From the NCBI RefSeq assembly GCF_009192745.1, contig NZ_VTFV01000003.1, positions 310,001 through 374,000 on the forward strand: a DNA stretch of 64,000 nt. The letters run 5' to 3'. This DNA comes from Arthrobacter citreus. GTDB lineage: Bacteria; Actinomycetota; Actinomycetes; Actinomycetales; Micrococcaceae. Of the stretch, positions 1 to 64,000 are shown one piece after another. The position numbers and the translations under genes are program-made. The notes under the pieces were generated by a model that did no database searches, had not been told where the DNA came from, and saw only the letters and a program-made list of their open reading frames with translations. Within the stretch, counting starts at the first letter, position 1; every line of letters starts with the position of its first letter.

Positions 1-966
1 GAAGTACCACTTTAGTTCCGCGACCAGCGGGGCGCCGAAGGCGGGCCGGAGCCGCAGGACGTCCGAGACCACCTCCGGTGCCCCGGGGGCATTCTTCTGC
101 CGCTCCCACATCAGGATGATGTCCTCCCCATCGAAGTAGTGGACTGTTGACCGGTGAATCTCTGCGGCGTCCGGACCGAACGTGTCCGTCAGGGAACCGG
201 CACGGATTTCCTCATGCCCGGTTTCAGTGGCGTTGCCAACCACCTCGGACCGTCCGCTTGCCAGGAACAGGGACACCATGGCGTCAATGTCGTAGGCGTT
301 GAAAGCCGCGGCCAGCCGGCGCAGCAGCGCCTGGTGTCCGGGATGCCCGGCGGCGGCCCGGGGACCGGGTGCCACGGTTTCGGGGGAAGGTCCTGCAGAG
401 TCCGTACGCGCCGCCCGCAGCGTGGCCCGGCCGCGGTGCAGGGCGGACTTGACGGCGCCGGGAGTCGTCTCCAGCATCTCGGCAATCTCGGCGAGGGAAT
501 AGGAGAACACATCCTTGAGGACCACACACGCCCGTTCCCGGGGAGGCAGCAGGTGCAGCAGCTGACGCAGTGCGGACTCGACTGCAAGGGCTGCCAACGG
601 ATCCTCCGCCTGGTCATCAGGAAGATCAAGGGTGGATTCTGCCCGCTCAAGGGTCACCCGGCCGCTGCGGCGCAGGGAATCGATCCACGTGTTCGTGGCG
701 ATTCGGACAAGCCATGCCTGGATATTTCGGATCGGTTCATACCGCTGCGATGCTTCCGCCAGGGCCTTCGTCAAGGTCTCCTGCAACAGGTCCTCGGCGT
801 CCCACACGGTGGGGGTCAGGCTGCGGCAGTAGGCGTACACCGAAGCCCGGACCGGTTCCATCGCCACCAGGAAATCGCGGCGGGCCTGCCGCAGGATCAC
901 CCTGTTTTCTGCCAAAGCCTGCGTTTCGCCGGGTGTGCCGGCTTCGAAGTCCGTTCCCGTTGTCAT
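1..966 (-). CDS. ECF-type RNA polymerase sigma factor with C-terminal SnoaL-like domain (3' end outside window)
   Basis: The frame stays open from an ATG at 966 to base 1 (322 codons), so the C-terminus is cut by the window edge. Residues 56-65 (DAEDLLQETL) are the sigma region 2 core-binding helix. Residues 146-180 hold a region 4 helix-turn-helix (YSLAEIAEML, then TPGAVKSALHRGR). From about residue 205 the sequence resembles a SnoaL/NTF2-like fold (AFNAYDIDAMVSLF), as in ECF41/ECF56-type sigma factors, whose extension acts in cis instead of a separate anti-sigma factor. The start is supported by GAGGGGA about 6 bases upstream. No anti-sigma gene is visible on the 5' side. The sigma class is clear; the exact ECF group is inference. 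Confidence 0.85.
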   Translation of the reverse strand, partial: MTTGTDFEAGTPGETQALAENRVILRQARRDFLVAMEPVRASVYAYCRSLTPTVWDAEDLLQETLTKALAEASQRYEPIRNIQAWLVRIATNTWIDSLRRSGRVTLERAESTLDLPDDQAEDPLAALAVESALRQLLHLLPPRERACVVLKDVFSYSLAEIAEMLETTPGAVKSALHRGRATLRAARTDSAGPSPETVAPGPRAAAGHPGHQALLRRLAAAFNAYDIDAMVSLFLASGRSEVVGNATETGHEEIRAGSLTDTFGPDAAEIHRSTVHYFDGEDIILMWERQKNAPGAPEVVSDVLRLRPAFGAPLVAELKWYF

Positions 967-1188
967 TGCGCATCCCCTCGCTCTCCCGCCCATGGCGGTG
1001 CCTGATAAAAAGCATGGCACTGTGCCATGCCCTTACCGGGTAGACGCACAGGCAAGCCCAAAAGATACGCCGTAGCCGGCGCCTTCCGCCGCATGGCTGA
1101 AGCGCCGGAGGGGAACTGCGGATGTCCGGTCCGTTACAGCCCTGTGGCGGGCACCGCCGTCGGGCGCTGCCTGTTGTAAAGTGGAGAA

Positions 1189-1215
1189 ATGACCGCATTG
1201 CTCCTCCTTAGATAG
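1189..1215 (+). CDS. Leucine leader peptide upstream of leuS (8 residues)
   Basis: ATG at 1189 reads MTALLLLR and stops with TAG at 1213. Four consecutive leucine codons (TTG CTC CTC CTT, 1198-1209) stand immediately before a stable hairpin and a terminator. A GTGGAG Shine-Dalgarno-like stretch lies at 1181-1186. This is the arrangement of a classical ribosome-mediated attenuator: ribosomes stall on Leu codons when charged tRNA-Leu is scarce. The next gene is leucyl-tRNA synthetase, which fits. Expression of the peptide is inferred. Confidence 0.7.
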   Translation: MTALLLLR

Positions 1216-1265
1216 CCGCGTTTGTATCAAACGCGGCAGCCCCTTGCATCTGACGAGGGGCTTTT
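1215..1265 (+). terminator. leuS attenuator: hairpin followed by intrinsic terminator
   Basis: The first hairpin pairs GCCGCGTTTG (1215-1224) with CAAACGCGGC (1228-1237), a perfect 10-bp stem with loop TAT. The second pairs AGCCCCT (1238-1244) with AGGGGCT (1256-1262) and runs into TTTTGTGTGT, an intrinsic terminator. The leader stop codon abuts the first stem, so a stalled ribosome would mask its 5' arm. From the terminator to leuS (1362) there is about 100 bp without other features. Confidence 0.65.
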
Positions 1266-1361
1266 GTGTGTCTGGGGAAGAGTCAACAGCGCAGGCGGAA
1301 CCGGCGGCACGCCGGAGTCCGCGGATCACCGGGATTTTCTTGAGGACAGAGGCGAAGCATA

Positions 1362-3860
<2,499 letters not shown>

Positions 3861-3861
3861 C

Positions 3862-4977
3862 ATGATGGACTGGGCGGCGCTGCGCGGACGGTGGTTCCGC
3901 TCCCGGGAATCCGGGGGTGAACCTGTTCTCCGTCCGCGCGTCGCCGTCGTTACCGACTCATCCTGTTCGCTGCCTGAGCAGTGGGCGGAGAGCCCGCAGC
4001 TGGCTTCGCTCGTGCGGGTTGTCTCGATGCCGGTCATGATCGGTGACCAGATCTACGGCGAGGGCACCGACAGGATGATCGGTGCCCTGGCGCTGGCCCT
4101 CGCCCAGGGACAGGACGTACGTACCTCCCGCCCGGCGCCTGGCCAGTTTGAAGCCCTCTACGCGAAGCTGGCGGCCGAGGGTTTCGAAGCCGTAGTCTCG
4201 GTCCATCTTTCCTCCAAGCTCTCCGGAACGGCGGATTCCGCCCGGCTTGCCGCCCGCACCGCCCCACTTCCGGTGACCGTGGTGGACACAGCATCGGTCG
4301 CCATGGGGCTTGGCTATGCCGTGCAGGATGCAGCCCGGGCAGCAGCTGCCGGAGCCGAAGCGGCCGGCGTCGTCGCCGCGGCGCGCGCCAGCGCTGAAGC
4401 CGCACACATCCTTTTCTATGTACCCAGCCTTGAGCAGCTTCGCCGCGGCGGCCGCATCGGCGCTGCAGCAGGCTGGTTTGGCACTCTCTTTGCCGTCAAA
4501 CCGATTCTGGCGATCCGGGACGGACTGGTCGTTCCGCTGGAGCGCGTCCGGACCGCACCCAAGGCCCTGGCCCGGCTGGAAGAACTCTCCCGGGAGGAAC
4601 TTGCCCGCCGAACCGGCCCGGTGCGCGTGGCTGTCCATCATTTTGGCAACGAAGCAGAGGCGGAACGTCTGGCTTCTGCCGTGATCCGTGAAGTGCCGGA
4701 AGCCCAGGTGCTGCTCTGCCCCCTGCCTGCAGTGCTTGCCGCGCATGCGGGCCTGGGCGTGCTGGCGGTTGCTATTGCACCCAGTACGTCGACTGGGCGG
4801 GCGCCAGGTGCTGCCGATACCGGGAGTGTCGCCGCGGCGGGTGGTTCCCCGGCCGGCGGTGCCGAGAAGAAGCGGGGCCCGGGACCCGCCGGGGGCGCAG
4901 GCGAGGCCGGTGACGTGCCGGGCACGGTGGGCCGGCCAGCCGCCCGTCCCGGGGACCTCGACCGGGATATCGACTAA
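3862..4977 (+). CDS. DegV family fatty-acid-binding protein
   Basis: The 371-residue protein has the DegV fold. VAVVTDSSCSLP (about 28-39) is the N-terminal signature, HLSSKLSGT the loop contacting the lipid head group, and LRRGGRIG a later conserved block. DegV/FakB proteins bind a fatty acid and in Firmicutes present it to the FakA kinase. No FakA is in this window, so the partner is unknown. The last 80 or so residues (after VLAVAIAPST) are a Gly/Pro/Ala-rich, probably disordered tail not found in typical 280-residue members. The ATG (or a second ATG at 3865) lies one base after the leuS stop, suggesting coupling. Confidence 0.88.
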   Translation: MMDWAALRGRWFRSRESGGEPVLRPRVAVVTDSSCSLPEQWAESPQLASLVRVVSMPVMIGDQIYGEGTDRMIGALALALAQGQDVRTSRPAPGQFEALYAKLAAEGFEAVVSVHLSSKLSGTADSARLAARTAPLPVTVVDTASVAMGLGYAVQDAARAAAAGAEAAGVVAAARASAEAAHILFYVPSLEQLRRGGRIGAAAGWFGTLFAVKPILAIRDGLVVPLERVRTAPKALARLEELSREELARRTGPVRVAVHHFGNEAEAERLASAVIREVPEAQVLLCPLPAVLAAHAGLGVLAVAIAPSTSTGRAPGAADTGSVAAAGGSPAGGAEKKRGPGPAGGAGEAGDVPGTVGRPAARPGDLDRDID

Positions 4978-5211
4978 CCCTGCGGCAGCTTCGACGTGCC
5001 CTGCGCCGGCGTCCAGCCCCAGTTCCGACTCAGTCTTCCTGCACAGTAGGGGTCGGATAACAGGCGGCCCACAACAGCCTGCGGCGGAAACCAACGGTTC
5101 TTCCGGGACCGTAAGCTCCCCGTCATGGCCAATCACCGCTGGGATACAGAACCAACAGCCACCCTGCCTTCCCGGCTCGTTGCACGGCGGCGGGCCGTTA
5201 CTGGAGGCGGG

Positions 5212-6096
5212 ATGGACGGGGCCCGGTGGCCCGGTTCTGAGCCATCCGGCTATGGCGGTGAATCCTCCCTTTTCAAGGACGGCGAAGCCTGGGTGCTTCC
5301 CGGGCAGGTGGGCCCGGATCCGGATGGCCCCGACGGTGAGGGTGCTGAACCTGCCAGCGACAGCTTCGAGGGCGGGCCACGCCGGGAGGGTCGGAGCGGA
5401 CAGCGACGGCGTTGGCGCTTCCCGCTGGGCGCCGGAATCCTTGCGGCCTGTCTTATGCTTGCGGCTGCGGCTGCGGTGCCGCTTCTGCGCGGCCGCGAGG
5501 CCGTGCTTGCGGTGGAACTAGGCTCCAGTCCGGCTGCGGGGGAAAGCACCAGTGAGGAGGAGCCGGCAGCGGACGGGCTTCAGCAACCCGGCGATGGAGC
5601 GTCGTTAGAGCCGGAACCAGCCGGCGGTGTCCTGGTGGTTCATGTTGCCGGCGCCGTAGCGGCGCCGGGACTCGTGCGTATCCCGGAGGGAGCACGCGTT
5701 GCCGACGCCGTGGCAGCAGCTGGCGGGGCCTCGGGTGAAGCCGACCTCACCCGGGTGAATCTGGCCGCGGCCATGACGGACGGCTCCATGGTTGTCATCC
5801 CGGCTGAAGGGGATCCGCCTGCCGGAGCGGTTACTGCACCATCAGGCGCTGTTGGTTCGACAGCGCCTGATGGGACCGCGGGCCAGGGAGGCGGCAGCGG
5901 CGGCCCAGCGGTGAACCTGAATACTGCCGATGAGTCCGAACTCCAGACCCTGCCGCGGGTGGGTCCCGTGCTGGCAGGCAGGATCATTGCCTGGCGCACC
6001 GAACACGGTCCGTTCCAGCGGCCGGAGGACCTGGACGCCGTGCCCGGAATCGGGGAGGCCATGCTGGCCGCACTGCTGCCCCTGATAGCCGTGTGA
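5212..6096 (+). CDS. comEA: ComEA family DNA-binding protein (SLBB + helix-hairpin-helix)
   Basis: The protein has an N-terminal cytoplasmic stretch and one membrane helix (AGILAACLMLAAAAAVPLL). An SLBB-like domain follows (VVHVAGAVAAPGLVRIPEGAR). It ends in a ComEA helix-hairpin-helix pair (VNLNTADESELQTLPRVG, then LDAVPGIGEAMLAALLPLI). ComEA receptors bind incoming double-stranded DNA outside the membrane and hand it to ComEC, encoded next. ATG 5212 is chosen because GGAGG sits at 5203-5207; an in-frame ATG at 5125 has no convincing ribosome site. Middle and linker regions are rich in Gly, Ala and Pro. Competence in this organism is not shown by the gene alone. Confidence 0.88.
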   Translation: MDGARWPGSEPSGYGGESSLFKDGEAWVLPGQVGPDPDGPDGEGAEPASDSFEGGPRREGRSGQRRRWRFPLGAGILAACLMLAAAAAVPLLRGREAVLAVELGSSPAAGESTSEEEPAADGLQQPGDGASLEPEPAGGVLVVHVAGAVAAPGLVRIPEGARVADAVAAAGGASGEADLTRVNLAAAMTDGSMVVIPAEGDPPAGAVTAPSGAVGSTAPDGTAGQGGGSGGPAVNLNTADESELQTLPRVGPVLAGRIIAWRTEHGPFQRPEDLDAVPGIGEAMLAALLPLIAV

Positions 6097-6159
6097 GTCC
6101 GGTGCGCTGGTGTCTCCACCCGTCCTGCCCTGGCCTCTTCCGCGGCATACCTGTTGCCA

Positions 6160-8820
6160 ATGGGACGTAAGAGCCGGTGGGAACGTTACACAGCGGCTGC
6201 CACGGCCGGGGCAGCCGCTGGGGGAAACAGCAGAGCGGACGGCAGCTCCGGAGCGGAAGGGACCCGGAATCGGAAGGTCACTGATTGGCGCCGGACGGAC
6301 GGAGACCGTTCTCCCGGAACCGCTGCCGGTACCGCCCTCAGGCCACACACTGAATTGCGGCTCGTCCCGGTCACCGTCTGCGCCTGGACTGCCGCTGCAG
6401 CGGCAGTCCGCCTACCGGGTCCTGCCACTCTGCTGGCCGCTGCGGCCGGGGCTGCACTGCTCCTGCTGCTTCTGCTGATGTCGCGGCGGAGGAGGACCTC
6501 ACGCTTCGGGCATCCGGCGGCGGCTGCACTGGCCCCACTTGCCGTCCTGGTGCTGGTGGCCAGTTCTGCTGGGTCAGCTGTTGTGTCCCGGTCTGCCGGT
6601 CCTGCAGGTGCGGCCGTCGCCACCGGAGCCGCCATCACAGGAGAACTGGTAGCCAGCAGTGACGCCCGCCCTGCCGCCGCGGACCGGTTCAGCGGCAAGC
6701 CGCGGTATCTCCTGGAAGCAGAACTGCGCAGCTTCACCCTGGCCGGTGAACGATCACCTGCCAAGCTGCCGGTCCTGGTTATCGGCGGCGAGGCGTACGC
6801 CGGTATCCACTTGGGGGACAGCTTCAGCACTGCGGGAACTCTCAGCGCCTCCAAACCCGGCGACCGCAACGCCGCAGTGCTTCGTGTTTCCCGGACACCT
6901 GCTGTCGGCTCCGCCGGCGGGCTTTTGGCCTTTGCCACCGATCTCCGAACAGGCTTTGCTGCCCGTGCCATGACCCTGGGTGATGGGGACGCGGCGGGCC
7001 TGCTGCCCGGCATGGTGCTGGGGGACAGATCGGCTGCCCCGGAGGACCTCACCAAGGCAATGCAGGACACCGGGCTCACACACCTTACAGCGGTGTCAGG
7101 AGCGAACTGCAGTTACCTGCTGGCCTTCGTGTTTCTCGTTTCGCGCTTTCTTCGGGTGCCGCGGGCTGCTGCAGCCGCCGTCGCCGTGATGGTCCTGGCC
7201 GGCTTTGTCCTGGTGGTGCGGCCCGACGCCAGTGTGCTGCGGGCAGCGGTCATGGGGTCGATCGGAACAGCGGCCGTGCTGACCGGACGGGGAAAGGTGC
7301 CCGCCGCACTGCTTTGCCTGTGCGCCACGATACTGCTCGTTGCTGACCCCTGGCTCAGCGGCAGCTACGCGTTCATTCTTTCGGTGTGCGCGACGGCGGG
7401 GCTGATCTTTCTGGGGCCGCGGCTGACTGTAGGCCTGGGCCGTTTTCTTCCGCAGCCGCTGGCGGTCCTCACCTCCGTTCCCCTCGCGGCGCAGGTTGCC
7501 TGCTCTCCGGTCCTCATCCTGCTGCAGCCGAACCTGCCCGCATACTCCCTGCCGGCCAACATAGCTGCTGCCCCGGTCGTTCCGTTCGTGACCATCGCGG
7601 GAATGGCGGCTGTCCTGCTCGGGCATCTGGCCCCGCCACTGGACTTTCCGCTGCTGCTCTCCGCGGGCGCTGGCGCCGGGTGGGTCGCGGGTGTTGCACG
7701 TTTTTTTGCCGGAGCTCCCGGCGCATTGCTGCCCTGGCTTCCCGGTCCCGCCGGTGCTGCCGCCATGGCCGGAGCAGCGGCGCTGCTCACGTTCGGAGTT
7801 ATCCGGCTGGGACGCGCGCGGCAGGACCCGGCCGGCGAAACCGCGCATGGCAGGCGGAAACAGCGTCCAGGCGGCAGGTCCTCGGGAGCCGGCCACGGCT
7901 CCCGAATGTCCCGAAGCACACCAAGGACCCGGGGCGCCATCCGGTTCGGAGCGGTGCTGGCGGGAATCCTCGCCGCGGTCCTGGCAGCCTCCGCTCTCCG
8001 TTTCTTCCAGTCCGATGCCGCGAGCCGGGAGTGGATTGCCGCAGCGTGTGATGTGGGACAGGGAGATGCGCTGGCAGTTAGAACGGGGCCGCAATCGGCC
8101 ATAGTGATCGACGCCGGCCCGGACCCTCCGGCACTGGACACCTGTTTGGACAGACTGGGTATCCGGACCATCGAGATGCTGGTTATTACGCATGCCCACG
8201 CCGACCACTACGCCGGGGCAGCAGCTGCCGACGATGGCAGGGAAGTGAAATCGCTGGCCTTCTCGTCATCGGAACCCGGGTTGCCGGCGGAAATCGCGGA
8301 AGTGGCCGATGAGTTCGGAGTCCGCCCCGAACGCCTGGCCAAAGGTGGGCACGGCGAGCACGGCGGGGTCCGCTGGAATGTGCTCTGGCCGCCTTCGGGC
8401 GGCTCGGGAGGAGCAACCGGGAACGGAGCCCCAACCGGGCTCGCCGAAAACGATGCCAGCGCCGTCCTTTTGGTCAGGGCGGCTGGAATAAACCTGCTCT
8501 TCACCGGTGACCTCGAAGAAGACGCTGCCCGGCAGATGCTTCGGACCAGCCCGGAACTGCGAACTGAACCGGTGCACGTGCTCAAGGTGGCACACCACGG
8601 GGCACGCAACTCCGGCGCGGTGCTGCCTGCCGAACTGAGGCCTCCGCTGGCGCTCATCTCCGTCGGGAAGGAGAACACCTATGGCCATCCCGCACCGGAA
8701 ACGCTGAAGAACCTTGAGCTGGCCGGCGCCCGGATAGCCCGCACGGATCAGCTGGGCAGCTTTTTCCTGCATCTTGAGGACGGCAAACTGCTGGTCAGCG
8801 GGCTGGGCGCCGGATTCTGA
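6160..8820 (+). CDS. comEC: ComEC/Rec2 family DNA-uptake channel protein
   Basis: This is an integral membrane protein of about 886 residues. After a poorly conserved basic N-terminus come two hydrophobic segments, an OB-like DUF4131 region (KLPVLVIGGEAYAGIHLGDSF), then the many-helix Competence domain (from about LGDRSAAPEDLTKAMQDTGL, with HLTAVSGANC). A C-terminal metallo-beta-lactamase domain (CDVGQGDALAVR) has the metal motif THAHADH. The family transports single-stranded DNA across the membrane. Start is uncertain: ATG 6160 or TTG 6154, neither with a good Shine-Dalgarno. The gene follows comEA by 63 bases, the usual comEA-comEC pair. The downstream neighbour on this strand is holA, often linked to comEC. 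Confidence 0.9.
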   Translation: MGRKSRWERYTAAATAGAAAGGNSRADGSSGAEGTRNRKVTDWRRTDGDRSPGTAAGTALRPHTELRLVPVTVCAWTAAAAAVRLPGPATLLAAAAGAALLLLLLLMSRRRRTSRFGHPAAAALAPLAVLVLVASSAGSAVVSRSAGPAGAAVATGAAITGELVASSDARPAAADRFSGKPRYLLEAELRSFTLAGERSPAKLPVLVIGGEAYAGIHLGDSFSTAGTLSASKPGDRNAAVLRVSRTPAVGSAGGLLAFATDLRTGFAARAMTLGDGDAAGLLPGMVLGDRSAAPEDLTKAMQDTGLTHLTAVSGANCSYLLAFVFLVSRFLRVPRAAAAAVAVMVLAGFVLVVRPDASVLRAAVMGSIGTAAVLTGRGKVPAALLCLCATILLVADPWLSGSYAFILSVCATAGLIFLGPRLTVGLGRFLPQPLAVLTSVPLAAQVACSPVLILLQPNLPAYSLPANIAAAPVVPFVTIAGMAAVLLGHLAPPLDFPLLLSAGAGAGWVAGVARFFAGAPGALLPWLPGPAGAAAMAGAAALLTFGVIRLGRARQDPAGETAHGRRKQRPGGRSSGAGHGSRMSRSTPRTRGAIRFGAVLAGILAAVLAASALRFFQSDAASREWIAAACDVGQGDALAVRTGPQSAIVIDAGPDPPALDTCLDRLGIRTIEMLVITHAHADHYAGAAAADDGREVKSLAFSSSEPGLPAEIAEVADEFGVRPERLAKGGHGEHGGVRWNVLWPPSGGSGGATGNGAPTGLAENDASAVLLVRAAGINLLFTGDLEEDAARQMLRTSPELRTEPVHVLKVAHHGARNSGAVLPAELRPPLALISVGKENTYGHPAPETLKNLELAGARIARTDQLGSFFLHLEDGKLLVSGLGAGF

Positions 8821-8876
8821 TGTTCCGGTCTGCCAATGCGGGCGGTGTGGCTCACGGCTTAGTTAGCCGGCAGCGA

Positions 8877-10190
8877 TCAGGCGGCCTGCCGGGACAGGAT
8901 GGTTCGCAGGTTGGCCATGGCTGCAGTGAAAACCTTTGTGCTGGCCTGGACATCGGCGGCTGCGCCCAGCCATCCGTCTTCCACGACGGAAATCGCGGCG
9001 TACGCCGCATTGGCTGCGAGGGACGCTTCATAGGCCGGGTCGCCGGTGGTGGTGCTCGAGTACTGCGGGTTGGCGGCAAGCCAGTTCCGGATGGTTGCCA
9101 TAATCTGCGTGCCGGCATCAACCAGCGTTGTGGTTCCGGCGTCACGGGCGGCGGTCTGTTTGCGGGACAGCTCTGCCCGCAGCCGGGCAACCTCGGCGTT
9201 GGTGGGTCCCAGCGAAGCAAAAATGAGCGCGAAAGCGCCTGCTGCGGTGTCCCTGCCGTGCCTGGAAAGGACCTCGTTCGCTGCCTCCTGCGGCAGCACT
9301 TTCATCGGCCTTCCCACGATGGCCGCATCCCGGGAAGGGAAGTAATTAAAGAACGTGCTCCGGGAAATCATCGCCTCTTCGCAGATCTCGTCCACCGTGA
9401 CCGCCGCGAAGCCGCGCTCCAAGGCACCTCGGACCGCGGCGAGTTCAACGCGGTTTTCAGTGTCGCGGCGCTTTCTCTCCCGCAGCCCAGGTACGGGGGC
9501 AGAATGTTCCACGGCCTCGGGAAGCGGTACCCAGGGGACGCTTTCCAGCCGCGAGGGGTCGTCCACTCCAACCACTTCCCGCAGCGCATCGGCAGCGGCA
9601 AGGCAGGCGGACATAGGTTCAGGAAGGTCGCGCAGCGGAATGCTCCACCAGTTCGAGGCAGCGTACAGTGCGGCGTAACCTGCCGTGACCGCAAGGATCG
9701 CTTCCGTCCGGGGCTTGCCGGGAAGCCGGGCATGCTGCGGATTGGCGCGCAGCCAGCCTTCAACGGCATCAGTGAGGCTGTACTGGACCGAGATGAGTCC
9801 GCTGGAATATTGGCGCATGGCTGCCGGCTGTTCGGTGATCAACCGGGTCCGGTCCCGCAGGACATCGGCATCGGCCGTCCGGTGGACAAGGCCTGGAACC
9901 TGCATCTCCAGCAGCCCCCGGACCAGGTCATCCGGGTACCCGGAGAGAATCGGGTGCGTCACCTCGGGTCCGGGCACGGTTAGGGGCTTGCCGATGATTG
10001 CTGCGTCGCGGGAAGGGAAATGGTTGAAGAACGTGCTCCGGGAAATATCAGCCAGGGAACAGATCATCTCAACGGTCACATGCTCATAGCCGTGTTCCAG
10101 CGCTGCACTCACGGCGGCACGCGCAACTACAGAAGGCGGCTGCCGGCGGGAGGCCTTGCGGCGGGAGGGGGTACCCTCAACTGCGGCCAC
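8877..10190 (-). CDS. Tandem double-TetR transcriptional regulator (two full TetR units in one chain)
   Basis: The 437-residue protein carries two TetR DNA-binding helix-turn-helices: residues 38-60 (VEMICSLADISRSTFFNHF) and 264-286 (VDEICEEAMISRSTFFNYF), both followed by PSRDAAI. The ligand/dimerisation halves are also repeated: WLRANPQH...AGYAALYA (about 146-178) against WLAANPQY...NAAYAAIS (about 375-405). The gene is therefore a head-to-tail duplication and fusion, not just a duplicated HTH. TetR proteins act as dimers, so this may be a single-chain pseudo-dimer. GTG start with AGAGGAGA about 8 bases upstream. It stands alone between comEC and holA; its target is unknown. Confidence 0.85.
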   Translation of the reverse strand: MAAVEGTPSRRKASRRQPPSVVARAAVSAALEHGYEHVTVEMICSLADISRSTFFNHFPSRDAAIIGKPLTVPGPEVTHPILSGYPDDLVRGLLEMQVPGLVHRTADADVLRDRTRLITEQPAAMRQYSSGLISVQYSLTDAVEGWLRANPQHARLPGKPRTEAILAVTAGYAALYAASNWWSIPLRDLPEPMSACLAAADALREVVGVDDPSRLESVPWVPLPEAVEHSAPVPGLRERKRRDTENRVELAAVRGALERGFAAVTVDEICEEAMISRSTFFNYFPSRDAAIVGRPMKVLPQEAANEVLSRHGRDTAAGAFALIFASLGPTNAEVARLRAELSRKQTAARDAGTTTLVDAGTQIMATIRNWLAANPQYSSTTTGDPAYEASLAANAAYAAISVVEDGWLGAAADVQASTKVFTAAMANLRTILSRQAA

Positions 10191-10426
10191 GAAATCACTC
10201 TCCTCTAGGCGTATGCCTCCGCAACATTAGCGGCACCCGCCGGTGCAGACAAACTTGACTGCCGCCGCCGTCGTTGCTTTGTGTCTGTGTGGTCAGCCCA
10301 CTGTGAGGGGTGCAGGCAGCACACAGGGTGTGGCAAAAACGACGACGGCGGAAGTTGGCGGGCGGGGTCCACCGTGGCAATGTTGGGGGTGATTGATCCC
10401 CTTACCTCTCCAGGAGCAGTGCATCC

Positions 10427-11446
10427 GTGAATCCGGCCGTGCCCAAGAAATCTTCCGCTAAACCGGCGGCAGGTACTGTCTCCTGGCGGCAGGCCGTACC
10501 GGCTCCCGTGGTGCTGTTGACGGGGCCGGAGGAGTACCTCGCCGGACGGGCGATGGAGAACATCCGCCTGCAGCAGCGCAGCCAGGCTCCGGACACGGAA
10601 GTCATCCGGATCGACGCCGCCGCCTATGCCGCCGGTGAGCTGACACTGATTGCCAGTCCTTCGCTGTTCGGCGAGGCCAAGCTGATTGAGGCTTCGAACC
10701 TGGCGCACATGAGCGAAGAGTTCCTGAACGACACTCTGGCCTATCTCCCGGATCCGGCACCGGACACGGTTCTGGTTCTGCACCACTCCGGCGGAAACCG
10801 GGGGAAGAAGCTGCTGGATGCCGTCAAGGCTGCCAAGGCACCGGTGGTGGACTGCCAGCCGTTCAAGAAGGACGCCGACAAAGCCGATTTTGTTTCCCAG
10901 GAGTTCAAGGCCGCGAAGCGCCGGATCGACGGCGGCGCAGTGCGTGCGCTGGTCAGTGCGGTGGGTTCCAGCCTGGCTGAACTCGCGTCGGCCTGCCAGC
11001 AGCTGATGAACGACACTTCCGGGGAAGTCACCGAGGAAACTGTCGAGAAATACTACGGCGGGCGGGTCGAAGCCACGGCCTTCAAGGTAGCCGACGCCGC
11101 ACTGGCCGGCCGGGCGGGAGCGGCACTGTCCATGCTGCGGCATGCCCTGGCCACTGGCGTGGACCCCGTTCCGATGGTGGCAGCGCTGGCGATGAAGGTG
11201 CGGGGAGTGGCCCGGGTAGCCGACCTGCGCGGCTCATCCGCATCGTTGGCCAAAGACCTGGGGATGGCTCCCTGGCAGGTGGACCAGGCACGGCGGGACG
11301 CGCAGCGATTCTCCTCGGAATCGCTGGTGAAGGCCGTACAGGTCCTCGCCGAAGCGGACGCGCAGGTCAAGGGTGCCGGGCGTGATCCGGTGTACGCGGT
11401 GGAGCGCGCCGTTACGGTTATCGCGCTGGCTGCGTCCGGCCGCTAG
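10427..11446 (+). CDS. holA: DNA polymerase III subunit delta
   Basis: The 339-residue protein matches the delta subunit of the clamp loader, which opens the beta sliding clamp. After a short basic tail it begins with PVVLLTGPEEYLAGRAMENI, the delta version of the AAA+ fold that lacks a working Walker A. Other family blocks are SLFGEAKLIEASNL, AYLPDPAPDTVLVLHHSGG and the C-terminal helical collar (SMLRHALATGVDPVPMVAALA). GTG start at 10427, 13 bases after the AGGAG at 10410-10414. The 236-bp gap upstream contains an inverted repeat (10265-10274 with 10342-10351) of unknown meaning. Confidence 0.93.
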   Translation: MNPAVPKKSSAKPAAGTVSWRQAVPAPVVLLTGPEEYLAGRAMENIRLQQRSQAPDTEVIRIDAAAYAAGELTLIASPSLFGEAKLIEASNLAHMSEEFLNDTLAYLPDPAPDTVLVLHHSGGNRGKKLLDAVKAAKAPVVDCQPFKKDADKADFVSQEFKAAKRRIDGGAVRALVSAVGSSLAELASACQQLMNDTSGEVTEETVEKYYGGRVEATAFKVADAALAGRAGAALSMLRHALATGVDPVPMVAALAMKVRGVARVADLRGSSASLAKDLGMAPWQVDQARRDAQRFSSESLVKAVQVLAEADAQVKGAGRDPVYAVERAVTVIALAASGR

Positions 11447-11500
11447 GGATCACCCGCTGTTTGTGGCTGCTGCCCGCCGCCGGAAATCCGGCTCGCCTAA

Positions 11501-11542
11501 CGCAAAAACGGCCGGTCCCGAAGGACCGGCCGTTTTTGCGTA
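11501..11542. terminator. Bidirectional intrinsic terminator between holA and rpsT
   Basis: A perfect 19-bp stem (11501-11519 with 11524-11542) and loop CGAA, with A and T runs inside the arms, sits between the convergent genes holA and rpsT. It can end transcription from both sides. Confidence 0.92.
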
Positions 11543-11564
11543 AAACTAGGGGTTTTGCTCCCGC

Positions 11565-11825
11565 TTAGAGCGCGTTGACCTTCTTGGAGATGGCCGACTT
11601 GCGGTTAGCAGCGTTGTTCTTGTGGATAACGCCCTTGCTGACAGCCTTGTCCAGCTTGCGGGTAGCAGCCTGCAGGGCTGCCTGAGCCGCTTCCTTGTCA
11701 GCAGCGGTGACAGCGTTATCCACGTTGCGGATAAGCGTCTTCAGCTCGGACTTCACCGAGTTGTTGCGCTGACGCGCCTTCTCGTTGGTGAGGATGCGCT
11801 TCTTCTGGGACTTAATATTGGCCAC
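11565..11825 (-). CDS. rpsT: 30S ribosomal protein S20
   Basis: The 86-residue lysine/arginine-rich protein begins [20 protein letters not shown], the S20 signature. S20 binds 16S rRNA during early assembly of the small subunit. The GTG start (11825) reads MANIK and is preceded by AAAGAGAG. It is monocistronic, ending in the shared terminator with holA. Its direction opposes its neighbours holA and lepA. Confidence 0.97.
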
Positions 11826-12050
11826 TTATAAACTCTCTTTGTATTGCGGACTTGGTCGGTGAGGGAATTTCAGACCAGACATTGACTGAGCGGCGTGGGG
11901 ATACCGTAATGGCGCCCGGCCTGAAGTGCCCGTCGACCTGCGCGGACACACAGCAATAAATGTTAGCAGAACTTAGCGGACAGTGTGGAACCCGGCACGG
12001 AACCATCCGCAGATGCTCCGTCAGTAAGGGTGGAAGGTGCCGGCAGCCGG

Positions 12051-12611
12051 TCAGCGCCGGAGATCGGAGAGCCGCTTCGCAACGCGCTCAAAGACGTCAC
12101 GGTCCACCACGGCCCCCTGCCTCCGGACGGCGGCGGGATCCAGGGTGATGATCCGGTCCAGCTTCACCTCGCTGGGCCGGCCCTTGCTGTCCCAGGCCCC
12201 GGTTCCAATGTCGAGGTAGTCCGGGTCGGACCCGCGGGAGTTGTTCCGGTCCCGGGTCGTGAGCATCAAACCCAGCAGGTTGGAGCCGTTCTGCCCGATC
12301 AGCAGCACTGGACGGTCCTTGCCCTGGGAAGGATCCTCTTCATACGGCACCCAGGCCCAGACGACTTCACCCGGGTCCGGAGCGCCGTCCGGCTTGGGCG
12401 CGTATTCGGGCCTGACTGGTCCGGTGTAGTCACCTGCGTAGCTGGCGGGCCGGGCCGGGCGCGGAGAAGATGCCTGCGGCCCCGGCGCCGTGCTGCGGTT
12501 TGGTCCGGAGCGGGATGTCCGCGGAACGTTCGCGGGACCCGGGGCCAGCTGGCGGGCCACACGCAGGGCAGTTCGGGCGAGGCTGAGCAGGTTGCGGGAA
12601 GTAAAAGCCAT
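12051..12611 (-). CDS. PemK/MazF-like protein, orphan, with disordered N-terminal extension
   Basis: The 186-residue protein has about 80 N-terminal residues rich in Pro, Ala and Arg, then a PemK/MazF-type core: PGEVVWAWVPYEEDPSQGKDRPVLLIG, followed by LGLMLTTRDRNN and a C-terminal helix. Classic PemK/MazF toxins are 100-120-residue mRNA endonucleases paired with an upstream antitoxin. Here no antitoxin gene lies on either side (rpsT shares its strand 225 bp downstream; lepA is divergent). It is therefore more likely a domesticated member of the fold than an active toxin. The N-terminal 20 residues (LLSLARTALRVARQL) could form an amphipathic helix. Confidence 0.75.
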   Translation of the reverse strand: MAFTSRNLLSLARTALRVARQLAPGPANVPRTSRSGPNRSTAPGPQASSPRPARPASYAGDYTGPVRPEYAPKPDGAPDPGEVVWAWVPYEEDPSQGKDRPVLLIGQNGSNLLGLMLTTRDRNNSRGSDPDYLDIGTGAWDSKGRPSEVKLDRIITLDPAAVRRQGAVVDRDVFERVAKRLSDLRR

Positions 12612-12825
12612 GCGGACATCCTAGGTGCGGCACTGCGGGGCCGCTGGGCGGCGGCGCGCAGATGGGCGCTGCGCACAGTTCGGGTCCGGCGGGGTAAACG
12701 TGGGAGACTGTTAACTTAGAAACCAGTCCCACTTCGCACAATCCCTGCGTGCGAGCGGCGCCTCGGAGTGCAATCGTGCATCCGGACAGTGCCGAAGCCA
12801 TGCAAACAGTAAAGGAACCGCCACA

Positions 12826-14679
12826 GTGTCACCTCTGGCCCGCTTCTCACCGGTGCCTGCCGCGACGGATCCGGCGATCATTCGGAATTTCTGCATCATC
12901 GCCCACATCGACCATGGCAAGTCCACCCTGGCCGACCGCATGCTTCAGTCGACCGGTGTGGTTGAGCACCGGAACATGAAGGCCCAGTACCTGGACCGCA
13001 TGGACATCGAGCGTGAACGCGGCATCACCATCAAGTCGCAGGCCGTGCGCATGCCGTGGGAAGTGGACGGCGAGTCCTACGCACTGAACATGATCGATAC
13101 CCCGGGTCACGTGGACTTCACGTACGAAGTCTCCCGTTCCCTGGCCGCCTGTGAAGGTGCCATCCTTTTGGTGGACGCAGCGCAGGGCATTGAGGCCCAG
13201 ACGCTCGCGAACCTTTACCTGGCGATGGAAAACGACCTGACCATCATTCCGGTCCTGAACAAGATCGACCTGCCCGCAGCGCAGCCGGAGAAGTACGCGG
13301 AGGAGCTCGCTAAGCTGATCGGCGGCGATCCGGAAGACGTGCTGAAGGTATCCGGCAAGACCGGCGTGGGCGTTGAGGCCCTGCTGGACAAGATTGTCCG
13401 TGACATTCCCGCACCCGTCGGAGACCCCGATGCCCCGGCACGGGCCATGATCTTCGACTCCGTGTACGACACCTACCGCGGCGTCGTAACCTACGTCCGC
13501 GTGATCGACGGCTCGCTGTCACCGCGTGAACGCATCCAGATGATGTCCACCCGGGCCAGCCATGAACTGCTGGAAATTGGGGTCAGCTCTCCCGAACCCA
13601 CCCCGTCCAAGGGACTGGGCGTCGGCGAGGTGGGCTACCTGATCACCGGTGTGAAGGACGTGCGGCTCTCCAAGGTGGGCGACACCGTCACCAACCTGAA
13701 CAAGCCGGCAGCTGAATCGCTTCCCGGCTATGCCGATCCCAAGCCCATGGTTTTCTCCGGCCTGTACCCCATCGACGGCGCGGATTATCCGGTGCTGCGT
13801 GACGCGCTGGAAAAGCTGATGCTCAATGACGCCGCGCTGGTGTACGAACCCGAGACGTCCGCGGCGCTGGGCTTCGGTTTCCGCGTTGGCTTCCTGGGCC
13901 TGCTGCACCTTGAAATTACCCGGGAGCGGCTCGAGCGCGAGTACAACCTGGACCTGATCTCCACTGCCCCGAACGTGGAGTACGAGGTGACGCTCGAGGA
14001 CAACAAGGTAGTCACGGTCACCAACCCCAGCGAGTACCCCGAGGGCAAGATCAAAGAGGTCCGCGAACCGATGGTTGCGGCCACCATCCTGGCGCCGAGC
14101 GAATTCGTCGGCGCGATCATGGAGCTGTGCCAGTCCCGCCGCGGCGTCCTGGGCGGCATGGACTATCTCTCCGAAGACCGGGTGGAAATCCGGTACCGCC
14201 TGCCGCTGGCCGAAATCGTTTTCGATTTCTTCGACGTCCTCAAGTCCAAGACCCGCGGCTACGCCTCCCTGGACTGGAAGGCCGACGGCGAGCAGGTCGC
14301 CGATCTGGTCAAGGTGGACATCCTCCTCCAGGGCGAGCAGGTTGATGCCTTCAGCTCCATCACCCACAAGGACAAGGCGTACTCCTACGGCGTCATGATG
14401 ACCGGCAAACTGCGTGAACTCATCCCGAGGCAGCAGTTTGAGGTCCCGATCCAGGCTGCCATCGGCTCGCGCATCATTGCCCGCGAATCCATCCGCGCGA
14501 TCCGCAAGGACGTGCTTGCCAAGTGCTACGGCGGCGACATCAGCCGTAAGCGCAAGCTGCTGGAGAAGCAGAAGGAAGGCAAGAAGCGCATGAAGATGGT
14601 TGGCCGCGTGGAAGTTCCGCAGGAAGCCTTCGTGGCCGCCCTGTCATCCGACGAGTCCAAGGACAAATCCAAGAAGTGA
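12826..14679 (+). CDS. lepA: Elongation factor 4 (LepA) GTPase
   Basis: The 617-residue translational GTPase acts on ribosomes (back-translocation or initiation/biogenesis). G1 is AHIDHGKS (26-33), G3 DTPGH, G4 NKID. The order of domains is G, II, III, V-like ([18 protein letters not shown]), then the LepA-specific C-terminal domain with [19 protein letters not shown] start. The stop overlaps the start of hemW (GTGA), so the two are translationally coupled. Confidence 0.97.
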
Positions 14680-15905
14680 CACCCAGCGCACTGCCCCTTG
14701 GGGATCCCGCGCCAAAGGACGGACTTCTTCCGCCCAACGCAGCAGCCGCGGCTGCAGAACGGAAATTCGGACTCTACGTCCATATTCCGTTCTGTGCCGT
14801 TCGCTGCGGCTACTGCGACTTCAACACCTACACCGCCACTGAACTCGGCGGCGGTGCCTCCCAGGACGCCTATGCAGCGACCGCACAGCAGGAGGTCCGC
14901 TTCGCTGCCAAGGCGCTGGCGGCGTCGGGAATCCCGGAACGCCGGATCGAGACTGTGTTTTTCGGCGGCGGCACCCCAACCCTGCTTCCCGCTGAAGACC
15001 TGGCCGCCATCCTCGGCACCGCCGTCGAGCAGTGGGGGCTGGCTCCCGGGGCGGAAGTTACCACCGAAGCCAATCCCGATTCGGTGACACCTGCGTCCCT
15101 GCAGCTGCTGGCCGATGCCGGGTTTACGCGGGTGTCCTTCGGGATGCAGTCCGCCGTGCCCCACGTCCTGGCAGTCCTGGACCGCACCCATACGCCGTCC
15201 CGCGTGCCGCAGGCTGTCCAGTGGGCACGCGAAGCCGGACTGAAGGTCAGCGTTGACCTGATCTACGGCACGCCGGGGGAGTCCCTGGCCGATTGGAAGT
15301 ATTCGGTCGAGGAAGCGCTGAGCTACGAGCCGGATCACATTTCCGCCTACGCCCTGATCGTCGAAGAAGGCACCAAGCTGGCCGCGCGCATGCGCCGCGG
15401 CGAAGTGCCCCCAATCGACGACGACGACCACGCGGACAAATACCTGCTGGCGGAGGAGCTCTTCGCCGCGGCCGGCCTGAACTGGTACGAGGTCAGCAAC
15501 TGGGCGCGCACGCCGCAGGACGCCTGCCGCCACAACCTTGCCTACTGGCGCAGCGACGACTGGTGGGGCATTGGACCCGGGGCGCACTCACACGTTGGCG
15601 GGGTTCGCTGGTGGAACGCCAAGCATCCCACCGCCTACGCCCAGCGGATCGCGGCGGGGGAGTCTCCCGCCGTCGGGCGCGAAAGCCTGGATGCGGATAC
15701 CCGTTACCTGGAAGACGTCATGCTCCGCACCCGGCTGGCCGAGGGCCTGCCGCGGGAGCTGCTGCGCCCGGAGGGCCGGCACGAGATTGCCGGCCTGATA
15801 GCAGACGGTCTCGTGGAGCCGAAGGCTGCCATTGCAGGAACCGTGCTGCTCACGCTTAAGGGAAGGCTGCTGGCCGACGCCGTTGTGCGCCGGCTGCTGC
15901 CGTAG
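14676..15905 (+). CDS. hemW: Radical SAM heme chaperone HemW
   Basis: The 409-residue radical SAM protein was formerly annotated as oxygen-independent coproporphyrinogen oxidase. The cluster motif is C40-x3-C44-x2-C47 in [14 protein letters not shown]. Further blocks are [10 protein letters not shown], the NPDS stretch, and FGMQS. HemW members insert heme into respiratory proteins, which fits the cytochrome genes further along. The GTG start at 14676 overlaps the lepA TGA. lepA-hemW linkage is common in Gram-positive bacteria. A strong terminator follows at 15922. Confidence 0.93.
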
Positions 15906-15921
15906 GCCCGCCGCAACAAGC

Positions 15922-15960
15922 ACAAGACCCGCCGTTCCCTGGGAGAACGGCGGGTCTTGT
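15922..15960 (+). terminator. Intrinsic terminator after hemW
   Basis: A 16-bp GC-rich stem (ACAAGACCCGCCGTTC at 15922-15937 with its complement at 15945-15960) and a 7-base loop lies just past the hemW stop. Because the convergent DUF4870 gene ends at 15993, it probably serves both. Confidence 0.85.
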
Positions 15961-15992
15961 GGTGCGCGGCCTACGCCGTCAATGCTGGTGCG

Positions 15993-16418
15993 TCAGCGGA
16001 AGCGGCGCAGGTTGAAGCGGTAGCGGTAGGGCCGGCCGCGGTTGCATTCGATGCCCGCTATGACTGAGAACACGGCGACGGCAATCCAGATCAGCGCGTT
16101 GAGGATGGCGAAGTACCCGCCCACCACCGGGATGAAGGAGAGCAGCCAGGCCACCAGCGCGAGGATGGTGGGAGGCAGCGTGAAGTTCAGGGCTTCCTTG
16201 GACTCCTGGGCCGTGAACGGACCACGGTCACGGAACACCAGATAGATGATGAGCGAAGGAACAAAACCCAGGATCCCGCCAAAGTGGGAGAGGGTGGCCC
16301 ACTGGCGGTCTTCCGACGCGGTCAGGGGGAGTGCGTTGGCCGGGGCACCCTGGTAGTCCGGGCGCGCCGGCGAACCGTTGTTATCCGGTTGCGGGTGGTT
16401 CGGGCGTGGGTTGGACAC
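15993..16418 (-). CDS. DUF4870 domain-containing membrane protein
   Basis: The 141-residue protein has a disordered Pro/Asn-rich N-terminus, then the DUF4870 core: RQWATLSHFGGILGFVPSLI (first helix), YLVFRDRGPFTAQESKEALNF, and two more membrane helices (ILALVAWLLSFIPVVGGYF; LIWIAVAVFSVIAGI). It ends in an arginine-rich cytoplasmic tail. Function of the family is unknown. GTG start. It is convergent with hemW and followed upstream by a 153-bp gap to DUF3097. Confidence 0.85.
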   Translation of the reverse strand: MSNPRPNHPQPDNNGSPARPDYQGAPANALPLTASEDRQWATLSHFGGILGFVPSLIIYLVFRDRGPFTAQESKEALNFTLPPTILALVAWLLSFIPVVGGYFAILNALIWIAVAVFSVIAGIECNRGRPYRYRFNLRRFR

Positions 16419-16571
16419 GGTTGCTATTCCTTTAACTCTCAGATGGCGCAGGGATCGCCCCCCGCGGGTACCTGTTGTTAGACAAGGGTACTGGCTTCAG
16501 CGGCAGGAGCAGGCACCGGGTGTCCCAGCGTGCCGTGCCGCGGGGGAGCCTGCCGGCTCTCCGGCGCACCG

Positions 16572-17414
16572 CTACTGAACGGTCAGGAAGTCGATGACTT
16601 CCTCCACCCGGCCCAGCAGGGACGGCTCCAAATCTGCGTAGGTGCGAACCGAACCCAACAGCTTCTTCCAGCCCATGGCGACGTCGGTATGGTCGCGGTG
16701 CGGCCAGCCGAGCCCCTTGAGGATTCCGGTTTTCCAGTCCTCATGCCGCGGGACCGCCGGCCATGCCTCCAAGCCGATTACGTGGGGCTTGATCGCCTGC
16801 CAGACATCAACGTACGGGTGGCCGACAATCAGCACGTTCCCGGCGGCTCCGGGCACCCGCATCGCTTCAGCGGCGATGCGCGATTCCTTGGAACCGGACA
16901 CCAAATGGTCTACGAGGATGCCGAGGCGCCTGCCGGGGCCGGGGGAAAAGCCGCGCACGGCACCGGCCAGGTCATCTACGCCATGGAGGGGTTCGACGAC
17001 GATGCCTTCGATCCGAAGGTCGTCTCCCCAAACCTTTTCCACCAGTTCCGCGTCGTGCTTGCCTTCAACCCAGATGCGGCTGGCGCGGGCGGTACGGGCA
17101 CGGACGCCCTCGACGGCGACAGAGCCCGACGCCGTCCGGCGGGCCACGGGGGCAGCCGTCTTGACGGCGGGGATAACTTCGACGGGTTCGCCTTCCAGGA
17201 GGAAGCCGAAGCCCAGTTCAAAGGAACGTGTCCGCCCGCGGTAATCCTCCAGTACCACCAGGTGCATTCCGCCGGACTTCTCCGTGCGGAGCACTGCACC
17301 TACCCAGCCGGTCTGGACCTCTTCCAGGACCAGGCCTTTTTCGGCGCCCACCTGCCGCAGGGCCTTCCGGGCCGGGGCGGTGATGTCCTGCGGGCCCCAT
17401 TCGTAGCTGGGCAT
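16572..17414 (-). CDS. DUF3097 domain-containing protein
   Basis: The 280-residue soluble protein is characteristic of actinobacteria. The start is set at the ATG 17414 (MPSYEWGPQDITAP) because AACGAGG lies 5-6 bases upstream; a longer frame to 17513 runs into the CIRCE element and is unlikely. The sequence includes an N-terminal beta-rich part and a TOPRIM-like stretch (RIWVEGKHDAELVEKVWGDD ... LGILVDHLVSGSKES). The latter suggests a nucleotidyl-transfer-related fold. No activity is established. It is divergent from hrcA and shares the 170-bp promoter gap containing CIRCE. Confidence 0.85.
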   Translation of the reverse strand: MPSYEWGPQDITAPARKALRQVGAEKGLVLEEVQTGWVGAVLRTEKSGGMHLVVLEDYRGRTRSFELGFGFLLEGEPVEVIPAVKTAAPVARRTASGSVAVEGVRARTARASRIWVEGKHDAELVEKVWGDDLRIEGIVVEPLHGVDDLAGAVRGFSPGPGRRLGILVDHLVSGSKESRIAAEAMRVPGAAGNVLIVGHPYVDVWQAIKPHVIGLEAWPAVPRHEDWKTGILKGLGWPHRDHTDVAMGWKKLLGSVRTYADLEPSLLGRVEEVIDFLTVQ

Positions 17415-17503
17415 AAAACCTCGTTCCTGACGACGCGGCGAAGCGCCTGCGCTGGCCGCAGGCACGGAGGAATCAATGCTAGCAACGGGAGCGGATGGTA
17501 TTA

Positions 17504-17536
17504 GACTTAGCACTTAGGGACACCGAGTGCTAAGTC
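17504..17536. promoter_or_regulatory. CIRCE operator (HrcA binding site) upstream of hrcA
   Basis: The core TTAGCACTT (17507-17515), nine bases, GAGTGCTAA (17525-17533) matches the CIRCE consensus TTAGCACTC-N9-GAGTGCTAA with one mismatch. The palindrome extends three further bases on each side (GAC...GTC), with GACTTAGCAC and GTGCTAAGTC as arms. It precedes hrcA by about 50 bases, so HrcA autoregulates the hrcA-dnaJ unit; it could also affect the divergent DUF3097 gene. Confidence 0.95.
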
Positions 17537-17587
17537 TGGCCTGATGACAGCCGCCAGCCAAAGGCCAGTCAGCGAAGGAGGAAACCA

Positions 17588-18601
17588 TTGAGCGAACCAC
17601 GCAGGCTCGAGGTGCTCCGGGCCATTGTCGAAGATTACGTCCACTCCCGCGAGCCCGTCGGCTCAAAGGCACTGGTTGAACGCCACCACCTGGGGGTTTC
17701 CTCCGCGACCATCCGCAATGACATGGCTGTCCTCGAAGAAGAGGGCCTGATCGTTGCCCCGCACACTTCCGCCGGACGCATCCCCACCGATAAGGGCTAC
17801 CGCCTGTTCGTGGACCAGCTTTCGGACCTGAAGCCGCTTTCGGCTGCCGAACGCCGCGCCATCCAGACGCTTCTGGAAGGCGCGGAGGACATCGACGACA
17901 TCCTGGACCGCACGGTACGGCTGCTTTCCCAGCTGACCAACCAGGTCGCCGTCGTCCAGTACCCCCATCTGGGCAATGCGAAGGTGCGCCACATCGAGTT
18001 TGTCCTGCTGGCGCCGGCCCAGGTCCTGGTAGTCCTGATCTCCACCACTGGCCGGGTGGAGCAGCGCGTCATCACCGCCCCTGCACCAGTGACCGAACAG
18101 GACCTGCACGAACTCCGCCAGCATTTCCTGCAGGCACTGGCCGGTACCACGCTGACCCGGATCACCTCCCACCTCGCGGACACCCTGGCCACAGTTCCGG
18201 CGCACCTGCGCGGAACCGCGGCGGCGCTGGGGCGGGCACTGGAACAACTGGCCGGGATCAACCGCGAAGACCGGATGGTCATGGCCGGCACAGCGAACCT
18301 GGCCCGCGCCACCGGAGACTTCCCGCTGACCATCGGCCCCATCCTGGAAGCCCTCGAAGAGCAGGTAGTCATGCTGCGGCTGCTCTCCGAGATGGAACAG
18401 GACGCAAGGGGTGTTTCGGTGCGGATCGGATCCGAGAATCCCTACGGTTCCCTCTCCGAAGCATCCGTCGTAGCCACTGGGTATGGGCCGGATGCTTCCG
18501 CTATGGTGGGAATCCTCGGTCCCACCCGGATGGACTATCCCAACACCATGGCAGCGGTCCGAGCCGTTGCCCGCTACCTTTCCCGGGTCCTGAACAACTG
18601 A
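17588..18601 (+). CDS. hrcA: Heat-inducible transcription repressor HrcA
   Basis: The 337-residue winged-helix repressor binds CIRCE and needs GroEL for folding. The N-terminal DNA-binding domain runs from [20 protein letters not shown] to [20 protein letters not shown]-like and dimerisation parts follow ([37 protein letters not shown]). The start is TTG 17588, supported by AGGAGG at 17576-17581. The CIRCE element lies upstream and dnaJ 92 bp downstream, probably one operon. Confidence 0.96.
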
Positions 18602-18692
18602 CCCACAAGACCGGCAGGCGCCCGAACGGCGCCCTGCGGAAGACTAACCACCCCCGAGGCGGGGGACGCAACACAGGAAGCGATGTGCACGA

Positions 18693-19832
18693 GTGAGTGA
18701 TCACTACCAGGTACTCGGCGTTAGCCGGGATGCCACCGGCGAGGAAATCAAGAAGGCCTACCGCAAGCTGGCCCGCAAGCTCCATCCGGACGTGAATACT
18801 GCCCCCGGAGCGGCAGACGAGTTCAAGGCCGTTACCCATGCCTATGAGGTCCTCTCCGACCCGCAGAAGCGCCGCGTGTACGACACCACCGGCCAGGAAA
18901 ACGGCACGGACAACGGTTTTGGCGGCGGCTTCGGCGGCCAGGGCTTCGGCTTCCAGGACATCTTCGACACCTTCTTCGGCGGCGGTGCCCCTGGCGGCGG
19001 ACGCGGCCCGGCATCGCGTACCCGGCGCGGCCAGGACGCACTGATCAACGTCCGGATCGACCTGAAGGATGCCGTCTTCGGCACCAACAAGAAGATCGAC
19101 GTCGAGACCGCGGTCCTCTGCCCCACCTGTGAGGGCTCCTGCTGCCAGCCGGGAACCTCACCGCGCACCTGCGACATCTGCCACGGCAGCGGCCAGGTCC
19201 AGCGCGCCGTACGTTCAATCCTTGGCCAGGTCATGACGACCGCACCCTGCGGATCCTGCCAGGGGTTTGGAACGGTCATCCCGGATCCGTGCCACGAATG
19301 TGCCGGCGAAGGCCGCGTCCGCAGCCGCCGCACCCTGACCATCAAGGTTCCCGCCGGCGTCGCAACCGGCACCCGGATCCAGCTCAGCGGACAGGGCGAA
19401 GCCGGAACCGCAGGCGGACCGCAGGGCGACCTGTACGTCGAGATCCGGGTCAACGCCGATCCGGTGTTCCTGCGCGACGGCGATGACCTGCACGCAACGC
19501 TGACGGTTCCGATGACGGCGGCCGCGCTGGGCACAGTCATCAACATGGATACCTTTGACGGGGAGCGGGAAATCCAGATCAAGGCCGGAACCCAGTCCGG
19601 TGAAGTCACCACGCTCAAGGGCCTTGGCGTGACCCACCTGCGCGGTTATGGCCGGGGTGACCTGATGGTGCACGTCCAGGTGGAGACACCGCAGAAGCTC
19701 GATGCTGCGCAGGAAGAACTGCTGCGCCGGCTCGCAGAACTGCGCGGGGAGGAATTCGCCGAGGGCCGGGTCAGCGGCAACAGCAACAGCGGTGTCTTCG
19801 CGAAGCTCCGCGACCGCCTCGGTAACCACTAG
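18693..19832 (+). CDS. dnaJ: Chaperone protein DnaJ (DnaJ2 type)
   Basis: The 379-residue type I Hsp40 stimulates DnaK ATPase. The J domain carries HPD at residues 31-33. A Gly/Phe-rich stretch follows ([17 protein letters not shown]), then a four-motif zinc finger: [24 protein letters not shown] and CHECAGEG. The first motif has cysteine in place of the last glycine. Substrate-binding C-terminal domains follow. GTG start. Its place after hrcA marks the HrcA-controlled second DnaJ of actinobacteria. rsmE follows after 15 bases. Confidence 0.95.
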
Positions 19833-19847
19833 CCACCGGAACGTACA

Positions 19848-20630
19848 GTGACCAGTCCCATCTTCTTCGGCGATCCTGAACTCGTTGCTGCAGCGGCCCC
19901 GGGGAGCGTCTTCGCGCTCACCGGCCCGGAAGCGCGCCATGCCGTGGCCGTCAAGCGGCTGGCACCGGGGGAGCGCGTCGACATTGTCGACGGCGCCGGA
20001 AAACGCCTGCGCGGAACGGTCCGGTCCGCCGAGCCTTCGTTGCTGGAAGTCGACGTCCACGAGGTTGAGGCTGAACCCGGCCAGGACTGCGAGTTCACGC
20101 TCGTGCAGGCGCTGGCCAAGGGAGACCGGGACGAGCAGGCCATTGAGGCTGCAACCGAGCTTGGCGTGGACGCAGTGCTTCCCTGGCAGTCTGAGCGCAG
20201 CATTGTTCGCTGGCGGGCAGACAAGGCAGTGAAAGGCCAGGCCAAGTGGCGGGCAGTTGTGGCTTCAGCCGCGAAACAGTCCCGCCGGTCCCGGATTCCG
20301 CAGGTACTGGATGTGGCCGAAAGCAAGGCGCTGGCTTCCCGCCTGGCAGGAACCGACCTGGTCCTGGTGCTGCACGAAGAAGCCAGTGTTTCGCTGGCTG
20401 CTGCCGTTGAACTCGCGCTGGCAAGGTCCGTCGGAACGGGCACGGAGACCGGAATCGGGTCCATCGCCGTCGTAGTTGGTCCCGAAGGTGGAATCAGTCC
20501 TGCCGAACTGAAGGCCCTGCGTGAAGCCGGTGCGGTTGCCGTGCGCCTGGGGCCCCATGTGCTGCGTTCCTCAAGTGCGGGCCCCGCAGCCCTGGTGCTG
20601 CTGAATCATCTTCTCGGCCGCTGGAACTGA
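19848..20630 (+). CDS. rsmE: 16S rRNA (uracil(1498)-N(3))-methyltransferase
   Basis: The 260-residue SPOUT-class methyltransferase modifies U1498 of 16S rRNA near the decoding site. The N-terminal PUA-like domain includes HAVAVKRLAPGERVDIVDGAG. The C-terminal trefoil knot has VVVGPEGGISPAEL and LGPHVLRSSSAGPAALV, where S-adenosylmethionine binds. GTG start 15 bases after dnaJ, a frequent pairing in Gram-positive bacteria. Confidence 0.95.
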   Translation: MTSPIFFGDPELVAAAAPGSVFALTGPEARHAVAVKRLAPGERVDIVDGAGKRLRGTVRSAEPSLLEVDVHEVEAEPGQDCEFTLVQALAKGDRDEQAIEAATELGVDAVLPWQSERSIVRWRADKAVKGQAKWRAVVASAAKQSRRSRIPQVLDVAESKALASRLAGTDLVLVLHEEASVSLAAAVELALARSVGTGTETGIGSIAVVVGPEGGISPAELKALREAGAVAVRLGPHVLRSSSAGPAALVLLNHLLGRWN

Positions 20631-20672
20631 ACAGGGCCGGGGCGGCCACAATGGCCGGACTGGGGCCAGCCG

Positions 20673-20723
20673 CGGGCCGCAGTGGCTACTAGGCCGCAGT
20701 GCCTAATAGGCCGCAGTGCCTAA
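20673..20723. repeat. Three tandem 17-bp repeats spanning the 3' end of the GerMN gene
   Basis: Two exact copies of TAGGCCGCAGTGCCTAA (20690-20706 and 20707-20723) are preceded by a diverged copy (20673-20689, CGGGCCGCAGTGGCTAC). The last copy contains the stop codon of the minus-strand lipoprotein gene. Each unit holds the short inverted repeat TAGGC...GCCTA. Confidence 0.85.
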
Positions 20724-21640
20724 TAGACGGTGAAGCGCTTTGAATCTTCGTTCTCACCCTCACCGTGGAACACCCGAAGGTTGTATTCGCCGGGTTCCAG
20801 GTCGATCTGGATGTCGAACATCGCAGTCTCACCGGCCACGGCCTCCAGCCGTAGCTCGCCGGACTTCAGGGCCGAGGTATCCGGACGCCCGTTGACCACT
20901 CGCTCCACGCTCCAGAACAGCGGCTCATCGCGCTTTACTGCAGAGCCGGTCACTGCCACGGAAGTTTCCGTGCCGTCGCCCTCCTGGGGGCTGATAATCC
21001 AGATGGGAGCCGGCATGGTCCTGTCCCGCTCCAGGTCCCGTTCCAGATCCTCGTGGCCGAAGGCCAGGTATCCGGCCTTCCCGTCCACCAGCACTGCAAC
21101 GCTGGCGTTGTAGCCTGCGGTGGTCAGGCCGGCGTTCGCTGCCGCAGCGGTTGCGGTGTACACGAGCTGCTGGACAGCACGGTGTGCCATGCCGGCATCC
21201 AGGGAAGGCTTGAAGGCATCCGAAGAGATGTCCACCGTGATGACGTTCTTGCTCGAGATCGAGGCAGTGACCTTGGAAGCCGGAGCCCACGGCGTGAAGT
21301 AGTCGTCATCCGAGGGTGTCGCCGTAGTCATGGTCATAACGGCTTCCCCGATGGGGTCGCCGGTGTTCTTCGACGGCAGGAACTCCCGGTACAGCTGAAC
21401 ATCGGATCCGTTGAGTCCCAGCCAGTAAACCGGCATGACCACCTTGGACACCGTGGCTTCCGCGGGTGCGGAAACTGCCATGGGGTGCCCTTCGGGCGAA
21501 GTCGCAGCGCTGAAGGAGGTGGGCATGCTGGTGGTGGGCAGTTCGGCAACCACGCCGCACGAGCCCAGCAGCAGCGGCGCTGCCGCGGCGGCCAGGAATA
21601 GGCGGATACGGCCGGAGCGGCGAGTGCGCTGCTCAATCAT
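20720..21640 (-). CDS. GerMN/Gmad2 domain lipoprotein
   Basis: The 306-residue protein has a lipoprotein signal: basic RTRRSGRIRL, a hydrophobic run, then lipobox LGSC with cysteine at about residue 28. A GerMN domain follows (MPVYWLGLNGSDVQLYREFL ... VITVDISSDAFKPSLDAGMA). The C-terminal Gmad2 immunoglobulin-like domain begins PIWIISPQEGDGTETSVAVT. Such proteins sit on the outer face of the membrane, in actinobacteria often beside LpqB-type genes; the role is unknown. The gene points away from phoH and ends inside the 17-bp repeats. Confidence 0.85.
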   Translation of the reverse strand: MIEQRTRRSGRIRLFLAAAAAPLLLGSCGVVAELPTTSMPTSFSAATSPEGHPMAVSAPAEATVSKVVMPVYWLGLNGSDVQLYREFLPSKNTGDPIGEAVMTMTTATPSDDDYFTPWAPASKVTASISSKNVITVDISSDAFKPSLDAGMAHRAVQQLVYTATAAAANAGLTTAGYNASVAVLVDGKAGYLAFGHEDLERDLERDRTMPAPIWIISPQEGDGTETSVAVTGSAVKRDEPLFWSVERVVNGRPDTSALKSGELRLEAVAGETAMFDIQIDLEPGEYNLRVFHGEGENEDSKRFTVY

Positions 21641-21947
21641 GACTGTCCCTGCCTTCCGTTTCCTGTGCCGGCACGCAGGCCGGTCAAATGCTGTGGGGTC
21701 CGTCGGGACAGCGGTCCCGGCCGGAGCATCCCATCAAGCTTGGCACAGCGGAACCGGCCCCAATCGGGGGTTCGCGCTTCTGCGGCGGGACTGAAACCTG
21801 ATTGAGACCCAGACGATGCCAAGCCGAGACAAACTGCGTAATACAGCTCACACCTCCCGTAACGGATCCGCCCCCGTGCCCTCCATTCGCGGTGCCCGGA
21901 ATCGGGTAGGCGCGGCCGGGCGCCTATCCAGTAGAATTAAGGAGGCT
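21641..21947. other. Divergent intergenic region between GerMN gene and phoH
   Basis: This 307-bp gap should hold promoters for both directions. A -10-like TAGAAT lies at 21932-21937, 11 bases before the small open frame ahead of phoH. An imperfect inverted repeat (GGTAGGCGC near 21904 with GCGCCTATCC near 21921) overlaps the expected -35 area. No gene is visible. Confidence 0.4.
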
Positions 21948-22004
21948 GTGAGCACCATGATTTTCAGCAGACTTACCATCCAGTTTTCCGATAAGGGGCG
22001 ATGA
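21948..22004 (+). CDS. Possible 18-residue leader peptide overlapping phoH
   Basis: GTG 21948 opens a frame (MSTMIFSRLTIQFSDKGR) with an excellent Shine-Dalgarno, AAGGAGG, at 21939-21945. Its TGA (22002-22004) overlaps an in-frame phoH ATG at 22001 as ATGA. The ribosome site is much better than that of phoH itself, so the peptide may couple translation into phoH. No conservation evidence is available. Confidence 0.35.
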   Translation: MSTMIFSRLTIQFSDKGR

Positions 22005-22024
22005 GAGGCCGAGGGGCCGCATAT

Positions 22025-23062
22025 ATGACCGAATCTTCAGCAGGAATCGGCACTATCCGTGAGGACCAGCAGACGATTGTGTTCGACTCAACCGAGCATA
22101 TGGTCCAGTCTTTGGGCGCCAACGATGAAGCCCTGAAAGTCATCGAGAACGCCTTTCCGGAGGTGAACCTCCATGTCCGCGGAAACGAACTCTCAGTCTC
22201 TGGTCCTGCACCCTCCGTGGACCGGACCGTCCGCCTCGTCAACGAGGTGCGTGTGCTTGCCCGGCACCAGACGCGGGTGACACCCCAGATCCTGGAACAG
22301 CTGATCACCATGCTCCGTGACCAGAGCGCGGAACGGCCGGCAGAGGTCCTCACGCAGAACATCCTCTCCACGCGCGGGCGCACCATTCGCCCAAAGACCC
22401 TCAACCAGAAGAACTACGTTGACGCGATCGACCGCAACACGGTTGTCTTCGGGATTGGCCCGGCCGGCACCGGGAAGACCTACCTGGCCATGGCCAAGGC
22501 GGTCCAAGCGCTGCAGCAAAAGGAAGTCAACCGCATTATCCTGACCCGGCCGGCGGTTGAGGCGGGGGAGCGGCTGGGATTCCTGCCCGGCACGCTCAAC
22601 GACAAGATCGATCCTTACCTGCGTCCGCTCTACGATGCGCTGCACGACATGATGGACCCGGAATCGATTCCCCGGCTCATGGCCGCCGGAACCATTGAAG
22701 TGGCGCCGTTGGCGTACATGCGCGGCCGTACCCTCAACGATGCCTTCATCATCCTGGACGAAGCCCAGAACACGACGCCCGAGCAGATGAAGATGTTCCT
22801 GACGCGCCTTGGCTTCGGATCCAAGATGGTAGTCACCGGTGACGTCACACAGGTAGACCTTCCCGGCTCCACCACCTCCGGCCTGCGGATCGTCCACGAG
22901 ATCCTGGACGGTATCGAGGACGTTCATTTCTCCGAACTCACTGCCACCGACGTCGTACGGCACCGTTTGGTCAGCGACATCGTGACCGCCTACAGCGAAT
23001 GGGACGAAGAACGCCGTTCACGCACCGGTTCCAACACTGCCGGGCAGGAGAAGAAACGATGA
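22025..23062 (+). CDS. PhoH family ATPase
   Basis: The PhoH-like P-loop protein has 345 residues from the ATG at 22025, which has GAGGGG 8 bases upstream; an ATG at 22001 would add 8 residues. Walker A is GPAGTGKT (145-152), Walker [10 protein letters not shown], and a third motif [12 protein letters not shown]. The N-terminal KH-like part ([16 protein letters not shown]) suggests RNA binding. PhoH proteins linked to ybeY are thought to act in RNA metabolism or ribosome maturation. The stop overlaps the ybeY ATG. Confidence 0.93.
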
Positions 23063-23532
23063 GCATCGAAGTCAACAACGAGTCAGCCATGCCCGCAGAT
23101 GAGGAAGCGCTGGCCCGCCTGGGCCGCTTCGTCCTGGACGCCATGTACGTCCACCCGGAAGCTGAACTCTCCATCATCCTCGTGGACGAGGACGCCATCG
23201 AGAAGCTCCATATCGAATGGATGGACCTTCCTGGACCCACCGACGTGCTTTCCTTCCCCATGGACGAACTCCGTCCGGGCTCTCCGGGGCGGCCGGCTCC
23301 GGCAGGCGTCCTGGGGGACATTGTGCTTTGCCCGCAGGTTGCTGCCCGGCAGGCCGAAACGGCGGGCCACGGCCTGGAGGATGAGCTGCTGCTGCTGACC
23401 ACCCACGGCATCCTGCACCTCCTTGGCTACGATCACGCCGAGCCCGAGGAAGAAGCTGAAATGTTCGGCCTCCAGCGCCGGCTGCTTTCGGACTACACGG
23501 GCAAGGAAGCCCCGAAGGAGACACGCAGTTGA
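23059..23532 (+). CDS. ybeY: Endoribonuclease YbeY (rRNA maturation factor)
   Basis: The 157-residue metalloprotein is involved in 16S rRNA 3' maturation and ribosome quality control. The zinc motif H-x3-H-x5-H is [11 protein letters not shown] with H116, H120 and H126. The block [14 protein letters not shown] is conserved. ATG 23059 overlaps the phoH stop (ATGA) and has GGAGAAG upstream. It ends by overlapping the next TTG start, so phoH-ybeY-CNNM-era form one tightly coupled unit. Confidence 0.96.
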
Positions 23533-24860
23533 GCGTAGGCGTCCTAGTGGTCATGGCCATCGCCTTCGTGGTGCTGGCCGGGCTCCTTACCGCCGCCGAG
23601 GCAGCCTACGGCTACCTCCCGCGACATGAAGCCGAAGCGCTGCTCAGCGGCCGCGCCGGCAAGCCGCTCCGGCGGATCCTGCAGCACCCGGTGGCGCACA
23701 TGCATGCGCTGCGGTTCTGGCGGGTCTGGTTCGAAATGGCCACTGCGGTCTCTGTTGCCATGGCCTTCCAGCTGGTGGTTGAAAACCTCTGGCTGGCAGG
23801 GCTGCTGGCTACGGTCACCATGGCCGGCGTCGGTTTTGTGCTGGTTGGAGTCTCTCCGCGCCAGATCGGCCGCCGCCACGTCACCGGCGTCGTAGTCCTC
23901 ACTGCGGGACTGGTGAGTGCGCTGCGCACCGTCCTTGGGCCCATCCCGGGCTGGCTCGTGAAGATCGGCTCTGCGGTAGCACCGGGAACCCAGGGTCCGG
24001 ATGCGGCTTTCTTCACCGAGGAAGAGTTCCGCGAACTGCTGGACCGCGCCTCCGAGGCGGACATGATCGAGAACACCGAGGCGGAACTGATCCATTCGGT
24101 CTTCGAACTTGGCGACACCAAGGTGCGTTCCGTGATGGTTCCGCGCACGGACATGGTCTGCATCGATTCCGGGTCCACCCTCCGTCAGGCGATGTCCCTG
24201 TTCCTGCGGTCGGGCTACTCCCGGGTGCCCGTTATCGAGGACAGTGCCGACCAGATCATCGGCATCCTTTACCTCAAGGACGTAGCTGCCCAGATGCACG
24301 GCCGGACGCCGGAAGCCGGCAGCCAGCCTGTTGACGATTTCTGCCGGCCGGTCCGTTATGTGCCGGAGTCCAAGGCCGTGGGGGAACTGCTGCAGGAACT
24401 GCAGCGCGAATCGACCCACGTGGCAGTGGTTATCGATGAATACGGCGGAACGGCCGGACTGGTCACCCTCGAAGACCTGATCGAGGAAATCGTCGGAGAA
24501 ATCGTAGACGAGTACGACTCCGAGCGCCCGGACATCGAAGACCTGGGCGACGGACGCTACCGGCTCAGTTCCAAAGCCGGGATCGACGACCTCGGCGAAC
24601 TCTTCGACCTCAGCCTCGAAGACGACGAGGTGGATACGGTGGGCGGTCTCCTGGCCAAGGCCCTTGGGCGCGTGCCGATCGTAGGCAGCGAAGTAGTTGT
24701 CGAATCGATCGTGCTCCACGCGGAGCGGCTTGAGGGACGGCGTAACAGAGTCTCCCACGTACTTGCCTGGCGGCAGCCGGAAAACGGCGAAGACAATACG
24801 ACGGCGGCGGCCCACCCGGACCGCCCCAAAACAACAGAATTGGTACCCCGAAATGACTGA
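23529..24860 (+). CDS. CNNM/CorC-HlyC family membrane protein (hemolysin-like, CBS pair)
   Basis: The 443-residue protein contains an N-terminal DUF21 membrane region (first helix [20 protein letters not shown]), a CBS pair ([20 protein letters not shown] ... [19 protein letters not shown]) and a C-terminal CorC/HlyC domain ([18 protein letters not shown]). Family members are linked to magnesium or cobalt homeostasis; 'hemolysin' is a historical name. TTG start overlaps the ybeY stop, and its stop overlaps the era start by 8 bases. Confidence 0.9.
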
Positions 24861-25782
24861 ACCCACGTTCCGCGCCGGATTCGTGTCCCTGGTGGGCCGG
24901 CCCAACGCCGGCAAGTCCACCCTGACCAATGCCCTGGTGGGCCAGAAGGTGGCGATCACTTCGGCGAAGCCCCAGACCACCCGGCATACCATCCGCGGAA
25001 TCGTGCACCGGGAGACTTCCCAGCTCATCCTGGTGGATACCCCTGGCCTGCACCGTCCGCGCACCCTGCTGGGACAGCGGCTCAATGACCTCGTAGCGGA
25101 CACCCTTGCCGAGGTGGACGCGATCGGGTTCTGCCTTCCGGCCAACGAAGCCGTGGGTCCGGGCGACCGCTACATCGCAAACCAGCTGGCAGCGCTGAAG
25201 CGCAAGCCGGTCATTGCCCTGGTGACCAAGACTGACCTGGTTGACCGTGCAGCCCTGGCCAAGCAGCTGATGTCAGTGACGGCGCTGGGCAACGAAGTGC
25301 TTGGGGAGGAAGGATGGGCGGACGTGGTTCCCGTTTCCGCCGCCGACGGGTTCCAGGTGGACACCGTTGCGGATGTCCTTGCCTCCCACATGCCGGCGTC
25401 CCCTCCGCTGTACCCCGACGGTGAGCTGACCGACGAACCAGAAGCCGTGATGGTCGCGGAGCTTGTCCGCGAAGCCGCGCTGGAGGGAGTGCGGGACGAG
25501 CTGCCCCATTCCCTTGCTGTGGTGGTTGAGGAGATCGTCCCTCGTGAGGGCCGCAGTGAAGAGAACCCGCTGCTGGATGTCCGGGTTAATCTTTATGTTG
25601 AACGTCCGTCGCAGAAAGCGATTATCATTGGGCGGGGCGGTTCACGCCTGCGTGAAGTGGGAACGAATGCACGCCGCGGCATCGAAGCGCTGCTGGGTAC
25701 CCGGGTTTACCTGGACCTGCACGTGAAGATTGCCAAGGACTGGCAGCGGGACCCCAAGCAGCTGGTGAAGCTGGGATTCTAG
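24853..25782 (+). CDS. era: GTPase Era
   Basis: The 309-residue GTPase binds 16S rRNA and checks small-subunit assembly. G1 is GRPNAGKS (15-22), G2 includes PQTTRHTIRG, G3 DTPGL, G4 TKTD. The C-terminal KH domain contains IIIGRGGSRLREVGTNARRG. The ATG 24853 is chosen over an upstream in-frame methionine at 24697 that lies inside the CNNM gene. Era is the last gene of the phoH-ybeY-CNNM-era unit, grouping ribosome-maturation functions. Confidence 0.97.
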   Translation: MTEPTFRAGFVSLVGRPNAGKSTLTNALVGQKVAITSAKPQTTRHTIRGIVHRETSQLILVDTPGLHRPRTLLGQRLNDLVADTLAEVDAIGFCLPANEAVGPGDRYIANQLAALKRKPVIALVTKTDLVDRAALAKQLMSVTALGNEVLGEEGWADVVPVSAADGFQVDTVADVLASHMPASPPLYPDGELTDEPEAVMVAELVREAALEGVRDELPHSLAVVVEEIVPREGRSEENPLLDVRVNLYVERPSQKAIIIGRGGSRLREVGTNARRGIEALLGTRVYLDLHVKIAKDWQRDPKQLVKLGF

Positions 25783-25882
25783 CGGCCTAGGCGGGTCCTA
25801 AGCTTCTTCACAGCACGGGCCCGTACACTTTGTTCATCCATTTTCGCAAGCCATCAGTATCAGATCCAGGGAGGGAACGGCT

Positions 25883-27412
25883 ATGCCATCACGCCGTGCC
25901 GCTACAGGTCATGGTCCCTCCGGATCTGCCGCTACCAGCCGACGCCGTACGGCAGCCGTACCGGGCAGCCGTCACCTGGGTAACGGAACCGCACGCGGGG
26001 GACACCCTGTGCTTGCCGCCATTGCGGTGCTGCTCTCCCTGACCCTGGTCTCCGGGCTGGTCTTCGCAGGCGTGCAGCTTTTGCGGCTGCAAAGCAACTT
26101 CGACACCAAACCGCTGAACATTGGGCAGGACCAGCCCGAAGTCCCGGCGGACACCAACACCGATTCACTGCAGATCCTGGTGCTGGGCACCGACAACCGC
26201 GAAGGCCAGGACTCCAACAACTCGGACGTCATGATGCTCGTGAACATGGCAGCAGACCGTTCCCATGTGACCGTGGTGAGCTTCCCGCGCGACCTGCTGG
26301 TCCCGCTGCCTGCCTGCACGGACCCTGAATCCGGGCTCCAGTTCCAGGCGATGGGTCTGGCCCAGCTGAACGGCGCGCTGGGCAACGGCGGCCCCGGTTG
26401 TACCGTGGCGGCAATCAACGAACTGACCGGCCTCAGCATTGACCACTTCATGATGGCCGACTTCAACGCCGTGAAGGAACTGTCCAACACCCTTGGCGGC
26501 GTGGAAGTCTGCGTGAACCAGCCGGTTGACGATCCGCTTTCCGGACTGAACATTCCCGCAGGTGTTTCCAGCGTCCAGGGTGACCAGGCACTTGCATTCC
26601 TGCGCACCCGCCACGGCTTCGGCAACGGCGGCGATGAAGGCCGCATCAAGGCACAGCAGAGTTTCCTTGCCTCCATGGTGAGGAAAGTCCAGGGTGAAGG
26701 CACGCTGAACAACCTTCCCCGTCTCTACTCCATTGCCGACACCGTGACGAAGAACCTGACCGTGGACGAGGGCCTTACCGACATCCCCACCCTGATTGCC
26801 ATGGCGGGCCGCCTCAAGGACGTGGACCTGGGAAACGTTGCTTTTGTGACCGTTCCGGTGGTGCCTTACGAACTTGATCCCAATCGGCTCGTCCTGGACG
26901 AGGATGCGGCGCAGCCGCTGTTTGACGCCCTGGTCGCAGACCAGCCCATCGGTGCCGCTGCGGAAGAGGAACCTGCAGCACAGACTCCCGGCAGCGCTGC
27001 CCCCGGCACCGTTAGCCCCGAGCCCGTCGCTCCGGTGATCGATCCGGCGACTATTCCGGTGACCATCCTGGACGGTATCAACGGAACCGAAAGCGGACGT
27101 GACGCCGAACTTGCCCAGTACCTGCTCAGTGAGGGCTTCAGCCAGGCACTTGCCGGCGGCCTGTCCGCCTCAACAACGCCCGGCACCCAGGTCTTCTTCA
27201 CGCCCGGCTACGACGACATGGCGCTGGAAGTTGCCAAGGCCCTGAACATTCCCTCCTCCCAGGTGGCCGTGAGTTCGGCAGTGCGCGGCGTCGTCGTTCA
27301 GGTCGGGGCGGACTTCACCAAGGGGAACCTGATGGAAGACACGGGTAACCTCGGCGGGCTCACGGGGCAGACTGCCGCGCAGGTTACGTGCCAGTCGGCC
27401 TTCGGTTACTGA
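25883..27412 (+). CDS. LCP (LytR-CpsA-Psr) family protein with LytR_C domain
   Basis: The 509-residue protein has a basic cytoplasmic N-terminus, one membrane helix (LAAIAVLLSLTLVSGLVFAGV, about 45-65), then the LCP catalytic domain: ILVLGTDNREGQDSNNSDVM, VVSFPRDLLVPLP, and FLRTRHGFGNGGDEGRIKAQQ with the Arg residues that bind pyrophosphate. A LytR_C domain (VTILDGINGTESGRDAELAQYL) ends it. LCP enzymes attach glycopolymers to peptidoglycan outside the membrane. GAGGGAACGGCT precedes the ATG. Monocistronic; no polymer synthesis genes adjoin. Confidence 0.92.
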   Translation: MPSRRAATGHGPSGSAATSRRRTAAVPGSRHLGNGTARGGHPVLAAIAVLLSLTLVSGLVFAGVQLLRLQSNFDTKPLNIGQDQPEVPADTNTDSLQILVLGTDNREGQDSNNSDVMMLVNMAADRSHVTVVSFPRDLLVPLPACTDPESGLQFQAMGLAQLNGALGNGGPGCTVAAINELTGLSIDHFMMADFNAVKELSNTLGGVEVCVNQPVDDPLSGLNIPAGVSSVQGDQALAFLRTRHGFGNGGDEGRIKAQQSFLASMVRKVQGEGTLNNLPRLYSIADTVTKNLTVDEGLTDIPTLIAMAGRLKDVDLGNVAFVTVPVVPYELDPNRLVLDEDAAQPLFDALVADQPIGAAAEEEPAAQTPGSAAPGTVSPEPVAPVIDPATIPVTILDGINGTESGRDAELAQYLLSEGFSQALAGGLSASTTPGTQVFFTPGYDDMALEVAKALNIPSSQVAVSSAVRGVVVQVGADFTKGNLMEDTGNLGGLTGQTAAQVTCQSAFGY

Positions 27413-27481
27413 GTTTTCAATAGCCCCTGAACGTGCGTGCTAGTCTGGGCACGTGCGCGCAGAGATCCTCCTTCTTAGCTG

Positions 27482-29339
<1,858 letters not shown>

Positions 29340-29460
29340 CACCGCGTCCGGCCCCCGGCCGACATCCAGTGCGCCCGGTACGCAGCTGCGCACCGGACGC
29401 GCTGGCGTGCAGGAACACCGTCCTGCAGGGAAAACCCGTCCAGCGTGGGAAAATAGGTGC

Positions 29461-30213
29461 GTGGCCAATAAATCATTCGCTTCACGGACCTACCGTGACG
29501 AGGGCGTGGTGCTGCGCACCCACAAGCTGGGCGAAGCGGACCGGATCGTCATCCTCCTGACGCGCAACCACGGCCAGGTCCGCGCCGTCGCCAAGGGGGT
29601 GCGCCGCACGTCCAGCAAGTTTGGTGCCCGGCTGGAACCCTTTATGGTCGTGGACCTGCAGCTTTCTCATGGCCGCAGCCTGGACATCGTGACCCAGGTC
29701 CAGACCAAGGGCGCCTATGGTGCGGGAATCGCCGCCGACTACGCCCGCTACACGGCAGCCGCGGCTGTTGCCGAGACAGCCGAACGCCTGACCGACGTCG
29801 ACGGCGAGTCCGCGAATGCGCACTACCACCTGGTCATTGGTGCCATGGCGGCCCTGAGCCGCGGAGTCCATCCGCCGGAACTTATTCTCGATTCCTACCT
29901 TCTGCGGGCCCTGTCCACCGCGGGCTGGGCCCCGTCCTTCACGGACTGTGCCCGCTGCGGAGCGCCCGGGCCGCACAGCGCGTTCTCGGCCCCGCTGGGC
30001 GGAGCCGTATGTCCGGCCTGCCGGCCTCCGGGATCAGCATCGCCGTCAGCGGAAACCATGCTGCTGCTGGCGGCGCTGCTCAGCGGCGACTGGGAATACG
30101 CGGATGCCTCCGGCCCGCAGCCCCGCCGGGAATCGGCCGGCCTGGTGGCCAGCTACCTGCAGTGGCACCTGGAACGAGTCGTGAAGTCCCTTCAACATGT
30201 GGAGCGTGTATAG
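29461..30213 (+). CDS. recO: DNA repair protein RecO
   Basis: The 250-residue RecO works with RecF and RecR to load RecA onto gaps. The N-terminal OB fold starts [20 protein letters not shown]. The C-terminal half carries a four-cysteine zinc site: CARCG and VCPAC. The GTG 29461 ([15 protein letters not shown]) is chosen; a longer frame from 29407 has no support. uppS starts 2 bases after the stop, a pairing common in actinobacteria. Confidence 0.95.
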
Positions 30214-30215
30214 CT

Positions 30216-31013
30216 TTGGTTCCTCCCCGCAACTCTCCGGCTGCTCCGTGGCCGCATCCGTCCGGCGCGGTTCCGCCCCCGGTTCCCCGCGACCTGGTTC
30301 CTGCGCACGTTGCCATCGTCATGGACGGGAACGGCCGGTGGGCCAACCAGCGCGGCCTGCCACGCACCGAAGGGCACCGCGCAGGTGAAGCAGCTCTGCT
30401 GGATGTCATGGCCGGCGCCGTCGAAATAGGCATCAAACATGTCTCCGTGTACGCCTTCTCCACTGAAAACTGGAAACGCTCCCCGGAAGAGGTCCGTTTC
30501 CTCATGGGCTTCAGCAGGGATGTCCTGCGCCGGCAGCGGGACCAGCTGGACGAGTGGGGAGTGCGCATCCGCTGGTCAGGGCGCCGTCCCCGGCTCTGGG
30601 GGTCGGTGATCAAGGAACTTGAGGTCGCCGAGGAACAGACCAGGAATAACACCGCCTGCACCCTGAACATGTGCGTGAACTACGGTGGACGGGCTGAGAT
30701 CACCGATGCCGTCAGCGCGATCGCCGAAGACGTGAAGAACGGCAAGCTGCGTCCCGGGAGCATTTCCGAGAAGACAATCCAGCGCTATCTCGACGAGCCG
30801 GACCTTCCCGACGTCGACCTTTTCCTGCGCACGTCGGGGGAGCAGCGGCTCTCCAATTTTATGCTGTGGCAGTCCGCATATGCAGAGATGGTCTTCATGG
30901 ATACGCTCTGGCCCGACGTCGACCGCCGGACGCTGTGGGAAGCCGTGGAAATCTATGCGCGGCGGGACCGCCGCTACGGGGGCGCGGTGGACCAGGCGGC
31001 CGCCGGCGCCTAG
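30216..31013 (+). CDS. uppS: Isoprenyl transferase (undecaprenyl/decaprenyl diphosphate synthase)
   Basis: The 265-residue cis-prenyltransferase makes the polyprenyl diphosphate carrier for cell-wall synthesis. [20 protein letters not shown] contains the catalytic aspartate and structural G-N-G-R-W-A motif. [16 protein letters not shown] and [21 protein letters not shown] are the other family blocks. The start TTG 30216 has GGAG 11 bases upstream and begins two bases after recO. Its stop shares CTAG (31010-31013) with the convergent hydrolase gene. The product could feed the polyprenol-phosphate mannosyltransferase at 61787. Confidence 0.94.
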
Positions 31014-32065
31014 CCGGGGGCTTGCCCGTGCAGGTAGGTTCCGGCCCACGTGCCCAGCCGGTCGTAAACCACGCGGCGGACCGGCTTCGCCGAGAGCAGC
31101 ACGTCATGCAGGGCCCCGTCAAAGCGCAGGACGGTCACTTCGGGGCCCAGGAGCAGTGCCCGCTGGACCATGAGGTTGACGTCCAGCACGCTGTCCGTGG
31201 ATTTCATTGACTCGTTCCAGGTGGCACCAATAGTGGACCGGGCAGATGCCATCACCAGGACAGGGCAGTTGATGTCCAGTCCGCGTGCCACCTGGGCGTG
31301 GCCTGCCAGCACTGCCGTGATCCAGCCGGCACGGACAGGCCAGCTGCCCGGGGGCTTCCAGACCGGGTCAAGTTCCCACTCGCCGTCCGCTTCAGCGCTC
31401 AGCGACCGCCAGTAAAAGTCAAGCTCGGGGATCTTCAGCCGTGCCTTGGGACGGGTGCGTGCCAGCGGCTCCAGCAGTCCTGCAGCGGCGTTACGCGCCA
31501 GGGAACTTCCGCGCAGTTCAAGCCACGGGCTGTTCAGGATCAGTGCGGAAATGCGTCCGGGGTTCCGGTGCGCCCAGAGCGAGGCAACAAGTCCGCCGGT
31601 TGAATGTGCCATGAGCGTCAGCCGTACCGGGGCCTGCGCCCCGCGGCTTTCGCGGATGTCCTCTTCAACCGCGGCCAGGGCTGCTTCGATGTCCGCGTCA
31701 TAGTCGGAGAGATCGGTGATGAATCCCTCTGACTGTCCCGGCCGGAGACTGCGGCCGTACTTGCGCAGGTCAACAGCATAGAAAGCAACCCCGCGCTCGG
31801 CCCAGAAGTCAGCCAGTTCAGTCTGGAAGAAGTAGTCGGCCCAGCCGTGGACGTAGACCACTGCATGTACGGGTGCCGGTTCCACGGGGCCTCGCAGCCG
31901 GGCAATCCGTTCCCGCAGCCGCCCGGTGAATGTCGGCGGCGGGGGAGGTTCGGGGGTATAGGAGACCAGGGTCGCTGCAACCGGTCCTTCGTCATCCTCG
32001 CCGAGCTCCAGCGTCAGTGCCCGGTAGCCGTCGCCCAGTCTGTCAGGTTGCCAGTTCTGCCCCAT
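31010..32065 (-). CDS. Alpha/beta hydrolase
   Basis: The 351-residue serine hydrolase, not further assignable, has the oxyanion region [20 protein letters not shown], nucleophile elbow AHSTGG (alanine instead of the usual first glycine), and a late histidine in [13 protein letters not shown]. The large middle part (about 190-290) resembles a cap domain of the monoacylglycerol-lipase/serine aminopeptidase S33 group. ATG 32065 is chosen; no Shine-Dalgarno is seen and TATTTT lies just upstream, so the mRNA may be leaderless. Convergent with uppS, divergent from pyrD. Confidence 0.8.
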
Positions 32066-32143
32066 ACATCGAAAATACACGAAAGAGTCGGGACTCCCGG
32101 ACGGCGATTTGGTGCAGGCCACCGCGAGTGGAAGCATTAAAAC

Positions 32144-33217
32144 ATGCGCGTCTACCCCACGTTCTTCCGGATTGTGTTCTCCGGAATGGACCCCGAAAAA
32201 GCCCACAAGATCGGCTACGAAGCAATCCGCGCCGCAGCCTTCACGCCTGCGGCACCGGTGCTGCGTGCCCTCACCCGTCCCGCCCGGGGCCAGGCGGTTG
32301 ACGCACTGGGCCTGCGGTTCCCCTCGCCCTTCGGCCTGGCAGCAGGCTTCGATAAGGAGGGCGCCGCCGTCGTGGCACTGGCGAACCTCGGCTTCGGGCA
32401 CATTGAACTTGGAACCGTCACGGCCCAGGCCCAGCCAGGCAATGCCAAACCCCGGCTGTTCCGGCTGGTGGAGGACCGGGCCGTCATCAACCGCATGGGC
32501 TTTAACAACGACGGCGCCGCCGCCGTCGCGCCGCGGGTGCGGAAAGCCGTGGACGGCCTGTACCGCCGCTGGGGGCGCGACCGCCCGATCGTTGGCGTCA
32601 ACATCGGCAAGACGAAGAAGGTTGGGCTCCAGGACGCCGTTGATGACTACCTGGCCAGCACCCGGCTGCTTGCAGCCGGCGCCGATTACCTGGTGGTCAA
32701 TGTGAGCTCACCGAACACTCCGGGCCTGCGCCAGCTGCAGAGCATCGACTCCCTGCGTCCGCTGCTGACCGCGGTGGGCCGGACTGCCGATGAGACCGCA
32801 GGACGCCATGTGCCGCTGCTGGTGAAGATCGCGCCGGACCTTACTGATGAGGACATCGACGACGTCGCCCGCCTGGCGCTGGACCTGAAGCTCGACGGCG
32901 TCGTGGCCACCAACACCACCATCGGGCGCGAAGGCCTGGTTACAGATCCCGAAACCGTTATTGCTGCCGGAGTAGGCGGGCTCAGCGGCGCGCCGCTGAA
33001 ACAGCGTTCCCTCGAAGTCCTGCGCCGGCTGCGCGCCGCCCTCGGTCCGGAACCGGTGATTATCTCGGTTGGCGGCGTGGAAACCGGAGACGACGTCAAG
33101 GAGCGCCTCGATGCCGGGGCGAACCTGGTGCAGGGCTACACCGCGTTCCTCTACGAAGGACCGTTCTGGGCAGGGCGGATCAACCGGCGGCTGCGCAAGC
33201 TGCAGCGCCGCGGCTGA
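32144..33217 (+). CDS. pyrD: Quinone-dependent dihydroorotate dehydrogenase
   Basis: The 357-residue class 2 enzyme oxidises dihydroorotate to orotate with electrons passed to quinone at the membrane. FMN-binding blocks are [12 protein letters not shown] and [15 protein letters not shown], whose second serine is the catalytic base typical of class 2. [20 protein letters not shown] and [12 protein letters not shown] follow. The N-terminal helices ([20 protein letters not shown]) form the membrane/quinone tunnel. It stands apart from other pyr genes; a terminator follows. Confidence 0.96.
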
Positions 33218-33247
33218 GTCCCGGTTCGCCGCAGGACATAGCAGGAC

Positions 33248-33286
33248 ATGGAAGAAGGGACCGGTTCAACCGGTCCCTTCTTCCAT
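33248..33286. terminator. Bidirectional intrinsic terminator between pyrD and DUF3043 gene
   Basis: A near-perfect 19-bp inverted repeat (33248-33266 with 33268-33286; arms ATGGAAGAAGGGACCGGTT and complement) lies 30 bases after pyrD and before the convergent DUF3043 stop at 33318. Confidence 0.88.
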
Positions 33287-33317
33287 GTATGTACAGGCCT
33301 TGCAGGTTTGGGCCCGG

Positions 33318-33920
33318 CTAGGAGACCTTCTCGCCGCGGCGTACCTGCGGCTTGGGCAGACGGAAACGGCGCAGCTGCAGGGCACGGGAGATTCCGTACC
33401 AGACGTCGCCCTGGTTGGGGGACCCGAACTTTTCGGTGAGGCGGCGGCGCAGGAGGAAGCGGATGCGGATGCTGTCCACGATCACCAGCACAATCAGTGC
33501 CCAGAAGGCCATAAGGATGAAGCTCTGCACCGTGAGGTTCTGGATGAAGCTGGCTACCACAAAGACGGCAGCAGCGATCATCACAAATTCACCGACGTTC
33601 CAGCGTGCATCCACTACGTCGCGCACGAAGCGGCGGTTGGGGCCCTTGTCGCGCAGGGGAAGGTAGCGCTCGTCGCCGGTATCCAGGGCGGCACGGGTCT
33701 TCAGGCGTTCCTCGCGCATGGCGGCACGGCTGGCCTCCCGGGCAGCCTTGCGGTCGTTGGGGACCAGCGGGCGCTTGCGCGCAGCTACCTGGTCCTTACG
33801 CCGCGGGGTGGGAGCGCCCTTGCCGGTGGAGCCGCCGGACTTGGGCGACTCGGCCTGGGCTGCAGCTGCCTGATCCACAGTTTCCTGCGCGGTGGGCGCT
33901 TCTTTCTTTCGTCCGAACAC
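33318..33920 (-). CDS. DUF3043 domain-containing membrane protein
   Basis: The 200-residue actinobacterial protein has a charged, disordered N-terminal half (basic blocks RRKDQVAARKRPLVPNDRKA and RAAMREERLK). Two membrane helices follow (VGEFVMIAAAVFVVASFI; FILMAFWALIVLVIVDSI), then a basic tail. The conserved stretch LPLRDKGPNRRFVRDVVDAR precedes the first helix. Function unknown. It is divergent from the M20 peptidase gene 129 bp away. Confidence 0.88.
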   Translation of the reverse strand: MFGRKKEAPTAQETVDQAAAAQAESPKSGGSTGKGAPTPRRKDQVAARKRPLVPNDRKAAREASRAAMREERLKTRAALDTGDERYLPLRDKGPNRRFVRDVVDARWNVGEFVMIAAAVFVVASFIQNLTVQSFILMAFWALIVLVIVDSIRIRFLLRRRLTEKFGSPNQGDVWYGISRALQLRRFRLPKPQVRRGEKVS

Positions 33921-34049
33921 TCATCAAGGATACCTGAACCGCACGTGGCCTGCGCGGCGGTTACGGCACAGTCAAACCCTGGCGGTTTGGAGCGTCCCCG
34001 CAGGTCCTGCGCCTCGAAGCGGCCGGGGCACGGTTGTAGGGTGTGGCCT

Positions 34050-35456
34050 ATGACTTCCTCTACCCACACCTCCAGCACGGTCCCGGACGAAGCAGCGCTG
34101 CGCGCCAGCGTGGCGGCGGCATTTCCCCGCACGCTTGAGGACCTGACCAGGCTGGTAGCCATTCCCGGAATTGCCTGGGATTCCTTCGACCCCAAGAACC
34201 TGGACCGCTCAGCGGACGCCGTGGCGGAGCTGCTCCGCGGCGCCGGCCTGGATGACGTGCAGATCCTTCGGGTGGACAACAACGGCAAGCCCGGCGGCCC
34301 CGCCGTCGTTGCCCGCCGCCCTGCTGCACCGGGCAAGCCGACGGTTCTCCTCTACGCCCACCACGACGTCCAGCCGCCGGGCGATCCGGCGCTTTGGGAG
34401 ACCGAGCCGTTCACCGCGACTGAACGCGGCGGACGGCTCTACGGCCGCGGTGCCGCGGACGACAAGGCCGGAATCATGGTGCACGCTTCGGCGCTCCGTG
34501 CCCTGAACGATGTGGTTGGGGACGAGCCGGGCGTGGGCATCACGTTCTTCATCGAGGGCGAGGAGGAAGCCGGTTCCCCTACCTTCCGGAAATTCCTCGA
34601 AACCCACCGGGAGCTGCTCCGTGCCGATGTGATTGTGGTCGCAGACTCCGGCAACTGGAAGGTTGGAACGCCGGCGCTGACCACCAGCCTGCGCGGCCTG
34701 GTTGACGGAACCTTCGAGGTGCGGGTTCTCGGCCACGCGGTGCACTCGGGCATGTTCGGGGGGCCGGTCCTTGACGCGCCGACCCTGCTGGCCAGGCTGA
34801 TCGCCACCTTCCACGACGAACGCGGCAACCTCGTGATCAAGGGCCTGGAAGGATTCGACGACGCCGCCGTGGACTACCCGGAGGAGGACTTCCGGCAGGA
34901 TTCCTCGGTCCTGGACTCGGTGCAGCTGGCGGGGGAGGGGTCCATCGCCTCCCGGCTCTGGACCAAGCCGGCACTGTCGATCATTGGCATCGACGTACCT
35001 TCGGTGGCCATGTCTTCCAACACCATCCAGCCCTCAGCACGGGCGAAGTTCTCCATGCGCCTGGCCCCGGGGCAGGACCCGGAGGCTGCCATGGATGCTA
35101 TGGCACGGCATTTGGCGGCCAACGCTCCCTTCGGCGCCGAGGTGACCTTCACCCCGGGGGAACGCGGCAACGCCTTCGCCACGGACACCTCCGCTCCGGC
35201 TGCCCAGACCGCCCTGTGGGCGCTGCAAACAGCGTGGGGGACTACCCCTGTAGAGATGGGAGTAGGCGGTTCCATCCCGTTCATTGCGGACCTGGTTGAG
35301 GTCTTCCCGCAGGCATCGATCCTGATCACGGGCGTGGAAGACCCGGACTCCCGCGCGCACTCCGCGAACGAGTCCCTGCACCTGGGTGACTTCGAAAAGG
35401 CCATTCTCGCCGAGGCCCTGCTTTTGGCCCGTCTGGGAATGCAGGAAACCCCCTAG
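34050..35456 (+). CDS. M20 family dipeptidase
   Basis: The 468-residue zinc peptidase of the M20/CNDP-like group hydrolyses short peptides. Metal and catalytic blocks are LLYAHHDVQPPGDPALWETE, LYGRGAADDKAGIM and FFIEGEEEAGSPTF (with the EE pair). The lid/dimerisation domain starts around residue 215 (GLVDGTFEVRVLGHAVHSGM). A late histidine lies in SRAHSANESLHLGDF. ATG 34050 is the start. It is not in an obvious operon. Confidence 0.9.
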   Translation: MTSSTHTSSTVPDEAALRASVAAAFPRTLEDLTRLVAIPGIAWDSFDPKNLDRSADAVAELLRGAGLDDVQILRVDNNGKPGGPAVVARRPAAPGKPTVLLYAHHDVQPPGDPALWETEPFTATERGGRLYGRGAADDKAGIMVHASALRALNDVVGDEPGVGITFFIEGEEEAGSPTFRKFLETHRELLRADVIVVADSGNWKVGTPALTTSLRGLVDGTFEVRVLGHAVHSGMFGGPVLDAPTLLARLIATFHDERGNLVIKGLEGFDDAAVDYPEEDFRQDSSVLDSVQLAGEGSIASRLWTKPALSIIGIDVPSVAMSSNTIQPSARAKFSMRLAPGQDPEAAMDAMARHLAANAPFGAEVTFTPGERGNAFATDTSAPAAQTALWALQTAWGTTPVEMGVGGSIPFIADLVEVFPQASILITGVEDPDSRAHSANESLHLGDFEKAILAEALLLARLGMQETP

Positions 35457-35564
35457 GCCGTTACTGCTCTAGGGGTGCGCCGACGTACCATTGAGTGAAC
35501 TGGCACCGGCCCGTCAGCCTTGAACTGCCGGCGGGCCGGCCGCCCGGACGGAAAGAGAGAAGCA

Positions 35565-35954
35565 ATGAGCACTTCCACGAGTGAGAACGCTGGCCTGGTT
35601 GGAACAGAAGCCGCCGAAGAACTGCCCACGCACGACGTGATGCTTTCCGAGGTTGCAGCCGGCAAGGTCCGCTCCCTCCTTGAGCAGGAGGGCCGCACCG
35701 ACCTGCGGCTGCGGGTAGCAGTTCAGCCCGGGGGCTGCTCGGGACTGATCTACCAGCTCTACTTCGACGAGCGTGTGCTCGACGGGGATGCTGTGCGCGA
35801 CTTCGACGGCGTCGAGGTCATCGTCGACAAGATGAGCGTGCCGTACCTGGCCGGAGCCTCGATCGACTTCGAAGATACGATTTCCAAGCAGGGTTTCACC
35901 ATCGACAATCCCAACGCCGGTGGTTCATGCGCCTGTGGAGACTCCTTCCACTAG
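35565..35954 (+). CDS. erpA: Iron-sulfur cluster insertion protein ErpA
   Basis: The 129-residue A-type carrier protein has three conserved cysteines: one in PGGCSGLIYQLYF and the pair in GGSCACGDSFH near the C-terminus. Such proteins deliver 4Fe-4S clusters to apo-proteins. GAAAGAGAGA precedes ATG 35565. The position just before the ctaC respiratory genes is typical for actinobacteria. A 9-bp hairpin without a T-run (36003-36036) lies between erpA and ctaC. Confidence 0.94.
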   Translation: MSTSTSENAGLVGTEAAEELPTHDVMLSEVAAGKVRSLLEQEGRTDLRLRVAVQPGGCSGLIYQLYFDERVLDGDAVRDFDGVEVIVDKMSVPYLAGASIDFEDTISKQGFTIDNPNAGGSCACGDSFH

Positions 35955-36139
35955 GCCGGAAACCGCGGCTTTTGGGCCGTAATAGAGGGTATTCTGCCCG
36001 GCACGCGGTGCGGTCTGTCACTGGACAGCACCGCGTCCGGGGTAAGCTCTACACGTAGTAGTAAAACTGATCGTGCGCAGCTGGGGGATTTTTCTGTCCG
36101 CTGTGCCGCACTTGCACGTAACAAGAGGAAGGGCCGTCT

Positions 36140-36985
36140 GTGAGTTCGCAGGACCGAACCAGCAGCCGACGCGCCAGGATCTTAAAGATCTCAGCCGTAA
36201 CGTCGGCCGGCGCGTTGTTTTTATCGGGTTGTTCATCAGATGTCCAAAAGGGCTGGCTGCCCACGGAACGGGACACCACCAACCACACCGGCCGCATCAT
36301 GGACCTCTGGGTCAATTCATGGATTGCCGCGCTGGCCGTTGGTATCCTCACGTGGGGACTGATCCTGTGGTGCATCATCGCCTACAGGCGCCGGAAGAAC
36401 GAGACCGGCTACCCCCGCCAGCTCAGCTACAACCTGCCGCTGGAAATCTTCTACACGGCGATCCCGCTGTTCATGGTCCTGGTGCTCTTCTTCTTCACCG
36501 ACCGCGACATCCGGGCCCTCGATGCCCGCGTTGATGATCCTGACGTCATTGTGGACGTCCGCGGCAAGCAGTGGGCGTGGGACTTCAACTACGTCAAGGA
36601 AGACAAGTACTACAGCGGTGTCCAGGTCAACCTGGACGGCGAGGAAAAGTCCCAGGACGAATTCCCCACGCTGTACCTGCCGGTCAACAAGTCTGTTGAA
36701 CTCCAGCTGAACTCCCGTGACGTCATCCACTCCTTCTGGGTTCCGGCGTTCCTGCAGAAGCGGGACATGATCCCGGGCCGCACCAACTACATCACCCTCA
36801 CTCCGCAGCAGGAGGGCACCTTCGAAGGCAAGTGTGCCGAGCTCTGCGGCGAGTACCACTCTGAAATGCTCTTCAACGTGAAGGTCGTCTCCGAGGCCGA
36901 GTACGAGGCCTACCTGGCCACGCTGGACGATGGCCAGCTGGGCGCAGAATACGACCGCAACACCAACCTGAATCCGACGAAGTAA
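36140..36985 (+). CDS. ctaC: Cytochrome c oxidase subunit II
   Basis: This is the 281-residue CuA subunit of the aa3 oxidase. A lipoprotein signal ends in lipobox LSGC with C31. Two membrane helices follow (WIAALAVGILTWGLILWCII; IFYTAIPLFMVLVLFFF). The periplasmic-side cupredoxin domain has CuA ligands C232, E234, C236, H240 and M243 in CAELCGEYHSEM. GTG start. ctaD follows 18 bases later. In actinobacteria this oxidase forms a supercomplex with the QcrABC complex encoded downstream. Confidence 0.96.
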   Translation: MSSQDRTSSRRARILKISAVTSAGALFLSGCSSDVQKGWLPTERDTTNHTGRIMDLWVNSWIAALAVGILTWGLILWCIIAYRRRKNETGYPRQLSYNLPLEIFYTAIPLFMVLVLFFFTDRDIRALDARVDDPDVIVDVRGKQWAWDFNYVKEDKYYSGVQVNLDGEEKSQDEFPTLYLPVNKSVELQLNSRDVIHSFWVPAFLQKRDMIPGRTNYITLTPQQEGTFEGKCAELCGEYHSEMLFNVKVVSEAEYEAYLATLDDGQLGAEYDRNTNLNPTK

Positions 36986-37003
36986 GGAGGTAGGAGGAAA
37001 GCT

Positions 37004-38731
37004 ATGACTACCCTGGAATACACTTCGGAGGAATCAGGCACGCGGGTCGCACCGCGCGTTGTGCCGGTCTCCAAGGGACGCATCGTCGTCAACTGGATCA
37101 CCTCCACTGACCACAAGACCATCGGGTACATGTACCTGATCGCGTCATTTATTTTCTTCTGCCTCGGCGGCGTGATGGCCCTGGTCATCCGTGCCGAGCT
37201 GTTCGAACCCGGTATGCAGATCCTGCAGACCAAGGAACAGTACAACCAGCTGTTCACCATGCACGGCACCGTCATGCTGCTGATGTTCGCCACCCCGCTC
37301 TTCGCAGGCTTCGCCAACGTGATGATGCCGCTGCAGATCGGTGCCCCGGACGTCGCGTTCCCGCGTTTGAACGCCCTGGCCTTCTGGTTCTTCCTCTTCG
37401 GCAGCACCATCGCCGTATCCGGGTTCATCACCCCGCAGGGCGCCGCGTCCTTTGGCTGGTTCGCTTATGCACCATTGTCGAATACGACATTCTCGCCAGG
37501 CGTGGGCGGTGACCTCTGGGTCTTCGGCCTTGCGCTCTCCGGCTTCGGCACCATCCTCGGTGCGGTCAACTTCATCACCACGATCATCTGCATGCGTGCC
37601 CCGGGCATGACCATGTGGCGCATGCCGATCTTCACCTGGAACACCCTTGTGACCGGCATCCTGATCCTGATGGCGTTCCCCCCGCTGGCTGCCGCACTCT
37701 TCGCCCTGGGCGCTGACCGCCGCTTCGGCGCGCACATCTTCGATCCGGAGAACGGCGGTGCGGTCCTCTGGCAGCACCTGTTCTGGTTCTTCGGCCACCC
37801 CGAGGTCTACATCATCGCCCTGCCGTTCTTCGGCATCGTCTCGGAGATCTTCCCGGTCTTCAGCCGCAAGCCGATCTTCGGCTACAAGGGCCTGGTCTAC
37901 GCAACGATCGCCATTGCTGCACTGTCCGTGACCGTGTGGGCACACCACATGTATGTGACCGGCGCCGTCATGCTGCCGTTCTTCGCCTTCATGACCATGC
38001 TCATCGCAGTACCGACCGGCGTGAAGTTCTTCAACTGGATCGGCACCATGTGGCGCGGATCGATCACGTTCGAGACTCCGATGCTCTGGAGCATCGGCTT
38101 CCTGATCACCTTCCTCTTCGGTGGCCTGACCGGGATCATCCTTTCCGCCCCGCCGCTGGACTTCCACGTGTCTGACACGTACTTCGTGGTTGCCCACTTC
38201 CACTACGTGGTCTTCGGTACCGTCGTCTTCGCGATGTTCGCAGGCTTCTACTTCTGGTGGCCGAAGTGGACCGGCAAGATGCTCAACGAACGCCTCGGCA
38301 AGATCCACTTCTGGCTCCTGTTCCTGGGCTTCCACGGCACGTTCATGATCCAGCACTGGCTGGGCGTCATCGGCATGCCTCGCCGCTACGCTGACTACCT
38401 CGTGGAAGACAACTTCACCGCGATGAACCAGTTCTCCACGATCGCCTCCTTCGTCCTGGGTGCCTCCCTGATCCCGTTCTTCTGGAACGTCTACATCACC
38501 TGGCGCCACGGCAAGAAGGTTGAAGTTGATGACCCGTGGGGCTTCGGTGCCTCGCTCGAGTGGGCTACTTCCTGCCCGCCGCCGCGCCACAACTTCACGT
38601 CGCTGCCCCGAATCCGTTCGGAGCGTCCGGCCCTGGACCTGCACCACCCGGAACTGCAGCAGACCGTCACCAACGAGTCCGCACCCGGCCAGGTCTACGG
38701 TTCGGCTGACCGCAAGGAGAGCGTCAAGTGA
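37004..38731 (+). CDS. ctaD: Cytochrome c oxidase subunit I
   Basis: The 575-residue heme-copper oxidase catalytic subunit has about 12 membrane helices. Ligands are visible: the low-spin heme histidine in [11 protein letters not shown]; the CuB histidine and crosslinked tyrosine in [11 protein letters not shown]; the paired CuB histidines in WAHHMYVTG; heme a3/a histidines in [10 protein letters not shown]. Ribosome site GGAGGTAGGAGG lies just before ATG 37004. ctaF overlaps the stop as GTGA. Confidence 0.98.
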
Positions 38732-39129
38732 AAATCGAGGCAAAGCTCTTCCTCCTGATGGCTCCGTTCTTCGCAGTAGTTGGCGTTGTCTACGGCTACC
38801 TCGTGGACTGGATGGAACCGGTTGGCTTCCTGGCGCTGTTCCTGACCGCCGGCATGTCCCTGATGATCGGGTACTACCTGATGTTCACGGCACGCCGCGT
38901 GGGCATGCGTCCGGAAGACCGGCTTGATGCTGAAATCCACGAAGGATCCGGCGAACAGGGCTTCTTCAGCCCCTGGAGCTGGTGGCCGCTGGTCCTGGCG
39001 ACCGCCTGCGCCGGTGGATTCCTCGGCCTCGCAGTGGGCTGGTGGGTCCTGTTCATCAGTGCAGGACTGGCCGTCGTCGGACTGATTGGCTGGGTTTACG
39101 AATACAGCCGCGGTAACCACGCGCACTAG
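38728..39129 (+). CDS. ctaF: Cytochrome c oxidase subunit IV (actinobacterial)
   Basis: The 133-residue membrane protein has four hydrophobic helices ([77 protein letters not shown]). It is the small subunit specific to actinobacterial aa3 oxidases. The GTG overlaps the ctaD stop. A terminator follows at 39159. Confidence 0.94.
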
Positions 39130-39158
39130 GCTTAGCAGCCACAACTAAAGATCAGTTG

Positions 39159-39199
39159 ACCGGAGGGTCCGCAGGTAACTGCGGGCCCTCCGGTTTTGT
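39159..39199 (+). terminator. Intrinsic terminator after ctaCDF
   Basis: ACCGGAGGGTCCGCAG (39159-39174) pairs with CTGCGGGCCCTCCGGT (39179-39194) with one G-U pair and loop GTAA, then TTTTG. It ends the ctaC-ctaD-ctaF transcript before the GntR gene. Confidence 0.88.
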
Positions 39200-39347
39200 G
39201 TCTGCCCTCCTGGTGCGCGTGCCATTACGGCAGGCCTGGACGTCGGGGCAGGAGCGTGCTTCCCGGTATCCTTGGATAAGCACTCCACCCGAGGAAGGTC
39301 CCGTCCGCCATGTCCGAACCGCTGCCTGTCCGGCAGGCTCCCGCGCC

Positions 39348-40145
39348 GTGATCAAGCGTGCCCTGAAAGCCTTCCCGGAAGGTATTGATCCCGCATCCGG
39401 GGTGGCGAAGCACAAGCAGCTCGAAGAAATCCTGAGGCGGTTCGTAGAACAGCACGCTCCTCCCGGAACCGCTGTGCCCTCGGAACGTGAGCTCTCCGAG
39501 CATTTCAAGGTTGCTCGGATGACCGTGCGGCAGGCCATCGACGCCCTCGTCGCGGATGAGGTCCTGGAACGGGTTGTTGGTGTCGGCACCTTCGTGGCGA
39601 GGCCCAAAATGGACCTGCAGATCAAGCTGACCTCCTACAGCGAGGAAATGCACCGCCGCGGAATGGTGCCCGATGCCCGTGTGCTGACGTTCGAACAGGT
39701 GCCTGCCTCCCATCTAGTCGCCCGGGAGCTGCAGATTGACCCCGGACAGCCGGTGGTCCGTTTCCGGCGGCAGCTGCTGGCCGACGGGGAACCCATGAGC
39801 GTGGATGAGAACTTTATTCCGGCCTGGCATGTGCCGGGCATGCTGGACGAAGAACCGCCGACGTCGCTGTACCGGGTCCTGAGCGAGCGGTACGGCATGG
39901 TGATTGAGTGGGGCGAGGACACGATCGAGGCCACGGCCGCCACGGCATCGACGGCGAGGCTGCTCAACGTGGACCTGGGCGCACCGCTGTTGAAGATCCA
40001 GCGCCATGCCTACGTCTCCCGGTCGATGGTGGACTACTCGGTTTCCTATTACCGCGCTGACCGCTACAAGCTCTGGGTGCCGCTTCAGCGCCCCGGAATC
40101 CGGACGCCGCGCACCTACCACCCCGGACGCCACCAGGCGACCTGA
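39348..40145 (+). CDS. GntR family transcriptional regulator with UTRA domain
   Basis: The 265-residue regulator of the HutC/DasR subfamily has a GntR winged helix (KHKQLEEILRRFVEQHAPPG, then VPSERELSEHFKVARMTVRQAID and VGVGTFVARPK). A UTRA ligand domain begins KLTSYSEEMHRRGMVPDARVL and contains FRRQLLADGEPMSVDENFIP. UTRA regulators usually sense a sugar phosphate or small metabolite. GTG 39348 is the first sensible start; upstream sequence overlaps the ctaF terminator. The following gene begins 23 bases later and may be co-transcribed. Target genes are not evident. Confidence 0.88.
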   Translation: MIKRALKAFPEGIDPASGVAKHKQLEEILRRFVEQHAPPGTAVPSERELSEHFKVARMTVRQAIDALVADEVLERVVGVGTFVARPKMDLQIKLTSYSEEMHRRGMVPDARVLTFEQVPASHLVARELQIDPGQPVVRFRRQLLADGEPMSVDENFIPAWHVPGMLDEEPPTSLYRVLSERYGMVIEWGEDTIEATAATASTARLLNVDLGAPLLKIQRHAYVSRSMVDYSVSYYRADRYKLWVPLQRPGIRTPRTYHPGRHQAT

Positions 40146-40168
40146 ACCAAGAATGGAGGGATCGCCGA

Positions 40169-40726
40169 ATGGAGATCCTGAGGATGTACAAGCAGGACCC
40201 GCCGCGCGGGATGCTCTTCAAGGAAGCTGTCTATGAGCCCGAGGACCGCTCGCTCATGATTACGAAGGGCAGGGTAGGCCACGAGGGCGCGGTCTCCGTG
40301 AAGGAAGGCGTTGACAGCGCCCAGGCGGAGAAGCTGATCCAGGAATTCGGTGACTCCGCCGCGGGGGAGGGGTACGCAGAAATCCCTGAGGAGGAGCAGC
40401 ACTGGGTCATAGCCCAGTATGCGCTCAAGTCCAAGGACGGCACTGAGCGGGACAGGTACCTTGAGCACAAGGCAGCCACCGCAATCGGCACCTATTTCTC
40501 TTGGCGGGGACTTGGATCTGTAGAAGAGACAGGGTTCAGTCCGTACAAGCTCAACATCCTGTGCCTCGTCCCTGACGTGAAACTGGCGGTCAAGGGCATC
40601 CAGGTAGTCCTGAGGGAGTCCCGGCTGGACTTTACCAAGCTGAGCATCGGGTCTGCACCGTTCGCGGACCTGGATCATCCCGTGCGCAGGTACCCGCTGC
40701 CCTCGAAGGTGCCCTTCGAACTGTAG
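40169..40726 (+). CDS. Hypothetical protein with WGR-like N-terminal domain
   Basis: I do not recognise this 185-residue protein as a named family. The first 70 residues (MLFKEAVYEPEDRSLMITKG, then RVGHEGAVSVKEG and KLIQEFGDSAAGEGYAEIPE) follow the pattern of a WGR domain: short strands, G-R-V-G-x-x-G, helix, then G-Y-x-E. The Trp of WGR is replaced by Lys. The remainder (WVIAQYALKSKDGTERDRYLE ... KGIQVVLRESRLDF) has no recognised motif. GGAGGG precedes the ATG. Probably co-transcribed with the GntR gene; a double hairpin terminator follows. Confidence 0.65.
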   Translation: MEILRMYKQDPPRGMLFKEAVYEPEDRSLMITKGRVGHEGAVSVKEGVDSAQAEKLIQEFGDSAAGEGYAEIPEEEQHWVIAQYALKSKDGTERDRYLEHKAATAIGTYFSWRGLGSVEETGFSPYKLNILCLVPDVKLAVKGIQVVLRESRLDFTKLSIGSAPFADLDHPVRRYPLPSKVPFEL

Positions 40727-40742
40727 GCATGGTTTGCCGCGC

Positions 40743-40825
40743 CCCTTGTTGCCGGGAGAAGAGCGGCAACAAGGGCATACAAAGCAAAGAAGCCCCCGTC
40801 CGAAAGGACGGGGGCTTCTTTAGTG
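40743..40825. terminator. Double hairpin terminator between WGR-like gene and qcrB
   Basis: A first stem pairs CCCTTGTTGCC (40743-40753) with GGCAACAAGGG (40765-40775). The second, stronger one pairs 40786-40801 (arm AAAGAAGCCCCCGTCC) with 40806-40821, loop GAAA, with A/T runs at both ends. It separates the convergent WGR-like and qcrB genes. Confidence 0.9.
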
Positions 40826-40831
40826 TTCGAG

Positions 40832-42526
40832 CTAGTGCTTCTCGATCGAGGCGGGAGCCTCATCCACTTCGCTGGCCTCAACTTCGGCATGCGGTTCGTG
40901 GTGGTGTGCGGCCTCAAGTTCGGCCGGAGTCACCGGAGCAACACGGTCTTCGAAGAAGAACCGGGAGAGCGCTCCGCGGCGCTTCTCACTGCGGCTGATC
41001 TTACCCTTGGCATCCGGCTGGGCCGGCGTGACCTCGGGGGAGTCGAACGCAACGAGCTTGTAGCGCTTGAACTCATCCAGCGGTTCGTGGACCTCGATGT
41101 ACTCACCGTGCGGGAGACGGACGATACGTCCGCTTTCGACGCCGTGGAGAACAATCTCGCGGTCCTTGCGCTGCAGGGCCAGGGCGATGCGGCGGGTCAC
41201 CATGAATCCAATAACCGGTCCGAAGAAGAACAGGAAGCGGAGCCAGTAGGTCACGTCGTTCAGCGACACCATGAAGTGCGTGGCGATGAGGTCGGAGCTG
41301 GCAGCAGCCCACATGACGCAGTAGAAGATGACGCCGGCAACACCGATGGCGGTGCGGGTCGGAGCGTTGCGCGGGCGGTCCAGCAGGTTGTGGACGCGCT
41401 TGTCCTTGGTGACCCAGGCTTCGATCCACGGCCAGGTGAAGAGCAGGCCGAAGACGATTCCTGCGGGCACCAGGGCCGGCAGCAGGACGTTGAGGGACAG
41501 CGTGTTGACGCCCCAGGGGAACGGAATGTTCCATTCGAACGGGAAGCCGAACAGCCAGCCCGGCATCAGGCGCAGTGCACCGTCAACCCAGCCGATATAC
41601 CAGTCAGGCTGGGTACCTGCGGACACGGGGGAGGGGTCGTACGGGCCGTAGTTCCAGATCGGGTTGATCGTGAACACTGCCGAGATGAAGGCCACGATGC
41701 CGAAGACGATGAAGAAGAATCCACCGGCCTTGGCTGCGTAGACCGGTCCAACGGGGTAGCCAACAACGTTGTTGTTGGTACGTCCCGGGCCGCGCCACTG
41801 GGTGTGCTTGTGGATGACGACCATGAACAGGTGGATGGCGATCATCAGCAGGATCAGGGCAGGAACCAGCAGGATGTGCAGGACGTACAGGCGTCCAATC
41901 ACTGCCGTACCGGGGAACTCGCCGCCGAACAGGAAGAAGCTGATGTAGGTACCAACAACCGGGACAGCCTTGATAACGCCGTCGATGATGCGCAGGCCGT
42001 TGCCGGAAAGCAGGTCATCGGGGAGCGAGTAGCCGGTGAAGCCGGCAGCCAGGGCCAGGATGAGCAGCACGCCGCCCACAACCCAGTTCAGTTCACGGGG
42101 CTTGCGGAACGCTCCGGTGAAGAAGACGCGCAGCATGTGCACCGAGACGGAGGCAACAAACAGCAGGGCCGACCAGTGGTGGACCTGACGCATGAAGAGG
42201 CCGCCGCGGACGTCGAAGGAGATATCCAGCGACGAAGCGTAGGCAACGGACATTTCCACGCCTTTGAGCGGAACGTAGCTGCCTTCGTAGTGCGTTTCCG
42301 CCATGGACGGATCGAAGAAGAACGTCAGGAACGTTCCGGAGAGGAGCAGAATGACAAAGCTGTAGAGCGCCACTTCACCAAACATGAAGGACCAGTGGTC
42401 AGGAAAGACCTTGCGGCCGAACTCCTTGACCATCATCGAGCCGCTGACGCGGGTATCGACGAAGTTGGTGATGCGCCCGAGCTTGGTCTTCGGCTCGTAG
42501 GTGCCGGATACAGAGGTAGCACTCAT
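40832..42526 (-). CDS. qcrB: Cytochrome bc complex cytochrome b subunit
   Basis: The 564-residue cytochrome b of the actinobacterial menaquinol:cytochrome c reductase has heme-ligand histidines in MRQVHHWSALLFVASVSVHM and LHILLVPALILLMIAIHLFM. The quinol-site motif is PDWY (in QPDWYIGW), the actinobacterial form of PEWY. The C-terminal 100 residues form a charged cytoplasmic tail. It is the last gene of ctaE-qcrC-qcrA-qcrB on the minus strand; qcrA ends 3 bases before it starts. Confidence 0.97.
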   Translation of the reverse strand: MSATSVSGTYEPKTKLGRITNFVDTRVSGSMMVKEFGRKVFPDHWSFMFGEVALYSFVILLLSGTFLTFFFDPSMAETHYEGSYVPLKGVEMSVAYASSLDISFDVRGGLFMRQVHHWSALLFVASVSVHMLRVFFTGAFRKPRELNWVVGGVLLILALAAGFTGYSLPDDLLSGNGLRIIDGVIKAVPVVGTYISFFLFGGEFPGTAVIGRLYVLHILLVPALILLMIAIHLFMVVIHKHTQWRGPGRTNNNVVGYPVGPVYAAKAGGFFFIVFGIVAFISAVFTINPIWNYGPYDPSPVSAGTQPDWYIGWVDGALRLMPGWLFGFPFEWNIPFPWGVNTLSLNVLLPALVPAGIVFGLLFTWPWIEAWVTKDKRVHNLLDRPRNAPTRTAIGVAGVIFYCVMWAAASSDLIATHFMVSLNDVTYWLRFLFFFGPVIGFMVTRRIALALQRKDREIVLHGVESGRIVRLPHGEYIEVHEPLDEFKRYKLVAFDSPEVTPAQPDAKGKISRSEKRRGALSRFFFEDRVAPVTPAELEAAHHHEPHAEVEASEVDEAPASIEKH

Positions 42527-42528
42527 GA

Positions 42529-43554
42529 TCAGCCACGCTCCCAGTAGCTCGGTCCAACGGGTTCAGTGAAGTCGCTGGTGGCAATGAGGTAGCCCTCGTC
42601 GTCAACGGCGATCGGCAGCTGCGGCAGTGGACGGACGGCCGGACCGAAGATGACAGCGCATTCCTGGGTCAGGTCGAAGGTGGACTGGTGGCACGGGCAC
42701 AGCAGGTGGTGCGTGTGCTGTTCGTACAGTGCCACCGGGCAGCCAACGTGGGTGCAGATCTTGGAGTAGGCAACGATGCCGTCCACGGACCAGTCTTCGC
42801 GTCCGGGGGAGGGGTTGAGCTCGGAGGGATCCAGGCGCATCAGCAGGACAACTGCCTTGGCCTTTTCCTCGAGCTTGTGCTCGGCGTCGTTCAGGCCCTC
42901 GGGGATCACGTGGAAGGCAGAGCCCAGGGTGACGTCCGAGGCCTTGATCGGGGTACCGCTCGGGTCGCGGGTAAGGCGGACGCCGTTGTCCCACATGGTG
43001 TGGCGCAGGACGTCACCGGGCAGCGGGCCCAGGTCGCGGAACAGGACGATCGCGGGAAGCGGCGCCAGAGCCATTGCACCCAGCAGGGTGTTGCGGATCA
43101 GGGGACGGCGCTTGATGCCGGTTTCCTCGATGATGTCGCCGATCATCTTCTCGGCGACAACGCGGTCCTCTTCCGGACGGATCTCGTGGCGTTCCTCGAT
43201 GACCTCGTGGTCCGGCATGAGCGTCTTGGCCCAGTGGACAATACCGACGCCGATGCCGAGCATCGCGAAGGCGGTGCCGAGGCCCAGGAACAGGTTCTGG
43301 ACGCGCAGCGTCCCGATGCTCTCATCCAGACGGATAAAGAAATACCCGTAGAAAAACAGGAGCGTACCGAGAGCGGAGATGGCGAAGAGAATCGCCACCT
43401 GCTTCTCGGACCGCTTCTCAGCCCGGGGATCCGTGTCGGCCAGGCGAGGGCGGTGCGGGGGAAGCCCAGGATTCTGGAATTCCCCTTCTTCGCCCTGGCC
43501 AGCCGTAGCAACGGTGCCCGAGGTGTTCGGACTGCCGTGACTATGGTCGCCCAT
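42529..43554 (-). CDS. qcrA: Ubiquinol/menaquinol-cytochrome c reductase Rieske iron-sulfur subunit
   Basis: The 341-residue Rieske protein has three N-terminal membrane helices (VAILFAISALGTLLFFYGYF; NLFLGLGTAFAMLGIGVGIV; LLGAMALAPLPAIVLF), as typical for actinobacteria. The 2Fe-2S ligands are in CTHVGC and CPCHQS. ATG 43554 has AGGGGG just upstream; an ATG 12 bases earlier is possible. It passes electrons from menaquinol to the diheme QcrC. Confidence 0.96.
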   Translation of the reverse strand: MGDHSHGSPNTSGTVATAGQGEEGEFQNPGLPPHRPRLADTDPRAEKRSEKQVAILFAISALGTLLFFYGYFFIRLDESIGTLRVQNLFLGLGTAFAMLGIGVGIVHWAKTLMPDHEVIEERHEIRPEEDRVVAEKMIGDIIEETGIKRRPLIRNTLLGAMALAPLPAIVLFRDLGPLPGDVLRHTMWDNGVRLTRDPSGTPIKASDVTLGSAFHVIPEGLNDAEHKLEEKAKAVVLLMRLDPSELNPSPGREDWSVDGIVAYSKICTHVGCPVALYEQHTHHLLCPCHQSTFDLTQECAVIFGPAVRPLPQLPIAVDDEGYLIATSDFTEPVGPSYWERG

Positions 43555-43639
43555 GATCCCCCTCATCCTTCTCTTGAAACTGCATTAGTAGACCTATGTG
43601 TAACTGTGATGTCACCCCGGGGGGTGAGCGCGGCGATGA

Positions 43640-44425
43640 CTAGGAAGACCGGGAGGTCAACCAGATTGTGAAAGCGATGATCAGGCCAAGGCCGGCTGTC
43701 CAGATGAACAGGCCTTCAGAGACCGGACCGAGTGAACCGAGCTCGGCTCCGCCGGGGGAACCGTTGGCTTCGATGTTCTTGAGGAAGGTGATGATGTCCT
43801 GCTTCTCCTCGGGGGAGAGGTTCGCATCGGAGAAGACGGGCATGTTCTGCGGGCCTGTGACCATGGCCTCGTAGATGTGCTGCTCGCTGACACCTTCCAG
43901 AGCCGGAGCGAACTTGCCGCGGGTCAGGGCGCCGCCTGCGCCGGCTGCGTTGTGGCACATGGCGCAGTTGACGCGGAACAGCTCGCCGCCTGCAGCGGCG
44001 TCGCCGGTGGTTTCCAGGTACTGCTCTTCCGGCACGGAAGGACCGGCACCGAGGGAAGCGACGTAGGCCGCCATCTGGGCGGTCTGTTCTTCGTTGAACT
44101 GCTGCGGCTTCTGCTGGGCCTGCGGGCCCTGCATGGCCATCGGCATACGGCCGGTGCCAACCTGGAAGTCGACGGATGCGGCACCGACGCCTACGAGGGA
44201 GGGGCCGTTCTCGGTTCCGCTGGCCTCCATGCCGTGGCAGGTGGCGCAGTTCGCAATGAAGAGCTTCTCGCCCTGCTGCACATCATCGGCAGTGTAGGTG
44301 GTGGCGGCCTGGGCTTCGTTCGCTCCGGAAGCAGCTGCGTAGATGCCGCCGGTAACGATGAGGCCCAGCAACAGCAGTACTACTGCTGCAAGGGGATGAC
44401 GTCGCCTTTGCGATAGTGCCTTCAC
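43640..44425 (-). CDS. qcrC: Diheme cytochrome c subunit QcrC
   Basis: The 261-residue protein has an N-terminal membrane anchor or signal (LAAVVLLLLGLIVTGGIYAAA), two heme c sites (CATCH and CAMCH), and a C-terminal helix (LFIWTAGLGLIIAFTIWLTS). It replaces soluble cytochrome c by wiring the bc complex directly to the aa3 oxidase. GTG start. It lies between ctaE and qcrA. Confidence 0.96.
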   Translation of the reverse strand: MKALSQRRRHPLAAVVLLLLGLIVTGGIYAAASGANEAQAATTYTADDVQQGEKLFIANCATCHGMEASGTENGPSLVGVGAASVDFQVGTGRMPMAMQGPQAQQKPQQFNEEQTAQMAAYVASLGAGPSVPEEQYLETTGDAAAGGELFRVNCAMCHNAAGAGGALTRGKFAPALEGVSEQHIYEAMVTGPQNMPVFSDANLSPEEKQDIITFLKNIEANGSPGGAELGSLGPVSEGLFIWTAGLGLIIAFTIWLTSRSS

Positions 44426-44501
44426 TTAGTGGTTCCTAACTTGTGTGGTCTTTTGGTTACTCGTGCCACTTTGAATATTGCTGTGGTGCTGCCCTGACGG
44501 A

Positions 44502-45140
44502 CTACTTGAGGAAGTAGATGATGACGAAGAGGGCAATCCAGACCACGTCGACGAAGTGCCAGTAGTAGGACGTCACGATCGCAGAGGTCGCCTCGAAGTG
44601 TCCGAACCGCTTGGCGGCGTAGGCGCGTCCGATGATGAACAGGAATGCGATCAGGCCGCCGGCCACGTGCAGGCCGTGGAAACCGGTGGTGATGTAGAAC
44701 GACGAGCCGTAGGCGTTGGAGGAGAGCGAGATCCCGTGGGAGACGAGTTCTGCGTACTCGAAAGCCTGGACGGCTACGAAGATGGCGCCGAGGAAGAAGG
44801 TCAGGTAGAACCACTCGACCATTCCCCAACGGGCAATCTGGAAGAGCCCGCCGGTGCGGCGCGGCTGGAGCCGCTCAGCGGCGAAGACGCCGAACTGGCA
44901 GGAGAAGGAGCTGGAAACAAGGATCACCGTGTTCACGAAGGCGAAGGGCACGTTCAGCTTGGCTGTCTCGATCTCCCACATCTCGCCCGAGGTGGAGCGG
45001 AGCGTGAAGTACATCGCGAAGAGCGCAGCAAAGAACATGAGTTCGCTGGAGAGCCACACCACGGTCCCTACGGAGACCATATTGGGGCGGTTCAGCGTGG
45101 GGTGAGCCGGGGTACTGGGGGCATGGGTCGCTGTTGTCAC
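44502..45140 (-). CDS. ctaE: Cytochrome c oxidase subunit III
   Basis: The 212-residue membrane protein has five to six helices, including [39 protein letters not shown] and [27 protein letters not shown] and the WLSSELMFF block are subunit III signatures. GTG start. It is the first gene of the ctaE-qcrCAB unit and is divergent from trpD across 159 bp that includes the palindrome CTACGATTCGTAG (45273-45285). Confidence 0.96.
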
Positions 45141-45299
45141 ATAGACATTATGGCCGTAAAACTGCCCAGTTCACCAACAGAACCAGACGAACGGCGCGTC
45201 CGGTTCGTTCCCAAACCGCCCACTTCCCAGCAACGGCGCGGAACTTCCCGTCCGGAAACAAATCAGCATTTTCTACGATTCGTAGATAACCTAGAGCGT

Positions 45300-46346
45300 G
45301 TGAGTACGTTTTCGAGTTCCGAGCACACCTGGCCGTCGCTTATTACCGCGCTTATTGCGGGGCAGGACCTGAGTTCCGAACAGACCTGGTGGGCGATGAA
45401 CACGATCATGGCCGGAGACGCTTCCGACGCGCAGATCGCCGGCTTCCTGGTCGCCCTGCGTGCCAAGGGGGAAAGTGTCGAAGAACTCACCGGCCTGGTG
45501 GAAGCCATGCTGGCCAACGCCCGGCCCATCGACATTCCCGGCGAAACCCTGGACATCGTCGGAACCGGCGGTGACAGGCATAACACGGTAAACATCTCTT
45601 CCATGGCTGCCCTGGTGTGTGCCGGTGCCGGTGCCAAGGTGGTCAAGCACGGCAACCGTGCGGCGTCCTCCTCGTCGGGCTCCGCCGATGTCATTGAAGC
45701 CCTTGGCGTACGGCTGGACCTGCCGGTGGACCGTGTTGCCCAGGCGGCCGTGGAGGCAGGCATCACGTTCTGTTTTGCGCAGGTCTTCCATCCCTCCATG
45801 CGGCACGCAGCCGTTGCCAGGCGGGATATGGGTGTGGCGACTGCGTTCAACTTCATGGGCCCGCTGACCAATCCCTCGCATCCGTCGGCTTCTGCCATTG
45901 GCGTGGCTGACGAGCGGCTGGCACCGCTCATCGCGGGTGTCCTGGCAGCCCGCGGTGTCCGCGCCCTGGTGTTCAGGGGAGGTGACGGACTGGATGAAAT
46001 GACGACCACCGGCACCTCCACCGTCTGGGAGGTCCGGAACGGGGCCGTAGAGCGCTCTACGGTGGATCCCCTGCATCTCGGGATAGCCCGGGCCACGCTG
46101 GAGGATCTGAGGGGCGGAGACGCGGCCGCGAATGCCGCCGTTGTGCTCAGTGTGCTGGCAGGGGAGCGCGGCCCGGTCCGGGACGCGGTACTGCTGAACG
46201 CAGCCGCGGCTCTGGTGGCGCTGGACCCGTCCGCTGACGGAACACTGACCGAACGGCTTCAGCGGGGGCTGCGGCGCGCCGAGGAGTCCGTGGACAGCGG
46301 ACAGGCACGCAAGGCGCTGGACCGCTGGGTGCAGGTCACGCAGTAA
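45300..46346 (+). CDS. trpD: Anthranilate phosphoribosyltransferase
   Basis: The 348-residue enzyme transfers phosphoribose to anthranilate in tryptophan synthesis. The PRPP site is [36 protein letters not shown] binds anthranilate and [14 protein letters not shown] is another family block. GTG 45300 is the start: the longer open frame upstream belongs to ctaE's opposite strand. It stands alone without other trp genes, next to ctaE, a common actinobacterial context. A terminator follows. Confidence 0.95.
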
Positions 46347-46398
46347 ATACGGTAATAACGGCCCAGGTGCCTGGGCGTAATAGTGGAGCTCATAAAAA

Positions 46399-46440
46399 AG
46401 CGGGGGAGGCAGGCCGTCTGGTCCGCCTCCTCCGCTTGTA
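46399..46440 (+). terminator. Intrinsic terminator after trpD
   Basis: AGCGG(G)GGAGGC (46399-46410) pairs with GCCTCCTCCGCT (46425-46436) with a 14-base loop. An A-run before and a weak T-run after allow action on either strand; the convergent RAM gene ends at 46539. Confidence 0.75.
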
Positions 46441-46538
46441 TTCGTGCGTGAATGACCCGGATTACAGGGAAATTTCGTTACCCAAACGTTGCCGCCGTGG
46501 CTCGAAAACCGTGCAAATCCGGTGTTTTTCGGGCCTAA

Positions 46539-46820
46539 CTACCCGTCGAAGCCCAGCGAGAACGCGGCGTCGAGGTCGTGTTTTGAGTAAGCCCTGAAGG
46601 CTATCTGGGTGGTGGTCCCGATCACGCCGGGGACCTTGGAAAGGCGGTTGGCAATCGCGTCGGCCAGGTCTTCATGGCGGCGGACGCGGGCAATCGCGAT
46701 GAGGTCCCACTCTCCGGTGACCGAGTAGACCTCGCTGATGCCTTCAATCTCGGAGATTTCCTCCGCGCACTCCGGAATCCGGGCCGAGTCGGTCTGGATG
46801 AGTACGAAAGCGGTGATCAT
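46539..46820 (-). CDS. Stand-alone Lrp/AsnC ligand-binding (RAM) domain protein
   Basis: The 93-residue protein consists only of the RAM/AsnC ligand-binding domain: ITAFVLIQTDSARIPECAEE, then VYSVTGEWDLIAIARVRRHE, LADAIANRLSKVPGVIGTTT. The usual N-terminal HTH is absent and no frame upstream could supply it, so it is a natural single-domain form. Such SraM-like proteins may bind amino acids and modify full-length Lrp proteins by oligomer mixing. GGAAAGG precedes the ATG. Amino-acid sensing would suit its neighbour trpD, but this is inference. Confidence 0.85.
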   Translation of the reverse strand: MITAFVLIQTDSARIPECAEEISEIEGISEVYSVTGEWDLIAIARVRRHEDLADAIANRLSKVPGVIGTTTQIAFRAYSKHDLDAAFSLGFDG

Positions 46821-46854
46821 GGCTTGCCTTTCCTTCTCCTGCTGGGCGCCGGTG

Positions 46855-47259
46855 TCAGGCCCTGTTTATGAGCCTAGTGGAATCGGGCCGGGTGCGCCTG
46901 CGCATGACAAGGGAAGAGGCAAGGCGAGGCAGGAGCAGGAACGCGCCGAGCACGCCAAAGGTGACCAGCTGGAAGCTGACCGCAGTACCGCCGCCGGCCA
47001 GGGCACGCAAGGCCAGTCCGCCTCCGGCAGTGATCAGCCACAGGAGAACGCCGTGGGGCCAGAAGGATCCCGGATGCCGCCACAGGCGCAGCAGCGCCCA
47101 CCCTGCCAGGGCTGCGGCGACGAAGGGGGATGCAGTGATGAGGACGCCGGCGGGATCCACGCCGTGCGCGTGTGTGTCCCGGCCCAGTGCCGCAAAAACG
47201 ATGATAAGTACGACGTCGGCGGCCAGCTGGACGGGCCAGAGCCGGGTTGGCCGGTTCAC
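46855..47259 (-). CDS. DUF3054 domain-containing membrane protein
   Basis: The 134-residue protein has four membrane helices (LAADVVLIIVFAALGRDTHA; ITASPFVAAALAGWALLRLW; VLLWLITAGGGLALRALA; FQLVTFGVLGAFLLLPRLA). The G-R-D-T/S-H motif after helix 1 is typical of DUF3054. Function unknown. The GTG start overlaps the TetR stop as GTGA, making it the last gene of the ABC-TetR operon. Confidence 0.85.
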   Translation of the reverse strand: MNRPTRLWPVQLAADVVLIIVFAALGRDTHAHGVDPAGVLITASPFVAAALAGWALLRLWRHPGSFWPHGVLLWLITAGGGLALRALAGGGTAVSFQLVTFGVLGAFLLLPRLASSLVMRRRTRPDSTRLINRA

Positions 47260-47858
47260 TGGCTCGCTCCTACAGGGCCGCCGCCGTGTTCGCGGATGTA
47301 GGGTCCAAGCAGCTCGCGGACAAGCTGTCCGACCTCGTGCAGGTCCTTGCCGGACTCCAGGAGGCGGGTTCCGGTGTGCACGATGGCATTGATGAGCTCG
47401 GCAGTGCTGTTCGGGTCTTGAGCCCCGAGGTCCTTCAGGGCTCCTACCAGCGGATCCAGGATTGCCTGGTGCATGCGGGCGCTCTGCGCGTCGAGTTCCT
47501 CGCTGGGGGCCACGGATGCCAGGGCGCTGCCAACGGCATGTTCGCCCTCGGCAACCAGTGCGATATTCGTGAGGACGTACGCAAGGATCCGGTCTGCGGG
47601 CTTCTTTTCGGCGCTCATGGCGTCTTCCACGCGCTGTGCCCAGCGTGGAAAGACATCCATGACCAGTGCATTAAGCAGGTCGGTTCGGGACTTGTAGTAC
47701 TGGTAGGCGCTGGGCCTTGCGAGCCCGGCCAGGGCTGCTACCTCAGCCATGCTGGGTGCTTCTCCGGTACGGGCCAGGAGAGTCCTTGCGGCATCCAGGA
47801 GGGCCCTTTGCTGTGCGGCACGGTGTTCAGCCACCGTCGGCGCGGTAATGCGGGGCAA
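47256..47858 (-). CDS. TetR/AcrR family transcriptional regulator
   Basis: The 200-residue regulator has an N-terminal HTH (ALLDAARTLLARTGEAPSMA, then VAALAGLARPSAYQYYKSRTDL) and a helical ligand domain. It is the third gene in a minus-strand operon: permease (49726), ATPase, TetR, DUF3054. A palindrome at 49749-49784 in front of the operon is its likely operator, giving negative autoregulation of the transporter. The ligand is unknown, perhaps an antimicrobial or lipid exported by the ABC complex. Confidence 0.9.
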   Translation of the reverse strand: MPRITAPTVAEHRAAQQRALLDAARTLLARTGEAPSMAEVAALAGLARPSAYQYYKSRTDLLNALVMDVFPRWAQRVEDAMSAEKKPADRILAYVLTNIALVAEGEHAVGSALASVAPSEELDAQSARMHQAILDPLVGALKDLGAQDPNSTAELINAIVHTGTRLLESGKDLHEVGQLVRELLGPYIREHGGGPVGASQ

Positions 47859-47882
47859 AGAGCCCTCCTGTTCGTGCAGTGT

Positions 47883-48584
47883 CTAGCTTGCGAGCCGTCC
47901 GTCAACCATCTCTACGACGCGGTCGCAGTGGTGGAGGACGTCGTGGTCGTGGGTAACCATAACAGTAGCAACCCCGAACTCATGGGTCTCCCGGGCGAGA
48001 AGCTCCACAACATCCTGGCTGCGCTTGCGGTCCAGGGCGGCCGTGGGCTCGTCCACCAGCAGGAGCGTCGGCTTCGACACCAGTGCGCGGGCAATGCCGA
48101 CGCGCTGGCGTTCACCGCCGGAGAGCTGGTCGGGTCGGCTGTCCAGCTTGTGGCCCATGCCGACGGCGTCGAGCAGCTGCTTGGGGTTGAACTTCCCCTT
48201 CATCTTGGCCATCCGGTGGATCAGCTCAAGCTGTTCAGAAGCCGTCAGGGCCGGGATGAGGTTGCCGGACTGGAACACAAAACCGATGTTCTCCAGCCGG
48301 AACCGGGCCTTGGCAGCCTTGCTGAGGGTGGAGATGTCGGTGCCGTTGACGCTTACGAGTCCGCTGTCCGGTGTGGCGAGCGCTCCGGCGACTGCCAGCA
48401 GCGAGGACTTGCCGGCGCCTGAGGGGCCGACGACGGCGACGAGTTCGCCCGGCTCTACTGTCAGGGACACGTTGTCCAGGGCCTGAACGGTGCTTTCGCC
48501 GTCGCCCAGGGCCATGTTGGCGTTCTCAATGCGCAGGCCGCGGGTGCTGACCTTTGCGCCGGAGGTACTGGTCTGTGTGCTCAT
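47883..48584 (-). CDS. ABC transporter ATP-binding protein (MacB/LolD type)
   Basis: The 233-residue ATPase has Walker A GPSGAGKSS, Q-loop FVFQSGNLIPALT, signature LSGGERQRVGIARAL, Walker B LLLVDEPTAALD, and H-loop VTHDHD. It belongs to the MacB/LolD group that pairs with FtsX-type permeases. Its ATG overlaps the permease stop by four bases. MacB-like pairs act by mechanotransmission (export of lipids or peptides from the outer membrane leaflet) rather than as channels. Confidence 0.93.
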   Translation of the reverse strand: MSTQTSTSGAKVSTRGLRIENANMALGDGESTVQALDNVSLTVEPGELVAVVGPSGAGKSSLLAVAGALATPDSGLVSVNGTDISTLSKAAKARFRLENIGFVFQSGNLIPALTASEQLELIHRMAKMKGKFNPKQLLDAVGMGHKLDSRPDQLSGGERQRVGIARALVSKPTLLLVDEPTAALDRKRSQDVVELLARETHEFGVATVMVTHDHDVLHHCDRVVEMVDGRLAS

Positions 48585-49726
48585 CGCTGTCCTCCTAGGG
48601 CAGCCAGGGGATCAACCCGGGAAATGCGGACGATGGCGATTGCGGCACCGAGGACGCCCATGATGATCGTCACTGCGGTGGCGGTGGAAATGGGGCCTGC
48701 CTCGAGAGCGAACGGCATTGCGCTTCCGGAGAGCCACGCGCCCATGCCAAGGCCCGCTGCTACGCCGACGGCGGTGGACAGGACCAGGATGACTACCGCC
48801 TGGAAGATGCCGTCACGCAGCAGGTAGCCGGTGGAGGCACCAACGGCGCGAAGTACTGCCAGCTCATGCTTGCGCTGGATCGTCCAGACCGTGAAGAACG
48901 CTCCGACAACCAGGGCGCAGATGGCGTAGAGGAAGATCTGGATCATTTCCAGCGTCATCGTCTCGGCTGTGTAGCCGGGGGAAGCGTCGAAGGAGTCTTC
49001 CAGGGTGGAGGTGACGGTGCCTGCGGCGGCGTCACCGGCAGCGAAGTCCAGGTCTGCACTGTCTTCAGCCTTGATGGCGAGGGCGCTGGCGGTGTCGAAG
49101 TCCACGGCGGCAATGTCGGCCTCGGCCGGTGCGCCGGGCTGGGACTGTCCGCTGGCGATGTACTGCCAGGTTTCCAGCGGCAGGTAGGCCATGTCGACGT
49201 GGCCGAAGGTGGCCTGGCTGTCGGTGAAACCAACAACGGTCAGTTCGACGTCGAGGCGGTCCAGGGTGATGACCGAACCCAGTTCGATGCCTGCGTCTTC
49301 TGCGGTGGAAGAGACAACGATCTCATTGGCGGCCTGGACTTCGCGTCCTTCGCCAACAGCGGGGGCGAGGAAGGAATCCGTGTCGATACCGAAGAGGGAC
49401 AGGTCAACCTGCGTGCCGTCCTCGGTGGCGCCGTTAACGATCGTGGAACCCAGCATGGTGACTTCCTCTACACCCTCCTGGGTGCGCCAGGCTTCGGCCT
49501 GGGAAGGATCGACGATGCTGCGGGAGAAGGCATTGTCGGTTTTGGTGCCCTCGTTGAAGGCAATCGCCGTTGCCGGCATGGCTTTAAGGCCGGACACTCC
49601 GTCATTTACGAGCCCGGAAGACAGGCCGGAGAGAAGGACCATCAGAACGGCAATGAGGGCTATGACGCCGCCCATGAGTCCGAACCGGGCCCGAGCGAAA
49701 CGCAGTTCGCGCAGCGCTAGGAACAT
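48581..49726 (-). CDS. ABC transporter permease, FtsX/MacB type
   Basis: The 381-residue permease has an N-terminal helix (LMGGVIALIAVLMVLLSGLS), a large extracellular MacB-like domain (about 40-255, including VTMLGSTIVNGATEDGTQVD), and three C-terminal helices of the FtsX domain (IFLYAICALVVGAFFTVWTI; QAVVILVLSTAVGVAAGLGM; AVTIIMGVLGAAIAIVRI). ATG 49726, first gene of the operon with the ATPase, TetR and DUF3054. The 72-bp gap to the divergent gene contains the presumed TetR operator. Confidence 0.9.
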   Translation of the reverse strand: MFLALRELRFARARFGLMGGVIALIAVLMVLLSGLSSGLVNDGVSGLKAMPATAIAFNEGTKTDNAFSRSIVDPSQAEAWRTQEGVEEVTMLGSTIVNGATEDGTQVDLSLFGIDTDSFLAPAVGEGREVQAANEIVVSSTAEDAGIELGSVITLDRLDVELTVVGFTDSQATFGHVDMAYLPLETWQYIASGQSQPGAPAEADIAAVDFDTASALAIKAEDSADLDFAAGDAAAGTVTSTLEDSFDASPGYTAETMTLEMIQIFLYAICALVVGAFFTVWTIQRKHELAVLRAVGASTGYLLRDGIFQAVVILVLSTAVGVAAGLGMGAWLSGSAMPFALEAGPISTATAVTIIMGVLGAAIAIVRISRVDPLAALGGQR

Positions 49727-49748
49727 GTGAAACCCCTTGATTGTTTGG

Positions 49749-49784
49749 GTATGTAAGTTACTGACGCTTAGTCAGTAACATACC
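49749..49784. promoter_or_regulatory. Palindromic operator, probably for the operon TetR
   Basis: GTTACTGAC (49757-49765), spacer GCTTA, GTCAGTAAC (49771-49779) is a perfect 9-bp inverted repeat, flanked by a further matching pair GGTATG (49749-49754) and CATACC (49779-49784). It lies 23 bases ahead of the ABC permease start and 15 ahead of the divergent membrane-protein ATG. Size and symmetry fit a TetR-type site; the only TetR gene nearby is in this operon. Confidence 0.8.
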
Positions 49785-49798
49785 AACATCATGTCACT

Positions 49799-50959
49799 AT
49801 GATGTCGCGCCGCAAAACAGACGGAGCATTATCCGTCCGGAAGATCTCCGTCGGCTATCGGCGGGCCGTGTGCCTCTGCTGTGCTTGGAAGGTGACGAAG
49901 CTGCGGGAAGCGTGGCACCGCCTGCGGCATTCCCGGGCGGTGCGGTGGATCTGCGTTGCCGTCGTTATGCTTCTGGTGTTCGAGTATGTGGTGCTTCCGC
50001 AGATCCTGGGCTCGGAAAACCTTTTTGGCGCCCTGCAGCGCCTTCCGGCAGTTGTCCTGCTGGCAGCCGCGGCGCTGGAAGCGCTTTCGCTGTGCTGCTA
50101 CAGCGCGCTGACTTCGGTGGTGCTGCCGGGCTCAGTCAAACCCCGCTATTTCACCCTGCTGCGCATCGACTTGAGCGACCTAGCCGTCAACCACGTCGTA
50201 CCCGGGGGCGGGACGACCTCCGCCGCACTGCGGTACGAGCTCCTGACCCGGTCGGGCGTGCGGCCCCAGAATGCGCTGAGCGCAGCGATGGTCCAGGTTG
50301 TCGGAGCCAACCTGGTACTCGGGGTCCTATTCGGGGTTGGAGTGCTCACCGCGCTTGGTGAGGTGCGGACCAACCGGTACTTCGTCACGGCGGGGATCAT
50401 AGTGCTGGTGCTCCTGACCCTGAGCCTGGCGGTTCTCTCGGTGCTGGACCGGCACTTGGATGCGGCCGTCCGGGTGGCCCGCAGGACGGCCGCGCTGGTC
50501 CGGGTCATCAAACCTGCGTCTGCGGACAGGTTCGTGCGCACGATGGCGGCAGAAACCGCAATGTTCCGCAGGGATCCGCGGCGCCTGGTCCTGGCCCTGG
50601 TTCTTTCGGTCTGCTACTGGGGCTTCGACGCCGCCTGCCTGTGGACCTTCCTTGCCGCCTTTGGGCACGTTCTGGGGCCAGGTGAGCTGCTCATTGCCTA
50701 CTCCCTGGCGAACCTCGTGGCACTGGCTCCTCTAACGCCGGGCGGGGTAGGTCTCGTGGAAGGCGTGCTGGTGCCCACCCTGGCAGGCTTCGGAGTGCCC
50801 AGCGCAGCAGCGGCGCTGGCGGTGCTGTCCTGGCGGATCCTGAACTTCTGGCTGCCTATTCCCGTAGGCGCACTGGCGTGGCTCTCGCTTCGCCTTGGCG
50901 TGCTGCGGAAGGCAATCACGCGTAGCGCCGGCGCTCCAAGCCGCCCTTCGCGTGGCTAG
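49799..50959 (+). CDS. Lysylphosphatidylglycerol synthase TM region / UPF0104 family membrane protein
   Basis: The protein of up to 386 residues has about eight membrane helices. Family blocks are DLSDLAVNHVVPGGGTTSAA and LANLVALAPLTPGGVGLVEG; the G-G motif and P-x-P-G-G-x-G are UPF0104 signatures. It lacks the cytoplasmic aminoacyl-transferase domain of full MprF, so it is the flippase-like part only. The start is uncertain: ATG 49799 or 49802 without a ribosome site, or GTG 49892 (MTKLREAWHRLRHS), which gives a more natural N-terminus. Its stop shares CTAG with the convergent gene. Confidence 0.85.
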   Translation: MMSRRKTDGALSVRKISVGYRRAVCLCCAWKVTKLREAWHRLRHSRAVRWICVAVVMLLVFEYVVLPQILGSENLFGALQRLPAVVLLAAAALEALSLCCYSALTSVVLPGSVKPRYFTLLRIDLSDLAVNHVVPGGGTTSAALRYELLTRSGVRPQNALSAAMVQVVGANLVLGVLFGVGVLTALGEVRTNRYFVTAGIIVLVLLTLSLAVLSVLDRHLDAAVRVARRTAALVRVIKPASADRFVRTMAAETAMFRRDPRRLVLALVLSVCYWGFDAACLWTFLAAFGHVLGPGELLIAYSLANLVALAPLTPGGVGLVEGVLVPTLAGFGVPSAAAALAVLSWRILNFWLPIPVGALAWLSLRLGVLRKAITRSAGAPSRPSRG

Positions 50960-51303
50960 TGCAGCAGGTCCATCCAGTCAGCGGGAACGCGCCCGGCGGG
51001 GCCCGGTACGGGTTGTGACACCGGATGTGACTGGGGCGGCGCCAAGAGCGGACCTTCGAACACCGCTTCTTCGGGGTAGCTGTAGAACCATTCTTCGCCG
51101 GGTTCGTAGCTGCGGATTACCGGGTGCCCGGTGGCCTGTTCATGTGCGGTTGCGTGCTGGCCGGGCGAGTTGTCGCAGCAGCCAATGTGGCCGCACTCGG
51201 CACACCGCCTCAGGTGAAACCACCAGCCCTCCTGTTCCTGGCACTCCACACACCCGGTGCCGGAGGGAGGAACGCCGGGGTCGATGCCTGGCAGGGATTC
51301 CAT
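50956..51303 (-). CDS. UBP-type zinc finger domain protein
   Basis: The 115-residue protein contains a ubiquitin-hydrolase-type zinc finger: GCVECQEQEGWWFHLRRCAE, then CGHIGCCDNSPGQHATAHEQATGHPVIRS. In eukaryotes this fold binds ubiquitin C-termini. The bacterial versions have unknown partners. ATG 51303 is fixed by AAAGGAG 7 bases upstream. A short Pro-rich tail ends the protein (LLAPPQSHPVSQPVPGPAG). Confidence 0.88.
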   Translation of the reverse strand: MESLPGIDPGVPPSGTGCVECQEQEGWWFHLRRCAECGHIGCCDNSPGQHATAHEQATGHPVIRSYEPGEEWFYSYPEEAVFEGPLLAPPQSHPVSQPVPGPAGRVPADWMDLLH

Positions 51304-51428
51304 AGCGTGCTCCTTTGAATGCGCGGCTGGAATCTGACTACCGTACCGGGTCCGGCCCTCGGCCAGAACCGGCACCGCATAAAAACCCGGTGAGGCAGCG
51401 CGGCCGTGCGGAGCCGCAGGGACGCCCG

Positions 51429-51575
51429 CTACAGCAGCTGCGCCAGCACTGCGGCCGCAGCCAGCAGTACCATCAGGGCTCCCTGTACCGGTTTAGCCAG
51501 CCGGGCGGTTTTGCCCAGCAGCCCGTCGGGCACCTGGTGCATAAGCCAGTTGCGGCCGGCGTTGATTTTGCGCAT
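51429..51575 (-). CDS. Small membrane protein, 48 residues (uncharacterised)
   Basis: ATG 51575 to TAG 51429 encodes 48 residues: MRKINAGRNWLMHQVPDGLL, then GKTARLAKPV and a C-terminal hydrophobic helix (GALMVLLAAAAVLAQLL). GGAAGGGG sits 10 bases upstream of the ATG. A basic, amphipathic N-terminus plus one membrane helix suggests an integral or membrane-anchored peptide. It follows the UBP gene on the same strand upstream, 125 bp apart. I do not recognise the family; coding is supported by the ribosome site and the protein-like composition only. Confidence 0.55.
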   Translation of the reverse strand: MRKINAGRNWLMHQVPDGLLGKTARLAKPVQGALMVLLAAAAVLAQLL

Positions 51576-51844
51576 GGCGATGTACCCCTTCCGGCAGGAT
51601 CTCCGGCGATCCCTGCAGTAGTTCTTAGTGTGCGTTTTCCCGGCGGCGTGAATCCAACCGGGGACCCATGATCTTGGCTACGAGCAGGGGTGGCGAGAAG
51701 AACACCCCATGGCTCCGGTGCCTGCACGGGGTGTCATGCCGGGCACAACCGCGGGTGAAGTCGCGCACTGCGCCGGCCGCCGCCGCCCGGGGCGGAGCGG
51801 AATCCTGTCCGGGCGCATTCAGGGCGGCGTCCTACCCTGAAAAA

Positions 51845-52900
51845 ATGAAGATTCTGCCCCTGGCGGCAGCAGGGTTCATGGCTTCAGCCGTAGCCGCAGC
51901 CGGAACACTGGCCGCAACTGCTATCCATAAAGATCCAAGACCTTCGGCCCTGTTTATCCGCGGGGTCTTCTCCAGCGGCGGAAAGGTGCAGCTGCACAAG
52001 CTCCGCAAGCACGTTCCATCCGGGGGAGTGCTGGCTCACCGGTCACTGCCCTACCTGGGGAAGTCGGCGCGGCAGTCCATGGACGTCTTCCTTCCAACTG
52101 AATCAGGGGACGGTCCGCACCCTGTGGTTGTCTGGGTCCACGGCGGAGCCTGGATCTCCGGCTGCAAGGAAAACGTGGCACCTTATCTCGAAATCCTGGC
52201 TGGTCACGGCTATGCGGTGGCAGGTGCCGGATACTCCATATCTCCCGAGGCGAGCTACCCGCAGGCTGTGACGGAGCTGAACCAGGCCCTGGGATATCTC
52301 CGGGAACACGCGGGGGAGTACGGCATCGACCCCAACCGGATCATTCTGGCCGGCGACTCGGCCGGAGCGCAGCTGGCTGCCCAGCTGGCCTTGATCATCA
52401 CCGACCCGCAGTATGCTGCCCGCACGGGAGTGACCCCGGCAGCCGCGCCGGAACACCTGCGGGGAACTCTCTTGTTCTGCGGTGTGTATGACCTCAAGAC
52501 CATGGCGAAGCTCACGGGCCCGCTGGGATGGGGATTCCGCACGGCTCTGTGGGCCTATACCGGGTCCAAGGACTGGGCTTCGACGCCGGCCGCGGAACAC
52601 ATGTCCATCCTCGAACACGTGGGGGAGGACTTTCCGCCAACCTTCATTTCCGGAGGCAACGCGGACTACCTCACCGACCAGCAGTCACGGCCCCTGGCGG
52701 ACAAGCTGGAAGAACTGGGAGTGCCTGTTGTCCGGAGGTTCTGGCCCAAGGACCACAAGCCCGCGCTGGGACATGAATTCCAGTTCAAGCTCCAGCTCAA
52801 GGATGCCCGCATGGTGCTGGCCGATACCCTGAATTTCCTGGACGCGGTAACCGGAGCCGAGTCCGTTCCCGTCCGGTCGGACTTCCAGGCCACGGCTTAG
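51845..52900 (+). CDS. Alpha/beta hydrolase (HSL-like, fold-3), membrane-anchored or secreted
   Basis: The 351-residue hydrolase has an N-terminal hydrophobic segment (ILPLAAAGFMASAVAAAGTLA) that acts as signal or anchor. The oxyanion motif is HGGAW (VVWVHGGAWISG), nucleophile GDSAG, acid about 285-295 (SGGNADYLTDQ), and histidine in KDHKPALGHEFQF. The HGG/GDSAG pair is typical of the hormone-sensitive-lipase group acting on esters. ATG 51845 is chosen; upstream in-frame codons lie in low-quality sequence. A bidirectional terminator follows. Confidence 0.85.
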   Translation: MKILPLAAAGFMASAVAAAGTLAATAIHKDPRPSALFIRGVFSSGGKVQLHKLRKHVPSGGVLAHRSLPYLGKSARQSMDVFLPTESGDGPHPVVVWVHGGAWISGCKENVAPYLEILAGHGYAVAGAGYSISPEASYPQAVTELNQALGYLREHAGEYGIDPNRIILAGDSAGAQLAAQLALIITDPQYAARTGVTPAAAPEHLRGTLLFCGVYDLKTMAKLTGPLGWGFRTALWAYTGSKDWASTPAAEHMSILEHVGEDFPPTFISGGNADYLTDQQSRPLADKLEELGVPVVRRFWPKDHKPALGHEFQFKLQLKDARMVLADTLNFLDAVTGAESVPVRSDFQATA

Positions 52901-52915
52901 GCCAAGCGCCGCATT

Positions 52916-52957
52916 GAAATGCCGGTCCGCCCCAATGGAGGGGTGGACCGGCATTTC
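52916..52957. terminator. Bidirectional intrinsic terminator
   Basis: GAAATGCCGGTCC (52916-52928) pairs with GGACCGGCATTTC (52945-52957), extended inwards by CCCC/GGGG. It lies between the convergent hydrolase and SDR genes. Confidence 0.88.
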
Positions 52958-52965
52958 GCCGGGGG

Positions 52966-53757
52966 CTAGGACTGCCAGATGTCGTCGCCGCGCAGGGTGG
53001 CGTCAGCGCCGCCGTCGCAGTAAATGGTCTGGCCGGCAAGATGGGAGTTCTCCTCGCTGGCAAGCCAGGCCAGGAGCCGGGCGATAACAACCGGCTCGGA
53101 GTGGCCGTTCAGCGGCATCGGCACATTTTCGTCGACCATCTTGACGCCCTCGGGGGTTGCCAGGAGTTCCTTGGTCATTGCGGTCAGCACGGTGCCCGGT
53201 GCCACGGCGTTCAGCGGAATGCCGTTTCCTGCATAGAGATCGCTGACCGACGCGCGGCGGACCCAGCGGCTGAGTGCGCGCTTGGAGGACGGGTAGTTCA
53301 GGTACCCGATCTGCGGACCCTGGTCGGCGAGCTTCTGACCGATCTGGCGGGCCAGGGGCTCGTCCCCGGCGAGCATGGCATCGACCAGCTCGGGGGAGTT
53401 CGGCTGCAGTGACGCCATGGAGCTGACGACGACGGCGCGCGGAGCCTCGCTGCGGGCCAGCACCGGTGCGAGTCGGTCCAGGAACCCGGTGACACCGAAG
53501 AAGTTCACGGAGACCGTGAGCGGAACCGGGGCGGAGATTCCGGCGCACGCAATAACGGCGTCCACAGTGCCGCCGGCAAGTTCAACTGCGCGGTCGGCCG
53601 CGATCTGGCGTCCCTCGGGGGTGCTGAGGTCGGCTTCCACCTCGGCGTTGCGCAGGTCAACACCTATAACGGTGTTGCCACGTTCCTTAAGCAGCTGTGC
53701 GGTCGCTGCACCAATGCCGGAGGCGGACCCTGTGACGATATATGTACGTGTAGTCAT
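52966..53757 (-). CDS. SDR family oxidoreductase
   Basis: The 263-residue short-chain dehydrogenase has the cofactor motif TGSASGIG (9-16), NAG replaced by CAG at 71-73, catalytic S112/S113 and Y155-x3-K159 (YPSSK). Asp34 after the second strand (IGVDLRN) suggests NAD(H) preference. Overall it resembles 3-alpha-hydroxysteroid-dehydrogenase-like SDRs with an insertion around residues 120-150; the substrate is unknown. Terminal cofactor-side loop is IYCDGGADATLRGDD. Confidence 0.88.
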   Translation of the reverse strand: MTTRTYIVTGSASGIGAATAQLLKERGNTVIGVDLRNAEVEADLSTPEGRQIAADRAVELAGGTVDAVIACAGISAPVPLTVSVNFFGVTGFLDRLAPVLARSEAPRAVVVSSMASLQPNSPELVDAMLAGDEPLARQIGQKLADQGPQIGYLNYPSSKRALSRWVRRASVSDLYAGNGIPLNAVAPGTVLTAMTKELLATPEGVKMVDENVPMPLNGHSEPVVIARLLAWLASEENSHLAGQTIYCDGGADATLRGDDIWQS

Positions 53758-53838
53758 ACTTCGAGCCTACTCCCGGTTCGGCCGTGGTATAGGGGCCCCT
53801 GGCCGGGCAGGCTGCCGGGGTACAGGAATGGCTGCCAG

Positions 53839-54426
53839 TCAGTGAAGCGAGGCGTCTGCAGCAGTAATCCGCCACGAGTGGAACACGGCTTCGAAGCGGG
53901 CAGAGGCAGGCGAGGCCACGTACGGTCCGGCACTGACGGGGCTTGCGGGGGAGAAGGGTGTTACTCGCAGCAGCTCCAGCGGGTGTCCTGCCAGTCCCGC
54001 ACGGATGGTGAGGGCATCACCTTTCCAGCTGGCGCGCACCACGGTCCGTTTGCCCAGCCACTCGTGGTGGGGGGAGGAGGACCAGTCCGACTTGGGGCTG
54101 GTGACTACTGCACCTGCCTGCAGCTGGCCGTCCGCGAACTCAACGCCGGCCTTGACCCACAGATCCGGCGCCGCCCGCAGGAAGATTCCGGCCTGGTCGA
54201 ACTGCTCGAAGGTCTGGGCGGTGAACTCGACCTCCATGGCCGTGTCCGGCATGAACGGCGAGAGCAGGGCGTTTTCCGTAGCAAACGTGAAGCCGTAGGC
54301 GGTTTCGCGCCAGGCGTCGCTGCCCTCGGAGGCCGTTACCTGCAGGTCCGGGCCTGAGCCGAGCCTGCGCGCAGGCGGGTTTGTCCAGACGCCTGCGCTC
54401 CAGTCCAGCGTACGTTCCTGGCTCAT
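53839..54426 (-). CDS. DUF1349 domain-containing protein
   Basis: The 195-residue protein is of the DUF1349 family, a concanavalin-like beta-sandwich related to regulation of ketoacyl or sugar metabolism in annotations but without proven role. Blocks are TAYGFTFATENALLSPFMPD, FTAQTFEQFDQAGIFLRAAP, and WVKAGVEFADGQLQAGAVVT. ATG 54426 has GAGAGGAAAC upstream. It is the last gene before the dif-containing gap. Confidence 0.85.
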   Translation of the reverse strand: MSQERTLDWSAGVWTNPPARRLGSGPDLQVTASEGSDAWRETAYGFTFATENALLSPFMPDTAMEVEFTAQTFEQFDQAGIFLRAAPDLWVKAGVEFADGQLQAGAVVTSPKSDWSSSPHHEWLGKRTVVRASWKGDALTIRAGLAGHPLELLRVTPFSPASPVSAGPYVASPASARFEAVFHSWRITAADASLH

Positions 54427-54566
54427 GCGTGTTTCCTCTCCATTGACTGCCTGTCCGTGCGATTGGCTGCCCGTGTTCTTCGCCCCGGCCTGCTGGCCTT
54501 CAGCGCCTGGGCTGTCAGCCCGCAATATACCCCTGCCGCCTGGCGGGGGACCCCTTTCGAAACACT

Positions 54567-54594
54567 AGTTGACATAATGTAGATTATCGGCGCA
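54567..54594. other. dif: dif site (XerC/XerD chromosome dimer resolution)
   Basis: The site reads, on this strand, XerD arm AGTTGACATAA, central hexamer TGTAGA, XerC arm TTATCGGCGCA: the 11+6+11 layout of dif. Reversed, it matches E. coli dif at 20 of 28 positions, including an almost complete XerD arm (TTATGTCAACT against TTATGTTAAAT). It differs from the B. subtilis XerD arm (TTATGTAAACT) at one position. XerCD recombine here, under FtsK, to resolve chromosome dimers. The polarity switch of GGGGGA at this point is independent support. Confidence 0.88.
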
Positions 54595-54815
54595 AAGGAA
54601 AGTCCCGGAAGAGGGTCCCCTGCGCGCGGTTTGTACCAACCTCCGCGAACGGCATTACCCGCCGCCGTTACGCCGCAGCGGACGGCGGGAGCCGTCAGCG
54701 CTGGTTCGCTCCGGCCCGTTCCCAGCCTGCCGGCGACGGCCGGGGCCGGGCTCCGGGGGAAAAGGTACCTCACGTGTTTTTGCTCATGTTGGCCGCATCC
54801 GGCGTGCACTCTTTC

Positions 54816-54870
54816 AGTTGACATAATGTCCCCCGCTGTCTGTCGGCGTCCTCTGTGCAGGTTTACATAA
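54816..54870. repeat. Two XerD-arm-like repeats downstream of dif
   Basis: AGTTGACATAATGT at 54816-54829 is an exact 14-base copy of 54567-54580 (XerD arm plus start of the central region), in the same direction, 249 bp away, but without a XerC arm. GGTTTACATAA at 54860-54870 matches the XerD arm type of B. subtilis at 10 of 11 positions. They may be decayed Xer attachment sites or coincidental promoter-like sequence (both contain TTGACA or TTTACA). Confidence 0.6.
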
Positions 54871-55169
54871 CGCGCACCGGCGGCTTGGGAACAATTGTGC
54901 AGGGTGCGTCGTTGTACCGGGCGTTGACCTGCAGTGAAGCGGATATTGCGGGGATTTGAGCTTCCCTTCGACACTCCGTGCGGCTGCCGGCTCACCGGAC
55001 AGGGACCGGCCCGGCCTGCGCATGGGGGTAGCCTGTCCGGAGCGAACCGCAGGAAATCTGCGGCTAGGCCACAAAAAGACCTATTCAGATGCCGTTTGGT
55101 GTGTTATGCGGCTTCACCTATATGATCTACGCTCGAACCCCCCACAAATTCAGGAGAAAAGCACTACAC

Positions 55170-55472
55170 ATGGCTACCGATTACGATGCACCCCGCGTCA
55201 AAGAAGAAGACCAGCCCACGGACTCTTTGGAAGGGCTGAAGGCCCAGCAGCGCGGCGGAGCGATGACGGCGGTTATCGACGTCGAGGAATCCGACGCTAT
55301 TGACGGGTTCGACCTTCCCGGCGCCGACCTCTCCGGCGAAGAACTGCTGATCAAGGTTGTTCCGGCGCAGGCCGATGAGTTCACCTGCATGTCCTGCTTC
55401 CTTGTCCGTCACCGCTCCCAGATTGCCCTGGAGAAGAACGGCGACAAGTACTGCGTGGACTGCGAAGGCTAA
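55170..55472 (+). CDS. DUF4193 domain-containing protein
   Basis: The 100-residue acidic protein is found only in actinobacteria. It begins MATDYDAPRVKEEDQPTDSL and ends in a zinc-ribbon-like pair CMSC (in EFTCMSCFLVRHRSQIA) and CVDC. Function unknown; the pattern suggests a small metal-binding nucleic-acid or RNA polymerase partner, but this is inference. ATG 55170 has AGGAG 13 bases upstream. It is monocistronic with a perfect terminator. Confidence 0.92.
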   Translation: MATDYDAPRVKEEDQPTDSLEGLKAQQRGGAMTAVIDVEESDAIDGFDLPGADLSGEELLIKVVPAQADEFTCMSCFLVRHRSQIALEKNGDKYCVDCEG

Positions 55473-55491
55473 CGCCTCTCCCCTGCGCGTA

Positions 55492-55537
55492 AACACAAAC
55501 AGGTCCCCGGCAGCGATGCCGGGGACCTGTTTGTGTT
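55492..55537 (+). terminator. Intrinsic terminator after DUF4193 gene
   Basis: A perfect 21-bp stem (55492-55512 with 55517-55537), loop GCGA, contains GGTCCCCGGCA and ends in TTTGTGTT. Confidence 0.93.
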
Positions 55538-55600
55538 ACTTCGAGGCTCCGGGCAGTGACTGGACCCGGCCGCATGCGCCGGGGACACTAGGATGGATCC

Positions 55601-56242
55601 GTGATCTATGAACCCAGTGCAGCGGAGTCGCCCGCAGCCGTCCGCTCCCTGGTCCTCCCGATGCTGGAGATGGATCTTGTTCCGATCGTCCAGCTGGGAC
55701 ATCCGGTGCTCCGCCGCCCGGCGCTGCCCTATGAGGGCCAGCTTCAGGCCGATGAGCTCCAGGCCCTGATCGAGCTCATGCGGCGCGTCATGCACCACGC
55801 CCCCGGGGTTGGGCTGGCCGCCCCGCAGATAGGCATCCCGCTGCGGCTGGCCGTGCTCGAAGACGCCTATGCCCCCGACCCGGATGTTGCCGAAGCGCGG
55901 GAACGCACCCCGCTGGAGTTCTTCACCATCATCAACCCGCGCTACGAGCCGGAAGACGCACAGACGGCGTCGTTCTATGAAGGCTGCCTCTCCTTCGAGG
56001 GCTACCAGGGGGTTGTGGAAAGGTACCGTTCAGTCCGGCTGGACTACGAGGACGAGCACGGCCAGGCCCGGCAGCGCACCTTTTCCGGCTGGCCCGCGCG
56101 GATCGTCCAGCACGAAACAGACCATCTCAACGGGATTGTCTACGTGGACAAGGCTTTCACCCGTTCGCTGAGTTCCAACGGCGAATATCCGCGCTGGGCG
56201 GCCACGGACATCGAGGACGCCAGACGAACCCTGGGCTTCTAG
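55601..56242 (+). CDS. def: Peptide deformylase
   Basis: The 213-residue metallo-enzyme removes the formyl group from new proteins. Motif 1 is GVGLAAPQIG, motif 2 EGCLSF (the metal cysteine), motif 3 QHETDHLNG (HExxH). GTG start. It has an N-terminal extension of about 30 residues before VQLGHPVLRRPA, seen in type I actinobacterial forms. It is monocistronic and no fmt gene is adjacent. Confidence 0.95.
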   Translation: MIYEPSAAESPAAVRSLVLPMLEMDLVPIVQLGHPVLRRPALPYEGQLQADELQALIELMRRVMHHAPGVGLAAPQIGIPLRLAVLEDAYAPDPDVAEARERTPLEFFTIINPRYEPEDAQTASFYEGCLSFEGYQGVVERYRSVRLDYEDEHGQARQRTFSGWPARIVQHETDHLNGIVYVDKAFTRSLSSNGEYPRWAATDIEDARRTLGF

Positions 56243-56307
56243 GCCCTGTTTGGGCGCGTTTCGCTGCGGGGCCGGTTTCCTGCAGCCCCGCAGCGAACCC
56301 TGCAGCC

Positions 56308-58377
56308 CTAGACGCCCGCCGTTTCCGGCTGGCTGCCGGTTTCCTGCGTGTTTTCGGCCTGGTTGGCCGGCGTGGGCAGCCACCTGGCCCACCACCGCAG
56401 GATGTGTTCAAACCGCTGGCGCCGGTGCCACGGAGTTCCGGTCCGCGACAGCTCATGGTTCTCGCCCGGGAAAAGCAGCAGCTCGGTGGGGACCCCCTGC
56501 AGCTTCAGTGCGGTGTAGTAACGCTGCGCCTGCTCTACCGGGCAGCGCAGGTCTTCCTCGGAATGGATGACCAGGGCCGGCGTGCGCACCTGGCCGACCT
56601 GGGCAAACGGGCTCTGGGCTGCAACCTTCTCCGGATCGTTGCCCGTGTACGCAGCCGAGAAGAACCAGCCGATGTCCGAGGAACCGATGAAGGACAGCGG
56701 GTCCAGGAAGCCGCGCTCAACGATTGAGGCGGTGAACCGGTGGTCCTGTGAGATGGCCCAGGCCGTCAGGTAGCCGCCGTAAGAACCGCCCATGACGCCC
56801 AGCCGTTCGCCGTCGAGCTCCGGATGCACTGCCAGGACTCCATCGAGGAATCCGAGGACATCCTGCAGGTCCAGCGTTCCCATGGCCTCCTTGATGGCCC
56901 TGCCGTGTTCCTGCCCGTAGCCCGAAGAGCCGCGCGGGTTGCACATAAGCACCGCATAGCCGGCGGCGGCGTAGGCCTGGGCTTCGTCGAAAAGCCCCCA
57001 GCCGTATTGTGAGAACGGGCCGCCGTGAATGTTCAGCAGCACCGGGTGCGGGCCTTCGCCTTCGGGCAGGACAACCCAGCCGTGGACTGGATAGCCGTCC
57101 GCGGAGGCATGTGTCTCCTCCACCAGCGGCAGTACGCCTGCCCCCTGCCGGAAACCGGCCGAGAAGTCCGTGAGCACCTGCAGGTGCCCGGGTCGGGAAG
57201 GATCCACCACGGCTACATCGCCGCTGGTCTGCTGGTCAGTGAAGGTGACCACCAGGGTCCCCGCGGCTTCCGCTGCCCCCGTAACGACGCGCGCACCGGT
57301 CACCAGGGTGCTGAGCGCGCCCGTCCGGTCGACGCCGAGCAGTTCACAGGCACCGCGGCTCAGGTTGAAGACCAGCACGCCGTCGCCCGCCGGGACAATC
57401 GGCCCGCCGGCAAGATCCATTCCTTCAGGGTCCGTCAGCCTCGCTGCGGCGGCGGGATCAGCCATGGGGGCGGCGTACAGGGCCGTGTTGCGCGCCACAA
57501 AGTCCAGTCCTGTCTCGGAGACGTCCTGTCCGAGGTAGTACAGCCAGCCGCCGTCGGGGCTCTGCACCGGGTGCGAAACGCTCAGCCGGGCATCGCCGAG
57601 GTTGCTCAGCCTGCGCGGCTCACCGGCGCCGTCCACGGGCAGCTCGTAGGCATCGGTCACCAGATCGGTATCGGCATCGGCGTGCAGCGCGGCCGTGAAG
57701 AGGATGGATGAGCCGTCGGCGGTGAAAACCGGGTTGCTGACGTCGGCGTCGAAGTGCGTCAGCTGCCGTGACTCAGGCAGGCCGGCAGTTTTGTGGTCTT
57801 CCTTCCCCGCTGCTTCGGCCGCCCGGCCCACCGGCTCAACGAAAGGCTCACCGGAGAGGTCGGGAATCGCCACAAGGAAAGCCTGGACGAACTTGTCCCG
57901 GGTGTAGCCGGCTCCGTTCATGCGGTAGTTCAGCGTGGTAACCAGGCGCGGGTCCTCCGCTGCCGCCGAAACGCCGTCGAGCGTTCCGTACCGGCCGTGC
58001 TCAGGCTCCCGTGAGGAGAAGAGGATCTGCCGGGAGTCCGGGGAAAACCTGAACCAGGAGACGCCCATGTGCCGGTCCGTGAGCTGGACGGGCTCGCCGC
58101 CGCCGGCCGGGAGGGCAAAGAGCTGCGGCCGCCCGCCGGGGGCTGAGCGCAGGAAGGCCAGCACGTTCCCGTCCGGTGAGAACTGCGGGGACGTGTCGCT
58201 GAAGCCCCGGGTAAGCCTGCGGGGAGCTGATCCGTCCAGGCCGACGTTCCACAGCTGGCCCACATACGCATCGGCAGCAAAGTCCGGGCGCTGCACCGAG
58301 ACCACGGCACGGGTTCCGTCCGGGCTCAGGGCAGGTTCGGAGACAGAGTTCAGGAGATCCAAGTCACTGGGTTTCAT
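56308..58377 (-). CDS. S9 family serine peptidase (prolyl oligopeptidase / acylaminoacyl peptidase type)
   Basis: The 689-residue protein has an N-terminal seven-bladed beta-propeller with WD40/TolB-like repeats (e.g. ALSPDGTRAVVSVQRPD, SPQFSPDGNVLAF, NPVFTADGSSILF). The C-terminal peptidase domain has nucleophile GGSYGGYL, aspartate and histidine in IHSEEDLRCPVEQAQ and FPGENHELSRTG. The family cleaves short peptides. The last 20 residues are a Gln/Thr-rich tail. No signal peptide is apparent, so it is cytoplasmic. Confidence 0.9.
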   Translation of the reverse strand: MKPSDLDLLNSVSEPALSPDGTRAVVSVQRPDFAADAYVGQLWNVGLDGSAPRRLTRGFSDTSPQFSPDGNVLAFLRSAPGGRPQLFALPAGGGEPVQLTDRHMGVSWFRFSPDSRQILFSSREPEHGRYGTLDGVSAAAEDPRLVTTLNYRMNGAGYTRDKFVQAFLVAIPDLSGEPFVEPVGRAAEAAGKEDHKTAGLPESRQLTHFDADVSNPVFTADGSSILFTAALHADADTDLVTDAYELPVDGAGEPRRLSNLGDARLSVSHPVQSPDGGWLYYLGQDVSETGLDFVARNTALYAAPMADPAAAARLTDPEGMDLAGGPIVPAGDGVLVFNLSRGACELLGVDRTGALSTLVTGARVVTGAAEAAGTLVVTFTDQQTSGDVAVVDPSRPGHLQVLTDFSAGFRQGAGVLPLVEETHASADGYPVHGWVVLPEGEGPHPVLLNIHGGPFSQYGWGLFDEAQAYAAAGYAVLMCNPRGSSGYGQEHGRAIKEAMGTLDLQDVLGFLDGVLAVHPELDGERLGVMGGSYGGYLTAWAISQDHRFTASIVERGFLDPLSFIGSSDIGWFFSAAYTGNDPEKVAAQSPFAQVGQVRTPALVIHSEEDLRCPVEQAQRYYTALKLQGVPTELLLFPGENHELSRTGTPWHRRQRFEHILRWWARWLPTPANQAENTQETGSQPETAGV

Positions 58378-58460
58378 GGAATTGAGCCTAGCAATACCCC
58401 GGGGTGCCTCCGGCCTGGCCAGAGGCCGAAGCCAAGCTCCGTGCAGCCTAAGATTGGGGT

Positions 58461-59336
58461 ATGCCCTCCGGAAAACGCCGCCTCCTTTCCTGCCCGAACT
58501 GCGGCGGTGAGCTGCTCCCGGACGCGGCCCGCAGCCGGCTCAGCTGCCCGTCGGGGCATCGGTACGACGCCGCCAAGCAGGGATATTTCAATCTCCTCAC
58601 CGGCGCTGGCACGAAGTTCCAGGCCGATACGGCGCAGATGGTCCAGGCCCGCAGTGAGTTCCTGGCTGCCGGGCATTACGCGCCCCTTGCCCGCTTGCTT
58701 GGTTCGCTGGCTGCGGCGTCCCGCAGCGGCACAGACGGGCCGGATGGCGGACCCGTGCTGCTCGACGCCGGTGCCGGCACCGGGTATTACGTGCGTGAAG
58801 TGCAGCAGCAGACGGGTGCTTCGGCTGCGGTTGCGCTGGATATCTCCAAGTTCGCCCTGCGCCGGGCGGCCCGCGCACTGCCGCAGGGTTTCGCGCTGGT
58901 TTGGGATGTGTGGCGCCCGCTGCCCCTGGCTGACGGCGCGGCCGACGTCCTGCTGAACGTGTTCGCTCCGCGTAACCCCGGCGAGTTCCGGCGGGTGCTT
59001 TCTCCGGGAGGAACCCTGCTGGTTGTCACTCCCCTGCCCGGCCACCTCCAGGAAATCCGTGCCCTGGCCGGAATGCTCGAGATCGGGGTGGAAAAGGAAA
59101 CCCGCGTAGCCAGGTCCCTGGGCCCGGACTTCGAAGCCGAAACCGCAGAACACCTTGAGTACCGAATCCAGCTGGACCGGGCCGATGTCGAAAACGCCGT
59201 CTTGATGGGCCCCTCAGCCCACCACGTGGACCCCGCATTCCTGGCCCGCGCCCTGGACCACGCCGAGTTTCCGCTGCAGGTCACTGCCGCCTTTTCGGTA
59301 CAGCAGTTCCGGGCTGCGGGTCCGGCGGGTACCTAA
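58461..59336 (+). CDS. RlmA-like 23S rRNA (guanine-N1)-methyltransferase
   Basis: The 291-residue methyltransferase has an N-terminal zinc site (LSCPNCGGELL and LSCPSGHRYDAAKQGY) and a class I SAM domain (VLLDAGAGTGYYVREVQ; LNVFAPRNPGEFRRVLSPGG). The Cys pattern and KQGYFNLL are typical of RlmA(I)/(II), which modify G745 or G748 of 23S rRNA, the tylosin-resistance type in some actinobacteria. The exact target cannot be read from sequence. Divergent from the S9 peptidase. Confidence 0.87.
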   Translation: MPSGKRRLLSCPNCGGELLPDAARSRLSCPSGHRYDAAKQGYFNLLTGAGTKFQADTAQMVQARSEFLAAGHYAPLARLLGSLAAASRSGTDGPDGGPVLLDAGAGTGYYVREVQQQTGASAAVALDISKFALRRAARALPQGFALVWDVWRPLPLADGAADVLLNVFAPRNPGEFRRVLSPGGTLLVVTPLPGHLQEIRALAGMLEIGVEKETRVARSLGPDFEAETAEHLEYRIQLDRADVENAVLMGPSAHHVDPAFLARALDHAEFPLQVTAAFSVQQFRAAGPAGT

Positions 59337-59492
59337 GGCGCCCACGGGCAGGCGCGCCAGCAACCGGGTGCGCCTAGGTAAACCGGCGTTTATCGGGCAG
59401 AATAAGCCCAAAGCCCGCAACTAACCACTCCGCCCGGCGCTGGACGGCCCTGCAGCACCGGCACCGGTCGGACGGAGCCGGAGGGAAAGATC

Positions 59493-60014
59493 ATGCAGGA
59501 ACTGTACAACTGGCTCGTCGAATACGGCTGGGTACTCTGGCTGGTGCTTTTTCTAGGCTTCGCTGCCATTGAGACGCTGACGCTGGACCTGTTCTTTGCC
59601 ATGCTGTCCGCAGGCGCCCTGGCGGCCATGCTCGCCGCGGTGCTCTCCGCTCCGCTCTTCCTGCAGGTTGTTGTCTTTTGCGTCGTAGCGCTGCTGATGA
59701 TCGTGCTGGTCCGGCCCGCAGCCTTGAAGCACCTCAAGGCCGGGAGCAAAGACCAGCGCTCCAACATCGAACGGCTTATCGGGGACACCGCAGTAACGCT
59801 GGAGCCCGTGGGTTCGCGAACCGGCACCGTAAAGCTCGCCGGGGATACCTGGACTGCACGCAGCGGAGACGGATCCCTGCTGCCTGCCGGCGAGCAGGTA
59901 GCAGTGACCCGGATCGAAGGCGCCACCGCGGTCGTGGAGCCGCTGCGCACCTCCCAGACCCGGTCCACGGACGGGCATCCTGACGAAGACGGCTCAGCGA
60001 AGGGCCGCCAGTAA
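59493..60014 (+). CDS. NfeD family membrane protein
   Basis: The 173-residue protein has two to three membrane helices (VLWLVLFLGFAAIETLTLDLF; LAAMLAAVLSAPLFLQVVVF) and a C-terminal OB-fold NfeD domain (IGDTAVTLEPVGSRTGTVKL). NfeD proteins partner with SPFH/flotillin-like proteins, and an SPFH gene follows after 107 bases. The pair probably organises a membrane microdomain or quality-control complex. GGAGGGAAAG lies just before the ATG. Confidence 0.9.
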   Translation: MQELYNWLVEYGWVLWLVLFLGFAAIETLTLDLFFAMLSAGALAAMLAAVLSAPLFLQVVVFCVVALLMIVLVRPAALKHLKAGSKDQRSNIERLIGDTAVTLEPVGSRTGTVKLAGDTWTARSGDGSLLPAGEQVAVTRIEGATAVVEPLRTSQTRSTDGHPDEDGSAKGRQ

Positions 60015-60121
60015 CCGCCACCAAGGGAGCCCCGCCAAGCGGCAGGGTGCCCAGCGCTCCGCAGCAAGGGGCAAGAACCAGGCCGGGCACAACGCCGTTC
60101 GGCCGCAATGCAAGGGGGAAT

Positions 60122-61129
60122 ATGGAAACCACCGTCCTGTTAGTCATCCTGGCTGTCCTGGTCATTTTTGTCCTGGTCATCCTGGTCAAATCCATCCGGA
60201 TCATTCCGCAGGCCAGGGCCGGCGTCGTTGAACGCCTGGGCAAGTACCTGCGCACACTGAATCCCGGCCTGAACATCCTCATCCCATTCGTGGACCGGCT
60301 GCTTCCGCTGCTGGACCTTCGCGAGCAGGTTGTTTCCTTCCCTCCGCAGCAGGTGATCACCGAGGACAGCCTCGTGGTCTCCATTGACACCGTGGTCTAC
60401 TTCCAGGTCACCGATGCACGTGCCGCTACGTATGAGATCGCCAACTACATCCACGCTGTGGAACAGCTGACTACCACCACGCTCCGCAACGTCGTCGGCG
60501 GGCTGAACCTCGAAGAAGCGCTGACCTCCCGCGACCGGATCAACGGCCAGCTCCGCGGAGTGCTCGACGAAGCCACCGGCCGCTGGGGCATTCGTGTTTC
60601 GCGAGTTGAGCTCAAGGCGATCGAACCGCCCCTGTCCATCCAGGATTCGATGGAAAAGCAGATGCGTGCCGAGCGTGAGCGCCGGGCGACCATCCTCACC
60701 GCCGAGGGTACGAAGCAGTCACAGATCCTGACCGCCGAAGGGCGTCGGCAGGCCGCTATCCTCGCCGCTGAGGGTGATGCCAAGGCGGCGATCCTCCGCG
60801 CCGACGGTGAAGCACAGGCCATCCAGAAGGTCTTCGACGCAATCCACAAGGGCAACCCGGACCAGAAGCTCCTGGCCTACCAGTACCTGCAGACCCTGCC
60901 CAAGCTCGCAGAAGGCGACTCCAATAAGCTGTGGATCATCCCGAGTGAACTTGGTGAAGCTCTCCGGGGCGTCGGATCGGCGCTTGGCGACTTCCTGCCG
61001 GACGTCCGGCAGGCTGCGGCAGCCGGGAACGGCACGGCCTCCGGTACGGGCACTGGAACTGCTGCTCCGGACTCCCCCGCCGAATCTCCTGCCAGCCTCC
61101 GGGTAGGTACCGGAGACACCGCTTCCTAG
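60122..61129 (+). CDS. SPFH/Band 7 family protein
   Basis: The 335-residue protein has an N-terminal membrane helix (LLVILAVLVIFVLVILVKSI), an SPFH/prohibitin domain (IIPQARAGVVERLGKYLRTL; VVYFQVTDARAATYEIANYI; VVGGLNLEEALTSRDRING), a long helical coiled coil (ERRATILTAEGTKQSQILTA), and a Gly/Thr/Ala-rich tail. AAGGGGG lies 5 bases before ATG 60122. Together with the preceding NfeD gene it is a conserved unit. Confidence 0.92.
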   Translation: METTVLLVILAVLVIFVLVILVKSIRIIPQARAGVVERLGKYLRTLNPGLNILIPFVDRLLPLLDLREQVVSFPPQQVITEDSLVVSIDTVVYFQVTDARAATYEIANYIHAVEQLTTTTLRNVVGGLNLEEALTSRDRINGQLRGVLDEATGRWGIRVSRVELKAIEPPLSIQDSMEKQMRAERERRATILTAEGTKQSQILTAEGRRQAAILAAEGDAKAAILRADGEAQAIQKVFDAIHKGNPDQKLLAYQYLQTLPKLAEGDSNKLWIIPSELGEALRGVGSALGDFLPDVRQAAAAGNGTASGTGTGTAAPDSPAESPASLRVGTGDTAS

Positions 61130-61195
61130 GCTGTCTGTCGCCGCAGTGCCCGGGTCCGGCTATAATTGACTGTTTGCCGGGTCCTGGTGTTTGAC

Positions 61196-61222
61196 GGGAA
61201 CAGGATCCGCCGCTGCGGCGTT
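61196..61222 (+). promoter_or_regulatory. SigR-type promoter of rbpA
   Basis: GGGAAC (61196-61201), 18 bases, GTT (61220-61222) fits the SigR consensus GGGAAT-N18-GTT. rbpA is a known SigR target in Streptomyces coelicolor, giving context support. A separate sigma-A-like TATAAT lies upstream at 61161-61166. A hairpin GCTGCCC/GGGCAGC (about 61267-61284) sits in the leader. Confidence 0.65.
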
Positions 61223-61336
61223 GAACCGGAAGAGAAATCCGGTGTGCCGCCGGCATGAGCTTTAGCGGCTGCCCTAACGGGCAGCGGGCATTACTGATAG
61301 GCCGCTGGGCCTTTCGAAACTGATGAGGGAGAAAAA

Positions 61337-61684
61337 ATGAGCGATCGTAGCCTGCGGGGTATGCGACTGGGTGCGCAGAGCATGGAGACGGAATCCGGCG
61401 TCGAGCCGGCTCCCCGCCAGCGTGTCGAGTACCGCTGCGAGGACGGCGAACGCGTGTTCGTAACTTTCGCCGCCGAGGCAGAGGTTCCCCCGGTCTGGGT
61501 ATCCAAGACCGGCAAGGAAGCCCTGCTGGTTGACGGCGAGAAGCCGGACACCAGCAACGAGAAGCCGGTGCGTACGCACTGGGACATGCTGCTTGAACGC
61601 CGCAGCATCGAAGAGCTCGAAGTGATTCTCCAGGATCGGCTGGACAAGCTCCGCGAACGCCGCGGAGAACGCGCCGCTTCCTAG
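61337..61684 (+). CDS. rbpA: RNA polymerase-binding protein RbpA
   Basis: The 115-residue actinobacterial protein binds the primary sigma factor and RNA polymerase and stimulates open-complex formation. It begins MSDRSLRGMRLGAQSMETES, has a core domain (VEYRCEDGERVFVTFAAEAE) and the C-terminal sigma-interacting part (PVRTHWDMLLERRSIEELEV). GAGGGAG precedes ATG 61337. Followed by a perfect 23-bp terminator. Confidence 0.96.
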   Translation: MSDRSLRGMRLGAQSMETESGVEPAPRQRVEYRCEDGERVFVTFAAEAEVPPVWVSKTGKEALLVDGEKPDTSNEKPVRTHWDMLLERRSIEELEVILQDRLDKLRERRGERAAS

Positions 61685-61703
61685 GCACGTGCCGCAAGGC
61701 ATC

Positions 61704-61753
61704 ACCAAACGGCGAAGGCCGGCAGCTATGGCTGCCGGCCTTCGCCGTTTGGT
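61704..61753. terminator. Bidirectional intrinsic terminator between rbpA and the mannosyltransferase gene
   Basis: A perfect 23-bp stem (61704-61726 with 61731-61753), loop TATG, with arms starting ACCAAACGGCGAAGG, lies between convergent genes. Confidence 0.93.
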
Positions 61754-61786
61754 CTGTGCGGTCTGATTCAGGCCGCTTAGCCGTAC

Positions 61787-62515
61787 TTAGCTTCGCTTGG
61801 TCAGTTTTTCCCAGCGCGCCGCCATGCCCCACTTGGTGACGTTGGCGATGGCTTCGAAGACAATGTTGCCGCTCATCTTGGAAGCGCCAAACTCGCGCTC
61901 AACGAAGGTGATGGGAACCTCGGTTATTTTCAGGCCAAGCCGGGCGACCCGGAAGGTCATGTCAACCTGGAAGCCGTAGCCTACGGATTCAACGGCCGAG
62001 AGATCCAGCTTCTCCAGCGTGCTTCGCTTAAAGGCACGGTATCCGGCCGTGATGTCCCGTACCGGGATTCCGAGCATCAGCCGGGAGTAGGTGCTGCCGG
62101 CACGGGAGAGCAGTTTGCGCCGCAGCGGCCAGTTCACGACCGACCCGCCGGGAACCCATCGGGAACCGATAACAAGGTCAGCACCTGCAGCCGAGGCCTC
62201 CAGCAGCAGCGGCAGCTGCTCGGGCTTGTGTGAACCGTCGGCGTCCATCTCCACCAGGACGTCATACCCCTGCTCCAGGCCCCACCTGAATCCTGCAATA
62301 TAGGCCGCCCCCAGGCCTTCCTTGCCCTTGCGGTGCAGGACATGCACGGCGGGATCCAGTGCTGCCTGTTCGTCGGCATAGGCGCCGGTGCCGTCCGGGC
62401 TGTTGTCGTCTGCAATCAGCACATCCGAGTCCGGTACAGCCGCGCGGAGCCGCTGCAGCGTTTTTGGCAGCGACTCGATCTCGTTGTAGGTGGGGATGAT
62501 GGTGAGGACGCGCAC
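61787..62515 (-). CDS. Polyprenol monophosphomannose synthase
   Basis: The 242-residue family 2 glycosyltransferase resembles dolichol-phosphate mannose synthase (Ppm1/DPM1 type). It opens with [20 protein letters not shown]. The metal-binding aspartates are in LVEMDADGS and [12 protein letters not shown]. The product, polyprenyl-phosphate mannose, donates mannose to lipoglycans and protein glycosylation. No membrane-spanning domain or lipoprotein N-acyltransferase is fused, unlike in mycobacteria. GTG start. Confidence 0.92.
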
Positions 62516-62982
62516 TCAAAGGCCTTTCAACGAACACGAGCCGCGCTGATCGCGGCTCGGAAGGGGTCTGCGGACGGAGGCAGAAGTACCAGTATATGGG
62601 ACGGTATCCGCCGCCGGCCGGGAGGGGGCGCATGTCCGGTTCGCGGCGCGGGCACACAAAGGGACAGGCACCGCCGTCTTCGGGCCAGTTCCGGAGGCTC
62701 CGGACCTGTTTTCTACTGACGGTTGAACCTGTCCCTCAGTGCGCAACTGTGTTGCTGCAGATGGCCCTGCACCGCATCCGGGTGGAAGGACCATCGCCCC
62801 CCACACATACGTGCCCGGGCCGGGGCAGCTGGTTTCCGGCCTAAGCCGGTCCGTGCCGCGGTCTGTCTAGACTACGTCCTGAACGGGAAGTGTCAACATG
62901 TTTCCTGACTAGGACCTAGTGTGTATCGGTGCAGGTCAGGAGCCTTTTTGTGCAGGATCAGCGGTACCGGTTTTTCGGGTGC
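62516..62982. other. 467-bp intergenic region
   Basis: No convincing gene. A 13-base palindrome ACTAGGACCTAGT lies at 62908-62920. The region should hold the promoter of the mannosyltransferase gene, whose ribosome site (GAAAGG) is at about 62521-62526, and the end of the amidohydrolase transcript. Confidence 0.5.
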
Positions 62983-64000
62983 CTAGCTAAAATCCGCTGC
63001 CCGGTACAGTTCGGTTCCCAGATGAACGGTCTGCAGGCAGCGCGGAAGCTGCTCCGTGTCCAGTGCGGGCAGCAACGGAGTACCGGCGCGGGGATCAGTG
63101 CTCCAGGAAGCCACTGACGCGTCCGGGGTCTGCACCATCAGCTCATCCGCTTCCCACACGGCGAAGGAGGCAGGCGTTCCCGGGGCGAGCTGTCCAAGCA
63201 TGGGGTTGCCTGTCCCGGCTGCACGCCATCCGGCGCGGGTGTGAGCGATGAAGGCCGCGCGTGCGGAAATCCGTTGCGCTGGATTGTTGTGCATCACCGC
63301 CGCACGGACTGCACGCCACGGATCCAGCGCCGTTACCGGGGCATCGGAGCCGAATACAACGGGGACACCCGCGGAGAACAGGGAAGCGAATCGGTTCATC
63401 GAGGCGCTGCGCTTCCCCAGCCGCTGGGAGTACATGCCGTCCCCGGCGCCCCAAAGCGCGTCGAAGGCCGGCTGCATGCTCGCCGTGACCCCGAACCGCA
63501 CCAGGTCTGCCACTGCTGCATCGTCACTGAGTTCAAGGTGTTCCAGGCGATGATGGGCGGCCCGCAGGGCGGGTTCCCCTAGGGATTCGGCCGCGAGGGC
63601 CAAGGCCTGTATGACCGTGTCCAGTCCTGCATCACCAATGACGTGGAAACCTGCCTGGAGGCCGGCGCGGGTTGCGAGTTCCAGATGCCGGGCAGCCTGC
63701 TCCGCACTGAGGTAGAGACTGCCGGCCGTCTCGGGGGCATCCGCGTAGGGGGCCCGCAGCGCGGCTGTCCGCGCACCGATGGATCCGTCAATATTCAGGT
63801 CTCCGGCAAGCCCCAGCAGGCGGCCGTCGAAGGAGGACACAATTTCGGCGAGCTCCGACTCGCTCTGCGCCAGCTGGCCCCAGTACGGCAGAACCTGCGG
63901 TGCCGGAGCATCGCCCAGGCTGCCTTCAAGTCCCAGAAGCTGACGGAGGTCCTCGGCGGGGGCAATATGCGGGGCTGCCATCTCGGCTACGGCAACGATT
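62983..64000 (-). CDS. YtcJ-like amidohydrolase (5' end outside window)
   Basis: The frame is open from the window edge to the stop at 62983 (339 codons seen). Blocks typical of the Amidohydro_3/YtcJ group are GLQAGFHVIGDAGLDTVIQA (metal histidine), RLEHLELSDDAAVADLVRFG, and PVVFGSDAPVTALDPWRAVR (late aspartate). The N-terminal metal-binding HxH part is missing because it lies beyond base 64000; the ATG at 63981 is internal. Substrate unknown. Confidence 0.85.
   Translation of the reverse strand, partial: IVAVAEMAAPHIAPAEDLRQLLGLEGSLGDAPAPQVLPYWGQLAQSESELAEIVSSFDGRLLGLAGDLNIDGSIGARTAALRAPYADAPETAGSLYLSAEQAARHLELATRAGLQAGFHVIGDAGLDTVIQALALAAESLGEPALRAAHHRLEHLELSDDAAVADLVRFGVTASMQPAFDALWGAGDGMYSQRLGKRSASMNRFASLFSAGVPVVFGSDAPVTALDPWRAVRAAVMHNNPAQRISARAAFIAHTRAGWRAAGTGNPMLGQLAPGTPASFAVWEADELMVQTPDASVASWSTDPRAGTPLLPALDTEQLPRCLQTVHLGTELYRAADFS

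Follow-up and report, generated by a model that had tools for sequence, protein, structure and literature searches.

The DNA analyzed here (the window) is a stretch of 64,000 nucleotides from Arthrobacter citreus, in which a gap of 743 bp (positions 54427-55169) contains, as the sequence-only reading of this DNA had reported, no gene. On one side of the gap, a gene for a DUF1349 protein (PF07081) occupies 53839-54426 on the minus strand, with its ATG at 54426, and on the other, a gene for a DUF4193 protein (PF13834) occupies 55170-55472 on the plus strand, with its ATG at 55170. The DUF4193 gene is preceded by a probable promoter at 55092-55133 (plus strand), which is marked by conserved alignment blocks and is separate from the half-sites described below. 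Within the gap lies a 28-mer, AGTTGACATAATGTAGATTATCGGCGCA (54567-54594, plus strand), consisting of an XerD arm (54567-54577), a centre (54578-54583), and an XerC arm (54584-54594); it is accompanied by KOPS-like motifs and, on its XerC side, by additional copies of the XerD arm.

The 28-mer had been read as a dif site, and its sequence, conservation, position, and recombinases all agree with this call. As expected for dif, one copy was found in the 3.55-Mb draft genome, even when three mismatches were allowed, and shuffled versions of the window gave an expected count of 0.00 per window for the core pattern. The inverted arms in an 11-6-11 layout match dif of the phylum, and the reported similarity to E. 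coli dif (20 of 28 bases) and the single-base mismatch to the XerD arm of B. subtilis were reproduced in a second count by eye. Allowing at most two mismatches, the core TTGACATAATNNNNATTATCGGCG was found in 51 of 59 relatives from the order (22 of 30 genera), and a slightly shorter, looser form of it in 119 of 120 Micrococcaceae genomes. Just two tyrosine recombinases were detected in the genome, namely XerD (contig C8), the match of which is over its cut-off, and XerC (contig C4), which is a best match slightly under the equivalog cut-off. In 15 complete relatives, dif lies 44-49% of the circle away from dnaA, consistent with the predicted position opposite oriC; agreement with the GC-skew extreme, also predicted, was only rough, with a cumulative minimum ~20 kb to the left of dif in its own contig and a sign change within ~75 kb of dif in the one complete relative sampled. 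Neither several full copies, nor a location far from the switch in polarity, nor a better dif elsewhere was found. Because the 28-mer is present in a single copy, is nearly invariant in the family, lies opposite dnaA, is served by XerC and XerD as the sole tyrosine recombinases, and coincides with the strand switch of an octamer (see below), we conclude with near certainty that it is the chromosomal dif, at which XerC and XerD, judging from the family, would resolve dimers on the arrival of FtsK. Taken alone, this dif belongs to a known class and is unremarkable within it.

The site had also been taken to place the replication terminus inside a block of essential genes. Among the genes named, leuS, lepA, qcrA/qcrB, and def were verified; no confirmation was obtained for holA, era, cta, or rbpA. 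The terminus itself stands in the sense that segregation and FtsK translocation converge at dif, but the replication forks need not meet there (PMC13342612). In complete genomes of the genus, the dif locus, including the array of half-sites described below, is in plus orientation relative to dnaA in some species and in minus orientation in others, which points to frequent inversions around the terminus. Separately, a dif-like sequence, TTTACATAACGTTGATTATCGGCG, was observed without half-sites on the 400-kb second replicon of a genus member (G016:C2, L040, ~position 4001), and additional dif-like sites with other centre bases were observed in G060, G431, G432, G497, G507, and other genomes; those with differing centres probably belong to Xer-using plasmids or integrated elements.

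GC skew was abandoned as a locator of dif owing to its weak signal, and the polarity of octamers was used instead. Over 200 kb on either side of dif (contig C4, L058-L077), the octamer CGGGGGAG is perfectly strand-polar: to the left of dif, all of its 36 occurrences are on the top strand, and to the right, all of its 34 occurrences are on the bottom strand. All alternative switch points, placed in 20-kb steps, gave a worse separation than dif. Similarly, in relative G003 (300 kb sampled, L078-L092), the counts on the two strands were 22 and 0 on one side of dif and 0 and 16 on the other. Because such a strand switch at dif resembles the behavior of KOPS, we regard CGGGGGAG as the candidate KOPS of these bacteria, which FtsK would recognize. 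The E. coli KOPS, GGGNAGGG, was rejected as the local one, being hardly polar around dif, and a limited search of the literature returned no published KOPS motif for these bacteria, the papers listed for the octamer itself being unrelated. Close to dif itself, a KOPS-like core, CGGGGGA, is located at 54544-54550 (plus strand), 16 bp from the XerD arm, and points at dif; a core at a fixed short distance on the XerD side, with the same direction, is present in 19 of the 29 genus members. We also observed a further KOPS-like core that points at dif from the XerC side, with an almost constant spacing of about +87 to +110, at 15 of 29 genus loci (for example, L023-L025 and L033-L039), and at +99 in L165 and L166 of genus g121. 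Another CGGGGGA core, located at 54754-54760 in the interval from dif to the array, runs counter to the overall polarity by pointing away from dif; it was seen in A. citreus only.

Absent from the sequence-only reading is an array of XerD half-sites beside dif. The first, AGTTGACATAATG (54816-54828, plus strand), repeats the XerD arm exactly, together with two bases of the centre, and has no XerC arm; the second, TTTACATAAC (54862-54871, plus strand), is the third copy of the arm. Directly abutting the first half-site is a KOPS-like core at 54829-54835 on the minus strand (TCCCCCG on the top strand), which points at dif. This reverse complement of the core starts 8-10 nt after the start of a half-site in 23 of 29 species, and the half-site concerned is nearly always the first. 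Among the 87 half-site copies found with the pattern TKACATAA, none is followed by an XerC arm, and the preceding base is T in 78. The third position of the arm is G or T, both in half-sites and in the dif of relatives; the bases beyond the arm are mixed and differ from those of dif, as do the outer two bases of the arm. No -10 box lies at promoter spacing from the half-sites, and neither an Rfam match (RNA element) nor an unusual DNA fold across the array was detected. Helical phasing of the half-sites was considered and dropped, a period of 10.5 bp not being preferred over neighboring ones, and the N-terminal extension of XerD (its first 70-95 residues) was set aside as a partner of the array, being poorly conserved and varied and showing no clear link to it.

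Both half-sites are conserved in the genus. Each of the 29 members, A. citreus included, carries two to four copies of TKACATAAY, which are all oriented like the XerD arm and lie on the XerC side, ~235-480 bp from dif, with the first half-site ~235-320 bp away. The longer motif TTKACATAAY occurs only 5-8 times per genome (A. citreus and 14 relatives), and 40 of the 78 copies outside dif in these 15 genomes lie within ~600 bp of dif, a clustering that random placement would produce with a probability of ~1e-6 or less per genome. When the gap was aligned across the 29 species, the background proved to be nearly unconserved (median window score 0.25), and above it dif (2.28), the first half-site (2.21), and the second half-site (2.10) rank among the top blocks, together with the promoter, ribosome-binding site, and start of DUF4193. 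The 29 species are related, so that these counts are not independent events; the surrounding gap has nevertheless drifted. As an observation apart, TTGACATAAC recurs far from dif in two conserved promoter-like contexts unrelated to it, CTTGACATAACTATAACC and GTTGACATAACTAG (~position 1500 in L093 and L097 and ~position 1500 in L094 and L096).

Because the sequence of the half-sites is that of the XerD arm of dif and the genome encodes no tyrosine recombinase other than XerD and XerC, XerD is likely to bind them alone, without XerC. Half-sites that have no XerC arm should not recombine, and a structural role is thus the likely one. Overall, the locus is best explained, with good if not full confidence, as a composite of dif, converging KOPS-like CGGGGGA(G) motifs, and a one-sided array of XerD-only half-sites. 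XerD on the array would form a platform beside dif that is unable to recombine. Such a platform would most likely work like the XerD sites of B. subtilis, where SMC is unloaded at the terminus; SMC is present in this organism, and by this analogy, the array may act as an SMC unloader, a proposal that ranks first but that we hold with slightly less than even confidence. Otherwise, the array could capture FtsK or XerD on the side on which FtsK would meet XerC first. Some observations weigh against this explanation: the half-sites depart from dif immediately past the arm and in its outer two bases, the related species A. cheniae has no half-site at its dif near DUF4193, no excess of half-sites was found away from dif, and many genera of the family lack an exact copy. 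A more far-reaching form of the proposal, in which the one-sided platform unloads SMC and/or stops FtsK, so that SMC release, FtsK arrest, and dimer resolution are joined within less than 500 bp, is put forward tentatively; under it, dif would be such a composite in this genus and, in a simpler version, in other Micrococcaceae.

The strongest competitor of an SMC-unloading platform, which we nonetheless find doubtful, is that the XerD-only sites serve dimer resolution locally: XerD on the array would pause FtsK, or the array would concentrate XerD, making it an activator of dif and not an SMC unloader. The FtsK in question could have been loaded on the abutting KOPS core or could arrive from the XerC side, variants to which the same doubt applies. 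The position of that core, which adjoins a half-site and points at dif in most species, and the confinement of the array to the XerC side speak for such a role. Against it, the array is absent from most dif sites of the family, and FtsK arriving from the XerC side would be expected to meet the centre-facing end of XerD, unlike at dif.

We considered it improbable that the half-sites are operators of DUF4193, bound by a transcription factor with an XerD-arm-like motif or by XerD acting as a regulator. DUF4193 adjoins dif, with half-sites upstream of the gene, in 29 of 29 genus members, and it adjoined none of the other loci in the first comparison; in a related species compared subsequently, Arthrobacter cheniae (L248), dif lies near DUF4193 without a half-site. 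However, no half-site was found among 105 DUF4193 loci from outside the genus (341 kb). Moreover, the half-sites precede the conserved promoter by more than 200 bp, and they occur near dif in other genera in which DUF4193 is not the neighbor: TTKACATAAY was found 16 times in the surroundings of 70 dif sites from other Micrococcaceae genera, with other neighbors, compared with a mean of 0.23 for 300 permuted motifs (maximum 2; 0 of 300 reached 16). The half-sites follow dif, not the neighboring gene. In these genera, they are mostly single and lie on the XerC side in the same orientation, the exceptions being reversed copies in g33 and at one g116 locus and copies on the XerD side in g7. In many genera of the family, no exact half-site was found near dif, so dif in general cannot depend on what they do. 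Tandem pairs of half-sites were detected in each of the four sampled members of the genus and, elsewhere in the order, in 2 of 392 genomes. One of these two has no dif within 1.5 kb. In the other, G378 (L052/L217), which belongs to another family, the XerD side of dif carries three XerD-like half-sites in reversed orientation, an arrangement that the other 22 species of its genus do not have and that possibly evolved independently.

Two further explanations seem very improbable. The half-sites could be decayed att sites, remnants of mobile elements integrated by Xer; an arm sequence shared with dif and the extra dif-like sites in some genomes of the family would fit this origin, but position and orientation are kept across the genus while neighboring bases drift, the XerC arm is retained in no copy, and the genome has no further tyrosine recombinase. 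At the same low level, they could be polar, Ter-like fork barriers near dif, as oriented repeats at a terminus might suggest; however, this would leave their identity with the XerD arm unexplained, the array is one-sided, and the orientation of the locus relative to dnaA varies between species. Finally, chance or AT-rich sequence resembling promoters (TTGACA -35 boxes) could be suspected as a source of the half-sites, as TTGACATAAC is also present in promoter-like contexts distant from dif; in our view, this is ruled out by the permutation and DUF4193 controls, and their clustering at dif in every genus member and the missing -10 box also speak against it.

What we rate as new here is the half-site array with its KOPS core beside an otherwise ordinary dif, of which a literature search, with coverage that lacked most subscription journals, returned no description. 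To our knowledge, XerD-driven release of SMC has been shown experimentally only in Bacillus; the array is a compact, deletable element with which XerD unloading could be tested beyond the Firmicutes, and it offers a test of whether FtsK, XerD, and SMC come together at a single location.

In B. subtilis, XerD bound at the terminus is reported to unload SMC there without recombination (Karaboja 2021, cited in PMC10945525, PMC12322038, and PMC8523169). The Arthrobacter array resembles the B. subtilis sites in that XerD-arm sequence lacking an XerC arm lies in the terminus of an organism that has SMC, and in the proposed action without recombination; it differs in being compact and one-sided, in lying less than 500 bp from dif, and in abutting a KOPS core. 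The B. subtilis sites are dispersed through the terminus region, whereas no excess of one-mismatch half-sites was found here in 400 kb away from dif; for this reason, and as binding by XerD is a prediction from the repeats, we do not class the array with the B. subtilis sites. The dif of Frankia alni, CACGCCGATAATGCACATTATGTCAAGT (PMC3025954), shares with that of the window the 11-6-11 layout, 23 of 28 bases (compared by eye), the partners XerC and XerD, and a position at the terminus; unlike in Arthrobacter, no half-site array is described there. The candidate KOPS is likewise a G-rich octamer that switches strands at dif, as in E. coli, but its sequence is CGGGGGAG and not GGGNAGGG. The matS sites of E. 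coli, through which MatP keeps the SMC complex MukBEF away (PMC10945525), are, like the array, repeated sites in the terminus, but protein, sequence, and spacing differ. Finally, the plasmid sites cer and psi carry ~180 bp of extra protein-binding sequence beside the Xer core site (PMC5357621); their accessory proteins are ArgR and PepA or others, whereas the accessory sites in Arthrobacter look like XerD arms.
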